Below, in pieces: positions 1 through 64,000 of a stretch of DNA of 64,000 nt; position 1 is the first letter of the stretch; every line of letters begins with the position of its first letter. The translations under genes and the position numbers were made by a program. The notes under the pieces are model-generated. The model made no database searches. It was not told where the DNA came from and saw only the letters and a list, made by a program, of their open reading frames with translations. Source of the stretch: Natronomonas salina (GTDB taxonomy: Archaea; Halobacteriota; Halobacteria; Halobacteriales; Haloarculaceae); assembly GCF_013391105.1 (NCBI RefSeq), contig NZ_CP058335.1, positions 1,550,001-1,614,000 on the forward strand, given 5' to 3'.

Positions 1-2763
1 CGCGCCGCCCGTCCCGGTGAGCGTCCGGGACATCGCCTCCCAGACCGACCCGGTGCGCCGCAGTTCGATGTTGTACCGCTCGCTGATGTGGATGCTGTAG
101 GCGACCCCGAGCCCGACGGTGAGGCTCGTGATCATCCCCGTCATGATGTTGAACGGGATGCCGAGCAGGTACATCGTCCCGAGGATCCACGAGACGCTGA
201 ACACGACGGGGAGCAGCGTGACGACCCCGAGGGTCGCGCTGCCCTCCGTGATCCGGTAGGCCAGCATCAGGAACGCGAAGATGGCCACGAGCGTGATCAG
301 CAGGCTCTCGATGACGGTGTCCAGGAGCTGCTTCTGGACGATGTCGAACAGGATGGTCTGGCCGGTCGCGGTGGCCTCGACCCCGTTGCCGTCGATCCCC
401 GCGGCGATCGACCGCATCTCGCTGGTGACGTCGCCGGAGTCCGCGCTCCCCTTCGTCGAGACGACCATCCGGACGGCCCGGTACTCGCCGTCGTCGGTCC
501 GGTGGACGACGTTCGCCGCCTCGTCGGGCGCGACGTCGTACAGTTCGTCGTAGACGGCCTCGACGTTCCGGTCGGGGACGCCGTCGCCGTCGGTGTCGGC
601 CGCGGCGAGCGTCGCGTTGAACGACTCGTTGCGGTCGGCGACGTCCCGCATCGTCCGGATCGGACTCTCGACGTCGGCCTCGTCGCCCGAGATCGTGACC
701 ACGACGTCGCTGTCGGCGGCCGCGTCCTCGGCGTCGGCGAGCCGCTGTAACGTCGCCGGATCGGTCACGTTGCCCTCCACGAGGATCTGCGCCTGCGAGT
801 CCTCGCGGACGAAGTTCTGGTTGACGAACTCGAGGTTCTCCTTCATCGTGTAGTCGCCCGGCCGGAACGGCTCCGGGAGGTTGTCGGTCCAGCCCGGCGG
901 ATCCTCGGCGATGAAGTCCTCCTGTTCGAAGCTGGTGTCGACCTGTGTGGCGCCGTAGGCGCCGCCGAGACTCACGAGGACGGCCAGCAGGAGGACGACG
1001 AGCGGGGCGCGTCGCGCCGCGGTGCCCCCGACGGAGATCAGCTGGCTGAACCGGCCGCCGCCGGTCCCGAAGGCCCGCTTCTTCCGGTCGAAGCCGCGGT
1101 TCTCGAAGAACTCGTCGAGTTCGATCTTCAGCGCGGGGACCAGCGTGCCGAACACGAGCAAGGCGACGAGGATCCCGACGGCGCTGACGATCCCGAAGTC
1201 CTGGATCGGCGGGACGGGACTCGTGAGGTTCGAGAGGAAGCCGATGGCCGTCGTCGCGGTCACCCACACGAGGGCGACGCCGACGCCGACCAGCGCCACC
1301 CGCATCGACCCGCGGGAGCTGTCGCCCCCGTAGGCGCCGCTCTCCTGGCGCTGCTCGCGGTGGCGCATGAAGATGTGGATGGCGTAGTCGATGGACAGCC
1401 CGATCAGCAGCACCGGCACCGCGATGAACATCTGGTTGAAGTCGATCCCGGCCCAGCCCATGAAGCCGAACGTCCAGACGAGGACGGCGGCGATGCCGAA
1501 CAGGCCGAGCAGGATGTCGAGGACGTCGCGGTAGGCGACCAGCAGCGCGACGACGACGAACAGCAGCGCGAGCGGCCCGACGATGGCGAGGCTGTCGCCC
1601 ATCGAGTTGTTGATCTCCTCGCCCATGATGCCACCGCCGAAGACGATGACGTCCGACCCGCCGGCGTCGGCCGCGTCGTTGGCGATGGACTGCATGGCCA
1701 GCTGGGCGTCGACGATCTCGTCGGAGGCCATCCCCCCCTGACCGCCGCCGCCGTCCTCCGACTGGTGGGTGACCACCAGCATGGTCGCGTTCGCGCTCGG
1801 CGACCCAGCCTCGTAGTGTGTCGGCATGAACGCCAGCCCGCTCATCTGGCCGGCGTCCTCGCTCAGGACGTCGTCGCGGGCGTCCTCGTACTCCGTGGCG
1901 TTCATCGATTCGATGGCCTCGATCTGCTCCTCGAGGGTCGGCGACGTGGCGTTCTCCATGGCCGCCTGCTGGGACTCCAGCTGGCTGCCGAGTTCCTGGA
2001 GCCGTTCCTGCTGTGCCTGGAGCTCCTCGCTGCGCTGCTGGAGCGCCTCGTACTCGTCGGCGAGCACTCCCTGGGTGCCGAGCTGGTAGGCCTCCTCCAG
2101 TTGCGACTCGTTCTCCGCGGCCCGAACCTGCCGGGCCGACTCGTTGAACGTCGCGTACTGCTCCTCGTCGAGCTCGACCGAGGAGTTCGCGCGGACGGAC
2201 TCGAACTCCGCACGCGGCGAGGCCGACCGGTTCTCCCGGAGCGTATCGAGGGACGCACGGAGGTCACGCTGTGTCGCGTTCAGTTCGGCGCGACGCTGCT
2301 CCAGCGCGGCGCCCTCCTCGCGGACGGTCGCGTTCAGCCGTTCGAACTCGGCGGCGGTCGCCTGCAGGTCCGCCTGCTGCTCGCCGACGATCGCCGACGT
2401 CGCGACGAGGTTCGCCACGCCGACCGTCGGCTGGTCCTCGACGAGCGTCCGGTTGATCGTCGTGTTGTCGCGGAACCGTTGCTGCAACCGCAGCATATCG
2501 AGCGACGACTCCTGGGAGATGACGTTCTCCCCTCTGACGATCAACTGCGCCGACGTCGTGTTCTCGGCGCCCGTCGAGAAGTTCTCCTCGACGTACGTCA
2601 GCTTCTCGGACTCCTCGGTGTCGCTCTGGAACTGGTCGAGCGAGGAGGTCTGCTCGATCATCCCGGCGCCGGATCCCACGACGACCGTGAGCACGAGCAT
2701 GATCACGATGAGGGGCCGGCTGTAGGCGGTGATGGCCCCCGAGAGGCGGTCGGAGAGGCTCAC
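1..2763 (-). CDS. RND/MMPL-family exporter, C-terminus beyond window
   Basis: This membrane transporter of the RND superfamily (MMPL/SSD type) is expected to export lipids, drugs or other hydrophobic compounds using the ion gradient. The frame is open from a GTG at 2763 to base 1 (921 codons), so the C-terminus is missing. A first membrane segment (about residues 12-36) is followed by a long extracytoplasmic domain rich in Glu/Gln with coiled-coil character (about 130-290). Membrane helices then follow, with the MMPL signature GLSIDYAIHIF near residue 455. The second half repeats the layout, but the equivalent motif reads GLGVAYSIHIS and lacks the Asp. A stop lies five codons upstream, so GTG 2763 is the first possible start. 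It overlaps the stop of a small upstream frame. The gene diverges from a TetR gene, and the shared region has two operator-like palindromes. Confidence 0.9.
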   Translation of the reverse strand, partial: MSLSDRLSGAITAYSRPLIVIMLVLTVVVGSGAGMIEQTSSLDQFQSDTEESEKLTYVEENFSTGAENTTSAQLIVRGENVISQESSLDMLRLQQRFRDNTTINRTLVEDQPTVGVANLVATSAIVGEQQADLQATAAEFERLNATVREEGAALEQRRAELNATQRDLRASLDTLRENRSASPRAEFESVRANSSVELDEEQYATFNESARQVRAAENESQLEEAYQLGTQGVLADEYEALQQRSEELQAQQERLQELGSQLESQQAAMENATSPTLEEQIEAIESMNATEYEDARDDVLSEDAGQMSGLAFMPTHYEAGSPSANATMLVVTHQSEDGGGGQGGMASDEIVDAQLAMQSIANDAADAGGSDVIVFGGGIMGEEINNSMGDSLAIVGPLALLFVVVALLVAYRDVLDILLGLFGIAAVLVWTFGFMGWAGIDFNQMFIAVPVLLIGLSIDYAIHIFMRHREQRQESGAYGGDSSRGSMRVALVGVGVALVWVTATTAIGFLSNLTSPVPPIQDFGIVSAVGILVALLVFGTLVPALKIELDEFFENRGFDRKKRAFGTGGGRFSQLISVGGTAARRAPLVVLLLAVLVSLGGAYGATQVDTSFEQEDFIAEDPPGWTDNLPEPFRPGDYTMKENLEFVNQNFVREDSQAQILVEGNVTDPATLQRLADAEDAAADSDVVVTISGDEADVESPIRTMRDVADRNESFNATLAAADTDGDGVPDRNVEAVYDELYDVAPDEAANVVHRTDDGEYRAVRMVVSTKGSADSGDVTSEMRSIAAGIDGNGVEATATGQTILFDIVQKQLLDTVIESLLITLVAIFAFLMLAYRITEGSATLGVVTLLPVVFSVSWILGTMYLLGIPFNIMTGMITSLTVGLGVAYSIHISERYNIELRRTGSVWEAMSRTLTGTGGA

Positions 2764-3023
2764 GCTTCGGCCCCGTTACCGACTGTTTCGGTCGCAGCTA
2801 CGGGACACGAATCGGACAGGACCAGCGGGTTCGTAGACGCGTCGTCGGGGGTCCGGGCGACCGTCGCCATTCGGCTGCGAGGTCGGCGGCAGGAGAAGAG
2901 CGGGGCCGTTCCGAGCCTGGCGGTCGGCGGCGCGCGATAGCGTTCGAGGCGGCAAGTCCCCACCGGATCGCGTGACGGGCGTCCCGGTGGGCGTCTGAGC
3001 GTCGTGGTCCGTCCGTACATCAT
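2760..3023 (-). CDS. possible leader ORF upstream of the RND exporter
   Basis: This is an 87-codon frame starting ATGATGTAC, about 28 nt downstream of a TATA-like TTGATAAACG on the minus strand (3048-3057). That is the normal geometry for a haloarchaeal leaderless start. It ends exactly at the RND GTG start, with a GTGA overlap. The predicted peptide is Arg/Pro-rich and not acidic, unlike real proteins of this genome. It may therefore be only the 5' leader of the exporter mRNA, or a translated leader that couples translation to the exporter. No family is recognised. Confidence 0.25.
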   Translation of the reverse strand: MMYGRTTTLRRPPGRPSRDPVGTCRLERYRAPPTARLGTAPLFSCRRPRSRMATVARTPDDASTNPLVLSDSCPVAATETVGNGAEA

Positions 3024-3028
3024 CTGTT

Positions 3029-3044
3029 GAATGAATATTCAGTC
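3029..3044. promoter_or_regulatory. TetR-type operator at the RND promoter
   Basis: The 16-bp near-palindrome GAATGAATATTCAGTC lies between a minus-strand TATA-like element (3048-3057) and the predicted transcript start near 3023. A bound repressor would block RND transcription. It shares TCAGTC half-sites with the site at 3125-3140. Confidence 0.6.
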
Positions 3045-3124
3045 TACGTTTATCAACCTTCTCACTCCGGACGGGTCGGCCACACCGTGTACGTGATGCA
3101 TACCGACTAGATACCGAAGAAGTA

Positions 3125-3140
3125 GACTGAGTATTCAGTC
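3125..3140. promoter_or_regulatory. TetR-type operator at the tetR promoter
   Basis: GACTGAGTATTCAGTC has perfect 6-bp arms around a 4-bp centre. It directly abuts a plus-strand TATA-like AATTTATG (3141-3148), so it covers the BRE region of the promoter for the TetR gene at 3232. This position fits autorepression. Confidence 0.65.
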
Positions 3141-3231
3141 AATTTATGTACGTCGAACCGATAGACCGTATCCGAGACGGCGACCGGAGGCGGCGCGCTC
3201 GACTCCGGGGACCGACAGCGGACACCAGACC

Positions 3232-3837
3232 ATGACGCAACCATCATCGTTCCTCGAGGACCCCGAGGACACCTCCGAGGAGATCATGCGGGCGACGTAC
3301 GTCGCGCTCTGCGAGCACGGCTACAGCGACCTCACCATCCAGCGCATCGGCGAGGAGTTCCCGAAGAGCGAGTCGCTGCTGTACCACCACTACGACAGCA
3401 AGGACGACATCCTCCTGAACTTCCTCGAGTTCATGCTCGGACAGATGGAGGAGCGCCTGCCGCTGCAGGACGCCGGGGGGGCCGACGACCACGTCGAGCG
3501 GATCGTCGAACTGACGTTCGAGCCGGGCGGCTTCGCCGGCGACGGGTTCGCGCGGGCGCTCGTCGAACTCCGGGCGCAGGCGGCCCACGACGAGGCCTAC
3601 CGCGAGCACTTCGGGCGGAGCGACCACTTCGTCCGGAAGTACATCGAGCACACGATCCGCTCCGGCATCGAACAGGGCGTCTTCCGGGAGGTCGACCCCG
3701 GCGAGACCGCCGCGCTGTTCCAGGTCGCGTTCCTCGGCGCCGTGACCCAGGGCGTCACCAGCGACGACGGCGTCCTCGAGGACGCCCGCGTCGAGTTCGA
3801 GCGGTACGTCCGGGAGTGCCTCCGCAGCGAGGACTGA
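3232..3837 (+). CDS. TetR/AcrR-family transcriptional regulator
   Basis: This 201-aa repressor has an N-terminal helix-turn-helix at about residues 20-65 (EEIMRATYVALCEHGY, then the LTIQRIGEEF and YHHYDSKDDIL elements typical of TetR). A C-terminal ligand-binding helical domain follows. It diverges from the RND exporter, and two matching palindromes sit in the shared 468-bp region. The likely role is ligand-controlled repression of the exporter and of itself. It is clearly related in sequence to the second TetR protein at 6297-6908. The inducer is unknown. Confidence 0.9.
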   Translation: MTQPSSFLEDPEDTSEEIMRATYVALCEHGYSDLTIQRIGEEFPKSESLLYHHYDSKDDILLNFLEFMLGQMEERLPLQDAGGADDHVERIVELTFEPGGFAGDGFARALVELRAQAAHDEAYREHFGRSDHFVRKYIEHTIRSGIEQGVFREVDPGETAALFQVAFLGAVTQGVTSDDGVLEDARVEFERYVRECLRSED

Positions 3838-3906
3838 CTGGCGTCTTCTCACCGAGACTCGCTACGGGTCAAGCCCCAGCTACTGTGGCGGCCGGAAGGC
3901 CCCCGC

Positions 3907-4677
3907 TCAGACCGCCTCGACCCGCTCGAAGAGGTACGCCCCGGCGGCGACCGTGATAACCGAGGAGACGACGAGCGCCCCCAGGTCGAGCGCGAGCGGG
4001 TAGGCCGAGGTCCCCACCAGCACCGCGCGCAGGCCGTCGACGCCGTAGGTCAGCGGGTTGCCGTACGCCAGGAACCGGACCGGGTCCGGCAGGCTCGAGA
4101 CCGGGTAGATCGCCCCCGAGAGGAAGAACAGCGGGAAGACGACGAACTGGACGACGAGCCCGAACCCCTCGCTGTCGCTGAACTGCGAGGCGAGCGCGAC
4201 CCCAAACCCGACGAACGTGACCGCGATCAACACGAGGAAGACGAGCGCCAGCGGCAGCGACAGCAGGCTCGCCGGCCGGAAGCCCAGGGGGATCGAGAGG
4301 ACGAGGATCAGGAGCGCCTGGACGAGCGCCGTCGTCGACCCGCCGGCGATCCGGCCGAGCACGATCGACGTCCGGCTGACCGGCGCGACGAGGATCTCCT
4401 TCAGGAAGCCGACGTCCTGGTCGGAGAGGATCGACAGCCCGGCGAAGGAGGCCCCGAACAGCATCGTGAACCCGACCATCCCGGGGACGAGATACTGCAG
4501 GTAGTCGACCCCCTCCGGGAGTCCGGGGACGGCCGCGCCGCTGAACCCGTAACCCAGGAAGAGCAGGAACAGCAGCGGCATCGCGACCGACCCGACGATC
4601 CGGGAGGGCGACCGGAGGAAGCGCTTGACGTCGCGCAGCCAGAGGGCGTAGATGCTCAGCGGGTCGACGAGGTTCAT
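3907..4677 (-). CDS. ABC-2 type transporter permease
   Basis: This 256-aa integral membrane protein has about six hydrophobic segments and the ABC-2 permease layout. It carries a short N-terminal amphipathic stretch (ALWLRDVKRFLRSP), then the helices. A GNPLTYGVDGLR element precedes the last helices, as is typical of daunorubicin-resistance-type (DrrB-like) exporters. The chosen ATG at 4677 overlaps the stop of the ATPase gene (ATGA), showing translational coupling. A longer upstream frame is Arg-rich and is just the shadow of the ATPase gene. Substrate unknown; its setting among efflux genes suggests drug or lipid export. Confidence 0.9.
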   Translation of the reverse strand: MNLVDPLSIYALWLRDVKRFLRSPSRIVGSVAMPLLFLLFLGYGFSGAAVPGLPEGVDYLQYLVPGMVGFTMLFGASFAGLSILSDQDVGFLKEILVAPVSRTSIVLGRIAGGSTTALVQALLILVLSIPLGFRPASLLSLPLALVFLVLIAVTFVGFGVALASQFSDSEGFGLVVQFVVFPLFFLSGAIYPVSSLPDPVRFLAYGNPLTYGVDGLRAVLVGTSAYPLALDLGALVVSSVITVAAGAYLFERVEAV

Positions 4678-5711
4678 CGGTCCACCTCCGTCGCGCCGCC
4701 GTCGGGTCGACCGCCGTCGCCGCCGCGTCCATTTCTCGGACCAGTCGCCACTGGGTTGTCGTCGGCCGATTCGCGCTCCTCGATCGTCGCGCCCGTCAGC
4801 GAGAGGAACACCGTCTCGAGGTTCGGCCGGTGGACGTCGACCGAGGTGATGCGGACGCCGGCGTCGTCGGCCAGTCGGACCAGGTCGGCGATCCGGCCGC
4901 CGCCGTCGTCGACGGTGACGGCGACGCCGCCCTCGGTTCGGGCGGTCTCGAGGACCCACGGTCGCTCGCCGAGGCGGTCCCGGAGGGCGTCGACCTCCCC
5001 GTCGTCGACGTCGAGGGCGACCACGTCGCCGCCGAGCGACCCGGTTAGCGCGGCGGGCGAGTCGATGGCGGCGATCCGGCCGTCGTCGACGACGGCGACC
5101 CGGTCGCAGAGCTGTTCGGCCTCCTCGATGTAGTGGGTCGTCAGGACGACGGTCACGCCGGCCTCGTCGTTCATGCGCTGGATGTACTCCCAGGTGTCCC
5201 GGCGGGTCCGGGCGTCGAGGCCGACCGTCGGCTCGTCGAGGAAGAGCACGGACGGCTCGTGGAGCAGCCCGCGGCCGATCTCGAGGCGGCGCTTCATCCC
5301 GCCGGAGTACGTGCCGACGGGGGCGTCGCGTTCCTCGCGGAGGCCGACCAGGTCGAGCACCTCGTCGATCCGGGCGGCTCGCTCGTCTCTGCCCATCCCG
5401 TACAGGCGGCCGTGGAACGCGAGGTTCTCCTCGCCGGTCAGCTCCTCGTCGAGGGCGGGTTCCTGGAAGACGATCCCGAGGCTGTTGCGGACCGCGGCCG
5501 TCTCCTCGACGACGTCGTGGCCGTCGACCCTCGCGGTGCCGTCGGTCGGCCGGAGGAGGGTGACGAGCACGTTGAGGAGCGTCGACTTCCCGGCGCCGTT
5601 CGGGCCCAGCAGCCCGAACAGCTCCCCGTCCTCGACCGAGAAGGAGAGGTCGTCCACCGCGGTCACGCGTCCGAACGTCCGGGTCAGGCCGTCGACTTCG
5701 ATTGCGGGCAT
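4674..5711 (-). CDS. ABC transporter ATP-binding protein (DrrA-like)
   Basis: This 345-aa ATPase subunit of the ABC-2 exporter has Walker A GPNGAGKST near residue 40 and the signature TYSGGMKRRLEIGRG near 136. Walker B VLFLDEPTVGLD follows, then an H-loop in VVLTTHYIEEAEQL. A C-terminal DUF4162-like regulatory tail ends in a low-complexity Gly/Arg/Asp stretch. I chose ATG 5711 (MPAIEVDGLTRTFG) because the ABC domain begins there; twenty upstream codons are open but unlike the family. It is first in a two-gene operon with the permease. Confidence 0.93.
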   Translation of the reverse strand: MPAIEVDGLTRTFGRVTAVDDLSFSVEDGELFGLLGPNGAGKSTLLNVLVTLLRPTDGTARVDGHDVVEETAAVRNSLGIVFQEPALDEELTGEENLAFHGRLYGMGRDERAARIDEVLDLVGLREERDAPVGTYSGGMKRRLEIGRGLLHEPSVLFLDEPTVGLDARTRRDTWEYIQRMNDEAGVTVVLTTHYIEEAEQLCDRVAVVDDGRIAAIDSPAALTGSLGGDVVALDVDDGEVDALRDRLGERPWVLETARTEGGVAVTVDDGGGRIADLVRLADDAGVRITSVDVHRPNLETVFLSLTGATIEERESADDNPVATGPRNGRGGDGGRPDGGATEVDR

Positions 5712-5821
5712 GGAGGGCTGATCGGGGTTGACTACTCCGTCAGCCCGTAAGTACCCGTTGGAGCCGGCCACGGAGTTCCAGCCGTCGACCGGCCGGTATT
5801 AGGGGTAGCGAGAAGACTTAT

Positions 5822-5841
5822 GACTGACTGGCCGGTCAGTC
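5822..5841. promoter_or_regulatory. TetR-like operator at the zinc-ribbon gene start
   Basis: GACTGAC-N6-GTCAGTC is an inverted repeat with 7-bp perfect arms, placed just after a TATA-like CTTATGA (about 5816-5822) and just before ATG 5847. It would overlap the transcription start of a leaderless mRNA. The half-sites match those at 3125-3140 and 7049-7064, but the spacer is longer (6 rather than 2 or 4). Confidence 0.55.
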
Positions 5842-5846
5842 CAGAC

Positions 5847-6281
5847 ATGCACCGATCCGTCTCACGGAAGCGGCCCTGGCTCGCGGCGCTGCTCGCCGCA
5901 CTCGCCACCGGCCTCGGCCACCTCTACCTCCGGCGGTGGCGACGGGCCGTCGGCTGGCTCGCGGTCCTCCTCGTCGCGACCGTCCTCTTCGTCGACCCGG
6001 CGACCGTCGACGCGCTGGCCGCCGGGGACGACGTCGACCCGCTCGCCGTCGCCCCGATACTGCTGGTGGGCAGCGCCAGCGTCGTCGACGCGTACCTGCT
6101 GGCGCACGCCCACAACTGGGCGACGCAGTCGACGAGGGCATCGGCAGAAGGGCTCGCGGAGTGTCCGAACTGCGGCCGGGAGGTCGACGCGGACCTGGAG
6201 TTCTGCCACTGGTGTACCGCGGAGTTCGACGACGTCGACGGCGCGTCACCCGGCGATAGCAGCGACCGAGAGAGGAACTGA
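5847..6281 (+). CDS. membrane protein with C-terminal zinc ribbon
   Basis: This 144-aa protein has a basic N-terminus, three hydrophobic segments (about residues 10-25, 30-47 and 65-82), and a cytoplasmic zinc ribbon of the form CPNCG...CHWC near residues 112-130. I prefer ATG 5847 over the in-frame ATG 5820. The upstream nine codons lie inside an inverted-repeat operator, and 5847 is about 27 nt from a TATA-like element. The family is common in haloarchaea but has no known function. The operator-like repeat at its start suggests that a TetR protein of this island controls it. Confidence 0.75.
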   Translation: MHRSVSRKRPWLAALLAALATGLGHLYLRRWRRAVGWLAVLLVATVLFVDPATVDALAAGDDVDPLAVAPILLVGSASVVDAYLLAHAHNWATQSTRASAEGLAECPNCGREVDADLEFCHWCTAEFDDVDGASPGDSSDRERN

Positions 6282-6296
6282 CCGGGAGGGGCGGCG

Positions 6297-6908
6297 TCAG
6301 TCGTCGGTCGGGGGCTCGTCGAGCAGGACCGACTCCACGTACTCCTCGGCGGTCCGTCGTGCGGTGTCGAGCGCCTCGTCGTCGCCCGGCACGACCGCGC
6401 GCGTCCGGGCGCCGTCGACGATGGTCAGGAGCGCCCGCGCCACGTGGTCGGCGTCGACGTCCCTGAAGACGTCCTCCTGGACGCCCTGCTCGATCACGGT
6501 CCGGAGCATGTAGCGGACGTACTCGTCGTTCTTCCGGAACCGGTCGCGGAACGTCTCGTTGTAGGGCGCCTGGCTCCGCATCTCCAGCATCGCGACCAGC
6601 AGGTCCTGGTGGTCCGCCGGCGCGACGAGCAGCTTGTCGAGCAGCAGGTCCAGCCGCCGCTCGGGGTCGGTCGTCTCGACCTCGTGGATCGTCTCCTTGA
6701 ACCGCGCGAGGACGAACTCGATGAACGCCGCCAGGAGGTCCTCCTTCGTCTCGTAGTGGTAGTGGATCGCGGCGGTCGACTTCCCGTACTCCTCGGCGAT
6801 CCGCTTGATGGTCAGCCCGGCGTAGCCGTGGTCCTGGAGGGCCTGGTAGGTGGCCTGCATGATCTCCTCGTCGGGCCCCGAGAAGGATCGCTCCGGTGAG
6901 TCCGCCAT
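6297..6908 (-). CDS. TetR/AcrR-family transcriptional regulator
   Basis: This 203-aa regulator has the N-terminal HTH (EEIMQATYQALQDHGY, LTIKRIAEEYGKS, IHYHYETKEDLL) at about residues 14-62 and an all-helical ligand domain. It resembles the TetR protein at 3232-3837 in both domains. ATG 6908 was chosen because a TATA-like GTTATCC lies about 27 nt upstream, and the 44 extra upstream codons do not look like protein. It diverges from the MATE exporter, and a palindrome at 7049-7064 lies between them. It probably represses that exporter. Confidence 0.88.
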   Translation of the reverse strand: MADSPERSFSGPDEEIMQATYQALQDHGYAGLTIKRIAEEYGKSTAAIHYHYETKEDLLAAFIEFVLARFKETIHEVETTDPERRLDLLLDKLLVAPADHQDLLVAMLEMRSQAPYNETFRDRFRKNDEYVRYMLRTVIEQGVQEDVFRDVDADHVARALLTIVDGARTRAVVPGDDEALDTARRTAEEYVESVLLDEPPTDD

Positions 6909-7048
6909 TGGTGGTACCTTCGTGCTGAGCCGGATAACAGTTTTGACCCGGCCGTCAGTTCCGGCCGCCGCACGTCCCGCCGAAATGTGTGCATACAGTT
7001 GCCGAGGTGGCGTTCGAGGTATCCGGGAGCCGGGTTCCAAAGCCTTTT

Positions 7049-7064
7049 GACTGACTAGTCAGTA
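7049..7064. promoter_or_regulatory. TetR-type operator upstream of MATE exporter
   Basis: GACTGACTAGTCAGTA contains a perfect 14-bp palindrome, ACTGACTAGTCAGT, in the tetR-MATE divergent region. It has the same 16-bp length and half-sites as the palindrome at 3125-3140. Confidence 0.65.
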
Positions 7065-7082
7065 AGTCAGGCACCGACCCCT

Positions 7083-7163
7083 ATGGACCACTATCCCTCC
7101 ACTGCCGTTCTCCCTGTGACGGTTCGGTCGCACCGCGAGTATCGCACGGAGGTAGACCGATAA
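7083..7163 (+). CDS. possible 26-aa leader peptide of the MATE gene
   Basis: An ATG at 7083 opens a 26-codon frame whose TAA overlaps the MATE start (TAATG). It contains a perfect Shine-Dalgarno GGAGGT at 7148-7153, nine bases before MATE ATG 7163, so ribosomes can load there directly. Translation of the leader is unproven. The arrangement resembles the small frame overlapping the RND start. Confidence 0.25.
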   Translation: MDHYPSTAVLPVTVRSHREYRTEVDR

Positions 7164-8614
7164 TGGGCCTCCGAGAACGCGTCGACGCGCTCTTCAAGGG
7201 CCCCGAGGAGTTCGACCTGACCGACGGCAGCATCGGCAAGCCGCTGTTCTTCCTGTCGATGCCGATCGTCGTCACGAACCTCTTCCAGACCGCCTACAAC
7301 CTCGCCGACACCTTCTGGCTGGGCCAGTACAGCACCGACGCCCTGGCCGCGATCAGCTTCGCGTTCCCGATGGTGTTCCTGCTGATCTCGCTCGGGATGG
7401 GGATCTCGGTGGCGGGGAGCGTCCTCGTCGCCCAGTACACGGGCGCCAGCGAGGCCCGGGAGGCCGAGTACGCCGCCTCCCAGACGATCACGTTCGCGCT
7501 CATCGCGTCGGTCGTCCTCGGCGGCGTCGGTTACCTCCTCGTCGAGGAGTTCCTCGCGCTGATGGGCGCCTCCGAGGCCGTCCTGCCGATGGCCACCAGC
7601 TACATGGAGGTCATCTCGCTGGGGCTGATGTTCATGTTCGGCTTCTTCGTCTTCGTCGCGCTCATGCGCGGGTACGGCGACACGATCACGCCGATGCTCG
7701 TGATGTTCGGCTCCGTCGTCCTCAACATCGTCCTCGACCCGTTCGTCATCTTCGGCTGGGGGCCGTTCCCCGAACTGGGCATCGAGGGGGCGGCGCTGGC
7801 GACGGTGTTCTCCCGCGGGCTCGCGCTGGCCGTCGGCCTCGCGATCATGTTCCGCGGGACCCGCGGCGTCCAAATCCACCTCCGGGACATGGCACCGGAC
7901 CTCACCTACCTCCGCCGGCTCGTCCGGATCGGGATCCCCGCCTCCATCGAGGGGACCGGCCGGGCGCTGTCGATGAACCTGCTGCTGTTCATCGTCGCGA
8001 TGTTCCCGGACCCCGTCGTCGCCGCCTACGGCATCGGGACGCGCGTCTTCTCGGTCGTCTTCCTGCCGGCGATCGCGGTCGCCCGCGGCGTCGAGACGAT
8101 GACGGGCCAGAACATCGGCGCGGACGAGCCCGAACGGGCCGCGGCGGCCGCGGGGCTGGCCGCGAAGGTCCTCTTCGGCGTGCTCTCGGTCGCCGGCGTC
8201 GTCGTCTTCCTGTTCCCCGAGCCCATCGTCTCGGTATTCGTCGGCGCCGGGGAACCCGACGCCGAGCGGGTGATCGAGGTCGGGACGCAGTTCCTGCGCA
8301 TCGTCGCGCTCTCGTTCGGGTTCATCGGCGTCATGCGGGCGTACACCGGGAGCTTCCGCGGGGCCGGCAAGACGCTCACCGCGGCCGCCATCTCGGTGCT
8401 GATGCTCGGCGTCATCCGGTTCCCGATCGCGTGGTTCGCCGCCAGCGAGATCGGCGAGACCGGCATCTGGCTGTCCTTCGCCGTCTCCAACGTCCTCGGG
8501 GCCGCCATCGCCTACGCGTGGTACCAGCGCGGGACGTGGCGCGAGGGCGACCTCACCGAGTCGAAGGTCGACGTCGACGACGTGAGCCTGGAAGCCGGCA
8601 CGACCGACGACTGA
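7163..8614 (+). CDS. MATE-family efflux transporter
   Basis: This 483-aa protein with about twelve membrane helices in two repeated halves is typical in length for the MatE family, which expels drugs or metabolites in exchange for H+ or Na+. The N-terminal motif PLFFLSMPIVVTNLFQT and the NLADTFWLGQ segment are standard. A second MatE half begins near residue 245. The start at 7163 is supported by the GGAGGT element nine bases upstream. It diverges from a TetR gene. A second, distinct MATE protein is at 26952-28376. Confidence 0.93.
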   Translation: MGLRERVDALFKGPEEFDLTDGSIGKPLFFLSMPIVVTNLFQTAYNLADTFWLGQYSTDALAAISFAFPMVFLLISLGMGISVAGSVLVAQYTGASEAREAEYAASQTITFALIASVVLGGVGYLLVEEFLALMGASEAVLPMATSYMEVISLGLMFMFGFFVFVALMRGYGDTITPMLVMFGSVVLNIVLDPFVIFGWGPFPELGIEGAALATVFSRGLALAVGLAIMFRGTRGVQIHLRDMAPDLTYLRRLVRIGIPASIEGTGRALSMNLLLFIVAMFPDPVVAAYGIGTRVFSVVFLPAIAVARGVETMTGQNIGADEPERAAAAAGLAAKVLFGVLSVAGVVVFLFPEPIVSVFVGAGEPDAERVIEVGTQFLRIVALSFGFIGVMRAYTGSFRGAGKTLTAAAISVLMLGVIRFPIAWFAASEIGETGIWLSFAVSNVLGAAIAYAWYQRGTWREGDLTESKVDVDDVSLEAGTTDD

Positions 8615-8693
8615 ACGCCGCGGCCTGCTTCTCGACGGCGAGACGGAAGCCATCCGACCACAGCCAGTCACAAACTGCGCTAATCTAAGCCCG

Positions 8694-8745
8694 TATGTCT
8701 ACTTTATTCGGTTAAGTTAGGATGTTCGTAGCGTATCTAGACATA
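8694..8745. repeat. inverted repeat upstream of small HTH gene
   Basis: TATGTCTA (8694-8701) and TAGACATA (8738-8745) are perfect 8-bp inverted arms separated by 36 nt of AT-rich sequence. They lie just before a TATA-like TTAATATT. This may be a regulatory site for the gene at 8786, or chance. Confidence 0.35.
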
Positions 8746-8785
8746 ACCCTTAATATTCGTCGACTTCACTACCGATACAGACGAC

Positions 8786-8947
8786 ATGTCCTGTAAATCC
8801 CTCACGACGGCCCTGACGCTCTACCGTAGCGAGACGCTCACCCTGGAGCAGGCGGCCCGGCGAAGCGGCGTCCCGGCAATGAAGTTCGCGGCCGCGCTCC
8901 GCTCGCACGGAATCCCCGTCAGAGAGGAGCGCGGCGAAGCGAGGTAG
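8786..8947 (+). CDS. small haloarchaeal HTH-like protein
   Basis: This 53-aa protein begins MSCKSLTTALTLYRSE. A helix-turn-helix-like stretch follows (LTLEQAARRSGVPAMKFAAAL), and it ends REERGEAR. A TATA-like TTAATATT lies about 30 nt upstream, as expected for a leaderless mRNA. Very similar short proteins are frequent in haloarchaea. The HTH-like pattern suggests DNA binding, but no function is known. It is too short to score well on length alone, but composition and promoter support it. Confidence 0.65.
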   Translation: MSCKSLTTALTLYRSETLTLEQAARRSGVPAMKFAAALRSHGIPVREERGEAR

Positions 8948-8996
8948 GTCGTCGCGAGAGGCGCCGAGAGCCCGGATACCGGATAACGGGTCGAAC

Positions 8997-9956
8997 CTAC
9001 CCGTCTCCGTCGTCCAGCTCCCGCGTGGTCACCTCGTAGTACCTCCCCTCGTACTCGTAGATGCGGTCGGAGCGCGAGCCGAAGATGGGGCGCGTCGAAC
9101 TGTACTCCTCCAGCCGGACCGCCTCCGCGTCCCGCTCCCTCGACAGGGCGATGGCGTCGCGGAGCCGGTGTCGCCGGAGCACCTGCTCGGTGATCAGCTG
9201 GGTCGGGGTCGCGCCGGGGTCCTCGACCCGTCGGAGTTCGAACGCGCCGAGCCGCGAGGAGTCGCCGCGCCGCCCGCGGGACGACTGCGCGACGAGCGTC
9301 TCGCCCTCCCACGCCGTCTCCTCGATCGCGTCCGTCGGCGTCAGCGCCAACTGGTCGCCGTCGAACTCGAAGGTGGTGGCGAAGGCGATAGCCTGCCCAT
9401 GGTCCTCGCCCTCGAACCACCCCCGGCTCCGGAAGGCGTAGGTCCCGCCGCCAAACCCGCCGACCGTGATACTGTTTTCGCCGCCGGATCGCGGGACCGG
9501 GGCTCCGTCCTCGATGCCGTCGTTGTCGACCGTGAGCGTCCAGGTGTGGGACCCACCCGGCTGGACGGTCATCAGCGGGTCGTTCGAGCCACGCGGCGCG
9601 ACGTGGTACCACTCGCCGTCGACGCGCTTGTGGACCAGCCAGTTGTAGAAGTTCGTCTGCAGCGTCCGCTCGCTCCCGTTGTAGAGGGTGAACTCGATCG
9701 GTTCGTCCGCCGTCGCCGTCCGGGGGTCGGGCTCGAGGTACGCGTCGACGGATTCGGGGTCGATCCCGTCGTAACAGACCACCCGATCGACCCGATCGTA
9801 CTCCGGACACGCGGTCTCGAGCGATCCGGCGGGCGTGCTCGCGGGCGTCTCGGTGGGCTGGGGCTCGTCGTCCCCCGACGGCCCCGTCAGACAGCCCGCG
9901 ACGAGCGCCGCCCCCGTGGCGGCTCCGGCGGCCGCGAGGAGTCGTCGTCGGTTCAT
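8997..9956 (-). CDS. Tat-exported lipoprotein, unknown function
   Basis: This 319-aa protein starts MNRRRLLAAAG and has a lipobox ALVAGC, so it is predicted to be exported by Tat and anchored by lipid on the outer face. A Thr/Pro-rich linker follows. The remainder is a beta-rich domain with an ITVGGFGGGTYAFRSR segment, after which residues turn acidic. No enzyme motif is seen. I chose the second ATG because the twin-arginine motif then sits at the N-terminus. It stands alone between small genes on the plus strand. Confidence 0.8.
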   Translation of the reverse strand: MNRRRLLAAAGAATGAALVAGCLTGPSGDDEPQPTETPASTPAGSLETACPEYDRVDRVVCYDGIDPESVDAYLEPDPRTATADEPIEFTLYNGSERTLQTNFYNWLVHKRVDGEWYHVAPRGSNDPLMTVQPGGSHTWTLTVDNDGIEDGAPVPRSGGENSITVGGFGGGTYAFRSRGWFEGEDHGQAIAFATTFEFDGDQLALTPTDAIEETAWEGETLVAQSSRGRRGDSSRLGAFELRRVEDPGATPTQLITEQVLRRHRLRDAIALSRERDAEAVRLEEYSSTRPIFGSRSDRIYEYEGRYYEVTTRELDDGDG

Positions 9957-10129
9957 CTCGCGCATGCTGGTGCGATAGGACCAGCCGGAGATATACGTCG
10001 GGATACGTCAAACGAGCGTTTCACCGAACCTGCACGGGCGGGGGAATTCGTCCACGCGTCCGCCGCGGCGAGAGTGGTTCGATTCAGTAGAGTTATGCTC
10101 GGAGATAACGACCCACTCGACACCCCTCC

Positions 10130-11416
10130 ATGGCCCTCGCCCGCGCGCTGTGGCGCCGCCGCTCGGAGCAGCCCCGCCTGTTCGCGGTCACGGTCCTCGC
10201 CGTCGCGGTCTTCGCGGGCTGGCTGTACGTCGACTACCGGCTCCGGGGCCTGGGCCTGGCGACGCCCTTCGGGTTCAACGACTTCGGGGCGTACTACAAC
10301 GCCGTCGCGCGGTGGCAGGCCGGCGAGACGCTGTACCTCCGGGACGGCGACGGCGGCTTCCACGGGAGCTACCTCTACCCGCCGGTCACGGTCCTCGCCT
10401 TCTACCCGCTGTACGCCCTGGAGTTCCTCACCGCCGCGGTGCTGTTCTCGGCGCTGTCGCTGGTGCTGCTGTGGGTCGGGCTGGACGCGGTCGTCCGGCG
10501 CCTCGGCTACCGGCCGACCGTCGGCGAACGACTCGCCCTGTTGCTGTTCCTGTTCGTCTTCCACCCGGCGCTGCGGGACTTCAAGTGGGGCCAGGTGTCG
10601 ACGCTCCTCGCGGCGCTGCTGTGTTTCGCCTTCTACGCCCACGAGGTCGCCGAGGAGACCGCCGGGGCGGAACGCGAGGACGGGCGGCTGAAGCGGACCG
10701 CAGCCCAGATCGCCAGCGGCGCGCTGACGACGCTCGCGAGCGCGTTCAAGCCGTTCGTCGCCGCCTCCGGCGCACACCTGCTCCGGAACCGCCTCCGGCT
10801 GGCCGGCGCCATCGGCGCGGCGGTCCTGCTGGTCGGCGCGTCGCTGTGGGTGTTCGGCCCCGACGCCCACTGGCGGTACCTCGAGGTGCTCCGGTGGGGG
10901 AAGGGCTGGGGGACGACCGAACCCGTCCGCCGCTGGGACACGGGCGCCGCGTACCGGCCGCTGTACGCGTTCGGTCGGTTCCAGCCGGCGCTGAGTCTCG
11001 TCGGCTGTCTCGCCGTCGTCGCCCTGGTCTGGCGGGCCCGCGATGCCCGGAGCCGGCTCGCCCGTCACAGCACCTTCGCGCTCGGGGTCGCCGTCGTCCC
11101 GCTTCTGGCCCCGCGGGTCGACAGCCACGACCTCGTCCTGTTGCTCCTGCCGGCGGTGGTGGCGCTGTCGATCGAGCTACGCGCGGCCGACGGCCACGCG
11201 TGGCTCCCCATCGCCGCAATCCTCGGACTCCACCTCCACCGGTACGTAATCGCCGTGCTGGCCTGGCCGCCCGAGTGGCTGCTGGCCGAGTCGACCGGGC
11301 GGCTGCTCGTCCCGTACCTCCAGCCCGGGATGTGGGCGACGTTCGCGCTGGTCGGCCTGCTGGCGTGGCGCCTCTACCAGGCGGGCAGCGACGACCCGAC
11401 GGCCGCCCCCGGATAG
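10130..11416 (+). CDS. GT87/DUF2029-type membrane glycosyltransferase
   Basis: This 428-aa polytopic membrane protein has around ten hydrophobic helices. The N-terminal part carries the pattern of GT-C family 87: after the first helix comes GFNDFGAYYNAVARW with an Asp that is usually catalytic, then GSYLYPPVTVLAFYPL. The family uses polyprenyl-phosphate-linked sugars as donors, as in mannosyltransferases. Haloarchaeal members are assumed to act on lipids or S-layer glycans. The substrate here is unknown. It is followed after 106 bp by an SGNH-like gene on the same strand. Confidence 0.8.
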   Translation: MALARALWRRRSEQPRLFAVTVLAVAVFAGWLYVDYRLRGLGLATPFGFNDFGAYYNAVARWQAGETLYLRDGDGGFHGSYLYPPVTVLAFYPLYALEFLTAAVLFSALSLVLLWVGLDAVVRRLGYRPTVGERLALLLFLFVFHPALRDFKWGQVSTLLAALLCFAFYAHEVAEETAGAEREDGRLKRTAAQIASGALTTLASAFKPFVAASGAHLLRNRLRLAGAIGAAVLLVGASLWVFGPDAHWRYLEVLRWGKGWGTTEPVRRWDTGAAYRPLYAFGRFQPALSLVGCLAVVALVWRARDARSRLARHSTFALGVAVVPLLAPRVDSHDLVLLLLPAVVALSIELRAADGHAWLPIAAILGLHLHRYVIAVLAWPPEWLLAESTGRLLVPYLQPGMWATFALVGLLAWRLYQAGSDDPTAAPG

Positions 11417-11522
11417 GCCGTCCGAAGTCGGGAGTATCGATGTCCTAACCCGCCGGCTGCAGCCGGGTCGTCGGTCAACCGTCCCCCCACCCTCATACGG
11501 CGTAAGCCCGTAGCGGAACGCG

Positions 11523-12893
11523 ATGGCACCGCTGGTACCTGCCTTCCTCGTCGGCGCGGTCTTCGCAGTCGTGGAGTACGTCTCCTATCGCACCCTCAAC
11601 CGCTACGGCGGCGGCCTCGACAGCCTCCCGACGGTCGTCATGGAGGAGTTCCCGGAAATCGACGCCGCGCTCCTGGAGAAGTTCACCAGCTTCGACCCCG
11701 AACTGGGCTGGGCGCCGCAACCGAACATGGAGAAGCAGAAGGACACCGGCGACCACCTCCCGGGCGAGGAGGTCCGGACCGTCGTGACGTACTCGACGGA
11801 CGAGTACGGCAGCCGGGTCTGTCCGGCCCGCGACCGCGACCCCGAGCGGACGGCCGACCCGGACGCCGACGCCGAGGAACCGGCCGAAGCGGCCGGTCGA
11901 ACCGACGGCGCCGGCGCGGCGACGGGCTCGACCGACATCGCGGACTCCGGGTCGCCGTCGGTCTCGACGTACGGCGACTCCTACTGCTTCTGCCGGGAGG
12001 TCAACGACGACGAGACGTTCCAGCACTACCTCGCCGAACGGCTCGACGCCCACGTCGGCAACTACGGCGGCGGGAACTACGGGCTCGACCAGGCGGTCCT
12101 CCGCATGAAGCGGCAGTACCCGAAGGACCCGACCGACTACGTCTGCATGGTCGTGACGGCCTCCTCGATCGCCCGCATCCTCAGCGTCTGGAAGCACTAC
12201 CAGGAGTTCGGCAACGTCCTGGCGGTGAAGCCGCGCTACCGCCTCGAGAACGGCGACCTGGAGCTCGTCGAGAGCCCCGTCGACGAGAAGGAGGACCTCC
12301 TCGACCTGGAGTCGCGGGCCGACCTCCTCCGGTCGAACGACTTCCACTACGACCGGTGGTTCCTGCCGCACCTGGCGACGTTCCCCTACTCGCGGACCCT
12401 CTTCGGCGACGCCGACCACGTCCGCTACTGCGCCTACGGCGCCCTCCAGGACCTCGAGGCCCGGTACGGCCGCTCCATCCCCGGCGTCGACCCCGCCGAC
12501 CGCCAGAAGGACACCGTCCTCCGGCTCGAGGAGGACCGCGTCGAGTACCACCAGGACCTCTACGAGGAGCAGTCGGACCTCTTCGAGGCCGTCGTCGGCG
12601 AGTTCGTCGACTACGCCGAGGAACAGGACTTCACGCCGGTCTTCGCGATGGTCGGCCAGCTCCGCTACGCCAGGCGCCGCGCCGAGCACGGCCCCATCTA
12701 CGGCGACCTGCTGGACCGCCTCGACGACGAGTACGACGTCCTCGAGACAGTCGACGTCGCCGAGCACTTCCCCGAGAGCGACGACCCCGACGCCGTCGAC
12801 TCGCTGTACGTCGACCGCGGCGAGGGCGGCCACTACAGCCCCCAGACCAACGAGCGCATCGCCGACATCCTGATGGCCGAGGTCTTCGACTGA
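11523..12893 (+). CDS. SGNH/GDSL hydrolase-like protein
   Basis: This 456-aa protein starts with a short hydrophobic segment. A region ending in STYGDSYCFC follows, where Ser153 sits in a GDS block I context. A GGNYGLDQAVLRMKRQYP stretch resembles the Gly/Asn blocks of SGNH enzymes. Near the C-terminus DRGEGGHYSP supplies the expected Asp/His pair. Together these suggest an esterase or acyl-transfer enzyme acting on polymers. An Ala/Glu/Asp-rich low-complexity insert covers about residues 105-145. The pairing with a GT87 glycosyltransferase suggests envelope glycan modification, but this is inference. Confidence 0.65.
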   Translation: MAPLVPAFLVGAVFAVVEYVSYRTLNRYGGGLDSLPTVVMEEFPEIDAALLEKFTSFDPELGWAPQPNMEKQKDTGDHLPGEEVRTVVTYSTDEYGSRVCPARDRDPERTADPDADAEEPAEAAGRTDGAGAATGSTDIADSGSPSVSTYGDSYCFCREVNDDETFQHYLAERLDAHVGNYGGGNYGLDQAVLRMKRQYPKDPTDYVCMVVTASSIARILSVWKHYQEFGNVLAVKPRYRLENGDLELVESPVDEKEDLLDLESRADLLRSNDFHYDRWFLPHLATFPYSRTLFGDADHVRYCAYGALQDLEARYGRSIPGVDPADRQKDTVLRLEEDRVEYHQDLYEEQSDLFEAVVGEFVDYAEEQDFTPVFAMVGQLRYARRRAEHGPIYGDLLDRLDDEYDVLETVDVAEHFPESDDPDAVDSLYVDRGEGGHYSPQTNERIADILMAEVFD

Positions 12894-12920
12894 ACCGCCG
12901 CGACCGTTCTGCAGCGACGT

Positions 12921-14114
12921 TCAGGCGACGCCGGCGCCGACGAGCAGCCGGACCAGGCCGTACGTGACGGCGAAGGCGCCGACCAGCGAGCCGACCCACG
13001 CGGCGATCGTGAAGTAGAGCTTCCGCGGGTTGACCTCGCCGGCGGCGCCCGTGGCGGCGCCGCTGCCGACGATGGCGGCGATGATGATCTCGTTGAAGGA
13101 GACCGGCACGCCGTAGGCGATGGCGATCTGGGCGAGCAGGAACGCCGGCACCAGCGCGGCGATGGACCGCGACGGCGACAGCGTCGCGTACTCCACGGCG
13201 ACGGCCTCGATGAGGCGCGCCGACCCTGTCAGCGCCCCGACGACGAGCCCGCCGGCGGCGACCAGCAGGACCGGCGTGTAGCCGACCGACAGTTCCTCAA
13301 GGAGCGGCATCACCGGGCCGACCGCGAGGCCGATCTGGTTGCCGGCGCCGGAGAAGGCGACGAGGATGCCGAGCCAGACGAGCAGCCGGCGGTTGGTCTC
13401 CGACTCGCCGTGCTGGAGCGTCAGTCGGTACCCCAGCCAGGCGCCGCCGGCGGCGAAGAGGATCGGGAGCCCGACCCGGACGACCTCCTGGACCACCGGT
13501 GTCCAGGCGGCGAGCGTCCCCGCGAGCGTCCCCCGCTGGCCCGCCGGTCCGAAGTACGGGAGTTCGAACAACGGGATCGTCAGGAAGACGACGCCGGCGA
13601 CCGCCGAGACCGCGTACTCCTTCGGCAGGTCGTCGCGCACCAGCAGCTTCGCGATGACGTACGAGGCGAGGGCGACGACGAACGGCGCGACGACCCAGAC
13701 GGCTGCGAGACGGGTGTAGACGTCCCAGGCGGGGGCGCCGCCGAGTGCGAGCCCGGCCGCCACCATCGACCCCGTGACGGTGAAGGCGGCGGGGATCGGG
13801 TAGCGTCCGATCGCGCCGATCGCCATCAGCACCGCCGAGAAGAGGATGGCGACGCCCGCCGCCAGCGGGGTGACGGCCGTGCCGCGGACGAGCCCGCTCC
13901 CGATCGTCTCGGTGACGCTGGCCCCCTGGAGGAGCGCGCCGAAGAACCCGAAGACGGCGAGCAGAACCGCCGCGCGGCGAACGGGGATGGCGTTGGCTCC
14001 GACGGCCGGCGCGAACGCGCCGCCACCGATGGCCACGGCGCCGATCGACCAGGCCATGAACAGCCCCGCGACCGCGGCGACGACGACGGTGATAGCGAAG
14101 AGCGTTCCGGCCAC
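12921..14114 (-). CDS. PiT-type inorganic phosphate transporter homologue
   Basis: This 397-aa protein with about ten helices is arranged as two inverted PiT repeats. It is recognised by the FAPAVGANAIPVRRA segment and the following QGASVTETIG element. The classical GANDVANA-type signatures are weakened: the first half reads WSIGAVAIGGGAFAP and the second AFSGAGNQIGLAVGP. Phosphate (or another oxyanion) symport is the family role, but the altered signatures leave the substrate open. It lies 24 bp downstream of an Nramp-like gene on the same strand, likely co-transcribed. Confidence 0.75.
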   Translation of the reverse strand: MAGTLFAITVVVAAVAGLFMAWSIGAVAIGGGAFAPAVGANAIPVRRAAVLLAVFGFFGALLQGASVTETIGSGLVRGTAVTPLAAGVAILFSAVLMAIGAIGRYPIPAAFTVTGSMVAAGLALGGAPAWDVYTRLAAVWVVAPFVVALASYVIAKLLVRDDLPKEYAVSAVAGVVFLTIPLFELPYFGPAGQRGTLAGTLAAWTPVVQEVVRVGLPILFAAGGAWLGYRLTLQHGESETNRRLLVWLGILVAFSGAGNQIGLAVGPVMPLLEELSVGYTPVLLVAAGGLVVGALTGSARLIEAVAVEYATLSPSRSIAALVPAFLLAQIAIAYGVPVSFNEIIIAAIVGSGAATGAAGEVNPRKLYFTIAAWVGSLVGAFAVTYGLVRLLVGAGVA

Positions 14115-14138
14115 ACGCTCCCTACTCCCCGGAGCCCC

Positions 14139-15374
14139 TCATACCCACTGGACGATGGTCGATCCGAGCGACTGCGTGGTGACCAGCGCCGCGACGATCA
14201 TCAGCGCGACCGCGGTGACGAACGAGAAGTCCTCGAACCACGAGAGCTCGTAGTGCTCGTGGGTCGCGAGGTACAGCGCGACGACCGTCGCCGGCAGCCC
14301 GACGACGCCGTTGACGGCCGGCATCAGCAGCGCGAGGCGGACCGGCGTGAAGTCCGTGAACGCGAGGATGGGGACGGCGAGGACGACCGACAGCGCGATG
14401 AGCACCTCGACGACGAGCCGGAACGGCCGGTCGCCGAAGCTGGTGTCGAGGCCGAACGCCTGTGGGACCATGAAGCCGGCGCCGAACAGCGTCCCCGTGG
14501 CGCTCGAGAACGAGGCGGCGCCGGCGGCGATGACGAACACTGGCAGCGCCCACTGGCCGGCGTGTGCGACGAGCGGCCGCGCGGGGTCGATCAGCGAGGA
14601 TTCCCCGGTGGGGACCGTGATGGCGGCGATGATCAGCACCGCGGCGCTCATCAGGATCGCCGCCAGCAGTCCGAAGGTGTGGTCGCGGCGGTACCGGCCG
14701 AGCGTCTCGAAGGGCTTGTCGCCGTACATGCTCGTCTGGATGAAGAAGTTCGGGTAGTAGATCGTCGTCCCGACGAGCGCGATGATCATCGTCAGGTAGC
14801 CCACGTCGGTGTTCATCGTGGGGACGAGCCCGCCCGCGGCCGCGGCGACCGGGACCTCCACGCCGAAGAACAGCAGGAGGTACGACCCGAAGACGGCCAG
14901 CACGAGGATCGCGATGACGGTCTCGATGCGGTGGTAGACCTTCAGTTCGACGAGCGCGAGGCCGGCGGCGCCGGCCAGTACGGTCCAGATCAGGACGTTG
15001 TCCAGCGGCGTCAGGTACGCGAGCGCCGCCCCGGCCAGCGCGTAGTTGGCGACGCTCCAGAAGTGCATGATGAACGCGATGAAGAGGGCGAACCCCTTCG
15101 CGGGGCGATCGCCGATGCCGTCGCGGATGAACGCCATGAGCGGCTGGTCCCGGACGGCCATCCGGATCGACATCTCGTGGACGGCGAGGCCGACCAGCAG
15201 CGACGCCGGAAGGACCCACAGCAGGCTGAACCCGAAGTTCGCGCCGGTCGACGTGAGGATGTAGATCGACCCGGCGCCGAAGATGTTCGCGGCGAACAGC
15301 AGCCCCATCCCGTAGCTCTCCAGGACGTGCTGCAGTCGACGGTACGTTCCGTCGGTCCACTGGGCGTTGCTCAT
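14139..15374 (-). CDS. Nramp-like transporter lacking canonical metal motif
   Basis: This 411-aa protein has about eleven helices. Overall layout, helix lengths and the FSSATGTLFGAGFMVPQAFG element match the Nramp (SLC11/APC fold) superfamily. In canonical Nramp proteins TM1 holds DPGN and TM6 holds an MPH motif, which bind divalent metal. Here TM1 reads FAANIFGAGSIYIL and the TM6 region reads VGTTIYYPNFF, so those ligands are absent. Transport of Mn/Fe should therefore not be assumed. It is the first gene of a pair with the PiT-like gene. A paralogue diverges at 16124. Confidence 0.75.
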   Translation of the reverse strand: MSNAQWTDGTYRRLQHVLESYGMGLLFAANIFGAGSIYILTSTGANFGFSLLWVLPASLLVGLAVHEMSIRMAVRDQPLMAFIRDGIGDRPAKGFALFIAFIMHFWSVANYALAGAALAYLTPLDNVLIWTVLAGAAGLALVELKVYHRIETVIAILVLAVFGSYLLLFFGVEVPVAAAAGGLVPTMNTDVGYLTMIIALVGTTIYYPNFFIQTSMYGDKPFETLGRYRRDHTFGLLAAILMSAAVLIIAAITVPTGESSLIDPARPLVAHAGQWALPVFVIAAGAASFSSATGTLFGAGFMVPQAFGLDTSFGDRPFRLVVEVLIALSVVLAVPILAFTDFTPVRLALLMPAVNGVVGLPATVVALYLATHEHYELSWFEDFSFVTAVALMIVAALVTTQSLGSTIVQWV

Positions 15375-16123
15375 CGGAAGCTACACCCCGCGTGATACAC
15401 GTCGTGCCGCGCTCCACCGTCGGAACCCCATACAGGTTGCATTCACTCCCTGTTCGAGGGGGACAGGGGTAGGTGCGGAGCCTAACCAGATTGGGATACC
15501 GTCACGCCAGCGATGAAAAAAGCCGCCAGAGACCCAGATGGCCCTGTCTTCCGTACCGTACGTTTATATCAGCAGTTTGATGCTAGAATTATCTGACAGT
15601 TACGCTGCAGACGGTTCCATCACAGTGCCTGCCGTGCCCCTTGAACTTCGATTCGTGTGTGCTATTTGTCACCGTGAACCCCTGTTCGATTCTGATCGAC
15701 GATGATTCAAGGATCCACCGTGCGAACTGTGCATCGAAGATAGGTGGAAACTGTGCCACGTAGCGGTGATTCTCACGGTTCGCTGTAGGAGTCTAGAACC
15801 GCTTCTAGGTTATCGAAAACCGGCTGGGAAAACCCCTTAACAATTTGACTCGTCTATAGAGTACACGAGGCGTGTCCACTCCGACGCCGTCCACTCGCGG
15901 TTCGGGTCGCGAGACCCAGACGCATGCAGACCGGAAGACGGCCCAGTCCGTCTCCGGAGTTCAGACTACCTATGCTAGGACAGGCACCACGGACAGACGC
16001 ATCGCTACCGAACCAACCCGCCGAAGTACAAGTACTTCGTTCTGAATCCCACCACGGATCGATCGGACTTCACCGACGTACAGCAGCGGCCAACCAGATC
16101 AGAACGCACTCGGGAAGTGACAC
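15375..16123. other. 749-bp divergent intergenic region between Nramp-like paralogues
   Basis: No convincing gene is present. Short frames (for example 15924-16127) have non-haloarchaeal composition. The stretch has AT-rich parts, a plus-strand TATA-like CGTTTATATC near 15560, and an 8-2-8 palindrome at 16022-16039. It probably carries the promoters of both transporter genes. Confidence 0.6.
16022..16039. promoter_or_regulatory. 8-2-8 palindrome upstream of Nramp-like gene
   Basis: CGAAGTACAAGTACTTCG has perfect 8-bp arms around AA. It lies about 85 bp upstream of the Nramp-like start at 16124. It looks like a dimeric repressor site, possibly metal-responsive given the neighbour, but no regulator gene is nearby. 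Confidence 0.5.
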
Positions 16124-17371
16124 ATGAGTAGCGATACGTCCACCGTCGTCGACGTCGTCCCCGGCGGCGAGGCCATCCACGGCGCGCTGTACCGCTACGG
16201 CCTCGGCATCCTCTTCGCCGCGAACGTCTTCGGCGCCGGGTCGGTGTACATCCTCGCCGACACCGGCGCGAACTTCGCGTTCGCGCTGCTGTGGGTGCTG
16301 CCGCTGGCCTTCCTCATCGACATCGCGCTGCACGACATGTCGGCGCGACTCGCCGTCAAGGACGAACCGCTCGCCGACTACATCGTCGACGTCCTCCCCT
16401 TCGGCGGCCCGTCGCTGCTCGTCGGCATCTCCCTGATGTCGGCGCTGTGGGCCGTCTCCAACTACGCCGTCGCCGGCGCCGCGCTGGCGTGGCTCGTCCC
16501 CGGCCTCGACAACGTGTTAGTCGGCATCCTGCTGGCCGCCGGTATCGGCATCGCCATCGTCCAGTTGAAGGTCTACGACCGGGTCGAGGCCGCCATCGCC
16601 GCGATCGTCATCGCGGTGTTCGGCTCCTACGGGCTGCTGCTGGCCGGGCTAGACGTCCCCTGGCAGTCGGTCGCCAGCGGCCTCGTCCCCATCCTGCAGA
16701 CCGAAATCGGCTACCTGACGGCCGTCATCGCGCTGCTCGGGACGACGGTCTACTGGCCGAACTTCTTCATCCAGTCGTCGATCAGCCCCACCAAGGAGTG
16801 GGACGACGTCTGGCGGTACCGCCGCGACAACGCCGTCGGCATCGCGACGACGCTCCTCATCGGGAGCTTCGTGATGATCGTCTCCGCTGTCACCCTCTCG
16901 GAGGGCCAGATGACCCTGACCGGCCCCGGCCAGCCGCTGGCCGACGCGCTCGGGCAGGGCGCCCTCATCGTCTTCCTCGTCGCGGCGTTCCTCGCCAGCA
17001 TCAGCTCGGCGACCGGGACGCTGTTCGGCGCCGGGTTCATGGTCCCGCAGGCGCTCGGCAACCGCACCGTCTTCGGCGACCAGGGCTTCCGGCGCACCGT
17101 CATCGCACTGATCGTCGCCTCGGCGGCCGTCGCCATCCCGCTGCTGCGGTTCACCGGCTTCGGGCCCGTCGAGATGGCGATCATCATGCCGGCGATCAAC
17201 GGCCTCATCGGCCTGCCGGTGACCGTCTTCGCACTGATCGGCGCCGTCAACCACTTCTACGACGTCGAGTGGTACGAGAACCTCGGGTTCCTGGCGGCCG
17301 GGCTCGTCCTGCTCGGCGGCAGCATGCTGACGGCGCAGTCGCTGTACGAGACCATCGTCGGCATCCTGTAG
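16124..17371 (+). CDS. Nramp-like transporter lacking canonical metal motif
   Basis: This 415-aa paralogue of the protein at 14139-15374 has about eleven helices. It shares the TM1 stretch AANVFGAGSVYIL, the LLGTTVYWPNFFIQSS stretch in the TM6 region, and SSATGTLFGAGFMVPQ. As in its sister, the DPGN and MPH metal ligands of true Nramp proteins are missing. The two genes diverge from a common 749-bp region. A palindrome upstream suggests controlled expression. Substrate unknown. Confidence 0.75.
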   Translation: MSSDTSTVVDVVPGGEAIHGALYRYGLGILFAANVFGAGSVYILADTGANFAFALLWVLPLAFLIDIALHDMSARLAVKDEPLADYIVDVLPFGGPSLLVGISLMSALWAVSNYAVAGAALAWLVPGLDNVLVGILLAAGIGIAIVQLKVYDRVEAAIAAIVIAVFGSYGLLLAGLDVPWQSVASGLVPILQTEIGYLTAVIALLGTTVYWPNFFIQSSISPTKEWDDVWRYRRDNAVGIATTLLIGSFVMIVSAVTLSEGQMTLTGPGQPLADALGQGALIVFLVAAFLASISSATGTLFGAGFMVPQALGNRTVFGDQGFRRTVIALIVASAAVAIPLLRFTGFGPVEMAIIMPAINGLIGLPVTVFALIGAVNHFYDVEWYENLGFLAAGLVLLGGSMLTAQSLYETIVGIL

Positions 17372-17470
17372 CGGGCTCGGCGTCGGCGCCTTCAGCGGGG
17401 TCTCGGTCCGGTCGACGCTACGCCCCGGATTCGGCCCAATCACCACCCGACGACCCCTGGTTCGGGGGCC

Positions 17471-18490
17471 TCAATCCTGCCGCCAGTCGGCGACGATGTC
17501 CCGCCAGAAGTCCTGGCCCTCGAAGCCGGTGTCCATGTCGAAGACGACGCGGTCGGCGACGCCGCCGTACTCTTGCCGCACGGCGTCGGCGATCTCGTCG
17601 AGCGGCGCCTCGACTGCGAACGTCTCGACCATCTCGTCGGTGACCAGGTCCGTCATCTCCCCCCAGCTGCCCTCCCGCGAGAGCTCCCAGAGCTCCCGGC
17701 CGGTGTCCGCCCAACCGTGGGTCTCCATGACGGGCTTGTAGGCCGGGGTGCTGCCGTAGAAGGCGATCCGCATCCGCACCATCTCGCGGCGGGCCTCCAT
17801 GGCGGCCTCGTCCTCGCCGGTGACGACGAACGGGCTCGCCGAGATCGTGACGTCGTCGAGCGACCGACCGTGTTCCTCGGCGGCTTCGGCGAGCCACGGC
17901 TTGATGCGCTCCTCGGTGTACGTCGGCGTGTTGAAGCTGTGCAGGCACAGCCCGTCGGCGAGCTCTCCGGCGAGCTTCACGTTCCGCTCGTTGACTGCCG
18001 CCAAGTAGATCGGGATGTCCGGGTCGGGGATGGGTCCCGGGTTGAACACGGTCGTCATCAGCGAGAACGAGTAGTACTCGCCGTCGTAGCCGAACTCCTC
18101 GACGTCGCCCTGCCAGTAGTCCCAGATGTGGCGGATCGACTCGACGACCTCGCGGAGTCGCCGGTTCGGGTCCCCCCAGTCGACGCTGAACCGCCGCTCG
18201 TTGTGCGCCTGCACCTGCGTCCCGAGGCCAAGCCGGAACCGGCCGCCGGAGAACCGCGCGAGGTTCCAGCCGATGTACGCGAGGACCATCGGCGACCGGG
18301 TGAACGCGGTGGCGATCCGCGTGCCGAACTCGATGCGCTCGGTCTGGTTGGCCGCGATCGGCAGCGGGAGGAACGAGTCGTAGTCCAGTTCGGGACTCCA
18401 GAGGCCGTCGAAGCCCATCTCCTCGGCGAGGCGGGCGTGCTCGCCGACGTCCGCGTCGAGGCCGTCCAGGGTGGCGTCGATCTTCGGCAT
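17471..18490 (-). CDS. luciferase-like F420-type oxidoreductase
   Basis: This 339-aa protein is of the bacterial luciferase-like fold. In archaea such enzymes normally use coenzyme F420 to oxidise or reduce small organics. The pattern EHARLAEEMGFDGLWSPE near the start, then FGTRIATAFTRSPMVLAY, ARFSGGRFRLGLGTQV and PIYLAAVNERNVKLAGE, is typical of the F420 subgroup (TIGR03617-like). I took ATG 18490 rather than GTG 18499. The gene is flanked by unrelated units, so the substrate cannot be inferred. Confidence 0.85.
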   Translation of the reverse strand: MPKIDATLDGLDADVGEHARLAEEMGFDGLWSPELDYDSFLPLPIAANQTERIEFGTRIATAFTRSPMVLAYIGWNLARFSGGRFRLGLGTQVQAHNERRFSVDWGDPNRRLREVVESIRHIWDYWQGDVEEFGYDGEYYSFSLMTTVFNPGPIPDPDIPIYLAAVNERNVKLAGELADGLCLHSFNTPTYTEERIKPWLAEAAEEHGRSLDDVTISASPFVVTGEDEAAMEARREMVRMRIAFYGSTPAYKPVMETHGWADTGRELWELSREGSWGEMTDLVTDEMVETFAVEAPLDEIADAVRQEYGGVADRVVFDMDTGFEGQDFWRDIVADWRQD

Positions 18491-18548
18491 ACCCCACACA
18501 GCGGCGCCGAGCCCGTAAAACTACGCGCCGCCCGGGACCGCCCGGCGC

Positions 18549-19661
18549 TCAGTTCGCCGCGCAGTTGTTCGGCCCGAGTTCGAGGTCGCCGGCGTCGTCG
18601 TCCAGCGGTCGCTTCCCCCAGTTGATCGCCTTGATCTCGTTGAAGTTGGCGGGCTCCTCGGAGAGCCCCTCGACGATGGCCTCGACGAACTCGTCGCGAC
18701 CGTCCATCCCGAACAGCTCGTTGGTCGCCGCGAGGTCGCCGAGCGTGCTCGCGAGCGGGCGTCGCTCCTCGTCGTCGAAGTGCCCTGGGTAGACCGCCGT
18801 CTCGGCGGGCAGGTGGGCGAGCTCCCGGAGGCTCTCGAAGAGGGCCGCGGCGGCCGCCCGGACGTCGGTCTCGTCGCTGCCCTCGAGGTCGGGGCGGCCG
18901 ACGCTCCGCAGGAACAGCGTGTCGCCCGACAGGAGCGCGTCGCCCCAGGTGAGCGAGACGCTCCCCGGCGTGTGCCCGGGGGTGTGGTGGACCGTCAGCT
19001 CCGAGTCGCCCACCGGGATGGTCTCGCCGTCGGCAATCGGCGTGTAGCCGTCCAGTTCGCCCGCGTCCTCGGCGTGGAGGTAGTAGGGGACGCCCAGGTC
19101 GTCGGCCATCGGGCGGCCGCCGCTGACGTGGTCGGCGTGGGCGTGCGTGTCGACGGCGCCGACGATTTTGACGTCGCGCTCGGCGGCCACCTCCCGGTAC
19201 TCGTCGACGTAGAGGCTGGGGTCGACGACGACGCCCTCGCCGGCGTCGTGGACGAGATACGAGACGCAGCCGGTCCCGGGGCGGACGACCTGGACGACGC
19301 CGGGCGTCTCGGTCTCGTAGGGCACGTGGACGCGCGCCCAGCCGTTCATCCCGTCGGCCATCGACCGGGCGTCGTAGCCGCGCTCCCGGAGGAACTCGGC
19401 GGCGCGGGCCGACGTCACCCCGGCCACGCAGACGACCGCGATCTCCCGTTCCGCCGGAAGCTCGTCGAGGGCGGCCTCGAGGCCCGAGAACTCCTTCTCG
19501 AGGAGCTGGTCGTAGATGGGGAGGTTGCGGCTCCCCTCGACGTGCCACTCCTCGTAGTCATCCTCGTTGCGGACGTCGAGGACGAACAGCTCGTCGTCGT
19601 CCCGCCTGGCGGCGACCTCGTCGGGCGGCATCGTGTCGTCCCTGCGGGTGGTCTCGCTCAT
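18549..19661 (-). CDS. rhodanese-MBL fold fusion (persulfide dioxygenase-like)
   Basis: This 370-aa two-domain protein likely handles sulfane sulfur. The N-terminal rhodanese domain (about residues 8-110) ends its active loop in VVCVAGVTS, giving Cys78 as persulfide carrier. The C-terminal metallo-beta-lactamase domain (about 115-370) has DTHAHADHVSGG, HTPGHTPGS and SGDTLF, plus a later PGH. These are the metal ligands of the glyoxalase II / ETHE1-type persulfide dioxygenase group. The domain order (rhodanese first) is the reverse of common bacterial fusions. ATG 19661 gives a compact start; the longer upstream frame is basic and unlikely. Confidence 0.85.
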   Translation of the reverse strand: MSETTRRDDTMPPDEVAARRDDDELFVLDVRNEDDYEEWHVEGSRNLPIYDQLLEKEFSGLEAALDELPAEREIAVVCVAGVTSARAAEFLRERGYDARSMADGMNGWARVHVPYETETPGVVQVVRPGTGCVSYLVHDAGEGVVVDPSLYVDEYREVAAERDVKIVGAVDTHAHADHVSGGRPMADDLGVPYYLHAEDAGELDGYTPIADGETIPVGDSELTVHHTPGHTPGSVSLTWGDALLSGDTLFLRSVGRPDLEGSDETDVRAAAAALFESLRELAHLPAETAVYPGHFDDEERRPLASTLGDLAATNELFGMDGRDEFVEAIVEGLSEEPANFNEIKAINWGKRPLDDDAGDLELGPNNCAAN

Positions 19662-19837
19662 CTCGTAGAGCCCTACGAGGTACGGCGGGGAAAGACTGTC
19701 GCGGGCGCGGGTGCCGTCGGGAAGCCCCGACCGGCTACCAGTCTGGAGTGGGGAGCCGCGTCGGGAGCCTCGGGTCAACGAGTGAGCCTCGACGCACGTT
19801 CTTGTCCGTTGAGGACCTAGCAGGGACTAGACCGTCG

Positions 19838-20446
19838 ATGACGCCCGCCGAAATCCGTCTCCTCACCCGGGTCGCCGCCGCCTTCGAGCATCGCTCGTTC
19901 TGGCAGCGGCTCGTCCGGCACGCCGCGATTCCGGCGGCTATCTTCCTCGCCGTGTTCGCCGCGAGCCTCCACCTCGGCGACGGCGCCGGGACGGACGAGG
20001 GCATCGAGGCGCTGACGGTCATCCCGGGGGCGACGATGACCACCTGGGAGATCTTCGCGAACAACGCGACGGTGCTGCTGGCGATCTTCGTCGGCGGCGC
20101 CCTGACGTTCGCAATCGGCGCCATCTTCGTCCTCGCGAAGAACGCCGTCCACTTCGGGTGGGGCGTGAGCCTGCTGGCCGAGTCCTACGGGACGACGGTC
20201 GCCCTGGCGGCGTTCCTGCCGCACGGGATCGTCGAGACCGCCGCGTTCCTCGTGGTGGCCGGCGCCTCGGTCCGCGTCGCGGTCCTGGTCGTCTGGTCGC
20301 GCGTCGCGCCCGGGACCGTCTGGCGCCGCGACGTCCTGCTCGACGTGGCGGCGCTCGTGGCCGTCGCGTTCGCGTTGCTCGCCGTCGCGGCCGTCGTCGA
20401 GACGACCGTCACGCCGGCGTTCGTCGAACGGGTGGCGCAGGGCTGA
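19838..20446 (+). CDS. SpoIIM-like (DUF95) membrane protein
   Basis: This 202-aa membrane protein has about five hydrophobic segments. The pattern WEIFANNATVLLAIFVGG followed by FLPHGIVETAAFLVVAGAS is the hallmark of stage II sporulation protein M relatives. In archaea these are not linked to sporulation and have no proven job. ATG 19838 is preferred to the in-frame 19748, because the first thirty codons are unlike the family. It is a single gene, divergent from the rhodanese-MBL gene. Confidence 0.85.
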   Translation: MTPAEIRLLTRVAAAFEHRSFWQRLVRHAAIPAAIFLAVFAASLHLGDGAGTDEGIEALTVIPGATMTTWEIFANNATVLLAIFVGGALTFAIGAIFVLAKNAVHFGWGVSLLAESYGTTVALAAFLPHGIVETAAFLVVAGASVRVAVLVVWSRVAPGTVWRRDVLLDVAALVAVAFALLAVAAVVETTVTPAFVERVAQG

Positions 20447-20562
20447 CGGGTGGCGACGGAGCGGAACAGACGGGGCACACGACCCCGAGCGAGCAGTCCA
20501 GACCGATCGCGCAGCGCGTATGCGTGGACTGTCGAGAACGGGAAGAGCGGCCGGACCCCGGA

Positions 20563-20985
20563 TCAGGCGCCTGGGACGCCGAGCGCATCCGGCGTGACGA
20601 TGCCGAGCGTCGAGAGGGCGAAGAGGATCAGCACGGCGACGACCCACGCGATGATGGCCATGCCGATCGCGGTCCCCCAGCCGCCGGGGAACAGCCAGTT
20701 GATGATGCCGATCCACGCCAGCAGCATGAGCAGCGGCCCGAGGAACGGGATCCACCCGAGGAACAGCCCGACCACGGTGTAGACGGCCGCGCCGATCAGC
20801 GCCGTCAGGATGGCCCGGCGGAAGCCCGTATCTCGGTCGACCAGCAGTTTGGCCGCGAGGTGGATCGCCGCCGCCCCGACGAGCAGGCTGACGAGGAAGA
20901 CGAAGACGGCGCTGATTATCGCGTCGGTCTCGAAGCTCGCCTGCAGTACGACACCGTCGACGTAACCGCTGATTCCAGCTATCAT
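20563..20985 (-). CDS. hypothetical four-helix membrane protein
   Basis: This 140-aa protein has about four hydrophobic helices (roughly residues 22-46, 58-78, 80-100 and 105-128) and few charged residues. No family motif is recognised. It ends about 115 bp past the convergent SpoIIM-like gene. It starts 7 bp after the end of the amphi-Trp gene on the same strand, so the two are probably one transcript. Confidence 0.7.
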   Translation of the reverse strand: MIAGISGYVDGVVLQASFETDAIISAVFVFLVSLLVGAAAIHLAAKLLVDRDTGFRRAILTALIGAAVYTVVGLFLGWIPFLGPLLMLLAWIGIINWLFPGGWGTAIGMAIIAWVVAVLILFALSTLGIVTPDALGVPGA

Positions 20986-20992
20986 CGTTCGA

Positions 20993-21331
20993 TCAGTGGT
21001 CCGTCTCGGGTTCGGTCTCCGTCTCCGGTTCGGGCTCCGATTCGACCTCGTCGTCGGACTCCGTCTCGGCGTCGGACTCCGCCGTGTCGCTCGTCGGGTT
21101 CCAGTTGAACGTGATGGCCACCTCCTCGGTGTCCTTCCGGAGCCGGCGCGACCGCTCGGTTATCGTCGTCTCCTGGTCGATGGTCTCCGGCGGCGACAGC
21201 CGGATCTCCTTGTTGCCGACGGGGATCTCGACCGTCCGGCTCTCGGAGTCCAGCTGGTCGGCGACGGTCCGCAGGAACGTGGCCGCCTCCGCTCGAGTCA
21301 GCTTCGTCTCGTCGGTGGTCGTTTCGGCCAT
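20993..21331 (-). CDS. amphi-Trp domain protein
   Basis: This 112-aa soluble protein has the amphi-Trp domain in about residues 10-80. It begins with KLTRAEAATFLRTVADQL, then strands of an amphipathic sheet ending VAITFNWNP with the hallmark Trp. The last 30 residues are an almost pure Asp/Glu/Ser/Thr/Pro tail, common in halophiles. The function is unknown. ATG 21331 is taken over the one five codons upstream because it gives the usual MAE start. It is followed by a membrane protein gene. Confidence 0.85.
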   Translation of the reverse strand: MAETTTDETKLTRAEAATFLRTVADQLDSESRTVEIPVGNKEIRLSPPETIDQETTITERSRRLRKDTEEVAITFNWNPTSDTAESDAETESDDEVESEPEPETETEPETDH

Positions 21332-21603
21332 GGGTACAACAGTCACGTTTCGGACGACCGACGGTTAACTATGGAGTCACAAATCTCGGTTGCAGACACC
21401 TACGCTCTCGTGAACGTCTCTTTGCGGGAGCTTACTCGGCCGTACGCACCGCCTCCGAACGGGCGACCGCGAGGAGCCGCGCTCCCGCAAGCGGCGTCAC
21501 GACGCCGTCACCGGGGAGATACGCAGAGGGAGGTGCTCCGCCGGTCCTTACTAGTTTTTTAGGAACATCTGGTTTCCCTGCAGAAGTGCTACCTGCAGGC
21601 GAG

Positions 21604-21981
21604 ATGGAGAGAGACCGGAGCGGCACGGCAGGGCTCGACGTCGACCGGAGCGAACTCGCCGCTGTGCTGGCCGGCCAGCTACGACGAGGCGTCGTCGAGC
21701 GACTCCAGGAGACGGACGTCCCGCTGAGTCTCGCGGACCTCGCCGTCGAGCTGGCGCGGACCGACGTCGAGACGGAGGTCGACCGCTGGACGCGAGCCGA
21801 GTGCTACTGGATCAAGCTGTACCACAACCACGTTCCCGCCCTCGAGGAGGCCGGGGTACTCGAGTACGACCGGGACAGACGGACGGTGTCGCTCGCGCCC
21901 GGCGCGGCGGACGGGGAGTTCGACGACGAAGCGATCACCGCGATGGAGGCCCACCCCGACCAGCGGTGGGTTCAGGAGTGA
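21604..21981 (+). CDS. DUF7344-type winged-helix protein
   Basis: This 125-aa protein looks like the haloarchaeal DUF7344 group of winged-helix proteins. The core is LRRGVVERLQE, LSLADLAVELART, then CYWIKLYHNHVPALEEAGVLEYD, ending in a beta-wing. Such proteins are presumed DNA-binding regulators. ATG 21604 (MERDRSG) is preferred to 21586. A second family member is at 59314-59685. The target is unknown. Confidence 0.75.
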   Translation: MERDRSGTAGLDVDRSELAAVLAGQLRRGVVERLQETDVPLSLADLAVELARTDVETEVDRWTRAECYWIKLYHNHVPALEEAGVLEYDRDRRTVSLAPGAADGEFDDEAITAMEAHPDQRWVQE

Positions 21982-22072
21982 GGATAGTCCCCGGATACTG
22001 GAACGGAGAACCTCGGGAAAGTATGGCCGACGCTACCCCCTCGGCACGGCGGGGCCACGGCTCACCCCGTGA

Positions 22073-22258
22073 TCACGGCGCGGGAGAGGGGTCGGGTTCG
22101 CAGTTGAAGACCCAGCCGACGTCGGGGTTCTCGCAGTCGCAGCCCCGGTACCGGCTGCTGGTCTGGAGTTCGCCGCCCGGTCGGAGGTTCGCGGGAAAGC
22201 GGGTCTCGCAGGTGCGGCACTTCACGACGCAGAGCGCTGGGGATTCCGTGTCGGACAT
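22073..22258 (-). CDS. small zinc-finger-like protein
   Basis: This 61-aa protein has a CRTC pair near residue 14 and CDCENPDVGWVFNC near residues 40-53, enough cysteines for one zinc site. Such tiny CxxC proteins are frequent in haloarchaea (some affect metabolism or biofilm), but this one cannot be matched to a studied member. An early Cys (residue 10) may also take part. It stands alone on the minus strand. Confidence 0.65.
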   Translation of the reverse strand: MSDTESPALCVVKCRTCETRFPANLRPGGELQTSSRYRGCDCENPDVGWVFNCEPDPSPAP

Positions 22259-22386
22259 GGGAGTACAGGCGAGTATACGCTAGGGGAACTATGAACGCGT
22301 TCATTCTAGAGGTAACTCGCACGGAACCGGTCATCGCTCGGTAGCGAAGGTGAGAGCGGTAGCCCGGCAGAGAGCCTCCGAAGGCG

Positions 22387-22402
22387 GCCAAAACATTTTG
22401 GC
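22387..22402. promoter_or_regulatory. inverted repeat GCCAAAA-N2-TTTTGGC
   Basis: Perfect 7-bp arms lie around CA, about 40 bp upstream of the 34-codon gene at 22441. It could be an operator or part of its promoter. Confidence 0.4.
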
Positions 22403-22440
22403 GGTCGCCTCTTGCGCGCGAGTCCCCTACGTACGAACCG

Positions 22441-22545
22441 ATGGAGCGAGTTGGAATCACCGCGGCCGACAGAGAACGGATCCGACGCTACCTCGAGAAA
22501 CCACCGCACGACCGTGACGAGGACGACCTCGTCCCGGACAGCTAG
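22441..22545 (+). CDS. very small conserved-looking protein
   Basis: This 34-aa frame begins MERVGITAADRERIRRYLE and ends acidic (DEDDLVPDS). The composition is typically haloarchaeal, and a palindrome lies just upstream. It converges with the HalOD1 gene 32 bp away. No function is known. It could be a short regulator or an unproven frame. Confidence 0.4.
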   Translation: MERVGITAADRERIRRYLEKPPHDRDEDDLVPDS

Positions 22546-22577
22546 TAGTCGCCGGAGTAACGCCCTCGAATCGACCC

Positions 22578-22841
22578 CTACCGCCCGTCGATCGGAAGCG
22601 GTTCGACCTGTATCTGCTGTGGACCTTCGACGGTCACGTCGTACCCGTGATAGCTGAACGTGACGTGATCGACGCGCCGCTCCGGAGTGGCGAAGAGCGC
22701 CATCAGCGCGTCGGTATCGACGACGTCGTGGAGCGGCGGAAGATCGAGGGGGTCGACGTTCTCGCGTGCGGCCACCCGCTCGACGATGGCCAACGGGAGC
22801 GGCCGGGTGACGGATTGGTCCGGTTTTGCCTTCGTTTCCAT
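22578..22841 (-). CDS. HalOD1 output-domain protein
   Basis: This 87-aa stand-alone HalOD1 domain has the pattern PLPLAIVERVAARENVDP, LPPLHDVVDTDALMALF, then VTFSYHGYDVTVEG near the C-terminus. HalOD1 is a haloarchaeal signalling output domain, often fused to receiver domains. The free-standing forms are of unknown job. ATG 22841 is chosen; the long upstream frame to 23222 is not protein-like. A second copy is at 55792-56058. Confidence 0.85.
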   Translation of the reverse strand: METKAKPDQSVTRPLPLAIVERVAARENVDPLDLPPLHDVVDTDALMALFATPERRVDHVTFSYHGYDVTVEGPQQIQVEPLPIDGR

Positions 22842-23305
22842 AGCGGGAACACTGTGTGCTCCGTAGCATAAACCCAACGGTAGTTTTCTCCGGTTGAAAG
22901 ACGGATAAATCGTCGTTCCCCCGGCCGTTCTGGCCGGAGGTCGACGACTCGCCTCATCCGAACAGAATAGATCCTCCGCCCGATCTACCCAGACAGGCGA
23001 TATTCTATCAGGTAACGTATATTTTATCGGGTCGCGGGTCGCCGGGAGGTCCGACTCGATGTGGTAAGGATGGCCATCCGGACCCCCCACGATACGGCGG
23101 CGTGATGTCGTCAGTACCACCGTCCCTACTATCGACGAGAGTCGTAATCGAGACCACAAGGGGAACCGGTCTCGCGCCGTGAGAGACACTAACGATACCC
23201 CAGGACGGCGCTTTGTTGACACCGTGTGGCTTATATACCCCGTTCGCTTCCTACCACTGTGTACGACCCGACTACTCCCGTCTCCCTCAACGGGGTGATC
23301 CGATA
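22842..23305. other. 464-bp divergent intergenic region
   Basis: No gene is seen. It holds a plus-strand TATA-like CTTATATA (about 23229-23236) and a strong Shine-Dalgarno-like GGGGTGATCC (23291-23300) for the gene at 23306. Other parts are AT-rich patches without clear repeats. Confidence 0.55.
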
Positions 23306-23590
23306 ATGTGGCAAGATTTCATCTTCCTTACAGGTAGCATCATCTCCATCATTTCGCTGACACCTACGCTCCGGAGCGCCGTCGCGAGCGTCCCCTGGGC
23401 CACGAGCCTCCCCTCCGCGGCGATCGGTCTCGTCTACGGCGGAACCTACCTCTCGCTCGGCATGACCTTCTCCGCGGCAGGCTCCCTCGCCGCCGGGCTC
23501 ATGTGGTCGCTCATCCTCGCCTTCCGGCGCCCGACCGCCACCGAGTCCCGGTCGTTCCTCCCGACCGACACCGCCAGCGACTCCATCTAG
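23306..23590 (+). CDS. small membrane protein
   Basis: This 94-aa protein has about three hydrophobic stretches (FIFLTGSIISIISL, TSLPSAAIGLVYGGTYL, and TFSAAGSLAAGLMWSLIL). The short tail is polar and Thr/Ser-rich. GGGGTGATCC, complementary to the archaeal 16S tail, lies five bases before ATG 23306 and decides the start over the in-frame 23213. Similar small membrane proteins occur in other haloarchaea, without known function. Confidence 0.75.
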   Translation: MWQDFIFLTGSIISIISLTPTLRSAVASVPWATSLPSAAIGLVYGGTYLSLGMTFSAAGSLAAGLMWSLILAFRRPTATESRSFLPTDTASDSI

Positions 23591-23710
23591 GCGTCTCCCA
23601 CCGGAGATCCAATCGGCTCTGCCGTCCGTTCGTTATTTCAGGTAAAGTGCGCCTAGCCTCCGGTAGCCCGCCCGGGGTACGTCACATCGCTTCACTACCA
23701 CCGATGACGG

Positions 23711-25465
23711 TCAGTCATCGTACTCCGCGGTGACGTCCTCCAGGTTCACGACGCCGTCCGGGACGCGGTAGGCGGCGACCACCGACCGGTCGGCGTCCGG
23801 CGAGTCGACCGTCTTGTCGACGGCGTAGCCGACGTACGTGCAGTCCTCCCGCGTGAACTCGACGACCGAGTACCCCCAGTTGTGGCTGTCGAAGAACTCG
23901 ATGTGTGGGTTCATCGCAGGGATCAGCCACGAGAGCAGCGGCTCCGTGACCCGCTTCCGGCGGCCGCGCGTGAGGTGCAGCGCCTCGGCGACGTTCAGCG
24001 AGGTGACGGCCGGCGTCATGAACTCGACGCCGATGCGCTCGCCCTGGGCGACGCCCTCGCCGCCGGTCACCCGACCCGGGTAGGAGCTCTGCTTGTACGC
24101 CGCGACGTAGCAGTGCATGTCGCCGGTCAGCGTCACGAAGTTCTCGACGTCGGCAGCCGCGATCGTCTCGGTGATCGCCATCCGCTCGCGGGTGTAGCCG
24201 TCCCAGCCGCCCTGGACGGGGTAGATCGACAGCGGCCCCGACCCGAACCGGAACGGCGACGTCAGCACCTCGTCGGCCCACACCGTCCACTTAGTCTCCG
24301 ACCCCGTGATGGTGTCGAGCAGCCACTCCCGCTGTTCCTCGCCGAGCATTGTCCGCCCGGGGGGCTCGCGGTTCGGGCCGACGTTGTCCGGCGTCGGGAT
24401 CGCTCGCCGCGGCGGGTCGCGGAACAGCCGCTCGTCGGTCATCGCCATCGTCACGAGGTCGCCGAACTCGAAGTCCCGCCACAGCTGGAAGCGGTCCTGC
24501 AGGGAGTCGCCGCCCGGGTCGTACTCGACGCGGGCCGGCATGAACTCCCACCAGGCGTGCATCGCGTCGGCGACCAGCCGGGTCATGAATTCCGGGTCGT
24601 CGGCGCGCGGGTGGTCGCCCGCAGGCGCGTCGGTCTCGGAGTCCCAGTAGAGGTCGTTGACCATCTCGTGGTCGTCCCAGCCCGCGATGAGGGTGTGGGA
24701 CTCCAGGGCCTCCTGGAGGAACCGGTCGCTGCGGTACAGCCGGTAGAGGTAGCGGTAGTCCTCGAGGCCCCAGACGCGGTCGTGGCCGCTCGGCAGCGAC
24801 TTCTCGCGGCCCTCGTACTCGTAGGAGCCGAGGCCCTTGAAGTGGCCCGCTCCGGACTCGTAGATGAAGTCCCCCAGGTGGACGAGGAAGTCGACGTCCT
24901 CCTCGGCGACGTAGTGGAAGGCGGGGTAGTAGCCGTTGAGGTAGTTCTGGCAGGCCAGGACCGCCAGCCGGACCGACTCCGGGGAGTCCTCCGGCCGCGG
25001 CAGCGTCTGGCAGCGACCAACCCGGGAGGCCACGCCGCGGTAGACGAACCGGTAGTGGTACTCGCGGTCCGCCTCGAGGTGGCCGTCGAGGTCGACCTTC
25101 ACCGTGTAGTCGTGGGCGCGGATCCCCTCGGTGTCGGTGACGACGCCGCTGTAGACGATGTCGGACATCGCTTCGTCGCGGGCGACCTGCACCGCCAGCG
25201 GCGCGCCGGCGTCGAACCGGTCCGGGGCGACGCGCGTCCAGAGGATGACCCCCTCCGGCGTCGGCCCGCCGCTGGCGACCGACTGCGGGAACGTCTCGTC
25301 GGGGTCGGCCGCCGCGTCGAACTCGAAGGCCGGACCGTCGGTCGTCTCGGCGGCGTCGGCCGCGACGGCGATGTCGTGGGAGTCGAGTTCGGAGAGGAGT
25401 TCGGAGTGGTCGTCCGCCCCGCGCGACGGTTCGTCCAGACCGGCCAGGTCGACGGAATCGGGCAC
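23711..25465 (-). CDS. PhoD-type alkaline phosphatase
   Basis: This 584-aa phosphodiesterase/phosphomonoesterase is of the PhoD family. An N-terminal beta domain (ETFPQSVASGGPTPEG, then VILWTRVAPD) is followed by the metallophosphatase domain. Metal-site motifs are HLGDFIYES near residue 195, GWDDHEMVND near 267, LTGDMHCYVA near 448 and the DSHNWGYSVVEF segment near the end. Unlike most PhoD proteins there is no visible Tat signal; the frame begins with an acidic 45-residue stretch and no upstream start is possible. It is therefore either cytoplasmic or exported by other means. The GTG start at 25465 is the first in frame. Confidence 0.9.
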   Translation of the reverse strand: MPDSVDLAGLDEPSRGADDHSELLSELDSHDIAVAADAAETTDGPAFEFDAAADPDETFPQSVASGGPTPEGVILWTRVAPDRFDAGAPLAVQVARDEAMSDIVYSGVVTDTEGIRAHDYTVKVDLDGHLEADREYHYRFVYRGVASRVGRCQTLPRPEDSPESVRLAVLACQNYLNGYYPAFHYVAEEDVDFLVHLGDFIYESGAGHFKGLGSYEYEGREKSLPSGHDRVWGLEDYRYLYRLYRSDRFLQEALESHTLIAGWDDHEMVNDLYWDSETDAPAGDHPRADDPEFMTRLVADAMHAWWEFMPARVEYDPGGDSLQDRFQLWRDFEFGDLVTMAMTDERLFRDPPRRAIPTPDNVGPNREPPGRTMLGEEQREWLLDTITGSETKWTVWADEVLTSPFRFGSGPLSIYPVQGGWDGYTRERMAITETIAAADVENFVTLTGDMHCYVAAYKQSSYPGRVTGGEGVAQGERIGVEFMTPAVTSLNVAEALHLTRGRRKRVTEPLLSWLIPAMNPHIEFFDSHNWGYSVVEFTREDCTYVGYAVDKTVDSPDADRSVVAAYRVPDGVVNLEDVTAEYDD

Positions 25466-25567
25466 GTTCGGTTGGTTCGTGGAGAACTGATTTCGAGGTT
25501 ACGGCTGCGCGGCGAACGGACGCCGTCCGGCCGCCGGTTCGCTGCAGCTACGGAGCCCGTCCAGGGC

Positions 25568-26338
25568 TCACTGGCCGGACTGTTCCTGGGCGGCCGGGAG
25601 CCAGTCTGGGTCCTCGACGGTGGTCGAGCCGACGCCCGTCAGCGAGTAGCTGAAGGTGATCGTCTGCTCGACGCCGTCGGCGTCGACGCCGTCGCCGCCC
25701 CAGCTCTCGTAGCGGACGAGGCCGTCCTCGTCGACCAGGACGACGTAGTCGAAGGAGGTCCAGGTGAACTCGCCGTCGGTGGCCTGGTCGGTGACCCAGG
25801 TCGGATCGTCGGTCCGCTCGTAGCGCGTGACCGTGACGCCGTCGTAGGTCTCGGTGCCGGCCGCCTCGAACGCCTCGAGGTCGGCCCCGCTCGCGAAGGA
25901 GCTCTCGACGGAGAACATGGTGTCCCCGGGGGAGAACTCGCCGGTCGCGACCTGGTAAGTCGCGTCCTCGTCGGACCCGTACCGCGAGTACATCGTCCCG
26001 TCGGCGTAGAACGTCTCGTGGTCGGTGCTCACGCCTTCCTCGCCGGCCAGCCGCATCCCGAAGTTCGACCGTTCGTTCTCGTAGTCGACGGCGTGGGTGT
26101 ACGTGGTCGCGCCCGCGCGTTCCCCGTCGCTGTCGAAGGCCATCTCCCAGGTGGACGTGTAACTGCCGGCCTCGATCAGCGCGGCCGTCCGGTTCTCGAC
26201 GAGCGTGACGTCCCCACCCGAGTCGTCGCTGTCCGTCGGCGTTTCACCCGAAGCGACGTCACCGTTGCCACCGCCGGCGCAGCCGGCGAGGAGGACGATC
26301 AGGACGACGAGCACGGTCGGTAGCACCCTTCCCTTCAT
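25568..26338 (-). CDS. haloarchaeal lipoprotein (DUF7537-like)
   Basis: This 256-aa protein has a short N-terminal signal and lipobox (VLLAGC), then a Gly/Asp/Thr-rich linker and a beta-rich domain (EMAFDSDGERAGATTYTHAV, later DGVTVTRYERTDD). It resembles the many LppX/LolA-like lipoproteins of haloarchaea that were named DUF7537. The signal has no twin Arg, so Sec export is likely. It sits just upstream of the PhoD gene on the same strand, with a gap of about 100 bp. Confidence 0.75.
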   Translation of the reverse strand: MKGRVLPTVLVVLIVLLAGCAGGGNGDVASGETPTDSDDSGGDVTLVENRTAALIEAGSYTSTWEMAFDSDGERAGATTYTHAVDYENERSNFGMRLAGEEGVSTDHETFYADGTMYSRYGSDEDATYQVATGEFSPGDTMFSVESSFASGADLEAFEAAGTETYDGVTVTRYERTDDPTWVTDQATDGEFTWTSFDYVVLVDEDGLVRYESWGGDGVDADGVEQTITFSYSLTGVGSTTVEDPDWLPAAQEQSGQ

Positions 26339-26529
26339 GAGAGTGATACGACAGCAGAGTATATAGAACTAGCAGTAGAAAGTCCAGATGCCCCGATATA
26401 CGCGCCTGGACGAATTACTGTAACGGGACACCCCATACATCAGTCAGTTAATATTACGGGATGGTTGGCCTTGCTCTCGCCGAGTTCGACCGAAATTGAG
26501 AGCTCGATCGAGGTTGTACGCCGCTGCTG

Positions 26530-26802
26530 TCAGAAGACCAGCATCTGTGCGAGGAAAATCAGAGTCACGAAGAGCGCCAGCGCGGCCATCCCGTGGGTGA
26601 GCGGTCCGTACTCGTCCGGCCCGAGGGTCTCCCGGTCGGAATCGCTCAACCGGTAGACGCCGGTGCCGAGGATGATGAGGGCGACGCTGTACTGGGTGAG
26701 GCTCTCGAATCCGAACTGGAGGCCGTACGTCAGCGAGTGGGTGGCCAGCAGGACGGCTCCACAGTACAGGAAACAGTAGCTGACGAACCGGCCCGGTTTC
26801 AT
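26530..26802 (-). CDS. small three-helix membrane protein
   Basis: This 90-aa protein has about three hydrophobic stretches (FVSYCFLYCGAVLLAT, QYSVALIILGTGVY, and MAALALFVTLIFLAQMLVF). ATG 26802 (MKPGRFVSY) is chosen because the upstream frame is the shadow of the MATE gene. The gene lies downstream of the MATE gene, in the same orientation. Function unknown. Confidence 0.7.
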   Translation of the reverse strand: MKPGRFVSYCFLYCGAVLLATHSLTYGLQFGFESLTQYSVALIILGTGVYRLSDSDRETLGPDEYGPLTHGMAALALFVTLIFLAQMLVF

Positions 26803-26951
26803 CGATAAGTAGTCACTCTCCGGCGGAATAAACGTAGCGGCCGGACCAGGCGGCGGTTGCGGCGAGCGGGGGAACTGTAAAATCGGGGACGTTCGAGCAG
26901 GCCGGGATCGCCGATCCTGTTCTCGAGTGAAGCGCCGACAGTCGGCCTCCA

Positions 26952-28376
26952 TCACCCGGTATCCACGGACTCCCGGTACCGCCGGCTCACCGCCTTCCAC
27001 CGGCCGGTCCGGAAGAGGCCGTAGTTGATCCAGCTCGGGACGTGCATCTCCAGCAGCAGCGCGAGGTACAGCCCGCCGATCCCCAGCGGCGTCACGAGCC
27101 CGATCGCTGCGACCGGGAGGGCGAACACGTAGCGGCCGAGCAGCGACGCGGCGAACGGCAGGCGCGTGTCGCCGGCGCCGATGAGCGCCCCGGTCGCCGT
27201 TCCGTCGATCCCCTGGCCGACCGAACTGATCGCGCTGACGATCACGAAGGTCGCGGTCTGGGCGACCGCCGCCGACCCGGAGACGAACAGGCCGGCGATC
27301 GGGTCGGCGAGCACGACGACCAGCGCCGCGATAGCGACGTAGACGACGGCCGCCAGCCGGATGATCGACGCCCCGTAGGCCCCCGCCTCGGCCTCGTCGC
27401 CCTCGCCGAGGTACTGCCCGACCAGCGAACTCGAGGCCAGCGACAGCCCCCAGTTGAAGCTGTTGACGAGCGTCCGGACCCGGCGGGCCACCTCGAGGGC
27501 GGTCACGACGACCGGGCCGAACGAGGCCGCGATCCACAGCAGCGGGAACACGACGATACCCTGGGCGAGCCGCCGGCCGATCTCCGGGGCGGAGATCGCG
27601 AGCAACTGCCGCAGCAGCGCGCGGTCGACCCACGGTCGACCCGGTGTGATCGGAACCGGACTGGGTTCCATCCCCAGGCGACCGCCGTACGAGCGTCCTG
27701 TCATCCCCCAGCCCAGGGTGAGGGTCACGACGCCCGTCGAGATGGCGGTACCGAGGGCGGCCCCGGCCACCCCGAGTCCGAACCAGAAGATGAGGACCGC
27801 GCTGAGGGCGATGTTGAGCAGGGCGCCGGTCGTCCGGTTGACCATCTCCGTGTACGTGTCGCCGATGCCGGTGTACGTCCGGCTGGCGACGAGGTTGAGC
27901 ATCTCGAAGAGGACCGCCGGGGCGACGAACGTCAGGTAGACGCTGCCGTGCTCCAGCGAGGCCGGATCCGCACCGAGCACCCCGATCAACGCATCCGGAA
28001 CCGCCACGAACACCGCCATGATGGGGGTGGCGAGGACGACCGTGAGGATGACGCTCTGCTCGACGACGCGGGCGGCGCGTTCGGGGTCGTCGCTGCCGTA
28101 GTTCTGCGAGACGAGGCTGATCGTCCCGCCGGCGAGCCCGAGCCCGAGGAGGGCGACGATCCCCCAGTAGGACAGCGCGAACGCCAGCCCCGCGGTCCCG
28201 GCGGTCCCGACGGCGACCCCGACCATCGCGAGGTCCACCGTCTGCTTCGACATGATTGCGAAGCCGGTGACGATGCGCGGCCACGCGAGGTCGAACGTCC
28301 GGCGGAACCGCTCGGCGGTGATGATGCCGGCTCGTTCGAGCAACCGCCCGGCGTTCTCGACAGGGTCCATCGCCAC
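26952..28376 (-). CDS. MATE-family efflux transporter
   Basis: This 474-aa protein with about twelve helices in two MatE halves is a second multidrug/metabolite antiporter, distinct from the one at 7163. The first half has DLAWPRIVTGFAIMSKQTVD and the motif NYGSDDPERAARV. The second begins near residue 250 with the segment QLLAISAPEIGRRLAQG. The second half closes with LYLALLLEMHVPSWINY. It lies downstream of the formate dehydrogenase genes with a gap of 121 bp, in the same orientation, but no functional link is evident. Confidence 0.9.
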   Translation of the reverse strand: MAMDPVENAGRLLERAGIITAERFRRTFDLAWPRIVTGFAIMSKQTVDLAMVGVAVGTAGTAGLAFALSYWGIVALLGLGLAGGTISLVSQNYGSDDPERAARVVEQSVILTVVLATPIMAVFVAVPDALIGVLGADPASLEHGSVYLTFVAPAVLFEMLNLVASRTYTGIGDTYTEMVNRTTGALLNIALSAVLIFWFGLGVAGAALGTAISTGVVTLTLGWGMTGRSYGGRLGMEPSPVPITPGRPWVDRALLRQLLAISAPEIGRRLAQGIVVFPLLWIAASFGPVVVTALEVARRVRTLVNSFNWGLSLASSSLVGQYLGEGDEAEAGAYGASIIRLAAVVYVAIAALVVVLADPIAGLFVSGSAAVAQTATFVIVSAISSVGQGIDGTATGALIGAGDTRLPFAASLLGRYVFALPVAAIGLVTPLGIGGLYLALLLEMHVPSWINYGLFRTGRWKAVSRRYRESVDTG

Positions 28377-28497
28377 TCGCTCGTTGCATCGGGCTACCGG
28401 TACCGGGGACTTCCCGCTGTCGTTTCCGCGGTCGGGCGACAGGGCCGGGGCCGGTGGGCCCCCGGACCGACCGTGTGGGGGCTCCGAGAGTGCCGCG

Positions 28498-31400
28498 TCA
28501 GTCGTCGCCGGCCAGGGACTCGGAGCCGTCGTCCGCCAGCTCCTCGGGCGACGACGGTTCGTCGATCGGCGTCTCGGCGAGCGGGCGGACCTGGACGTTC
28601 GTCACCTTGTACGCGGGGATCTTGCTCAGCGGGTCGAACTCCTCCTTGGTCAGGGTGTTGACGGCGCCGTGGACGAAGTGCATCGGGACGAACAGGACGT
28701 CCGGTCCCGACGTCTCCTCGACGTTCGCCCGCACGACGATTTCGCCCTGGGCGGACTCGACGACGACGTACTCGTCGTCGGCGATGCCGAGCCGCTCGGC
28801 CGCCTCCGGGTGGATGGTGACGAAGCTCTCGGGGACCTGCCGCATCGACGCCTCCGAGCGACGCGTCATCGACCCGGTGTGCCAGTGGTAGAGCACGCGG
28901 CCGGTGGTGAGCGTGAACGGGTAGTCCTCGGTGGGGGCGGGATACCGGTCTTCGGCCAGCTCCGAGGGGACGAACCGCGCCAGTCCGTCGTCGAAGTTGA
29001 ACTCGTCCTCGTAGAGGTACGGCGTGCCCGGGTGGTCCTCGTCCCAGCAGGGCCACTGCAGGCCGTCGCCCTTCGCCTCGAGGCGCTCGTGGGTGACGCC
29101 GCCGTAGATCGGCGCGAGGTCGTTGATCTCGTCCATCACGTCGCTGGGCGTCTCGTAGCCCCAGTCGAATCCCATCCGGCCCGCGAGGTCCTGCAGGATG
29201 GCGGCGTCCGTCCGCGCCTCGCCCGGCGACTCGACGGCCGGCCGGACGAGCTGGACCCGCCGTTCGGTGTTCGTGATCGTCCCGTACTTCTCGGCCAGGG
29301 AGGCCGCCGGCAGCACCACGTCGGCGTGCTGGGCGGTCTCGGTCATGAACAGCTCCTGGACGACGAGGAAGTCGAGGGCCTCGACCGCCGCCTCGGCGTG
29401 CTGGATGTCCGGCTCCGAGAGGAGTGGGTTCTCGCCGACGATGTACATCCCGTGCAGGTCGGTGTTCTCGGGGGAGTGGTCCTCGTCGGCCGACGGGTCG
29501 TCGGTGCCCCGCTCTTCCTCGCCGTCGTCGGGGTCGTCGCCGCCGTACGCGTCCTCGCCCTCGTCGCCGCTGACGGTCTGTTCGACGCCCGGGACGGCGC
29601 TGAACATCTCGGTGACCCGCAGGCCGACCTCGTCAGGCGGGCGGACGCCCCACGACGCCTCGAACTTGTCCAGCACGTCGTCGTCGGTGATGGACTGATA
29701 CCCCGGGAGGTTGTTGGGGAGCGGCCCCATGTCCCCGCCGCCGCCCTGCACGTTGTTCTGCCCGCGGAACGGCGAGAGCCCGGAGCGGGGCTTGCCGAGG
29801 TGCCCGCAGAGCAGCGCCAGGTTGACGATCGCCAGCGCGTTGCGCGTGCCATGGGAGTGCTGGGTCAGCCCCATCGCCCAGCCGTAGACGCACGTCTCGG
29901 CGTTCGCGATGGTCTCGGCCGCGTTGATCAGGTCTTCCGGCGGGACGTCCGTGACCTCCTCGACCACCTCCGGCGTGTACGGCTCGACCGTCTCCTTCAG
30001 GTCGTCGAAGTGCTTGGTCCGGTCCTCGACGAACGCCACGTCGTAGAGGTCTTCTTCGATGATGTGCCGCATCATGCCGTTGAGCCAGGCGATGTCCGTC
30101 CCCGGCTTCGTCCGGACGTACTGGTCGGCGTGCTCCGCGATAGTCATCTCCCGGGGATCGAAGACGAACAGGTCCGCGCCGTCGCGGACGTTCTGGACGA
30201 TGCGCGTCGCCAGGACCGGGTGGCTCTCGGTCGTGTTCGACCCCGTGATCAGGTAGCAGTCGGTCTCGCCGACGTCCTCGTTGATGCGGTTTGTCATCGC
30301 GCCGTAGCCGACCGTCTGCTTGAGCGCGGCGACCGTCGAGGAGTGACACAGCCGCGCGCAGTTGTCGACGTGTGGCGTCTGCAACACCTGGCGGGCGAAC
30401 TTCTGGGCGAGGAAGTTTTCCTCGTTGGTAGCCTTCGACGAGGAGGTCACCGCCAGCGCATCGGCGCCGTACTCGTCGCGGATCTCGGTCAGGCGCTCGG
30501 CGACGCGGTCCAGCGCCTCGTCCCACGACGCCTCGCGGAACTCGCCGTCCTCCTTGACCAGCGGCGTCGTCAGTCGCTCGTCGGAGCCGACGTAGTCGTA
30601 GCCGAACTTCCCCTTCACGCACGTCGAGAAGTCGTTGGCCGGCGTCTCCTCGGGGTCGGCCGGCCGGACGCCGAGGACCTCCCCGCCCTTGCCGTACAGC
30701 TCGAACCGGCAGCCGACACCGCAGTAGGTGCATGTCGTGTCGGCGACCGTGATGTCACGCTTCCGGGCGCCGCTGACGACCTCCGCGGCGTCGAACATCT
30801 GGCCGATGGTCAGCGACCTCTCGGCGACCTCCTCGGTGGCGTGTTCGACCCGCTCGAGCGCGCCGTCAGCCATCCGTCTCGGGAGCTCCGAGGCTTCCCG
30901 CTTCGCGTTAGCCATGAACGCGGCGACGCCGGAGAGCGACCCGGGGTCGGGCTCTCCGGGGCGACCACCGTCGTCGCGGCCCGGGACGTCCCGGTTCGGA
31001 GCTTCGGCCGTGTCGGCCGTCTCGACCGATCGGCCCTCCTGGACCGACCCGATGGAGTTCTTCTGGGTGAACCCGGGAAGCGGGAGCGTAGTCGCGTCGA
31101 CGAGCCCGTCCTCGACGAGGGCGCCGGTCGGGCAGACCGTGACGCAGTGCCCGCAGGAGATGCAGGTCGAATCCTCCATCGTCTCGGCCTCGGGCTGCTG
31201 GAAGTCGATGTGGAGGTCGTCGCCCTGGCCGGACATCCGGAGGACGCCGGCGGCCTGGACGTCGTTGCAGGCGTCGACACAGCGGCTACAGAGGATGCAC
31301 TTGTTGCGGTCGATCTGGATGACGTTCGTGTCGTCGATGGGCGAGTAGGCGTCGCGCTCATCGAAGACGCCGTACCGCGGCTGGTTGACGCCCTGTTCGA

Positions 31401-31923
31401 TGGAGGCGTCTTGGAGCTCGCAGCGACCGTTCTGTCCGCACGTCGTACACCGCAGATTGTGGTTGCCGATGACGAGGTCGAGGTTGACGTCGCGGGCCTC
31501 CTCGGCGTCGGTCGCGTCGGTGCGCACGTCGAGGCCGTCCTCGGCCGGGAAGCTACACGCCGGGACGAGCCCGTGCTCGTCGGTCTCGACCGTGCAGGTC
31601 CGGCAGGCGCCGTAGGGGCCGACCTCGTCGGACTGCTCGGTGTCGCGGTCGTACGCGCAGAGCGCCGGGACGTCCGAGGCGGTCTCGACCGTCTCGATGG
31701 CGTCGAGAAGCGTCGACCCCGGTGGGACGGCGACCGGGTCGCCGTCGACCGTCACGGTCGTCATCTCGTCGCCGCGGGTACCGACGTCGGGATCGTTGGC
31801 CCGCCCCGTGCGGAAGTCGTCGGTCAGCGGGGTGCTCGACCGGGGGTCGTCGACGTTCGGAACGCCCGGCAGCGCCTCGGTCGGGCCGTGCTCGGTCGGC
31901 CCGGGCGGGTCGTCCATGCTCAC
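28498..31923 (-). CDS. formate dehydrogenase-like alpha subunit (Mo/W-bis-MGD)
   Basis: This 1141-aa protein is modular. Cys89, Cys107, Cys110 and Cys123 form a [2Fe-2S] ferredoxin domain. His155, Cys159, Cys162 and Cys168 form a NuoG-type site. Cys209/212/215/219 and Cys254/257/260/264 are two [4Fe-4S] sites. A 110-residue linker follows, then the molybdopterin domain with its own cluster (Cys398/401/405/435). The active-site residue is Cys526 in NCARLCHS, so this is a Cys rather than Sec enzyme. An acidic insert lies near residues 785-820. It should oxidise formate or reduce CO2, passing electrons to the NuoF-like partner whose gene overlaps its start. The first about 50 residues are low-complexity. 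Confidence 0.88.
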   Translation of the reverse strand: MSMDDPPGPTEHGPTEALPGVPNVDDPRSSTPLTDDFRTGRANDPDVGTRGDEMTTVTVDGDPVAVPPGSTLLDAIETVETASDVPALCAYDRDTEQSDEVGPYGACRTCTVETDEHGLVPACSFPAEDGLDVRTDATDAEEARDVNLDLVIGNHNLRCTTCGQNGRCELQDASIEQGVNQPRYGVFDERDAYSPIDDTNVIQIDRNKCILCSRCVDACNDVQAAGVLRMSGQGDDLHIDFQQPEAETMEDSTCISCGHCVTVCPTGALVEDGLVDATTLPLPGFTQKNSIGSVQEGRSVETADTAEAPNRDVPGRDDGGRPGEPDPGSLSGVAAFMANAKREASELPRRMADGALERVEHATEEVAERSLTIGQMFDAAEVVSGARKRDITVADTTCTYCGVGCRFELYGKGGEVLGVRPADPEETPANDFSTCVKGKFGYDYVGSDERLTTPLVKEDGEFREASWDEALDRVAERLTEIRDEYGADALAVTSSSKATNEENFLAQKFARQVLQTPHVDNCARLCHSSTVAALKQTVGYGAMTNRINEDVGETDCYLITGSNTTESHPVLATRIVQNVRDGADLFVFDPREMTIAEHADQYVRTKPGTDIAWLNGMMRHIIEEDLYDVAFVEDRTKHFDDLKETVEPYTPEVVEEVTDVPPEDLINAAETIANAETCVYGWAMGLTQHSHGTRNALAIVNLALLCGHLGKPRSGLSPFRGQNNVQGGGGDMGPLPNNLPGYQSITDDDVLDKFEASWGVRPPDEVGLRVTEMFSAVPGVEQTVSGDEGEDAYGGDDPDDGEEERGTDDPSADEDHSPENTDLHGMYIVGENPLLSEPDIQHAEAAVEALDFLVVQELFMTETAQHADVVLPAASLAEKYGTITNTERRVQLVRPAVESPGEARTDAAILQDLAGRMGFDWGYETPSDVMDEINDLAPIYGGVTHERLEAKGDGLQWPCWDEDHPGTPYLYEDEFNFDDGLARFVPSELAEDRYPAPTEDYPFTLTTGRVLYHWHTGSMTRRSEASMRQVPESFVTIHPEAAERLGIADDEYVVVESAQGEIVVRANVEETSGPDVLFVPMHFVHGAVNTLTKEEFDPLSKIPAYKVTNVQVRPLAETPIDEPSSPEELADDGSESLAGDD

Positions 31924-33563
31924 GACGAGGTCACCTCGCAGGTGCCGCTGGGGCAGTGCCCGTCGGCGTGGGCTTCGAACTCGGTCTCGAAGCGGTCGTG
32001 GGCCGTCTCGACGCTCCGGGCCGCCGACCGCCCGACGTCACAGAGGCTCGTCCCGCCCATCACGCGGGTGAGTTCGCGTATCATGTCGTCCTCGTAGCTG
32101 CCGTCGTAGATGTCCCGCAGGAGCCCGAGGAGCTGTTTCGACCCCTCGCGGCCGGGGAAACAGCGGCCGCAGTTCGCCTCGCTGGCGAACCGGGCGCGCT
32201 CGCCGGCCAGCGCCAGCGGGCACCGGTCCTCGCCGAACAGTTCGACGACCCCCTCGGTCCCGAGGTCGGCGTTCCGGAGGCCGACCGCGCTCACCGTGTG
32301 GTCCAGCGACCGGGTGAAGCCGCCGAACTGGCCGCCGACGCACGCCATCTTGACCCGGCCGTCCGTCTCGACGGCGCCGCGGACGGTCGCCAGCCCGCTT
32401 CCGGTCGGGAGTTCCACGGTCGCCGGCGCCGCCACGTCCCCCGCGACCGTGAGGAGTCGCGTGCCCGGATCGGCATCGGCCGCGTCGAAGGCCTCGGGGT
32501 CGAGGAGCGCCCGGCGTATCTGTGCGAACGTCCGCGGTGTGTGGACGGTAGTCGGCCGACCGTACAGCCCGTGGCGGGCGGGGCCCGGCGGGCGCAGGCG
32601 CGCCTCCAGCCGGTCGTTGCCCTCCAGGGCTTCGAGGGCCATCGTGAACTCCCCGGCGATGTACTCGTCGGGACCGGCGACGATCTGTGGAGTGGCGGCG
32701 TCGTCGGCATCCCCTTCGACGCCGACCGCGTCGGTGACGGCAGCGGTCGCCTCGCGGGTGCGGCGTTGCGCGAGGGCGTCGGCCTCGTTCGTGTACACGA
32801 CGACGTCGCCGGGGGTCGCCCCGACGATCTCGGCGACCGCGAGCGCCCCGTCGAGGACCGCCGCGGGCGACCCGCCGAGCAGCGTCCGGTCGGTCTCGTT
32901 GCGCCGGTCGCTCTCGTTGGCGTTCACCACCACGACCGGCTCACCCGCCGCGTCGCCGACGACGGCCAGGTCGTCCGCGATGGGGTCGTCGCGGCTCGCG
33001 TCCCCGCGACCGCGGCCGAGGATGCCGAGGTCGTCGAGCTGTTCGAGCGCCGCGTCGGGGTCGTCGCGAGCGAGCGTCGCGGCGCTCTCGTCGGCGTCGA
33101 TACCGGCTTCGGGGTCGACCCACCCGCAGCCGCCGAGCACCCGCCGCGTCCCGACCGCGAGCGGCCCGTCCGACGGCGTCGGCAGCGTCCCGGGATCGGG
33201 ACCGTGCTCGACGGTCCATTCGGCGTCGCCCGTCCCGCGTTCACCGGCGTCGAGGTCGCCGACCAGTGTTCGCGTCTGCTCGACCGAGACTCGGGGGTAG
33301 TACGCCGTCCGTCCGTCGTCCGTGACGAGGACGAGGGGTTCGAGCGCCCGCACGCCGGTCGACCCGACCTCGAGGACGTCGACCTCGCCGGCTGCGTCAC
33401 GAGCCGCCTGTAGAACGTCGCGACCTCGGTCCAGGGTCCCGTCCCGCTCGTCGGTATCGTCGGCTTCCCGCTCGGCCGTCCCATCTGACGCATCGCCGCG
33501 ACCAACGGTGACGCGGACGGTGGGACGTCCGTCCTGGGAGTTGTTAACTCGAGACACTACCAC
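31920..33563 (-). CDS. NuoF-like subunit with degenerate cofactor sites
   Basis: This 547-aa protein would be the NAD(P)H/FMN-type subunit of the formate dehydrogenase complex. The N-terminal part (to about residue 105) matches the thioredoxin-like [2Fe-2S] fold, but the segment VGSTGVRALEPLV has lost the Cys residues expected in GCxGxCxxEPLV. The FMN region reads GRGRGDAS near residue 183 instead of the GRGGAGFPTG motif, although VNANESDR and the SLBB-like GGQFGGF stretch remain. The last cluster keeps C465, C468 and C508 but has Gly471 where the third Cys belongs. GTG 33563 is the start, and its stop overlaps the alpha-subunit start by 4 bp. Confidence 0.75.
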   Translation of the reverse strand: MVVSRVNNSQDGRPTVRVTVGRGDASDGTAEREADDTDERDGTLDRGRDVLQAARDAAGEVDVLEVGSTGVRALEPLVLVTDDGRTAYYPRVSVEQTRTLVGDLDAGERGTGDAEWTVEHGPDPGTLPTPSDGPLAVGTRRVLGGCGWVDPEAGIDADESAATLARDDPDAALEQLDDLGILGRGRGDASRDDPIADDLAVVGDAAGEPVVVVNANESDRRNETDRTLLGGSPAAVLDGALAVAEIVGATPGDVVVYTNEADALAQRRTREATAAVTDAVGVEGDADDAATPQIVAGPDEYIAGEFTMALEALEGNDRLEARLRPPGPARHGLYGRPTTVHTPRTFAQIRRALLDPEAFDAADADPGTRLLTVAGDVAAPATVELPTGSGLATVRGAVETDGRVKMACVGGQFGGFTRSLDHTVSAVGLRNADLGTEGVVELFGEDRCPLALAGERARFASEANCGRCFPGREGSKQLLGLLRDIYDGSYEDDMIRELTRVMGGTSLCDVGRSAARSVETAHDRFETEFEAHADGHCPSGTCEVTSS

Positions 33564-33638
33564 ATGGATTCTCGAGAACGGAGCAAAAGATTGGTTACCG
33601 ATTGACGAGGCGACGTGTCTCGGAAGCCCGTCGGCCGG

Positions 33639-33839
33639 TCAGAGCGGCCTCGTCGCGGGATTTCGCTGCGGGGTCGGGCCGCCCTCGCTCCCCTCGTCGC
33701 GCCGTCGGTTCCGTACGTGCCGGGAGAGCGGTGCCGTCCGACGCCAGGCCAGGAAGGCGGCGCCCCCGAGAGCCGCGAACAGTCCGAGAGCGATCACGAG
33801 GTTCGAGACGCCGGCCGTGTCTGCGCTTCGGTCCGCCAT
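33639..33839 (-). CDS. small single-helix membrane protein
   Basis: This 66-aa protein has one hydrophobic stretch (LVIALGLFAALGGAAFLAW, about residues 14-32) and a basic, Gly/Pro-rich cytoplasmic tail. It lies just upstream of the NuoF-like gene and diverges from the gene at 33972. Function unknown. Confidence 0.55.
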   Translation of the reverse strand: MADRSADTAGVSNLVIALGLFAALGGAAFLAWRRTAPLSRHVRNRRRDEGSEGGPTPQRNPATRPL

Positions 33840-33971
33840 ACCGGCGATACGACCCCGTTACCGGTAGTGGTTTCGGCGAACCGGACGGCCGTCGGTGGGC
33901 GGGACCGCCGCGTCGACGAGGGAGTCGACGGCCGGTAGTTGAAGAGTCTCGAGCACGTAGTTTTCAATTCA

Positions 33972-34334
33972 ATGACTAGTTCCGACGAGGCGAGCCTCGA
34001 TGACGTCGAGTTCGACGAGCTGGAGAGCGTCGACCAGTACGAAGCGACGTTCTCGGGGACCCTGGACGGTGAGGACGTCGTCGTGACGTACACGCTGGAG
34101 AGTGCCATCAGCGCGGACGACGAGACGACCGTCTACACGCCCGGCGACAGTGAACTCGAGCAGGTCATCGTCGAGCCGGACACCTACGAGTTCGAGGACG
34201 ACGGCCGCGAGACGGTCCGGTTCACCGGCAGCGACGACGACGAGTCGGTCCTCGGCTTCGTCTACGCGCTCGCCACCGTCGAAGACAGCGACGAGAACCA
34301 GGTCAACCTCTCGGTCACCTCCGACGCACAGTAA
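33972..34334 (+). CDS. acidic hypothetical protein
   Basis: This 120-aa very acidic, beta-rich protein (EATFSGTLDGEDVVVTYT, YEFEDDGRETVRFTGSDDD) has no family match I can name. Its N-terminus is flexible and Asp/Glu/Ser-rich. ATG 33972 is preferred to 33939 because a TATA-like TTTTCAATT lies closer to it and the twelve extra upstream residues are not acidic. It precedes the CARF-like operon by 155 bp but has its own promoter-like region. Confidence 0.6.
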   Translation: MTSSDEASLDDVEFDELESVDQYEATFSGTLDGEDVVVTYTLESAISADDETTVYTPGDSELEQVIVEPDTYEFEDDGRETVRFTGSDDDESVLGFVYALATVEDSDENQVNLSVTSDAQ

Positions 34335-34471
34335 GGTCGGGAACGATCCTTTTTCCAGTCGACTCTAGCGCACCCACCGAATCGACCTGTCCGTCGTGCG
34401 TGTCGGTAGAGGTCCGGATGACAACCAGTCCACCACGGGTGACGTGGTACTCGATAGCACTATTACACGTC

Positions 34472-34489
34472 GGCCAGTCGTGACTGGCC
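34472..34489. promoter_or_regulatory. 8-2-8 palindrome abutting the CARF-like gene start
   Basis: GGCCAGTC-GT-GACTGGCC is a perfect inverted repeat ending one base before ATG 34490. A TATA-like ACTATTACA (about 34459-34467) lies some 28 nt upstream of the ATG. A leaderless transcript would therefore start within the repeat. A dimer bound here would block the promoter; alternatively the RNA could form a hairpin at the 5' end. Confidence 0.6.
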
Positions 34490-34960
34490 ATGCACCGACG
34501 CTGGGTGACCTGTGGGACGCCGACGATGCCGGGGATCCTGAATCCGCTTATGGCCGCCTGCGACAGCGGATACGTGCCGGACGAGGTGTCGATCCTGACG
34601 AACCCGGACGTCGCCGACACGGTCGACGAAGCCTGCGAACACCTCGAAGTCATCGTGGACCGCTACGGGGGAGACGCGGTGATCGAGCAGGAGGAACTGC
34701 TCGAGGAGACCGACTTCGAGGCGATCGTCGACTACTATCGCTCGGCCATCCAGGAGGCCCGGGACACCGACGCGACGGTCGCGATCGACATCACGCCCGG
34801 TCGGAAGTTCATGTCGGCGATCGCCTTCCAGGCGGGCGTCCACTTCGAGGCCGACCACGTCTACTACTTCCACCGGAAAGCAGGGGGCTACCCCGGGCGG
34901 TTCTACCCGGAGATTCCCCGTACGGCCACCGACCTCATCGACTTCACGGAGGTGATCTGA
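34490..34960 (+). CDS. CARF-like (Rossmann) signal-sensing protein
   Basis: This 156-aa stand-alone domain begins VTCGTPTMPGILNPLMAA and has a VSILTNPDV strand. Its key motif is VAIDITPGRKFMSAIAF at about residues 97-113, matching the D-[IL]-T-x-G-x-K-x-M-S pattern that lines the ligand pocket of CARF domains (Card1/Can2, Csm6, Csx1). The ADHVYYFHRK strand follows. CARF domains bind cyclic oligoadenylates or other nucleotides. The stop codon overlaps the ATG of the PIN-nuclease gene by one base (TGATG). No cas genes are near, so the ligand need not be CRISPR-derived. Confidence 0.7.
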   Translation: MHRRWVTCGTPTMPGILNPLMAACDSGYVPDEVSILTNPDVADTVDEACEHLEVIVDRYGGDAVIEQEELLEETDFEAIVDYYRSAIQEARDTDATVAIDITPGRKFMSAIAFQAGVHFEADHVYYFHRKAGGYPGRFYPEIPRTATDLIDFTEVI

Positions 34961-36006
34961 TGCATCTCGAGCGCCGGCGGCTGATGGTGCTGCTGAACGC
35001 CCTCTACGACGAGGGGATCGACTCGATCCCCCTGGTCCATCCCTGCGACGAGATCGGCGAGCTCGTCCGAATCGAACTGGAGGACCACGGGCGTGCGACC
35101 GTTCGCTTCACGCAGGGGGCGCTGACCTACCAGGACAACCGCGAGACGATCCCCGCGAAGTACGGCGAGCCGGCCTACGACGACCTCCCGGACGCCGCGA
35201 CCTACACGCGAGCGATGGTCGCCAGCGGCCACGTCGACCTCGCGAACCGCGAGGCCGTCGAGGCGTTCGTCCGGCGGTACGGCTATCCCGACCTGGAGGC
35301 CGGCCACGAGCCGGTCGTCCTCGGCATCGACGCGAACGTCTTCGGCTGGCGACTGCCGGAGGTCCTAGACGTCGACAGCGAGACCGGCAGCGAGGACCCT
35401 AAGGGGCGAGCACCCACCAACGGGTACGCCCTCGCGACCGGCGTCAAGGAGGAGCTCGACTGGCACTACAAGCAGCACAACACCCACGAGCTGACGGCCG
35501 CGTTCGGCGAGGCGTTCGCCCGACTGGACGACCAGCCGGCCGGGAGTAACCGAGAGGGGTTCCTCGGGCTCTACGAGTACCGACGGCTGCTGAGCGACCG
35601 GACGGTCGATATCGTCGAGTGCGACCGGGGCGACGAGGCGATCGTCGAGGGGTACCGACGCTTCAACGACGAGAGCCGCAAGCGCGCCATCCTGTTGAGC
35701 AACGACCGCGGCTTCGTGGAGCGGGCGACCGACCACGACGTGCCCGCACAGCACGTCGAGTATCCGGTCGACATCCCGCGGAAAGCATCCGGCTCGTGGA
35801 CCCAGGCCACGGAGCTGATCTACTACCTGTCGATCCTGTTCGGCGTCGTCGAGCTGCCGAAGGTGACGCTGTTCGGCGTCTGGAACGGGAAGGACGGTCG
35901 CCACTGGCAGGCCGAACAGATCGACGTCGACTGCCGCAGTCCGAACGTCGAACCCCGCCTCGAGCGTGACGCGGCGATCCTCGGTCGCACCGACCGGAGT
36001 CGCTGA
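34960..36006 (+). CDS. PIN-domain nuclease partner of the CARF-like protein
   Basis: This 348-aa protein has a roughly 110-residue N-terminal region of its own type, then a PIN-like core. The acidic residues expected for metal-dependent RNA cleavage are Asp124 in LGIDANVFGW, Glu164/Glu165 in GVKEELDW, Asp222 and Asp225 in CDRGDEAIVE, and Asp249 in LLSNDRGFVE. A 70-residue C-terminal extension (TLFGVWNGKDGRHWQ) is unassigned. Start ATG 34960 overlaps the CARF-like stop, showing translational coupling. By analogy with CARF effectors, the CARF subunit may switch the nuclease on. This is inferred from order and motifs, not shown. Confidence 0.7.
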   Translation: MHLERRRLMVLLNALYDEGIDSIPLVHPCDEIGELVRIELEDHGRATVRFTQGALTYQDNRETIPAKYGEPAYDDLPDAATYTRAMVASGHVDLANREAVEAFVRRYGYPDLEAGHEPVVLGIDANVFGWRLPEVLDVDSETGSEDPKGRAPTNGYALATGVKEELDWHYKQHNTHELTAAFGEAFARLDDQPAGSNREGFLGLYEYRRLLSDRTVDIVECDRGDEAIVEGYRRFNDESRKRAILLSNDRGFVERATDHDVPAQHVEYPVDIPRKASGSWTQATELIYYLSILFGVVELPKVTLFGVWNGKDGRHWQAEQIDVDCRSPNVEPRLERDAAILGRTDRSR

Positions 36007-36017
36007 GCCGGACGTCC

Positions 36018-38360
36018 TCAGAGCCCGAGCGAGCCGATGGAGTCGACGGCGGCGTTGTCCTTCCGCCACAGCCGGTTGGTCGTCGAGTTCCCGCCGCCCC
36101 AGTGGCCGTCGACGTCGGGGTCGCCGTTCTCGTCGGCGCGGGCGTACTCGACCGGGCCGAAGGTGTAGTTGGCGTGCGATTCGGGCGACTCGACGTAGTA
36201 GACCGCCTCGCCGTCGTCGAGCCGCAGCGAGACGATCGTCCGGTAACCCTCGACCTCGTGGACGTGGTCCACGTCGGAGTCTTCGGCCTCGACGACCTCC
36301 CACTCGGTCGGAATCGCGTCGCGGACGACCACGTCCTCCTCGCTGTCGGCCCGGATGGTGACCTGGACTCGCTGGCCGGACTGCGAGACGGGGACGTCGT
36401 GCTCTCGCGTGATGTCGACGTCGATGGGGGTGTCGTAGCCGACGTCGGCGGCCCCGTCGTGGGTCTCCCGCATGGCGTGGGGACCGGCGTTGATACCGCT
36501 GGAGAACACGACGCCGTTTCGCTCGACGCCGTTCCAGAAGAACGGGGTCGACGCCGTCAGGCCGTCGATGCTGGCGGGCGACTCCTCCGGCGTGTCGAAG
36601 GCCATCGCGGACTCCTCCGGGATCTCCTTGCCCTCGCGGAAGTAGGCCGTCGGGACGATCTCCCAGCCGTCCGCGGACCCGTCGCCACCCTCAAACGGTG
36701 GGGCACCGGCGGCGTTCTCGTTGGCGTTCTCCGAGTCGTTGGCGGGGCCGTTCCCATCTCGGTTCCCGGGATTACCGTTACCGTTCGAACTCTCGCCGGG
36801 GACGATCTGGAAGGCCCGCATGCCGGCGTGGTAGCAGCCGGCGTAGAGGCGCCCTTCGGTGTCCATGTCCAGGTTGTGGTTGCTGATCCGGAAGTCGCTG
36901 AACCCGTCGTACGGGCCGGGTTCCTCGTCTTCGTCGGCGGCGTTCTCGGCTTCCGTCTCGAAGCCCCAGGCGTCCTCCCAGCCGTCGTCGCCCATCCCGA
37001 TGAGGACCCAGGTGTCGAGTTCCGTCGCGACGCCGTCGCTGCCGTCGCCCTCGACGACGTAGGCGTCGTCGTCGGATTCGTACATCTGGAACGGCGCCCG
37101 CTGGAGGGCCGTGGCGGCGTCGCCGTCCTGGACCGTGCTCGAACAGCCGAGGTACACCTTCTCGACGTCGGGGTCGCCGCCGTCGGCCGGGTCGTCGAAC
37201 AGCGCCAGGTCGAGCGGGTCGGTGTCGACGAGGTGGTACCGGCCGGTCTCGCCGTGCGGGTGGTCGTCCGGGATGTAACTGTGGTAGTGGGAGTCGGGGT
37301 TCTCGTGGCCCGTGACGGCGACGCGCTTCCCATCGATCAGCGTCGGCGCCGGGACGGCGTGGTGGGCGCCCTCTTGCTCGAAGACGCCGACCTCCTGGAC
37401 GTCGGTCGGGTCGGAGACGTCGTAGATGCGCAGCCCGGCGTTCCAGCAGTGCAGATACGCGAGCGGCCGCCCCGTCTTCGGGTCCTCCTGGACGTTGATG
37501 TCGTGGTGATACCACTGGTTGCTCTCGACGCCGTACTCGCCCTGCGCGAGGTCCGTGTCCCAGGACCAGGCGTTGACCTGGGTGAACTGGCCGGTCGAGC
37601 GGTCGTACTCGAAGACGTTCGTCTTGCTGGCCGCGCCGCTCGTCCCGTGGACGGTGAACACGTACTCGCTGCCGCCGATCTGGTGGTACCAGCAGTTGTG
37701 CGGGCCGACCGACCAGTGGCTGAGCTCGATCTCGCTGGTGACCGTCGGGTTCTCCGGTTCGGAGACGTCGACGGCGACGAGCGAACCGGCGCCCGGGCTG
37801 TTCCCGCTGCCGTCGCCGTTCGGCTGGAAGTTCCGCGCCTCGCCGAACAGCGCCGTGATGGTCTGCTTGGCGACGAAGACGGCGTTGCCGTCGTCGCTGA
37901 CCTTCACGTCCATGCAGGCGGCCTGGTTGTTGTCGTTGCGGACGAACGACAGTAGCTTCAGTTCTGCCCGCTCGAGGTCGCCCTCGCTTTCGGCCGTCGT
38001 GAAGTCGCTGATATCGAAGATGGCCAGGCCTCGCTGGGAGTCCTCGCCGCGCGCCGAGAATATGGTCACGAAGGCGTGTTCGTCGTGGATCCGCATCTCC
38101 GACATCGCACCCTTGTGGGCGTTCTGTGCGTCAGATTCACCGACACCACCGCCGCTGTGGTAACCGACCAGTTTCGCGTTCTCGGAGGAGTCGGCGACGT
38201 TGTCGCCGAGATAGCCCTCCGTGCCGCCGTAGAACTTGTTGTTGCCGCCGTCACCCGGGTGGCCGATCGTCGTCCCGGCCGCCGCGAGGCCGAGCGCCGC
38301 GCCGGCGGCTTTCAGCACTGCACGTCGAGTTTTCTCCCCGATGTTGGTCTGGGGTAGCAT
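36018..38360 (-). CDS. Tat-exported LVIVD-like beta-propeller protein
   Basis: This 780-aa secreted protein begins with a Tat signal (TRRAVLKAAGAALGLAAAG). Beta-propeller repeats follow, such as GLAIFDISDFTTAE and GLRIYDVSDPTDVQEVG, as in LVIVD-type proteins. Many Asp/His-rich loops follow, with a Gly/Asn low-complexity stretch near residues 525-550 (NGNGNPGNRDGNGPANDSEN). The C-terminal part contains further sheet-like strands. No active site is evident; a role in the cell surface or extracellular metal handling is possible but unproven. ATG 38360 is placed by the Tat signal. A second exported propeller gene lies upstream. Confidence 0.8.
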   Translation of the reverse strand: MLPQTNIGEKTRRAVLKAAGAALGLAAAGTTIGHPGDGGNNKFYGGTEGYLGDNVADSSENAKLVGYHSGGGVGESDAQNAHKGAMSEMRIHDEHAFVTIFSARGEDSQRGLAIFDISDFTTAESEGDLERAELKLLSFVRNDNNQAACMDVKVSDDGNAVFVAKQTITALFGEARNFQPNGDGSGNSPGAGSLVAVDVSEPENPTVTSEIELSHWSVGPHNCWYHQIGGSEYVFTVHGTSGAASKTNVFEYDRSTGQFTQVNAWSWDTDLAQGEYGVESNQWYHHDINVQEDPKTGRPLAYLHCWNAGLRIYDVSDPTDVQEVGVFEQEGAHHAVPAPTLIDGKRVAVTGHENPDSHYHSYIPDDHPHGETGRYHLVDTDPLDLALFDDPADGGDPDVEKVYLGCSSTVQDGDAATALQRAPFQMYESDDDAYVVEGDGSDGVATELDTWVLIGMGDDGWEDAWGFETEAENAADEDEEPGPYDGFSDFRISNHNLDMDTEGRLYAGCYHAGMRAFQIVPGESSNGNGNPGNRDGNGPANDSENANENAAGAPPFEGGDGSADGWEIVPTAYFREGKEIPEESAMAFDTPEESPASIDGLTASTPFFWNGVERNGVVFSSGINAGPHAMRETHDGAADVGYDTPIDVDITREHDVPVSQSGQRVQVTIRADSEEDVVVRDAIPTEWEVVEAEDSDVDHVHEVEGYRTIVSLRLDDGEAVYYVESPESHANYTFGPVEYARADENGDPDVDGHWGGGNSTTNRLWRKDNAAVDSIGSLGL

Positions 38361-38464
38361 GTTCTCCCCGGACGAACCTGTTACTGAAAGGACTAGTGAC
38401 AAAACTATCCAAACAGATGCCGTAGCGAGAGGCCTCGAGACGGGATTCGAACCTCTTCTAGCGT

Positions 38465-39796
38465 TCACTCCGCCGCCCGCAACCCGTAGACGCGGCCGCG
38501 CTCGTTGACGACCTCCGGGTCGTCGCTCCGGTACCCGGAGATGTCGCCACGTTCGGCATAGAAGATCCGACCCTCGTGCGGGACGGGCTCGCTCGTCACG
38601 TGCCCGACGTTCTCGACGCGCCAGCGGACCGCGCCCGTCTCCTTCTCGAGGGCGTAGAGGTGCGTGTCGTACGAGCCGACCAGCACGGCGTCGGCGGTCA
38701 CCGTCAGCGAGCCGAGGACCTTCCCGCCGACGTTTCTCGACCACAGCTCCTCGCCGGACTCGGCGTCGAGCGCGTAGACGTGTCGGTCGTCGCTGCCCAT
38801 GTAGACGACGCCCGCGTCGGGGTCGATGCCGGGGTTCGACATGATCGTCCGGCCCGTCTCGAAGCGCCACTCCTCGGTGCCGTCCTCGAGGTCGAGCCGC
38901 CGGAAGTAGCCGTCCCACGACCCGACGAACGCCCCGCCCTCGTAGGTGGGGATCGTCCCCTTGATCTCGCCGTCCGTCTGGAACTCCCAGGCGAACTCCA
39001 GGGACGGGAACTCCCAGCAGTAGCAGACGCCGTCGTTCGACCCGGTGATTATCCGCTCGGTGGCCGGGTCGATCGCCAGCGACGGGTGCGGCATCCCCCA
39101 GAGGCGGTCGTCGTGCCACAGCGGCTCGCCCGTCTCGGCGTCGAGCGCCCACATCGTCCCCGACGGCTCCTGGAACGGATAGTTGTACTCGGCGACGACG
39201 TAGATGACGCCGTCCCAGTAGACCGGACTCGACCCGATGGCGATGGCGCCGTGCAGCCGCCAGTTGGAGGTCTTCCAGACGCGCTCGCCCGTCTCGACGT
39301 CGAAGGCATACAGCGAGCCGTCGTAGCCGCCGATGTACGCCACCCCGTCGACGATCAGCGGCGTCCCGTGGATGCCGAGGTTCGTCGCCCCCGTCTCGGC
39401 CGTCCACAGCTGCTCGCCGTCCGGCCGCACCGCGTGGACCTTCCCCGTGTCGGCGGGAATCAAGATCGTCCCGCCGTCCGGCGTGGGTCGCGGACTCGCC
39501 TTCGCCGCGGTGTGGCCCACCTCGTTGATCGGCATCGACCACTCGACCTCGACGGCCTCGGGAACGACCGCGTCCGGGTAGTAGCCCAGCCGCCGCGTCC
39601 CGCGCCGGAACATCGTCACGCCGTCGTCGTCCGGGTACGTCTCGTCGTAGGAGAGCATCGGAGGGTCGAAATCGGACTGGCTCCGCTCGTAGTCGTCGAA
39701 CACGGAGGTACAGCCCGCGAGCCCGACGGTCGCGGTCGCACCGAGCGACGCGAGCAACCGGCGCCGCGTCGACCGTCGACCTCGTGGCGGTGTCAT
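38465..39796 (-). CDS. Tat lipoprotein with PQQ-like beta-propeller
   Basis: This 443-aa protein has a twin-arginine stretch (RRSTRRRLLASLGATATVG) with lipobox LAGC. Seven or so PQQ-like repeats follow (GVAYIGGYDGSLYAFDVETG, DAGVVYMGSDDRHVYALDAE, DAVLVGSYDTHLYALEKETG). The repeats lack the catalytic residues of alcohol dehydrogenases, so it may be a scaffold of BamB type. ATG 39796 is chosen by the signal. It is encoded just upstream of the LVIVD-like gene on the same strand, with a 104-bp gap. The two may work together at the surface. Confidence 0.85.
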   Translation of the reverse strand: MTPPRGRRSTRRRLLASLGATATVGLAGCTSVFDDYERSQSDFDPPMLSYDETYPDDDGVTMFRRGTRRLGYYPDAVVPEAVEVEWSMPINEVGHTAAKASPRPTPDGGTILIPADTGKVHAVRPDGEQLWTAETGATNLGIHGTPLIVDGVAYIGGYDGSLYAFDVETGERVWKTSNWRLHGAIAIGSSPVYWDGVIYVVAEYNYPFQEPSGTMWALDAETGEPLWHDDRLWGMPHPSLAIDPATERIITGSNDGVCYCWEFPSLEFAWEFQTDGEIKGTIPTYEGGAFVGSWDGYFRRLDLEDGTEEWRFETGRTIMSNPGIDPDAGVVYMGSDDRHVYALDAESGEELWSRNVGGKVLGSLTVTADAVLVGSYDTHLYALEKETGAVRWRVENVGHVTSEPVPHEGRIFYAERGDISGYRSDDPEVVNERGRVYGLRAAE

Positions 39797-39905
39797 ATCC
39801 GGTCCGTAACGACCCACCGGATATATTCACCCCGGTCGAACGATTCGGTGTACCGACGTCTCGCCCTGCTGGACGCCGACAACTGACAGCCGTTCGTCGT
39901 CGAAT

Positions 39906-40481
39906 CTAGCGGCGCCGGCTGGAATTATCGACCGAGGGCGCGGACGTCGTTCCCGGCGAGCGAGCGGCGTCGAGCTGTTCGGTGATGGCGTTGTTGACCC
40001 GTGCGGGGTCGTTGACGTTCCGGAAGACGAGTTCGGCGCCGCCGCTGCCGGCCGTCGAGACGTAGACGTCGCCGTAGCCCAGCAGCCGCTGGCTCGCCGA
40101 CTGGTTGAACCCGCTGTCCTGGATGCGGTCCAGCCGGAGGTTCGTCACCGACCGCGAGAGCATCCCCCGCTTGACGTACAGTTCGTCGCTCGTGATGACG
40201 TACTCGACCGACTGGAACCGGAGGTACGTCCAGAGTCCCGCGAGGATCCCGGCCAGCGCGATGATGAGTCCGACGAACCGGATTCCCCCGGGCAACGCGC
40301 CGGCGCCCGGGAAGGTCCCACCGTCGACCAGTCCCGGACCGATCCCCGCGATGATCAACCCGACGACGACCAGAACGGCCTCGCCGAGCAGTGACGAGGC
40401 GATGACCACCGGGCTCGGACCACCCGACCAGACGATCTTCTCGCCGTCAGTAAGCGTCACCCAGTCGGGAACCTGTCGCAT
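39906..40481 (-). CDS. bPH2/DUF304 membrane protein
   Basis: This 191-aa protein starts with a soluble LTDGEKIVWSGGPSP stretch, typical of YdbS-type PH-domain proteins. Two hydrophobic helices follow (about residues 25-50 and 70-92). A bacterial-type PH domain comes next (VEYVITSDELYVKRGMLSRS, then NLRLDRIQDSGFNQS). The function is unknown; related proteins are linked with membrane stress. The start at 40481 (MRQVPDWVTL) is preferred to 40493. It lies downstream of a small membrane protein gene. Confidence 0.85.
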   Translation of the reverse strand: MRQVPDWVTLTDGEKIVWSGGPSPVVIASSLLGEAVLVVVGLIIAGIGPGLVDGGTFPGAGALPGGIRFVGLIIALAGILAGLWTYLRFQSVEYVITSDELYVKRGMLSRSVTNLRLDRIQDSGFNQSASQRLLGYGDVYVSTAGSGGAELVFRNVNDPARVNNAITEQLDAARSPGTTSAPSVDNSSRRR

Positions 40482-40591
40482 GCACTCGACCACTCGGGGA
40501 ACCGTGTTAGTATCTTCGACCCAACCGGACGAGACAGGGCGTTACCCCCTCGCTAACTGGGGTATCGGGGTCGCATCGTGGGCGACGGCTC

Positions 40592-40765
40592 TCACTCGCT
40601 CTTCGACCACGCGAGGCCGAAAGCGGGACTGAGCGCGAGCCCGATAGCGATCCCCATCGCCAGGTTGTCCAGCGCGAGACCGATGGCGACCCCGATAGGG
40701 AGGCCGACCGCGAACCCCTTCCCCATCGAATCCCGCGTAGCCTCGTTCGCTCCCTCGTCCGACAT
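40592..40765 (-). CDS. small Gly-rich membrane protein
   Basis: This 57-aa protein has an acidic start (MSDEGANEATRDSMG) and then two short Gly/Ala/Leu helices (VGLPIGVAIGLALDNLAM and GIAIGLALSPAFGLAW) with a glycine-zipper pattern. It ends KSE at a TGA. The reading was made directly from the sequence, as it is shorter than the usual gene cutoff. Glycine-zipper proteins insert in membranes, sometimes oligomerising. No role is known. Confidence 0.55.
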   Translation of the reverse strand: MSDEGANEATRDSMGKGFAVGLPIGVAIGLALDNLAMGIAIGLALSPAFGLAWSKSE

Positions 40766-40921
40766 AGGTCACCGTTCGCCGTAGCAGGCGATAAACGCTC
40801 CACTCGGCGTCACCGTCGTGGGCTACTGTTTCCGCGGCTGTTCCACGCTCTGGAGGAAGTGCAATCTGAACACCCCCAGGGGTCGCCCGACGTGTTCCTC
40901 TTTGCCCGGTGACGCACCCAA

Positions 40922-41068
40922 TCATTCCCGAGAATATCTCTGGATGAGGTACTGGAGGCCGACCACGAGAACGAAGATAGCGAGAGCGAAGACGAGTATC
41001 AGCTCTGGCCCCGCGGCTGGCCCAGTCGATTCGGCGTGCGCGTGGCCACCGTGGAGCGGGAGCCCCAT
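40922..41068 (-). CDS. short single-helix membrane protein
   Basis: This 48-aa protein has a His-rich start (MGLPLHGGHAHAE), then one strong membrane helix (LILVFALAIFVLVVGLQYLI) and a basic end. ATG 41068 is preferred over the in-frame 41203, since the extra region overlaps the divergent gene at 41190. The N-terminal histidines might bind metal. Unproven. Confidence 0.45.
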   Translation of the reverse strand: MGLPLHGGHAHAESTGPAAGPELILVFALAIFVLVVGLQYLIQRYSRE

Positions 41069-41189
41069 AGCTCCATCTCGGCCGGTCCCGAAAAGGCTGT
41101 TTCGGGGGCGGCGATTTGGCGCGATAGCCTCTCGAGCCGTGTCGGGGGCTGCACCACCTATATGCCACCCCTCTGCGACCGGGTGAGGT

Positions 41190-41576
41190 ATGGAATCCTC
41201 CAATCCAGAGTCGGAGAGTGGCGATTTCTTCGACGGCCCCGTCGAGACCCTGTCGCTCGGACTCGCGTACGTTCTCGTGGGGATCGGCCTGTTCTATAGC
41301 GTTGCGACGGACTCGACGACGCTGTTTCGCATCGTTCTCGTCGCGATACTCCTGCTGGTAGTCGTCTCGCTGTACGTCCTCTACAGGCGAGAGGGTCTGC
41401 TGACGGCAGAGAACGGGCTGATCGGCGGCTTCGTTCTGCTGGCGATGGCACTCCTGGTCGTGCTCTCTGCGTTCACCGCGCTCCCATTCGAGGTGGTCTT
41501 TGGCGTCGTCTTCGTCGTGGGCGTCCTCGTCCCCGGCGCGATCCTGGAGTACACCGAGTTCGGAAGTGCCGACTAG
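41190..41576 (+). CDS. hypothetical four-helix membrane protein
   Basis: This 128-aa protein has an acidic N-terminal tail and then about four hydrophobic segments (TLSLGLAYVLVGIGLFYSV, TLFRIVLVAILLLVVVSLY, GLIGGFVLLAMALLVVLS, and FEVVFGVVFVVGVLVPG). The family is unknown. The C-terminus is acidic. It diverges from the short gene at 40922. Confidence 0.65.
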   Translation: MESSNPESESGDFFDGPVETLSLGLAYVLVGIGLFYSVATDSTTLFRIVLVAILLLVVVSLYVLYRREGLLTAENGLIGGFVLLAMALLVVLSAFTALPFEVVFGVVFVVGVLVPGAILEYTEFGSAD

Positions 41577-41684
41577 TCGACGGTAGCGCATTTCTAGACC
41601 GCTGCTGTCGTGAAAACCGCTCGCAGATGAGTCAGACCGGCTCCGCTGTGAGAGACAGCGAGGCGCGAGAAGGTTCGGTGATCG

Positions 41685-41954
41685 TCACTCGGTCGGCGAG
41701 ACGCTCTCCAGGTCGCCGAGGTAGGTCTGTCGTTCGACGGTGCGCTGGCCGTCCTCGTCGCCGACGGTGAGGCTGTAGACGCGGCCACCCATCACGCCGG
41801 TCAGCTGGTCGTCGTCGGTCTGGACGAAGAGCCCGCGTTTGTCGCCCTCGCCCGGCGTCTGCAGGACGGACCCCGTCCGGGAGACCTGCCCGCCCGAGCG
41901 GTTGGATTCGTACGTGACCTCGACGACGTCACCGGTGGCGATGTCCTCGAACAT
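41685..41954 (-). CDS. small hypothetical soluble protein
   Basis: This 89-aa acidic beta-rich protein begins MFEDIATGDVVEVTYESN and continues VSRTGSVLQTPGEG, then LTGVMGGRVYSLTVGDEDG. It resembles a small SH3-like barrel. ATG 41954 is chosen because upstream sequence is unlike protein. It lies downstream of a Tat lipoprotein gene on the same strand, with a gap of about 50 bp. Confidence 0.6.
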   Translation of the reverse strand: MFEDIATGDVVEVTYESNRSGGQVSRTGSVLQTPGEGDKRGLFVQTDDDQLTGVMGGRVYSLTVGDEDGQRTVERQTYLGDLESVSPTE

Positions 41955-42004
41955 ATCTCGATACTCGAACGGGGGTCCCGTAAACCTGTGGCAGGCAGCA
42001 GGAA

Positions 42005-42751
42005 TCAGACCGTCGTACTGACGCCGAATTCCCAGTCCAGTTCGCGGGTCTTCCCGGACGCCCACCTGACCTCCGTCGTGGCAGCTATGGACTGCGGCGT
42101 ATCGCTCTCGCCCTCCCAGTAGGGAGCGTACGCCCCGCCGTCGCCGATTCGCGTCTTCGGATCGACACCGATGGTCCCGGCAGCCAGCGGCATCGTCGTT
42201 CGGAGGGTCGCGACGTCGAGCCGACCGCTTTCGACCGTGTACTCGGCGCTGGTCTCGGCGTCGTAATCCTGGGCCGGCGAGTAGATGCCCAGCGCATCGG
42301 CGTCCGACGGCAACGAGAGGCCCGTTTCGATTCGCCGGGCTCGACTGTCGGCGGCGGGTTCGACACCGCTCCAGAGCCACACCTGCGACGCCGGCGTGCC
42401 GTCCGGCGCGTCCGGGAGACCGAACATGCCCAGCAGGTGCGTGGAGGACGTCTCGTCGGCGTGGTCGAGCGTGCCCGTCCACGCGCCCTGGAACGATACC
42501 TCGTGGTTCGGTTCCGCTTCCGCGGTACCCCACACGCCTCTGGAGCCGAATGTCTCGTGACTCCCTGCGGCAGCCGCCCGGAACTCCGAGGCGGTGAGAT
42601 CGCTGTCGGCGAGGTCGATGCGTCGCTCTCCGTCGACTCGTTGGCTGTCGTCGCCGAGTGCACTACAGCCGGCGAGCCCCGTCGCGACGCCGGCACCGAA
42701 CACCCCGATGAACGCTCGTCGATTCACGTGTCGAATCTGGCCGGAAGCCAC
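42005..42751 (-). CDS. Tat-exported lipoprotein
   Basis: This 248-aa protein has a Tat signal (NRRAFIGVFGAGVATG) and lipobox LAGC at about residue 29, then an acidic start and a mostly beta domain. Stretches include VSFQGAWTGTLDHADET and GMFGLPDAPDGTPASQVWLW, ending LDWEFGVSTTV. No catalytic motif is recognised. It may be cell-surface. It is transcribed toward the small beta protein and diverges from the cupredoxin lipoprotein gene. Confidence 0.75.
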   Translation of the reverse strand: MASGQIRHVNRRAFIGVFGAGVATGLAGCSALGDDSQRVDGERRIDLADSDLTASEFRAAAAGSHETFGSRGVWGTAEAEPNHEVSFQGAWTGTLDHADETSSTHLLGMFGLPDAPDGTPASQVWLWSGVEPAADSRARRIETGLSLPSDADALGIYSPAQDYDAETSAEYTVESGRLDVATLRTTMPLAAGTIGVDPKTRIGDGGAYAPYWEGESDTPQSIAATTEVRWASGKTRELDWEFGVSTTV

Positions 42752-42912
42752 CTCGAACCTTCCGGTGAGTCAAAGACCCGTTGTACATACGCAGTGGGTC
42801 GTCTGGGAAGCGGGGTCCGATAGGGCAGGCGAGCCGACCTGTAACCAGTGATAAAGTAAATTCTAGTCAAACCCTAACCGATAATCTCCTTCTCCCGGTT
42901 GCCTCGACTGGA

Positions 42913-43692
42913 ATGCAACGGGGGGTCGACCCATCGAACGAGCCATCGAGTCGTACAGACCAGTCCATCAGTCCGTCGAGACGCCGGCTGCTGACCGCCA
43001 TGGGTGCCGCTTGCATCCCGGCGGTCGCCGGCTGCAGCGAATCGTCCTCCGACGAACCGAGCACACCCACAACGACACCGACCGGAACCATGCAGCAGTC
43101 CACCGACCAGAACGACGCTATCGACCCGCGATTCGGCTACATCGGTACCGACGACGGCAGCAAACCCGTCGAACCAGATCACACCATCAATCTCCAGATC
43201 AAACCCCGCGAGAATGCGCCACTTCCGGAGTTCTACTTCGAACCGACCGGCCTGACCATCGACGTCGGGGATACCGTCCAGTTCAACCTCGCGACCCCAC
43301 ACCACAACGTGAACGCCTACCATCCAGGCTTCGGCTACACCCAGCGCGTCCCCGAGGGCGTGGCCCCGTTCTCCTCGCCCATCCTCGCCGCTGGCGACTA
43401 CTGGCTGTACACGTTCGAGTCGGAGGGCGTCCACGACATCATGTGTGCGCCACACGAGGTCTTCGGGATGGTCGGCCGCATCGTCGTCGGCTCGGCCTCC
43501 GGCCCCGGAGCGAACCCGGTCGGAGAGGCACCCGGCGACGAGCGGGCCCGACCCCCGGAGTACACCGCGGCGCTCGTCCTCACCGACGACGCCATGCAGC
43601 CTGACAACATCGTCGAGCAGGGTTCGGTCTCCTGGAGCGACCTCCAGAAGGAGAGCAAGCGACCGATGCTCGAGCCCGTCGAAGAGGAATAG
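42913..43692 (+). CDS. Tat-exported cupredoxin lipoprotein
   Basis: This 259-aa lipoprotein has a Tat motif (SRRRLLTAMGAACIPAV) and lipobox VAGC. A plastocyanin-type blue-copper domain follows. Copper ligands appear in PHHNVNAYHPGFG (His) and in HDIMCAPHEVFGMVG (Cys, His, Met). It likely carries electrons at the outer membrane face, as halocyanin does. The extended C-terminal tail after the copper domain is acidic. The start at 42913 is chosen by the Tat signal. It diverges from the lipoprotein at 42005. Confidence 0.85.
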   Translation: MQRGVDPSNEPSSRTDQSISPSRRRLLTAMGAACIPAVAGCSESSSDEPSTPTTTPTGTMQQSTDQNDAIDPRFGYIGTDDGSKPVEPDHTINLQIKPRENAPLPEFYFEPTGLTIDVGDTVQFNLATPHHNVNAYHPGFGYTQRVPEGVAPFSSPILAAGDYWLYTFESEGVHDIMCAPHEVFGMVGRIVVGSASGPGANPVGEAPGDERARPPEYTAALVLTDDAMQPDNIVEQGSVSWSDLQKESKRPMLEPVEEE

Positions 43693-43794
43693 CGGCCAAA
43701 CGGTCACGGACCGGACCCTGAGATGAGTCTCAGAGTCGATTCTTTGGACGACGTTTACGGCGGTCAGGGAGCCGAGGCTACGCGCTGAGCGTCG

Positions 43795-44160
43795 TCAGTC
43801 CGGCCCGCGTTCGGCATCGCTCGCATCCGCCGCTTCGATCCGCCGCCGACACTCGTCGCAGCGCTCCATGAGATCGTCCCGGTTCGCCGCCGTGTCGATC
43901 GACCCGAGGTCGAGGTCGTCCTCGTAGTCCAGCGGCGAGTCATGGTTCATCCCGCGGCGCCGTAGCTCCGCGGCCAGTTCGTCGTGTCGGCGCTGGATCA
44001 GCGAGGTATCCACCTGCTGGCGCTCCGCGTGCCCCTCGACGATGGCCGTCCCGTGCGGGTGGTTCTCGATGGTGCCGGCCTCCTGGTGCATCTCGGTGTG
44101 CTCTCCGAGCAGGTGCTGGTCGCAGAGCAGCGTCGGGTCGATGCCCCACATTCGTGTCAT
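43795..44160 (-). CDS. T4 endonuclease V-like pyrimidine dimer glycosylase
   Basis: This 121-aa protein has the same size and N-terminal layout as T4 endonuclease V. After Met1 come Thr2 (catalytic nucleophile in the T4 enzyme) and Arg3. Next is DQHLLGEHTEM, where Glu23 and His16 match the T4 positions. A later stretch QRRHDELAAELRRRGMNHDSPL resembles the T4 QIELIAECLKRGFN region. It should remove UV-induced pyrimidine dimers. The acidic C-terminal 45 residues are extra. It is a single gene, divergent from the gene at 44271. Confidence 0.75.
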   Translation of the reverse strand: MTRMWGIDPTLLCDQHLLGEHTEMHQEAGTIENHPHGTAIVEGHAERQQVDTSLIQRRHDELAAELRRRGMNHDSPLDYEDDLDLGSIDTAANRDDLMERCDECRRRIEAADASDAERGPD

Positions 44161-44270
44161 CGGTCTCTATCCCTCTGCAGGACTATCGGGGCCGAGGCCC
44201 GATAAGCACTGTATCTATCGCACACTGAAACCCTCACTAGCCCTAACTATCGAACCGGGGAGTATGCACC

Positions 44271-45194
44271 ATGTCCCTCCACGACGGTCAGCGCCGAGCC
44301 AGTCACACAACCAATCCGGTCGTGTTTGAATTCGCCATCGTCACCGCCGTCTTCGGTGGGCTCTATCTCTGGCAGGAAGCGCTCCGGGGGAGTATCCTGT
44401 CGCTCTTCGACCTATCCTTCGGCGGGGTACTCGCCGACGGCCTCGTCTACACCGGCCTGTTCCTCGGCGGCCTCGCCGCCTTCGCCGTTCCCTACGCACG
44501 CTACCGCGGCATTCGAATCGGCCTGTCGCTCCCGACGCGAACCGACGCCCGAGTACTCGGCCTGGCAGCCGTCGGCCCTGTCGCACTCGCGGCCCTCACG
44601 AAGCTCGTCGGCGTGCTCACGGGCGTCTCGTACAGCTCGCTGACCATGACCGCCGTGGCTGCTGACGCGCCGCTGACGCCGGTCCTGGCGATCGCCGGGC
44701 TCGGTATCCTCCTCGGGACGCCCGCGCTCGTGATCGTCTGTCAGGTCTTGGTCCAGGGGAGCTTCGAGCAGGCGGTCGGCAGCACTACTGCCGTCGTCCT
44801 GACGCCGCTGGTCGCCGGGTTCGCACTGTTGAGCGAGACGGGCGGCCTCGGTCCCGTCCCCGACCTCGGGAAGCTGATCGGGGTGGTGCTGTTCACGCTC
44901 CTGCTGGCTGGCAGCGTGGCTGGTGCGCAAAGAATCGGCAGTGGCCGACGCCGGATTCTGGCTGCCACGCCTGTTGCCCTGTTCGTCGCCGTCGTCGTCC
45001 TCTCGGGTATCGCCGAGATCGAGTCCGTCGCCGGCGGCCTGTTCGTCTTGCTGCACTTCGCCGTCCTCGGCATCGCCGCATACGGTTACGAGCGAAGTGA
45101 CTCCCTCCTCGTGCCAGCGGTCACCTACACGAGTCTCTTGCTGGCGAACTCGCTGATCGTATACTTCTTCGAGGCAGGGATGCAGAGCTGGTGA
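44271..45194 (+). CDS. polytopic membrane protein (CPBP-like layout)
   Basis: This 307-aa protein has eight to nine hydrophobic helices. Helix pattern and length are similar to the CPBP (Abi/Rce1-type) intramembrane protease group, but the EExxxR motif is absent (VLVQGSFEQAV at the similar site). I therefore do not call it a protease. No other family is recognised. It stands between the DNA-glycosylase gene and the ATPase gene. Confidence 0.55.
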   Translation: MSLHDGQRRASHTTNPVVFEFAIVTAVFGGLYLWQEALRGSILSLFDLSFGGVLADGLVYTGLFLGGLAAFAVPYARYRGIRIGLSLPTRTDARVLGLAAVGPVALAALTKLVGVLTGVSYSSLTMTAVAADAPLTPVLAIAGLGILLGTPALVIVCQVLVQGSFEQAVGSTTAVVLTPLVAGFALLSETGGLGPVPDLGKLIGVVLFTLLLAGSVAGAQRIGSGRRRILAATPVALFVAVVVLSGIAEIESVAGGLFVLLHFAVLGIAAYGYERSDSLLVPAVTYTSLLLANSLIVYFFEAGMQSW

Positions 45195-45311
45195 TCTGCG
45201 AGGGCGGAACTTCCTGAACTCGATCTTCTCCTCGCATCTTTTACTGAGCTATATCGTTAGAAGGGCAGCAGTGGGGACCCGCCCATTGCAGCCGTCAAAT
45301 GCGGACGTCGG

Positions 45312-46874
45312 TCAGCACAGTAACAGGAAGAACCAGTAGGGCAGGCGGATGAGACGGTCGTCCTGCACGGCGATCGGCTCGTCGGTCGAGACAGTATCGC
45401 CGACGAGCAGGAGGCCGACGGGGGCGTCGTAAGTGTCGAGGAACTCGGTCAACGCCGCCTCGACCGAATCGACGGGCGGTCGATAACCGAAGCCGACCGG
45501 GACTGGTGTTCCGTCCACCTCGAAGATGAAATCGACAGTGTCCTCGCGGCCGCGCCAGTACTGGACCGACGGCTCGACGGTCCGCCCCTGGATCGCTTCG
45601 ACGCCGTACTGGAAGCGCATCGTGTGATCGAAGGCGGCCGCCCGTGCGAGGTCTGCCTCGCGGTCGAAATCGCTGAGCACCCGCGATGCGTCCCCGTCGG
45701 CGAGCGCCGTGACGAGACCGGTGTCGCGCAGGTAGAGCCGAACCGAACGCGGTCGGCTGTTGTCGTATTCGGTCACCCCGTCGAGGAGGTACAGCTCCGA
45801 CAGCGCCGGCAGGTAGCTGTCCGTGATCGTCCGTCGGTCGACGTCGAACAGGTCGACCAGTCGCTGGTAGCGGATCGGATCGCTTGCACAGTCTCGAGCG
45901 GCGAGTGCACACAGCCGCTCGAGGTCGGCGATCGTCTGGATGGTCTCGAAGCCGGGGACGTCCTGATAGAGCGCGTCGCGGACGTCCTTGCGGAGGCGCT
46001 CGTAGTCGCGCCGCGATAGCTCGCTCGCGGAATCGACGACGCCCTCCTGGCTGTAGCTGAGGACGCCGCCCATCGCCAGGTAGTCGACGACCTGCGACTG
46101 GATGCGGCGGGTGTCGTCGGCGATGCGGTCGTACTGCTCCCGCAGCCCCTCGACGAACAGGTCGATGTCACCCGTCTCGACGGCCGTCGGCAGGGACTGC
46201 TCGCCCGTTCGGAGTGGTGTTGGCGACACGCGTTTGTCGTCGGCTTCCAGGTCCGGATACAGCGTGTAGATGTAGTCGCGGAACTTCTCGGGGAGGATCG
46301 GCTGGACGTCGTACTCGGAGGCGTCGATCCCGACGCGGTCGAGCTCGCGTTCGACCTGGATGCCGGCGCTCGCGGTGACGATCACGTGCCGGTCGGGGGC
46401 GTCGAGAAGCTCGCTGACCGGTCGGCCCCAGCCGGTGCTGTTGGGTTTGCTCGCGTGCTCGACCTGGTGGACGTCGTCGAGCACGACGAACTGTGGGGTC
46501 GGGTCGTCAGCCCGGCCCAGAATCCGGCTCTCGTAGTAGCGGACGGCCTGCCGGAGCTGCTCTGCGGACTGGAGCTGATAGAGCGGGTCGGCGTCGAAGG
46601 GGACGTAGAGGAACTGCTCCGGGTCCGCCCCCGCTTCGATGCGATGCTGGACGAACTGCTCGAGGAGCGTCGACTTCCCGACGCCCCGTCGGCCGACCAG
46701 CGCGGAGATGGGGTGGTCCTCGAACTGGCTGATCGCCTCGTCCGGGCGGGCGAGGTGATAGAAGTCGCTCTTCTGGCGTGCGGGCAGCGAGAGTGAATCG
46801 ACGCCGTCCTCCCACCATGGATTGTGATCGTGTAGCCGACGCAAGAGCGCCCCACTCGCCTCGTCCGTGCTCAT
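45312..46874 (-). CDS. AAA ATPase of the DUF4143 group
   Basis: This 520-aa P-loop protein has Walker A LVGRRGVGKSTLLEQF near residue 62 and Walker B FVVLDDVHQVEH near 130. A sensor-like HVIVTASAGIQV stretch follows, then a helical/winged linker. The C-terminal DUF4143-type domain corresponds to an archaeal restriction-like fold. In this family that fold ends with a D...ExK-like triad; here VDFIFEVDGTPVPVGFGY keeps D and E but the K position reads GFG, so nuclease activity is doubtful. The C-terminal end is hydrophobic. It lies upstream of a palindrome at 47000-47015. Confidence 0.8.
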   Translation of the reverse strand: MSTDEASGALLRRLHDHNPWWEDGVDSLSLPARQKSDFYHLARPDEAISQFEDHPISALVGRRGVGKSTLLEQFVQHRIEAGADPEQFLYVPFDADPLYQLQSAEQLRQAVRYYESRILGRADDPTPQFVVLDDVHQVEHASKPNSTGWGRPVSELLDAPDRHVIVTASAGIQVERELDRVGIDASEYDVQPILPEKFRDYIYTLYPDLEADDKRVSPTPLRTGEQSLPTAVETGDIDLFVEGLREQYDRIADDTRRIQSQVVDYLAMGGVLSYSQEGVVDSASELSRRDYERLRKDVRDALYQDVPGFETIQTIADLERLCALAARDCASDPIRYQRLVDLFDVDRRTITDSYLPALSELYLLDGVTEYDNSRPRSVRLYLRDTGLVTALADGDASRVLSDFDREADLARAAAFDHTMRFQYGVEAIQGRTVEPSVQYWRGREDTVDFIFEVDGTPVPVGFGYRPPVDSVEAALTEFLDTYDAPVGLLLVGDTVSTDEPIAVQDDRLIRLPYWFFLLLC

Positions 46875-46999
46875 ATCGGTGTCTTGTCCCTCATTCTAGA
46901 CCCTGTACGATGACTGTTACGGATGATCGCTTTCAGTTGTCAGACCATTACCCGCCGGAAATCTACGCCCGAATGTGCTTTCTGCGCTATTAACTCACC

Positions 47000-47015
47000 T
47001 CTAGATGCATCTAGA
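47000..47015. promoter_or_regulatory. perfect 16-bp palindrome beside TTTAAA element
   Basis: TCTAGATGCATCTAGA is a perfect palindrome. Five bases further lies GGTTTAAACC (47021-47030), itself a palindrome and a good TATA-type box for a rightward transcript. The site is a candidate operator for the 47107-48943 genes, between them and the divergent ATPase gene. Confidence 0.55.
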
Positions 47016-47106
47016 CAGAAGGTTTAAACCAACAACCCTCATACTAGAGCGTGCGAAGTCCCCGAAAGGCACATCGCGATGTTGGTTATGGTGTGCCAAT
47101 CTGGGG

Positions 47107-47598
47107 ATGGAGCGTGTGTATCGGTCCGGGTCGCAATCCAGGCAGTACGGCCCGGTGACCACCGACTGCGACCACCAACAGATGGATTCAACTGACACAC
47201 TGCGAGGCGGGACTCGGCACGAACTCACCGTGGAACCCGGCGCGTCACCGGGTCGCGACGGTGAGGGGGACAGGGCCCGGCAGTGGATCGGCGACGAGGA
47301 CGAGACAGGCAGCCTGTTCGGCCCTCCCAGCGTCGACCCACAGCCGGCCCTCCGGACCGGGGTGACATATCGGTTCGCGGGCATCTGGGGATGCACCCAC
47401 GTCGCCCCGGTGGCCGGGTGTGCCGAGACAGCACAGCAGGCGATCCAAGGGGAGGACCGGACCTGTAGGGGGTCACTCCCGTGTGGGGAGTCGAATGACG
47501 AAGGGGACCTCACCATCGACGACAGCGAGTTTGAACCCCTCCGTCCGCTGCAAGCGACTCTACTCTCGGCTGCCCCGGAGGTGACGGGGGATGTGTGA
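47107..47598 (+). CDS. uncertain hypothetical gene before HEAT protein
   Basis: This frame of about 163 aa starts MERVYRSGSQ. An acidic middle (GDEDETGSLFGPPSV) and Cys-containing stretches (IWGCTHVAPVAGCAET, CRGSLPCGES) are seen. Its stop overlaps the HEAT-protein start (ATGTGTGA), an operon-like feature. However, no family is recognised and composition is only partly haloarchaeal. The start is chosen downstream of the TTTAAA element; a frame from 47005 runs over the promoter. It could be a real gene or a chance frame. Confidence 0.35.
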   Translation: MERVYRSGSQSRQYGPVTTDCDHQQMDSTDTLRGGTRHELTVEPGASPGRDGEGDRARQWIGDEDETGSLFGPPSVDPQPALRTGVTYRFAGIWGCTHVAPVAGCAETAQQAIQGEDRTCRGSLPCGESNDEGDLTIDDSEFEPLRPLQATLLSAAPEVTGDV

Positions 47599-48943
47599 GG
47601 CCGCCGAGTGCGACGTCGAGTACGAGACGAAAGGCGACATCCGACCGTCGGGGCTCGACGAGTTCCGATCATTCCTCGCCGAGCAAGCCGACGCGGCAGC
47701 GTACGAGCTCGCGTACACCGACGACGAGGGAGACCACCAGCGGCTCGTCGCGAAGCTGCGTGTCATCGAACGGACGGTCGAGCGCCCGGCCGCAGCGATC
47801 GCCGTGGCGTGTACGGCACTCACGCCGGATGAAGACGACTGGACCGTCCGTCTCGACAGTATCGACCGGGTGACCGCCCTGGAACTACCGTCGGATGAGG
47901 CCCTCACAGGGGAGCCCACACCGAAGTACGATAACGCCGGTGCGTTCCTGAATCTCGCTCGGGTGGCACCCGAGCGGATCGACGTCCCGGATCTCGTCGC
48001 GTTCCTGCGGGGCGCCGACGACGACGGCCGGGATGCGGGGCTCGGCGCCCTCCGGTCGGCGCTGCGTGCAGACCCGGAGTCGGCCGAGGTCGCAATACCG
48101 CTGCTCCGCGACCTGCTGGCCGAGGAGCACAACGTGACGCGCGTCCTCGAGATTTTGGCGACCGTCACCGGCGAGCGGCCGGCCGAGGTCGCACCGTTCG
48201 TCGAGGAGCTCAGGCCGTACCTCGGCGACGACGGAGAGCGTCGTGCCTACGCCGCGGAGTGTCTCTCGGATATCGCCGCCCACGACCCCTCGGACGTGAT
48301 GGCGGCTGTGCCGGCGCTGGCGTCGCTCGTCGACGACCGCGACGACGGGGTCACCCACGCGCTGTTCGCGCTGAACCGGATCGCCGCGGAGCATCCCAGC
48401 GAGGTGCTGCCCGCGGCGCCGACGCTCTCCGACGCGCTCGCCGAGCCGTCGCTCTCGAGCTCGGATCGCCTGAACGCGACCGCGGCGCTCGGCCGGGTGG
48501 CCAGCGAGTATCCGGATGCCGGCCTCGACACCGTCGACGACCTCGTCGAGCTCCTCGATTGTGACGATCCCAGACTCCGGGTGAACGCGACCGGCGTGTT
48601 GAGCGACGTGGCCGTCGTCCACAGCGGTGCGCTCGTCCCGCACGTCGACGAGCTCGAGTCGCTGCTGTACAGCGACGACGAGTACACCCTCATTAACACG
48701 TCGGCCGGCCTCGGCCGGATTGCGGAGGTCGAACCCGAGGCAGTCGAGCATTTCACGGATCGCTTCGTCGAGCTGCTCGACCACGACCAGGAGGTCGTCC
48801 GCGAGAACGCCTGCTGGGCGCTCGGCTACCTCGAAGCCGAATCGGCCCTCGAGCGTCTCGAAGCGGTTCGACTCGACGACGAGGCGGAACGCGTCCGCAA
48901 CATCGCCGCCTGGGCGATCGCCGAGATCGAGGGGTGGGCGTAG
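47591..48943 (+). CDS. HEAT-repeat protein
   Basis: This 450-aa protein has an acidic N-terminal domain (about residues 1-110), then roughly eight HEAT/armadillo-type helical repeats: YAAECLSDIAAHDPSDVMA, ALFALNRIAAEHPSEVLPA, NATAALGRVASEYPDAGLDT, NACWALGYLEAESALERLEA. Such repeats bind proteins or RNA. Its C-terminus has the classical VRNIAAWAIAEIEG. The start overlaps the preceding frame. A VWA gene follows after 76 bp in the same direction, suggesting a shared transcript. Confidence 0.85.
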   Translation: MCEAAECDVEYETKGDIRPSGLDEFRSFLAEQADAAAYELAYTDDEGDHQRLVAKLRVIERTVERPAAAIAVACTALTPDEDDWTVRLDSIDRVTALELPSDEALTGEPTPKYDNAGAFLNLARVAPERIDVPDLVAFLRGADDDGRDAGLGALRSALRADPESAEVAIPLLRDLLAEEHNVTRVLEILATVTGERPAEVAPFVEELRPYLGDDGERRAYAAECLSDIAAHDPSDVMAAVPALASLVDDRDDGVTHALFALNRIAAEHPSEVLPAAPTLSDALAEPSLSSSDRLNATAALGRVASEYPDAGLDTVDDLVELLDCDDPRLRVNATGVLSDVAVVHSGALVPHVDELESLLYSDDEYTLINTSAGLGRIAEVEPEAVEHFTDRFVELLDHDQEVVRENACWALGYLEAESALERLEAVRLDDEAERVRNIAAWAIAEIEGWA

Positions 48944-49019
48944 CCAGGCGGCCGCGACCACATCGACCGGCACGACTGCATCGCGCGTTCGAACATCACG
49001 GCTCGACACTACTCAACCA

Positions 49020-49661
49020 ATGACAACGAAAACCCACGTCACGTTCGTACTAGATTCCTCCGGCTCGATGGCAGCTATCGAGGACGACACCCGGGGCGGC
49101 TTCAACGTCTTCCTCGAAGAGCAGCGCGAAGAGGAGGGGGACGCGACGGTGACGCTGTACAACTTCGATACGAACGTCGAGTGCGTCTACCGGATGGCAC
49201 CGATCGAGGCCGCCGACACGCTCGATACGGACAACTACCGCCCGGGCGGACAGACGGCGCTGCACGATGCCCTCGCGACCGCCATCGACGAGACCGCCGA
49301 CGGGATCGAGGGGCTGGCGGAACCCGACCGACCCGAGAACGTGATCGTCGTCGTCCTGACCGACGGCAAGGAGAACGCCTCGGAGACACCCCAGCAGCGG
49401 GTACGGGAGAAGGTGACCTATCGGCAGACGGAGGACGACTGGGAGTTCCTCTTCATCGGCGCCAACCAGGACGCCGCGCTCACCGCCGAGAGCATGGGGA
49501 TGGCCGCCGAGAAGTCACTCGACATGCACCACAGCGGCGACGGTGTCAAGGCGGCACAGGAGTCCACCTCCAAGAGCATCAGCCGCGCCCGCAGGGAGGG
49601 TTCGACCGGTGGGTACGACGAGAGCGACCGAGCCCAGCAGAACGATCCCGAGAACCGCTAA
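49020..49661 (+). CDS. VWA (von Willebrand A) domain protein
   Basis: This 213-aa soluble VWA protein has MIDAS residues DSSGSM near residue 12, GGQTALHDALA near residue 80 (Thr), and LTDGKENASET near 115 (Asp). A charged C-terminal tail follows. Without a signal it should be intracellular and bind partners via a metal ion. The gene follows the HEAT-repeat gene in the same direction; both are protein-interaction modules. Their joint role is unknown. ATG 49020 is preferred, as it gives the VWA domain at the start. Confidence 0.85.
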   Translation: MTTKTHVTFVLDSSGSMAAIEDDTRGGFNVFLEEQREEEGDATVTLYNFDTNVECVYRMAPIEAADTLDTDNYRPGGQTALHDALATAIDETADGIEGLAEPDRPENVIVVVLTDGKENASETPQQRVREKVTYRQTEDDWEFLFIGANQDAALTAESMGMAAEKSLDMHHSGDGVKAAQESTSKSISRARREGSTGGYDESDRAQQNDPENR

Positions 49662-49772
49662 TCAGTGTAGATATCGACGGTAGCTAACTTCGGCCGACTC
49701 AGAGTGGGATTAGCTCGTCAGGTATCTCCATGTGAGGATACAGCGCTCCTTTAGCTGCAGAAGGCCTGTCGA

Positions 49773-50060
49773 TTAGAGATCCCCGCGAAGGTGGATCTTC
49801 TCGTCCGCTTTGGTCTCGATCGCATCCTCGTGGACGTCGTACTCGTCGGTATCGCTGTCGGCCCATCCGAGGTCTGCCTTGGTCGTCTCCAGGAGTGACG
49901 GATCCGGATCGACGGAGGCCGTCTGGTTCGTGATTTCCGTCACGATACCGAGTGTGTTCCCGCTCGCGTCGACGACTTCCTTGCCCTCGTCAGCGTCTGT
50001 AAGAGTTACGCTCACTGTACGTTCGTTCGCCAGCTCCCCGGTAGTAGGTTCGGGCTGCAC
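49773..50060 (-). CDS. PRC-barrel-like protein
   Basis: This protein of about 95 aa matches the haloarchaeal PRC-barrel group: TDADEGKEVVDASGNTLG, then ASVDPDPSLLETTKADLGW, and KADEKIHLRGDL at the end. The start is uncertain: GTG 50060 or TTG 50066. Upstream the same frame reads into plausible protein across one TAG codon (near 50118), so the 5' end may be truncated or mutated. PRC barrels bind proteins or small ligands; the role is unknown. Confidence 0.65.
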   Translation of the reverse strand: MQPEPTTGELANERTVSVTLTDADEGKEVVDASGNTLGIVTEITNQTASVDPDPSLLETTKADLGWADSDTDEYDVHEDAIETKADEKIHLRGDL

Positions 50061-50066
50061 TTGCAA

Positions 50067-50861
50067 CCGGAAGGTATCACCCGCCGTCTCTGAATCGACG
50101 AGCGTCCCGCACTGATTCTGCTACGGTCCCCAGCTCGATTCACGCCCTCGATCGAGCAGCCGATTCGAGTCATCGGCTACGATTTCACGAGAGCCAACTG
50201 GTTCGTGTGATTCCTCGCGGTTCGTCCAGCCGGACGGCGATTGAACACCTTGAATCACTCGTCAGCTATCATCTTTACATAATAGAAAATCTCCCGATAT
50301 ATCGTTGTCGTATGGAGTCGAATTATTATTACTCACACCGCACAGCCCACGGTGGTGAAACCGGAATTTCAGTCGCGCTTGCTTGCATAGTCGAATGACA
50401 GAGGAACTGTTACAGAGAATAGCCATCGAGAACGCTGTGAATCCCAAATTCCTCCGAACTTAGATGCATCACCGACAGATCGTGGAGATGATGAAGGGCC
50501 TATGTTGAGAGTTTCGAGTGAAACCCCTTTAGCACCGTTCTGCGCCTTCGTCAGCTGTGATAGACACATTCCTCCTGTAGACTGTCGTACCGTCTGCTGG
50601 TTCTTGGGATTTCCTCACCGAACCTGATGCGATAACATATTTGATATATAATAGTTCTCTCTACCCTTCAAATTTCGTATGGTTAGATATGGTTGGATTG
50701 TAGGTGAGTCCCTATCGACGACTCTCCATACTCGTTGTGATCGTGCTACTCGACTTCAAGTTCTCTACAAGCATATTTTCCGATCGTTCTACTACCCGTC
50801 CAGTAGAATACGTACAGCAACTAACCCGGCCCGATACAGACAGCTAACCCGATATCGTCGC
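50067..50861. other. 795-bp gene-poor, AT-rich region
   Basis: No gene is convincing. The frame above the PRC-barrel gene continues to about 50250 with one stop, and AT-rich parts (50270-50340, 50630-50690) could contain promoters or decayed mobile DNA. The RdfA-SMC operon ends at its right side. Confidence 0.5.
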
Positions 50862-52799
50862 TCAGAGGTCGGTGATGCGATGATAGTTGTCGTCAAGCGC
50901 CTCGGCGTCCTCCGGCAGCAGAGCTACGATGAGGTGGTCGCTGTACTCTTCGAGATGGTTCACGAGCGTCGCGATTCGGTCCGAATCGATCGCCTCCAGC
51001 GAGTCGAGGAGCATGAACGGGACCGTCTCGTAGACGTTGTGGGCGAGGTAGCCCGCCAGCGCGAACACGAGTCCGGTCACCTCTCGTTCGCTCTCGCTCA
51101 GGTGCTCGATCGTATCCTCGTACGTCGCGCCACTCTCGGTTTCGCGGATGATGTGCAACTCGAAGATGCGTTTCGTGACCTTGCGTCGACCCTCGCGGAC
51201 CTCGCGTTCGACCCGCTCCAGCCAGATGCGCTCGAGGTTCCGGTACTCGAGGATGTCCAGGACGGTGTCCATGTGCTCGTTGAACGCCTCGATGGCCTGG
51301 GACTCGATCCGATCGATCTTCGTCCGCAACGTCTCGATCTCGGCGTCGATCTCGGCGCGACGCTCGACTAACTCACTTTCGTCGTCGAGACGGGCCTCGA
51401 TCTCGGCGATCTCGGCTTCGACGTCTTCCAGGTCGCCCTCCAGGCGTCCCAGTTCGTACTCGTACTGGTTGGCTTCCTTGTGGAGGTCCAGGACCTCTTC
51501 GTACGAGTCGTCCTCCAGGTCCGCGATCTCGGCTTCGAGGGATTCGATCTCGTCTTGGAGTTCCTCACGTCGATCGCCGAGCCGGTCGATGGTCGCCTCG
51601 CTCGTCTCGATCTCGGCTTCCGCCTCGTCGATGCGACGCTCGAGTTTCTCGCGCTTCCGTTGCTGCTCTCGGAGCTCCCGGATCTCCGTCGACAGCTCGT
51701 CGATCTCTGACTCGATGTCGTTTACCTCCCCGAGCTTGTTCTGACTGAGTTCCTGGAGGCGACTGACGGTCGTCTCGATCTGGTCTTCGGGGACCTCGCT
51801 GCCACAGGTCCAGCAGGTCACCGTCTCGTCGGGCAACAGTTCCTCGGTGACGTCGTCCGCCGGCTCCTCCAGTGCGTCCAGCACGTCACCGCTGGCGTCT
51901 TCCAGCATCTTCCGGTTGAACCCGATGACGCTCTGTATCTCGTTGACCTCCGACTCGAGGCGGCGTTTCTTCTCACGCAACTGGTCGCGCCGTGACTCCC
52001 GCTCGTCGATGTCCCCGATCGGCGCTTCCGGGAGTTCGTCGAGCTCGGCCGCTGCCTCCCGCTTCTCGGCCCGGATGGATTCGAGGCTCTCGCGCTCCGT
52101 CTCGAGGTCGTAGCGGACGTCCTCGATGGTCGAGCGCTTCACCCGGAGCTCCTCTAACCGCTCCTCGAGTTCGGCCTTCTCCTCGCGTGTCTCCTCGACG
52201 TCCGCGTCGCGCTCTTCGATCTCCTCCTCCAGTGACGCCAATTCCTCGCTCGTCTCCTCGATCTCATCGCGAAGCTGCGTCCGGCGCTCCTCCAGCGACG
52301 GGAGCCGATCCTTCAGTGAATCGAGCTCCTCCAGTTCGCGTTCGACCTCTTTTCGCTCCTCGACGAGCCGGTCGATCTCACGCTGGATCTCGTCGGTATC
52401 GATCGGCCGCATGATGAGATCGCGAAGGTTCTCTTGGGTGACGACCGCTCGTCGGGCTTCGTTGGATTCGAGCAGGAACGCGAAGAGGTCCGCTATCGTC
52501 GAATCCTCGAGATAGGGGTCGCCAGTACTGCTGAACGACGTCCCCTGACGTGTCAGTTCGCGGGTGTACGTCTCCCCCTCCAGCTCGAGTTCGACAAAGG
52601 CCTCGTCGGCGTCGCCCTTCATCGACACCTGGTCACTGCCGAGGGCGGCCATGATCGCTTGGAGGAACGACGTCCGGTTCGTCGCGTTCTCGCCCTTCAG
52701 CACGGTCACACCCGGAGAGAACGTAACTTCGGTCTCGTCGATTCCGCCGATGTTCCGCGCCCGTATCGAGACGGGGTCAGTCTTCTGACGAGAACTCAT
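50862..52799 (-). CDS. archaea-specific SMC-related protein
   Basis: This 645-aa protein has an SMC/Rad50-like plan. An N-terminal ATPase half carries GENATNRTSFLQAIMAALG, where the P-loop Lys is replaced by Arg43 as in haloarchaeal SMC-related proteins. Very long coiled coils lie at about residues 135-300 and 340-530. A zinc-hook-like CWTCGSEV (Cys329, Cys332) lies between them. The C-terminal half has a signature-like HLSESEREVTGLVFALAG and Walker B FMLLDSLEAIDS. It probably binds DNA or chromatin. The gene follows rdfA on the same strand with a 55-bp gap. Confidence 0.85.
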   Translation of the reverse strand: MSSRQKTDPVSIRARNIGGIDETEVTFSPGVTVLKGENATNRTSFLQAIMAALGSDQVSMKGDADEAFVELELEGETYTRELTRQGTSFSSTGDPYLEDSTIADLFAFLLESNEARRAVVTQENLRDLIMRPIDTDEIQREIDRLVEERKEVERELEELDSLKDRLPSLEERRTQLRDEIEETSEELASLEEEIEERDADVEETREEKAELEERLEELRVKRSTIEDVRYDLETERESLESIRAEKREAAAELDELPEAPIGDIDERESRRDQLREKKRRLESEVNEIQSVIGFNRKMLEDASGDVLDALEEPADDVTEELLPDETVTCWTCGSEVPEDQIETTVSRLQELSQNKLGEVNDIESEIDELSTEIRELREQQRKREKLERRIDEAEAEIETSEATIDRLGDRREELQDEIESLEAEIADLEDDSYEEVLDLHKEANQYEYELGRLEGDLEDVEAEIAEIEARLDDESELVERRAEIDAEIETLRTKIDRIESQAIEAFNEHMDTVLDILEYRNLERIWLERVEREVREGRRKVTKRIFELHIIRETESGATYEDTIEHLSESEREVTGLVFALAGYLAHNVYETVPFMLLDSLEAIDSDRIATLVNHLEEYSDHLIVALLPEDAEALDDNYHRITDL

Positions 52800-52854
52800 T
52801 ACGTGGGTCTCACGCGGGACGTGACGTAAATGTAGTGACTGTAATCATCAAGGA

Positions 52855-53472
52855 CTACGGAGCACAGTCGCAGCTCCCTGATTCGAGGAGTTCGAGGACG
52901 TCGTACTGGGTGTTGCAGTCCTCACAGACGACGCGGACGTCGACGAGCGTTCGGAACGTGCCGATATCGAGTGCGCCGCTACTCTGTAATTGTTCCAGTT
53001 TCCCCTCCGTGACCGAGTCCACTCGACCCCGTAACTGCTGGATGTTCGTGATCTCCCGTTCCAGCGGATCGGTCTCGTCTGGGGTGTACTCGGCGTCACG
53101 GTACTTCGTGAGATAGCTGCGGATCGCCTGGTAGGTGACGAACTCGTCCTGCAACCGATCGACGTCGATTCCATCCCGTTCGAGCCGACGACGTGCACGT
53201 GTCCGGTCGGCACTCCCGACATCGTCACTGTTCAACAGACGATAGGTGTTCTCGACCTCGCCGTCGAGGGTCTGGACGCCATTAGCCTCCATCGCCGCCT
53301 CCAGTACGGCTTGATTGAAGTGGTCCGCGAGGTCGCGTAGACTCCACCGATCCTCGTCGTCCGTCCAGCGTCGTTCCATCTCGGCGCCCAGCCCCTGGAG
53401 GTCGTACTCGTCGATGAGGCGTCCCACCTTGCTGCGTCTCCCCCTCCCCGACGTATTAGAGTCCTCCGTCAT
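52855..53472 (-). CDS. rdfA: RdfA-family protein
   Basis: This 205-aa protein resembles the haloarchaeal rod-determining factor RdfA family. The N-terminus (GRGRRSKVGRLIDEYDLQ) is basic, then comes WSLRDLADHFNQAVLEAAM. A Cys pair (CEDCNTQYD) and CDC at the C-terminus could bind zinc. Family members affect cell shape in Haloferax volcanii, but there are several per genome, often beside SMC-related genes, so this copy may serve another role. First gene of the two-gene unit with the SMC-related gene. Confidence 0.75.
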   Translation of the reverse strand: MTEDSNTSGRGRRSKVGRLIDEYDLQGLGAEMERRWTDDEDRWSLRDLADHFNQAVLEAAMEANGVQTLDGEVENTYRLLNSDDVGSADRTRARRRLERDGIDVDRLQDEFVTYQAIRSYLTKYRDAEYTPDETDPLEREITNIQQLRGRVDSVTEGKLEQLQSSGALDIGTFRTLVDVRVVCEDCNTQYDVLELLESGSCDCAP

Positions 53473-54150
53473 GTCCTTACACCGAATATACGGGGCCTCA
53501 CGGAGAACCTTTCGTTGAGACCTGAGACCGGGTCACCTCCGCTCACACGCCTGTAACAAACATAGCTGTGTTATCGAAATATCGAACCTAGTGCCAGCAT
53601 CATGGCACTATTCTTATTATTTTTCTATCCATATTTTGTCTTTATGAGTACTGAGCATCAATAACACCAGTTTCCGCATATAAGCCAACTTATCCGCATC
53701 TTTCCGGGCCTCTAACGCGAGTAGACGTTTACATCTATATATTTCGTTTTATACCTTGCTATCGCCTATCTATGTCCTTCTCAGTCAGTTTTAGCCATTA
53801 CACGTTAGAAAGTTTATGCATAATATCTGAAATTGATGTCGACAGGTTATTTGCTAAAACGGATATCGCATGATCGCCGCTCGATTAGCGGGCCACTCCC
53901 TAGAGATACACCCTTCGGAACCCTATATATCGAAGATACAGCCAAATTCAATTCCGAAACGTGAATACTGCTGATAGCTGTACACGATTACGGCTACGAA
54001 GTGCAGAGATGGTGGGTGTTGTTTCCGATCTGGCGAGTCGAAGTCGGTGTAGAGAACAGGCTAACCTGGTGATATCGAATCGCGGCTGTAAGAAGTTCCT
54101 CAGTCGAGGCTGCATCTCAGATATGGAAAACGGTGGATACAACCCCGTTC
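53473..54150. other. AT-rich intergenic region upstream of rdfA
   Basis: The stretch is distinctly AT-rich for this genome, with runs such as TTCTTATTATTTTT and TCTATATATTTCG. No protein gene is seen. It contains the inverted repeat at 53589-53610. It probably carries the rdfA promoter; an origin-like or foreign-DNA role is possible but unsupported. Confidence 0.5.
53589..53610. repeat. 8-bp inverted repeat followed by T-rich tract
   Basis: TAGTGCCA-N6-TGGCACTA is followed by TTCTTATTATTTTT on the plus strand. It can form a hairpin like a terminator or act as a dimer binding site some 120 bp upstream of the rdfA start. Confidence 0.45.
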
Positions 54151-54179
54151 TTCGGGGGGTGTGACGGGTTTCAGTGATC

Positions 54180-54690
54180 GCGGCCTAGTGTTGCGAACGC
54201 CAGATCTGGTGACGGAGCCGAACGGCCAACCCCCGCTGGGAGAGGTCCTGGTTCGGGAGCCAGCGGCCGGTTTGCCTCGGTATCGAACCCGGTGAGCGAA
54301 CTCGCCATGCGGCACGGGCGCCCTCGTGTAGGCGGTGGTTCGGCAGGTCCGCTTCACACCTGGACACGAACTGCTCACTTTCGGAGCGGGTTCGAGCCTG
54401 TGGACGCGGGTCTGCGGTCGTAACAGACCGCCTCTCGCTGTTCCTGGAAAGGACGCGGGTGTGAGTGATGGAAGGGACTGTGGATCGGAGCCAGGGATGG
54501 CAATCGTGCCCAGCAGCCCCGTTCGATTGAGCTTGCAGAGGGCGTCCACCGAGTACCAAGGCGACTGCACATGATAGCGAATCGCGCTGGCCGACGTGCT
54601 GCAATCGGCACGCGCGGCGAGCGCGCTTGAGACCGGTCGGAGACGACGTCGACGGCCGCTTGGAGGTTCAGTTCGGCTCGCATGATGCCT
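54180..54690 (-). pseudogene. probable decayed transposase
   Basis: On the minus strand, from about 54680, one frame reads MRAELNLQAAVDVVSDRS. A shifted frame continues SALAARADCSTSASAIRYHV and then VDALCKLNRTGLLGTIAIPG, a pattern like the N-terminal HTH of haloarchaeal IS4-type transposases. Further pieces lie in a third frame toward 54200. No intact frame and no terminal repeats are seen. The assignment rests on partial similarity and frame changes. Confidence 0.4.
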
Positions 54691-54761
54691 TGAGTGTGTC
54701 GCCGCTCTCGAGCGTATAGCTGGTCCGAACCCACTCATCACGCCGGTGCGGAGTAGTGGGC

Positions 54762-55157
54762 ATGCTTCCCGGTTACGCCGTTCGCGATATCACTACCGAT
54801 GACGTGCGGTCCGCCATCCGGCTGTTCGGTAGTGGTCTCGCCTGTACGCTGCTCCTCGGCCTCCTCGCCGGCTGTGTCTTCATCGTCCTCCTCCTGCCGC
54901 TGGCCATCCTGGCGACGCTGCACCCGACGCTGGCGTTCGGTGGCGTGCCCCCGACCCAGTACCCACCCACCTATCTCGCTATCCAGGCGGTCTGGACAGT
55001 CCTCTTTGGACTCGGGCTGCGTACTATCGCCCGAGGACTGGAGCTCTCACCGGCCTCCATAGCCGCGACAGCATTACCCGAGGCGTACCCGTCCACGCCG
55101 CGCAACGAACGCGTCGCCGGTCTGATCGCTGTCATCGATTCCACCGACCAGGAGTAA
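54762..55157 (+). CDS. two-helix membrane protein
   Basis: This 131-aa protein has two hydrophobic segments (CTLLLGLLAGCVFIVLLLPL, and YLAIQAVWTVLFGLGLR) and a mildly acidic C-terminal tail. The start ATG 54762 is chosen over GTG 54756. It lies beside the decayed transposase. No family or function is recognised. Confidence 0.55.
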   Translation: MLPGYAVRDITTDDVRSAIRLFGSGLACTLLLGLLAGCVFIVLLLPLAILATLHPTLAFGGVPPTQYPPTYLAIQAVWTVLFGLGLRTIARGLELSPASIAATALPEAYPSTPRNERVAGLIAVIDSTDQE

Positions 55158-55791
55158 TCCGACCGAGAACGCAATCGGCGTGCTCACCGAGTTAAAGAGG
55201 TGAGAACAGACGGGGAAACTGCTAGCCCGCATGTTTTGATTATTTTGGTAACAAATCTTTACTCCGTGGATGCGGCATTATCGATTGTCGGGTTACGTGG
55301 CCCGACAGCACTCCACGCGAGATGTGTCACCCATTCGATCTGCCAGGATCCACCGACGCCCCACCCCTCGTCTCAACCCCCCGGTGGATTCTCGCGAGTA
55401 CCAATCACTTTCTCCGGGTGACACCCCCTGTCCCACTTGTAGAGACCGATCCGGAGTAGGTGATCTGAGAACATCCTCTGAACGCGGAGGAGACAGAACC
55501 GCCTGACTGCTCGATCCTCTGCCGAACGAGGCCGCAAAGAAGAGTAGTCTCGACCAGTCAGATGGGTATCCCTTCTGCGCCGAAAATTCCGATGGACGTA
55601 CTCCATCTGTCCCCCACGAGGAGGTAGTCCACTCGTCTTCGTGAGTCGTTAGTTCAGCCAGTTGGGGTCGGATTTACTCCAGGGTCTTCGGGGTGGATCA
55701 ACCCTTCAGTCGTCTCTTCTCATCAGTTAGCTGTCTGTCACCCAGAATCTAGATAACGCCGTTCCTTATCCGTATCACCGACGAAATACGG
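55158..55791. other. 634-bp region without recognisable gene
   Basis: Short frames exist but none look like protein. One inverted repeat (TGTCGGG-N8-CCCGACA, 55286-55307) is present. Parts could be remnants of mobile DNA. Confidence 0.45.
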
Positions 55792-56058
55792 ATGATGGAT
55801 ATCGCAACGACCATCGTTTCAAGGGTCGGAGAGTTAGCGCAGCGGGACCCCCTCGAGCTCCCGCCGCTGGCCGAGACGATCGACGTCGACGCACTCGAAC
55901 GAGCGATCGACTCGGTTGACGGGCCATTCAGTATCCAGTTCACCTACTGTGGTTATACGGTGACGATCACCGGCGAAGACGACGTCTCGATCTGCGCCGT
56001 CACGGAAGGCGGACTCACCGATCCCAGCGGTCCGTCCCCCGAGCGTACCCGATTATAA
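55792..56058 (+). CDS. HalOD1 output-domain protein
   Basis: This 88-aa free-standing HalOD1 domain has TTIVSRVGELAQRDPLELPP, LAETIDVDALERAI and IQFTYCGYTVTITG, matching the copy at 22578-22841 in layout. The first two codons are both ATG; either may start. Signalling output domain, target unknown. It lies in a gene-poor region. Confidence 0.8.
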   Translation: MMDIATTIVSRVGELAQRDPLELPPLAETIDVDALERAIDSVDGPFSIQFTYCGYTVTITGEDDVSICAVTEGGLTDPSGPSPERTRL

Positions 56059-56146
56059 CGCCTCCAGTTCGGTTGTCGCATATCTGAGGTCGAATCGACA
56101 CTGCAAACCTGCATGCCGACCTCACCTGCACCGAAGCCGGACTCCG

Positions 56147-57256
56147 TTACGCCTCGCTCGCTTCGAACCGTCGGGCCGCCTCGCCCATCGTCAGCACCTC
56201 GATTCCCCGGTCCTCGATCCACTCCAGCGTCTCGCGGATGCGGGCTTCCGTGACCTCTTCCTTGAAGGTGTGCGCCCCGAGGACGCCCAGTCCGCCGGTC
56301 GCGGCCACCTCGTCGAGAGCGCTCTGGACGGTCTCCCGGCTGGTGTACTCGACGAAGTAGTCCCGCTGGGTCCACAGCGGCTCGTACTCCCCGGGGTACG
56401 TTATGATCGACCCGTGGTCGCCGTTCGCGACGACCTCGTAGTACTCGCTGGCGAACCGCGCCGAGTACGCGTCGAACTGGTCGTACGGTGCGAGCAGCGT
56501 AGACACCTCGAAGCCGCGTCGCTCCAGGGCCTGCTTCGACTCCTGTAGCGTCTCGGCCATCAGCTCGGGCGGGTGGCGGATCTCGCTGTCGCCGGCCGCG
56601 AACGCCGTGTCGAGTGACTCGGCGAGCTCCACGTAACTCTCGCCGGACTCGTCGCGACCGCTGCCGGCGACCGTCGTGGCGACCGTCCGGTCGCCGTCGG
56701 TGATCTCGACCGGCTTGCCCGGGTGGTGGCCGTGGCGGATCTCGGCCGGATACACTCGCGAGTCACCCGCGGCGGCGTCGGCCGTCAATTCGAAGGACCC
56801 CAGCGGCTCGTGGCCGCTCGTGTGCGAGGCGATCTCCCAGCCGGCGGCGGCGAGTTCCTCGAGGTGGTCGACGGCCATCATCTCGCCGGTCGATCGAGAC
56901 GTCCCGATCCACTCCGGGACGATACACGACGTCGCCGGGGCGTCGAACGCCCGGTGGGCCGGGAATGCCTTCGTGTAATCCGACAGCGGCCCGTCGTCGT
57001 AGACGAACGCGACCGCACCCCCATCCGGGAACGGCTCGGGGTCGTCATCGGGCGTTTCAGTCTCTGTTCCGGGATCGGAGAACTCGTCGTCGTCCGTCGG
57101 CGTGGCAGTTTCGGTACTGGGTGACTCGGTGCTGGCGAAGGAGAGACAGCCGGCGAGACCTGCGACGCCTGCGGCTGTGGCTAGTACACGCCGGCGCTGG
57201 ACGCCGCGGCCTCCCGAACCCCGTTCGTCTGTTGGCGTCTCATCATCGTCAGCCAT
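56147..57256 (-). CDS. Tat-exported polysaccharide deacetylase lipoprotein
   Basis: This 369-aa protein has an acidic start, Tat motif QRRRVLATAAGVAGLAG with lipobox (GLAGC), and a Thr/Asp-rich linker. The NodB-type deacetylase domain follows. Motif 1 is FVYDDGPLSDY (Asp-Asp pair) and motif 2 is IASHTSGH (His-x3-His), providing metal binding. It then ends LGAHTFKEEVTEARI. It should deacetylate amino sugars in surface glycans. An insert near residues 155-215 is typical of a subset. ATG 57256 is preferred to 57280. Confidence 0.85.
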   Translation of the reverse strand: MADDDETPTDERGSGGRGVQRRRVLATAAGVAGLAGCLSFASTESPSTETATPTDDDEFSDPGTETETPDDDPEPFPDGGAVAFVYDDGPLSDYTKAFPAHRAFDAPATSCIVPEWIGTSRSTGEMMAVDHLEELAAAGWEIASHTSGHEPLGSFELTADAAAGDSRVYPAEIRHGHHPGKPVEITDGDRTVATTVAGSGRDESGESYVELAESLDTAFAAGDSEIRHPPELMAETLQESKQALERRGFEVSTLLAPYDQFDAYSARFASEYYEVVANGDHGSIITYPGEYEPLWTQRDYFVEYTSRETVQSALDEVAATGGLGVLGAHTFKEEVTEARIRETLEWIEDRGIEVLTMGEAARRFEASEA

Positions 57257-57444
57257 CGCACCCGCTCGTTCAGAGGGCATCTCTCAGGGCGATATCCCAC
57301 GACGCACCTTGCTATGAACCGCTTAAGGACGAACATAGTACTCTAATAAACGTCATTAGAACAACAGTATGTGGTGATTATAGCATCCGAGTGAGGTTTA
57401 CCAGGTGTCGACTGCCCCGGTCGATTCCTCGAAGTGAGTCTCTG

Positions 57445-57639
57445 TCACAGTTTCGTCGCGATCAGTTCGAGTGTCCGCAGGATGCGATACAGGAGATAGA
57501 TGACTGTGAGGAGCACGAAGAAGACCATCGCGACGACCTCGTCCCAGGCGACGATTCCGACGACGATACTGATGAACAGTAGTCCGATAACGACCTCGAT
57601 GGGATACGGCGACGTTCTCGGTTCGTCTGTAGAGGGCAT
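57445..57639 (-). CDS. small two-helix membrane protein
   Basis: This 64-aa protein has a Pro-rich start (MPSTDEPRTSPYP) and then two adjacent helices (IEVVIGLLFISIVVGIVAW and MVFFVLLTVIYLLYRIL). No family is recognised. It lies upstream of nothing else on that strand and diverges from the 33-aa frame at 57789. Confidence 0.55.
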   Translation of the reverse strand: MPSTDEPRTSPYPIEVVIGLLFISIVVGIVAWDEVVAMVFFVLLTVIYLLYRILRTLELIATKL

Positions 57640-57788
57640 AGCCCAGGGTGTTTCGCTCGGACGCCATTAACACTCGCATTGGCACGGCTCCCAGTCGATG
57701 GGCTCTCGAATCCGGCTCGCACGCCGAAGTCGTCGTACCGACCCGGGGACACCACAGAGATTTATGCGCGAGAATACTTTCACCAGAT

Positions 57789-57890
57789 ATGCCACACGGC
57801 CTCTTCCTCTGGCTCGGGGGGAGTGCGCTGACCCTCCTCGGAATATCGGGCGTGATCATCTATCTGGTCTTCCTCCGCAATCCTGTGTAG
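57789..57890 (+). CDS. 33-aa single-helix peptide
   Basis: It is basically one hydrophobic helix (LFLWLGGSALTLLGISGVII) with MPHG before and RNPV after. A TATA-like ATTTATGC lies about 27 nt before ATG 57789, consistent with a leaderless transcript. It could be a small membrane peptide. Unproven. Confidence 0.45.
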   Translation: MPHGLFLWLGGSALTLLGISGVIIYLVFLRNPV

Positions 57891-57908
57891 CAAGCGTTTC
57901 TGCGTCGG

Positions 57909-58037
57909 TCAGTCGGGCGTAGTGGGTATGGGATCGCCGTCATCGTCGGTGGGTCGCTCCCACGGGGCTATCGGAAGTGGGAACAGGCAGAGCTCGCAGA
58001 AGAACACGAGCCGAGCCCACGTTCGTCGACTGACCAT
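57909..58037 (-). CDS. possible 42-aa peptide
   Basis: ATG 58037 (MVSRRTWARLVFFCELC) opens a short frame with an acidic end. A TATA-like GTATTTC lies about 27 nt upstream. It has two cysteines and no family match. It may be real but weakly supported. Confidence 0.3.
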   Translation of the reverse strand: MVSRRTWARLVFFCELCLFPLPIAPWERPTDDDGDPIPTTPD

Positions 58038-58197
58038 ACCGCTCGTTCGATTCCTGAGAGGAGAAATACGATGACCAGATACCCCTCGGGGCTTGGAGAA
58101 CTCGAGGGTTCCGTTCATTCCCCGTGTTGTTACGGTGATCACAGCCTATGATATATGGTCGAAAGGGTATCCGTGGACACGACCTAGGCTCGTCCGC

Positions 58198-58326
58198 ATG
58201 GGAGAACCGTGTCCGCGCTGTCGCGAACGGGTGTCAGAGACGGTGGATCGAACGCTCCTCGAATACGGTGTCGAACGGGTCTACGAATGCCAGGAATGCG
58301 ATAACCAGTTCTCCGTCCGGGTCTGA
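58198..58326 (+). CDS. small zinc-ribbon-like protein
   Basis: This 42-aa protein has CPRCRERVSETV and YECQECDNQFSVRV, giving two CxxC knuckles, enough for a zinc ribbon. It resembles many short haloarchaeal zinc proteins; the partner is unknown. ATG 58198 is chosen since it directly precedes the first knuckle. Confidence 0.6.
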   Translation: MGEPCPRCRERVSETVDRTLLEYGVERVYECQECDNQFSVRV

Positions 58327-58522
58327 GATCTACGGACCCTCTATGGATTGAACCGGTTCCGTGGATGCACGTGGCGACTACCAGGCCGACGAGACAGAAT
58401 TTTCCCTCTATGCCATCCGATTTAGCGGGCGCCGCCTCGAGTATCACGCCCGTTGGAGCGACCGGACACCTAACTCTAAAGGGGAGATACCGAAGTACGT
58501 GCGTCTGCTTTGTCTAATTGTA

Positions 58523-58801
58523 ATGTCAGAGCCTGCCACGGGCGATGAGCGAGACGATGGCATCGAACTCCAACCGACCCGCGATGGTGGGTGGGCATGG
58601 GTCGATACGCGGTCTGATAGCCAGGGGCCGGATGTAATCGATACGGTCGAAGATGTCGAGTATGCCGCTATCTCGTGTGTGGTCAACGGCGTCGACCACC
58701 TCCAGATCACCGAGGTGGACGCTGAAAGCGAGGACGCTGGAACGGCCCTGGATTGTACGATACAGTCGTCTCACTTCTACGACCTCGACGAAATGCGGTA
58801 G
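58523..58801 (+). CDS. haloarchaeal orphan protein, copy 1
   Basis: This 92-aa acidic protein has GGWAWVDTRSDSQGPDVI, VEYAAISCVVNGVDHLQITE and, at the end, SSHFYDLDEMR. It is closely related to the next gene, so the two form a tandem family. No function is known. ATG 58523 is chosen because the upstream 54 codons are not similar to copy 2. Confidence 0.6.
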   Translation: MSEPATGDERDDGIELQPTRDGGWAWVDTRSDSQGPDVIDTVEDVEYAAISCVVNGVDHLQITEVDAESEDAGTALDCTIQSSHFYDLDEMR

Positions 58802-58892
58802 TTGCGTCTGGCGCCCATCGCTTCGTAGTCCGCCTATACCGACGTCTACTGAGTCATTACCAAAGTCCGATGGGCGATTCGTGACGCCCGTG

Positions 58893-59168
58893 ATGACGAA
58901 GACGAGTGCAGGAAGTGGTCCCGAGGATGCCATCGAACCCGTTCGGACGGCCGATGGGTGGGCGTGGGTCGATACGGATTGTGAGGGACCGGGGACGCGC
59001 CTCATCGAAGAGGTCGATGTTGTCAAATACGCCGTCACCCCCCGTGATATCGATGGCGTCGATCATCTGCAGATCGAGGAATCGACAGCCCAGACCGTCG
59101 GGCCAGTCTCCCCGTCAGGCCGTGTGATCTGTTCGTCGCACTGGCTGGATCTCGAGGAGATGCGGTAA
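58893..59168 (+). CDS. haloarchaeal orphan protein, copy 2
   Basis: This 91-aa protein is related to the preceding gene: DGWAWVDTDCEGPGTRLIEE, VKYAVTPRDIDGVDHLQIEE and SSHWLDLEEMR. The shared features suggest duplication and divergence. ATG 58893 is chosen to match copy 1. Function unknown. Confidence 0.6.
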   Translation: MTKTSAGSGPEDAIEPVRTADGWAWVDTDCEGPGTRLIEEVDVVKYAVTPRDIDGVDHLQIEESTAQTVGPVSPSGRVICSSHWLDLEEMR

Positions 59169-59313
59169 CTACTCTACTCCGTTCTGCAGGTCGCCCCTCA
59201 CCGCCGGTGTCGAGTCTCGAGTGCTCAGACACTGCATGCTTCAGTACCGCCAGTTCGCAAACAAAAACGGGGAGGCAGGTAGCCTAGAGGAGCCGAATTC
59301 GATGAATCGATTG

Positions 59314-59685
59314 CTACAGCATCTGCGTAAGGAGCTCGTCCTGATTACGAACGAGTGCTTCGCCGCGCGCCGTCAGCTCGACGGTATTCTCCTCGTAGTT
59401 CATCGTGACGATTCCGTAGTCGGCTAACTTGGGGATATCCCGATGATAGAGCGAGAGGTAGCAATGTTCGGCCTCATTCTCCGTGACTTCGTCTCCAGGG
59501 TTATCGCGGGTTCGCTGGACGATCTCTTTCGAGACGTCCGCCACGGCGAGAGGGACGTCTCGCTGGTCGAGACAGGCGAGGAGGGCTCGACGCATTGGCT
59601 GGCTTATGAGACGCAAAACGGTGTCCCGCGACAGATCATCGACCGGGGCTGGAGGGTGTTCTGCAAACTGTTGTCTGGAAACCAT
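59314..59685 (-). CDS. DUF7344-type winged-helix protein
   Basis: This 123-aa presumed transcription regulator has SQPMRRALLACLDQRDVPLA, VADVSKEIVQ and CYLSLYHRDIPKLADYGIV, then a wing-like MNYEENTVELT. It resembles the protein at 21604-21981 in domain layout. An acidic loop lies between helices. The target is unknown. It is transcribed away from the SDR gene at 59956, with a gap of about 270 bp. Confidence 0.8.
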   Translation of the reverse strand: MVSRQQFAEHPPAPVDDLSRDTVLRLISQPMRRALLACLDQRDVPLAVADVSKEIVQRTRDNPGDEVTENEAEHCYLSLYHRDIPKLADYGIVTMNYEENTVELTARGEALVRNQDELLTQML

Positions 59686-59955
59686 CAGTATATGAGAACC
59701 GTTGACAAAGCATACGCTCCTCGCCTCGCATGGGTGGGTCTATATATGCGATGTACGAGACGCGGGGAATCGCGATGGTGTTCGTGATCGTCTCGCAATT
59801 GGCCTTGTCAGGCCGGTCTCCGTCGGTGAACGGCGGAGAGACGAGTCAGCGCGTCGCTGCAAACCGGAGGAGGCCAAATCCCGGAATTGTCTGCACTGTC
59901 CCGCACGTCACTTGTGGCACGAGCCTTGAATACCGGCGCGACCATCGGTCGATTC

Positions 59956-60690
59956 ATGGCTACACTCGACGGCGAACGGATCATCGTAACCGGTGCGAGT
60001 CGCGGGCTCGGTCAGTCCATGGCCGAGCGGTTTTCTGAGGAAGGCGCCCGGGTCGTGCTCACCGCACGCGACGAGGAGCGGCTGGACGCCGTCGCCGACG
60101 GATTGCCTGGTGAATCGCTGGTCGCGCCGGCAAACGTACGCCACGCCGACGCTGTCGACCGGGTCGTCGAGCGAACCGTCGAGGAGTTCGGCGGCATCGA
60201 CACGCTAGTGAACAACGCCGGGGTGAGTCTCCTCGGGATGCAGGACGACCGGAAGGAACTGACGGACGTCACCGAAGACGAGTGGGATACCGTCCTGGAG
60301 GTCAACCTCAAGGGCGTCTTCCTGTTCACTCGAGCGACGCTCCCCCATATGTACGAGCAGGCGTCGGGCAACGTCGTGAACGTCTCCTCGGGGCTCGGTC
60401 GGCACGCAATCGGCGGCGCCGGCGCTTACGTCAGTTCCAAGTGGGGCCTCGAGGGACTCACCCGGGTGACCGCCCTGGAGGCGGAGAATCGCGGCGTCAC
60501 AGCCAACGCCATCGACCCTGGCGGGCGTGTCGATACGGACATCTGGGCGCACCTGCCCGACGAGGAACGCGAACAGATCCTCGACCCCGACGTGATGGAC
60601 GACGCCGCGGTGCTGTTGGCCGCCCAAGGACCCGACGGCGTGACCGGCGAGTCGAAGACTGCCGAGGAATGGGAGCAACGGCTGGAGTAG
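59956..60690 (+). CDS. short-chain dehydrogenase/reductase
   Basis: This 244-aa classical SDR has a nucleotide-binding motif near the start (IIVTGASRGLGQSM), NNAGVSLLG, catalytic Ser in VVNVSSGLG, and YVSSK (Tyr and Lys) near residue 155. NADP preference is likely from ARDEERL after strand two. The substrate is unknown. ATG 59956 (MATLDGERIIVTG) is chosen over 59887 because it starts directly at the fold. It is isolated in the region. Confidence 0.9.
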   Translation: MATLDGERIIVTGASRGLGQSMAERFSEEGARVVLTARDEERLDAVADGLPGESLVAPANVRHADAVDRVVERTVEEFGGIDTLVNNAGVSLLGMQDDRKELTDVTEDEWDTVLEVNLKGVFLFTRATLPHMYEQASGNVVNVSSGLGRHAIGGAGAYVSSKWGLEGLTRVTALEAENRGVTANAIDPGGRVDTDIWAHLPDEEREQILDPDVMDDAAVLLAAQGPDGVTGESKTAEEWEQRLE

Positions 60691-61886
60691 TCAACTTACC
60701 AATATCAAACTTTTATCGAAGATATCTTTCCTCGGATTCCTCCAAGAGGACTGAATCGATCAACCCAGCTCCGATACCTCAAATTCCGTATCATTTTGTA
60801 GCACCCCGAACCTGTGGAGCTACGTGGACTCCCGGTCAACAGTTAGGCTCCCACGCAGGTCGGGAAAATACTGTGCAAATCGAATACTTCAGTTCGAAAT
60901 ACAACGATACAGCAACTCTTTGACCTGTTTACCGCGTCCGTCTCACCGAAAACCGGGGGTTTCCCAAGAACAATCCATTTTCCAACGGATCTGACCGGGG
61001 TCGAAGCTACAGAGCGGCGCTCAGCCGCAAGAATACACGACGAAGCAGGCTGAAGAACGGGGGTCCAACAGGATGGCTGCGTGGTGGGCCCTCGGGATCG
61101 GGTTTCGGTGGGAGCAAGGCTGGCAGGCGGGTTGCAGCAGGGTTCTCGTGGCGGTCTGTTGATGGGCGTGGGGAAGTTGATCGGGACGGGCCGGTAGCGG
61201 CAATCGCGGCGTCGGCGGTTCGACCTGTTGGAATCTACTTCACCCCGGTGCTGTCGTGCGATTTTCACAGGTCAGCGAGTCGGTATCCGGCGAGGGAGAG
61301 AGATCGCAGAATCGTGCATGATTGGGCCCGATACGGCTGTTACGGTTGGTTCTCCGCTATCCGGGCCAGGCACCCGAGACATACAGTTCGTGATAAGAGT
61401 ACGTTTGAAGCAGCCTTAGCCTGTACTTCACCCCGATGCATGCCAGTGGTTTCGCGATAGAAACACGTCCAATCAACAAGCGTATGTGATTAGTCTACTC
61501 TGTTCTCAACCGTATTCAGACGGCGTCTCACGGCAGATATCAAACGGGGCGAACACGGCGGTCGACGGTCGATTCGCCTTGACTCCAGTCAGCGCACCAG
61601 TTTCGGTGATAGAAATGTTCTTGCGGATGATTCGAGGGCTGAAGTATTTCGGTCGGGAGCGAGGCGATGGCAACGGGGTTCGAGCGCCGAGTGTGCCACC
61701 CAGGGAATAGGGAGTTACGGCGGCCGGCTCGACCGGCCGCGGTAGCCGTTTGTACCACAATCCTGTCATAGTGTGCCGGTGCCAGCAGCCGGTGGGTCCA
61801 ACCGGGGACTGTGACGTTCCATCGGGAGGAGAGAGCGGTGACCAGGGGCCGGTGAAGCAATCAGGAGAGCGGTGGGCGGAGGCGGG
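60691..61886. other. 1.2-kb gene-poor region
   Basis: No frame longer than about 140 codons looks real. Two copies of TACTTCACCCCGRTGC (near 61236 and 61426) and other short echoes may be traces of decayed repeats. It separates the SDR gene from the TraG-like gene and may be the edge of a mobile region. Confidence 0.45.
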
Positions 61887-64000
61887 TCAGTCGTCGATCG
61901 CGTTGCGCATCGACTGGAAGGTGTAGACGTCGGTCAGCCCGGGCGTGTCGATGGTGAACTCCTGGGGACGCATCTTCTCGCTGTAGGTCTTCTCGACACG
62001 GGGGACGCCGTCGGCGGGCTCGTTGAGCGCCTGCAGGACCTCGTGGCCGGCGCTGCGGTTCTTGACGACCCAGATCGCCTCCTCGGGGTCACAGTTGGCC
62101 ATCTTGTCGAAGTCGGTCGGGACGGCCTCGGCGAGATCGTGGTTGATGCGTTCGGCCTCGAGCGCGACGACGACGTCGCCGTCGGCGTCGAGGGCGGCGA
62201 CGTCGAGGCGGCCGTCCGCGACGTCGTGGTACTTGCGCGTCTCCACGGCCGGGTGGTCCGGGTCGGCGACGAACAGCTGATCGAGGAAGCGTTTCCCGAC
62301 CTCGGTGAGGGCGACGTGGAAGCTGGACTCGCTGAGGTCGCCCTGGCCGTCGCCGTGGGCGACGCCCTCGCGGTGGCCGACCTGGATCTCGTCGCGGCCC
62401 TCGGGCGTCACGGTGTACAGCCGATGGGGATGGTCGCAGTCGCGTTTGAGGAGGCCATCCTCGACGAGCTCGCGGACCCCATCGGTGTCGATGCCGACGT
62501 ACTCCTGGAGGCGGACCATCGAGTCGACGACGAGATCGTACTCGAGGTCGGGGTTGAACGCCTGCTGGTGGGCCATGTAGACGGCCGCCAGGAACCGGAG
62601 CTGGGCGTCGGTGTAGTCGCTGTCGCGGCGCTCGGTAGCGGTCAGCGAGAGGTCGACGCTCGTGATGGGGATGTCCTCGCGGTCGACGGCCGCGAGGTCG
62701 TGGCAGCACTCGATGGCGTTGCCCATCCCGTCGGTAGTCGGCGGGTGTCGCGTCTCACAGTGCCGGCAGACGAGCGGGTACGGCGGCTCGTCACGATACG
62801 TCACGGAGTCGGGGAACCGCTCGGAGTGGGGAATCGTCGTGCGCAACGCCTGACCGGCTGCGGTGTCTGCGGCGTCGGCGTCCGCTTCCCCTGCGGGCTG
62901 GTCGATCACATCCGACGCGGCCATCCCGTCGGCGTCGGCCGTCCCGGTATGCGTGTGTTCGCTGACGGCGATCCCGTATTGGCGATACATCCGGGTCTCG
63001 AGCAGTGTCCGTTCGGCTTGGTAGGTGGTCTCCTCGCTGTCGATGAGCGGTTCGTCGCCGTCGGGGTGGCCCCGTGGGAGTGGCCGTGATCGGCAGACGA
63101 ACGGCAGGGGCCGCTCGTCGCCCCAGGGGTCGCCGAGCCGGACGAGCCACTCGCCGCGGTCGAGGTTCGCGATGCGGGTGGCGACGGTCTCGCGGTCGAG
63201 GTCGCCGGTCGTGTAGGGGGCGGCGAGCGCGCCGGGGTCGTTGACGCGGCCGGTGATGTGGGTCCCGATGTCGATGATGAGTTCGCGGAAGAGCCGCGGG
63301 TTGGCGTCGCGGACCTGCTGTGGGAACTGCATCATGAGGGTGACGCCGACGCCGAAGGCACGGCCCTGCGAGAGGAGTTCGCCGAGGATATCTGCGGTGG
63401 CGACGTCGGCGGCCTCCTCGATGAAGAGGTTGACCTGCGAAAGGTCCTCGTGTGGGTCGCTTCGTTCGACGCGGCGTGTGAGCGCCGTCCAGAGCTGGGA
63501 GACGATGACGAGCGTGAGGAGCCTGCGTGGGTCCTCGCGGTAGTCACTGGTGTCGATGACGATGACGCATTGCTCGTCGAGATGGTCGAGCAGGTCGAAC
63601 GCGACATCGCGGTCGCCGTGGTCGTTGAACAGCGGGCGGAGGCGGGCGTCCTTCGAGGCCTTCTTGATCCGGCGGGCGGCGCCGGTCATGATGTTGTCGA
63701 AGGTGTTCGGGCTGTTGGCCGTGACGTCCTCCAGCGACATCCGGAGATACGGGTCGGAGACCGTCGGCGGGTCCTGCGAGTAGTGCATGTGGCCGCAGGC
63801 CTCGAGCAGCTCGTACTGGGTGATGGTGTCGCTGCCGTGGATCGGGTCGAACAGCGCCTTCACGAGCATCTCGATGACATCGACGGACGACTCGGCGTTG
63901 TGGAAGTCCTCCGTGCCCATGTAGGCGGCGAGGACCTCGATGAAGCGGTCGGCGACGTTTTCGACGGCCTTCGCACGGTCGATACCGGCCTCGAGTTGCG
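61887..64000 (-). CDS. HerA/TraG-type ATPase, N-terminus beyond window
   Basis: The frame is open through the right window edge; at least 704 codons are present. The first part shows VirB4/TraG/HerA-type ATPase features: VIVIDTSDYREDPRR, then a Walker B-like QVNLFIEEAADVATADILGE and the LSQGRAFGVGVTLMMQFPQQ motif. A possible zinc site (CRHCETRHP...CCHD) and a winged-helix-like region follow. The C-terminal part reads GRLDVAALDADGDVVVALEA, like a PD-(D/E)xK nuclease core. Such ATPases drive DNA or protein export in conjugation, so a plasmid- or ICE-like context is suggested. Confidence 0.75.
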   Translation of the reverse strand, partial: QLEAGIDRAKAVENVADRFIEVLAAYMGTEDFHNAESSVDVIEMLVKALFDPIHGSDTITQYELLEACGHMHYSQDPPTVSDPYLRMSLEDVTANSPNTFDNIMTGAARRIKKASKDARLRPLFNDHGDRDVAFDLLDHLDEQCVIVIDTSDYREDPRRLLTLVIVSQLWTALTRRVERSDPHEDLSQVNLFIEEAADVATADILGELLSQGRAFGVGVTLMMQFPQQVRDANPRLFRELIIDIGTHITGRVNDPGALAAPYTTGDLDRETVATRIANLDRGEWLVRLGDPWGDERPLPFVCRSRPLPRGHPDGDEPLIDSEETTYQAERTLLETRMYRQYGIAVSEHTHTGTADADGMAASDVIDQPAGEADADAADTAAGQALRTTIPHSERFPDSVTYRDEPPYPLVCRHCETRHPPTTDGMGNAIECCHDLAAVDREDIPITSVDLSLTATERRDSDYTDAQLRFLAAVYMAHQQAFNPDLEYDLVVDSMVRLQEYVGIDTDGVRELVEDGLLKRDCDHPHRLYTVTPEGRDEIQVGHREGVAHGDGQGDLSESSFHVALTEVGKRFLDQLFVADPDHPAVETRKYHDVADGRLDVAALDADGDVVVALEAERINHDLAEAVPTDFDKMANCDPEEAIWVVKNRSAGHEVLQALNEPADGVPRVEKTYSEKMRPQEFTIDTPGLTDVYTFQSMRNAIDD

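Follow-up and report, generated by a model that had tools for sequence, protein, structure and literature searches.

The rdfA gene and the SMC-like gene analysed here in Natronomonas salina form one copy of the RdfA-Sph module of haloarchaea, a published kind of gene pair, and the SMC-like protein has lost residues of ATP hydrolysis. The RdfA/Sph pairing being already known, the interest lies in this loss, a common feature of which we found no description: literature searches and term look-ups, with subscription papers such as that of Ruepp et al. 1998 on Halobacterium Hp71 outside their scope, returned no published description of the Arg P-loop or of the linkage to IclR genes reported below. 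We put at roughly 0.55 the probability that the module sets cell shape and probably chromosome architecture, with the SMC-like member acting as a slow or non-hydrolysing scaffold and RdfA as its dedicated partner.

An RdfA-Sph gene pair in Natronomonas salina

The window is a stretch of 64,000 nucleotides of the Natronomonas salina chromosome (contig NZ_CP058335.1, positions 1,550,001 to 1,614,000), and both genes lie on its reverse strand. The first gene of the pair, an rdfA homologue (52855..53472), encodes a helical protein of 205 aa with a C-terminal Cys4 motif, and the second (50862..52799) encodes an archaea-specific SMC-related protein (ASRP, or Sph type) of 645 aa. The gap between them (52800..52854), which was read in sequence, spans 55 bases, and co-transcription of the two genes is likely. 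RdfA scored 262.9 bits against PF21811 (cut-off 27) over model positions 1-195 of 195, and the SMC-like protein scored 693.3 bits against NF045487 (cut-off 300) over positions 1-593 of 593. With both families above their cut-offs, at these positions and with rdfA first, a preliminary description of an RdfA gene paired with a zinc-hook SMC-like gene proved correct. The pairing itself was already published: an SMC-like gene adjoins 42 of the 54 RdfA genes in 24 genomes according to Schiller et al. (2024, PMC10869688). The ASRP family owes its name to Yoshinaga et al. (2022, PMC9389158).

The two genes adjoin in the window as they do in the rod-determining RdfA-Sph3 module. Deletion of either rdfA or sph3 in Haloferax volcanii is reported to give non-motile discs, both genes being needed for rods (Schiller et al. 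2024, PMC10869688). Deletion of Haloferax sph2 is reported to leave mostly rods, joint deletion of sph2 and sph4 was impossible, and all four Haloferax Sph proteins play a part in gene conversion (PMC11276520). Since the Sph paralogues differ in phenotype, that of the window copy is not readable from sph3. The window pair resembles H. volcanii rdfA-sph3 (HVO_2174/HVO_2175) in that both protein families are common to the two, the genes adjoin and a HalOD1 gene lies nearby, as with ddfA, but the window HalOD1 gene falls under the DdfA cut-off, 2.3 kb off and on the opposite strand. The match is one of family and description, not an assignment as the sph3 ortholog among the paralogues.

Two pairs from Halobacterium salinarum offer further comparison. 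The plasmid-borne rdfA-sph2 (WP_318655298.1, strain KBTZ01) shares with the window pair the order rdfA to sph, an Arg P-loop (NATGRTS) and the motifs LSESER and LDSLEA; it differs in keeping the Gly before the Arg, in lying on a plasmid and in adjoining TrkA family and kdp potassium-uptake genes. In rdfA-sph1 (plasmid pNRC200), rdfA is likewise directly upstream, the zinc hook is present and the Glu past the Walker B Asp is absent, but the P-loop is GKS, the signature is LSEGE and a Gly follows the Walker B Asp. The N. salina genome itself carries two pairs, one of each kind: the Arg-type window pair and a second at 1675.8-1678.1 kb with the P-loop GTNWQGKS, to which the Halobacterium sph1 pair is closer than it is to the window pair.

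Occurrence and adjacency of RdfA and ASRP genes across haloarchaea

Across the class Halobacteria, 351 of 391 genomes carry RdfA. For the survey of both genes we chose 58 genomes of one to four contigs each, 51 picked as carrying RdfA and 7 as lacking it; at an ASRP threshold of E 1e-60, these yielded 104 RdfA matches, a few of them fragments, and 89 ASRPs. An ASRP was found in 51/51 of the RdfA-positive genomes and in 0/7 of the RdfA-negative ones, and in a second genome sample one genome (G072) had RdfA matches with no ASRP above the cut-off. An RdfA gene lies within 1.5 kb of 80 of the 89 ASRPs, most often in the order RdfA to ASRP (57), with 10 convergent, 9 ASRP-to-RdfA and 4 divergent pairs. 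Nine ASRPs had no RdfA within this distance, the nearest RdfA of one of them being 1.7 kb away. Of the 104 RdfA matches, fragments counted, 24 had no ASRP within 1.5 kb. In a set of 80 named loci, RdfA was seen in the fetched flank at 66 and was not seen there at 14. As 80 of the 89 ASRPs are paired across all four orientations, adjacency survives rearrangement and a single operon is not required.

The sequences of the two partners also vary together. Pairwise distance matrices of RdfA and ASRP correlated with r = 0.905 over the 80 pairs, whereas swapping partners within the 24 genomes that hold at least two pairs gave a mean r of 0.40 and a maximum of 0.72 (1000 shuffles). Judged by these distances, each RdfA co-varies with its own neighbouring ASRP beyond the genome-level signal, although linkage could produce part of this; because genetic linkage alone makes two trees agree, the value of 0.905 is no proof of contact.

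The AlphaFold2 model of RdfA (pLDDT 89) is helical with a C-terminal Cys4 hairpin. The corresponding zinc-ribbon-like motif (C183, C186, C201 and C203; 52864..52926, reverse strand) has Cys columns at least 90% conserved among 46 RdfA sequences. No fold relative was found by Foldseek at E 0.001 or better or by VIA at Z of at least 5, which does not by itself make this a new fold, and the best profile match among solved structures had an E of 0.076.

Active-site residues of the SMC-like protein

The predicted structure of the window ASRP (pLDDT 83) has a coiled coil bearing its CxxC hook at residues 329-332 and a head of the SMC/Rad50 fold, which VIA aligned with 5xns_A over 324 residues at a Z of 21.5 and an rmsd of 3.9. 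The Foldseek list for this model includes Rad50, Smc5/6, MukB, LmuB and JetABC chains, and a profile search against solved structures found six matches, all weak and most of them in coiled-coil regions. The zinc hook reads C329-W-T-C332 (51804..51815, reverse strand, as are all motifs of this protein), and CxxC occupies the equivalent columns in 89/89 surveyed ASRPs. The P-loop, G36-ENATNRT-S44 (52668..52694), sits in the predicted structure between strand 30-35 and helix 39-53; its Arg42 occupies the position of the Walker A Lys, and its Asn41 that of the preceding Gly. The altered P-loop had been correctly noticed in the preliminary description, which numbered the variant Arg as 43 where it is residue 42. 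The canonical signature motif is LSGGE; here it is L567-SESE-R572 (51084..51101), adjoining model helix 569-586. In the Walker B motif, F595-MLL-D599-S600-L-E602 (50994..51017), whose strand covers residues 595-598 in the model, Ser600 takes the place of the catalytic Glu just past the strand and Glu602 lies three residues past the Asp.

These substitutions recur in the family. By alignment, the P-loops of the 89 haloarchaeal ASRPs fall into NAT[N/H]R[TS]S (69), NA[STA]NK[TS]S (9) and a GKSS form (11), and past the Walker B Asp stands Ser, Ala, Gly or Gln, never Glu (0/89), the GKS-type proteins included (0/11). The signature tracks the type, being LSESE in 68/69 Arg-type and LSEGE in 11/11 GKS-type proteins. 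All 69 Arg-type proteins have Ser past the Walker B Asp, so that the combination of Arg42 and Ser600 is common to 69/89, and all 69 have Glu three residues past the Asp. The 80 named loci all carry the Arg motif as well, in a sample that favours Arg because the locus search patterns contained the motif. As the NF045487 family score is reached, the Arg42/Ser600 protein is by its sequence a variant inside the ASRP family and not an outsider. The Arg-type label does not mark one clean clade, with 3 changes on the tree and a Lys protein (L127) nested within the main Arg group. The text of the family paper names the motifs and makes no mention of the residues equivalent to Arg42 and Ser600 (PMC9389158).

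From the Arg at the Walker A Lys position and the Ser at that of the catalytic Glu we infer that the protein binds ATP poorly, or binds it with slow or absent hydrolysis. In other P-loop ATPases, hydrolysis is slowed or abolished when Arg replaces this Lys and the catalytic Glu is gone, and by analogy the same would hold for Arg-type Sph proteins. Arg P-loops may nevertheless still bind nucleotide, and Glu602 could serve as the base. In an alternative reading the protein would be an active ATPase whose site is unusual, Arg42 replacing Lys and Glu602 or a partner residue replacing Glu, within a cycling complex that bridges DNA or extrudes loops. The near-invariant LSESE, Ser and Glu at +3 of the Arg-type proteins point to selection on the site, the Glu in particular speaking for a working, if odd, site over a dead one; Halobacterium Sph2 retains the Gly before its Arg, and the reported role of Sph proteins in gene conversion (PMC11276520) would suit such a complex. 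The window ASRP has nonetheless lost the Lys and Glu that outgroup ASRPs largely keep (see below), and the GKS-type haloarchaeal proteins are also without the Glu, and we consider a working ATPase rather unlikely.

Genomic location and comparison with defence systems

Read in steps of 2 kb, G+C is 0.63-0.72 over the window's initial 49 kb and drops to 0.57-0.62 in the surroundings of the pair, and in the chromosome beyond the window it stays mostly at 0.50-0.64 up to 1.718 Mb, the end of the stretch read, with two patches of 0.65-0.69. Defence genes resembling PbeA, PbeC and TmtA lie in this low-G+C stretch, about 25-50 kb from the pair. By the drop in G+C and these genes further along the chromosome, the accessory surroundings claimed for the pair are a fair description. 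When six Natronomonas loci were compared with the window by blastn, only the pair (at one locus the ASRP alone) matched and the flanks of up to 3.5 kb did not; RdfA was inverted in three of the six.

Nor is the pair confined to core chromosome loci, which the preliminary description had named as the outcome that would count against its proposal: beside the accessory site in the window, there are plasmid copies. The SMC-like protein occurs in 113 plasmid records and RdfA in 123, 15/89 of the surveyed ASRPs are on contigs below 1 Mb, and, where the main contig was known, 8/82 copies lie off it against 4.3 expected by base shares computed with rounded genome sizes. Plasmid copies, to which the preliminary description had pointed, do exist. 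In its behaviour the pair is an accessory module, though a nearly universal one.

This setting had been taken as a hint of plasmid maintenance or of anti-plasmid or antiviral defence in the manner of Wadjet or Lamassu. The low-G+C region around the pair, the defence genes further along, the copies in plasmid records and the excess of copies off the main contig agree with that idea, as does the resemblance of the ASRP model to LmuB and JetC, among other SMC-type proteins, with which it shares an SMC/Rad50-type head and a coiled coil. At the family level the kinship does not hold. The best PADLOC match of the window ASRP, LmuB, scores 73 bits, where the model of the ASRP family scores 693, and JetC models match the SMC-like gene only, at no more than 34.8 bits among the matches listed. 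A scan of twelve proteins encoded at 45 to 61 kb of the window showed no LmuA effector to go with an LmuB-type SMC, as Lamassu has, and no other Jet protein of a Wadjet JetABCD set.

RdfA matched no PADLOC model, and neither did eight of the ten other ORFs in this interval, the eight nearest scanned; an ATPase ORF (45312-46874) matched the candidate model PDC-S01 at 68.8 bits and a HEAT-repeat protein (47591-48943) gave a weak OloA match of 20.9 bits. Applied at 1e-20 to the 113 immediate neighbours of Arg-type pairs, for which there was no control set, PADLOC gave at most five matches (SspA 2, DndA 2, mad3 1). PADLOC thus lent no support to a defence role in the pair, the ten other window proteins or the 113 neighbours. 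The RdfA query found no copy in 50,697 phage records and the ASRP query none in IMG/VR. Defence genes are patchy as a rule, while RdfA is nearly universal in the class. The published phenotypes concern shape, motility and gene conversion (PMC10869688, PMC11276520). A defence reading is possible for some copy and has no positive support here; as an account of the module we regard it as very improbable, and the job in plasmid maintenance or defence proposed earlier is not borne out.

Neighbouring HalOD1 and IclR genes

A small HalOD1 protein resembling DdfA is encoded on the forward strand (55792..56058), divergent from rdfA, as a neighbour outside the unit. It scored 54.9 bits against PF18545 and 53.7 bits against NF053557, below the DdfA cut-off of 70. 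DdfA was considered as a conserved third gene and rejected, as HalOD1 genes lie within 6.5 kb at only 9 of the 80 paired loci and do not crowd near the pair, in agreement with the published account (PMC10869688). HalOD1 proteins are common, with 24 matches in the N. salina genome at E 1e-10. They were present in the fetched flank at 4 of the 80 named loci (L210, L213, L268 and L280), and in L210 and L213, both from Natronomonas, the gene is placed as in the window.

IclR domains were found in 17-18 of the 113 immediate neighbours of 60 Arg-type pairs. Across the survey, 26 IclR genes lie within 1.5 kb at 22 of the 89 ASRP loci, in variable orientation, against an expectation of 0.39 genes based on 142 IclR genes in 26 of the surveyed genomes; within those 26 genomes alone, 8 were observed against 0.20 expected. 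The Poisson figures for both comparisons assume independent loci, an assumption that related loci violate. An IclR gene lies upstream of rdfA at Halobacterium sph1 and at the closest plasmid copy, that of Natribaculum luteum. This association could suggest that RdfA is a DNA-binding regulator and that the pair forms a nutrient-responsive switch with the nearby IclR protein, the effect on shape being indirect. The window pair has no adjoining IclR gene, however, the sole IclR match of its genome being at 2.67 Mb; no DNA-binding fold was recognised in the predicted RdfA model at the Foldseek and VIA thresholds given above; and an IclR protein regulates its neighbours without shared function being implied. 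We regard a primarily regulatory role as improbable.

ASRPs and RdfA outside haloarchaea

In a sample of 392 genomes, ten non-haloarchaeal genomes of the phylum carry an ASRP, and 11 of their ASRPs were read. These outgroup proteins keep the Walker A Lys in 11/11 and the Glu past the Walker B Asp in 8/11, and so differ from the window protein, with which non-haloarchaeal ASRPs share the family, the SMC head and the zinc hook; coalescin ClsN, another such ASRP, was compared by description only (PMC9389158). In four of the ten genomes, all of one family, an RdfA homologue directly adjoins the ASRP, at scores of 52.7, 35.2, 25.3 and 21.9 bits, two of which exceed the cut-off of 27. One of these four genomes has a second ASRP that has no adjoining RdfA, and the six other ASRP-bearing genomes gave no RdfA match at E 0.1. 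A model extended with the four outgroup RdfA sequences found RdfA-like genes in two genomes of another family (G564 and G572), where no ASRP was seen to adjoin them on contigs that are short on one side. From these matches it seems that RdfA can occur without an ASRP partner.

The four RdfA-linked outgroup ASRPs have both Lys (4/4) and Glu (4/4), and they group with the haloarchaeal ASRPs with an SH-aLRT of 98 in a quick tree with a midpoint root and long branches. The simplest order suggested by these sequences would place the RdfA-ASRP partnership first and the residue loss afterwards, and an ATPase-competent ASRP may have been the partner of RdfA until the haloarchaeal loss. Tentatively, we propose that the RdfA-linked haloarchaeal Sph proteins are an SMC branch that abandoned ATP cycling. 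Once paired with RdfA, this branch would have shed the catalytic Glu, and its main clade would later have lost the Walker A Gly-Lys too; its members would now be zinc-hooked scaffolds assembled by RdfA for cell shape, with IclR-coupled expression at many loci.

Proposed role of the module

In the scaffold mechanism that we favour, the RdfA-Sph module would help set cell shape and probably chromosome architecture. Its SMC-like protein, with an otherwise normal SMC/Rad50 head and zinc hook and with Arg for the Walker A Lys and Ser for the catalytic Glu, would serve as a zinc-hooked clamp or scaffold that persists, in contrast to a motor that extrudes loops in cycles, and RdfA would be the dedicated adaptor of the neighbouring Sph.

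RdfA and Sph3 are among the few known factors required for rods, and the module bears on how haloarchaea switch between rods and discs. The SMC-like partner's loss of ATPase residues, being conserved, yields a sharp and testable prediction, that of a scaffold and not a motor, and the four outgroup pairs, in which a similar partner stands beside an apparently intact ATPase, would allow the two states to be compared.

IclR regulators and RdfA genes around ASRP loci

IclR-family regulators were found within 1.5 kb of the gene for the archaea-specific SMC-related protein (ASRP), or of the RdfA-ASRP unit, at 22 of the 89 haloarchaeal loci surveyed (L081-L169). Across these 89 loci, 26 IclR genes were observed within this distance against an expectation of 0.39. 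They lie to one side or the other of the ASRP gene or the unit, and their orientation varies. Two loci, L115 (genome G042) and L123 (G074), carry a single ASRP gene flanked by RdfA genes on each side. Outside the haloarchaea, RdfA-like genes were present at L290 (G572) and L291 (G564), with no ASRP seen beside either; at both loci the RdfA-like gene is adjoined by small proteins that are similar to each other across the two.

As to function in print, the introduction of PMC13286277 describes the plate shape of cells as maintained by Sph3. This is at odds with the primary report, PMC10869688, where the sph3 deletion strain formed only discs.

Chromosomal setting of the two RdfA-ASRP pairs

A second RdfA-ASRP pair (L162) lies on the same chromosome at 1675777-1678126, about 72 kb from the first, and its ASRP has a P-loop that appears canonical (GTNWQGKS). 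The stretch between the two pairs, beyond the window, holds a defence cluster (L171 and L172; chromosome 1628277-1652690) that encodes PbeA, PbeC and a TmtA-like protein of 2182 aa. A type II methyltransferase is encoded there as well, at 1656385-1657995. Read by eye, a small gene pair at chromosome 1618861-1619603 resembles a PIN-domain toxin and its AbrB-type antitoxin. Inside the window, domain matches identified an ATPase with AAA_14 and DUF4143 domains (window 45312-46874, minus strand), which in PADLOC matched the candidate model PDC-S01 at 68.8 bits.
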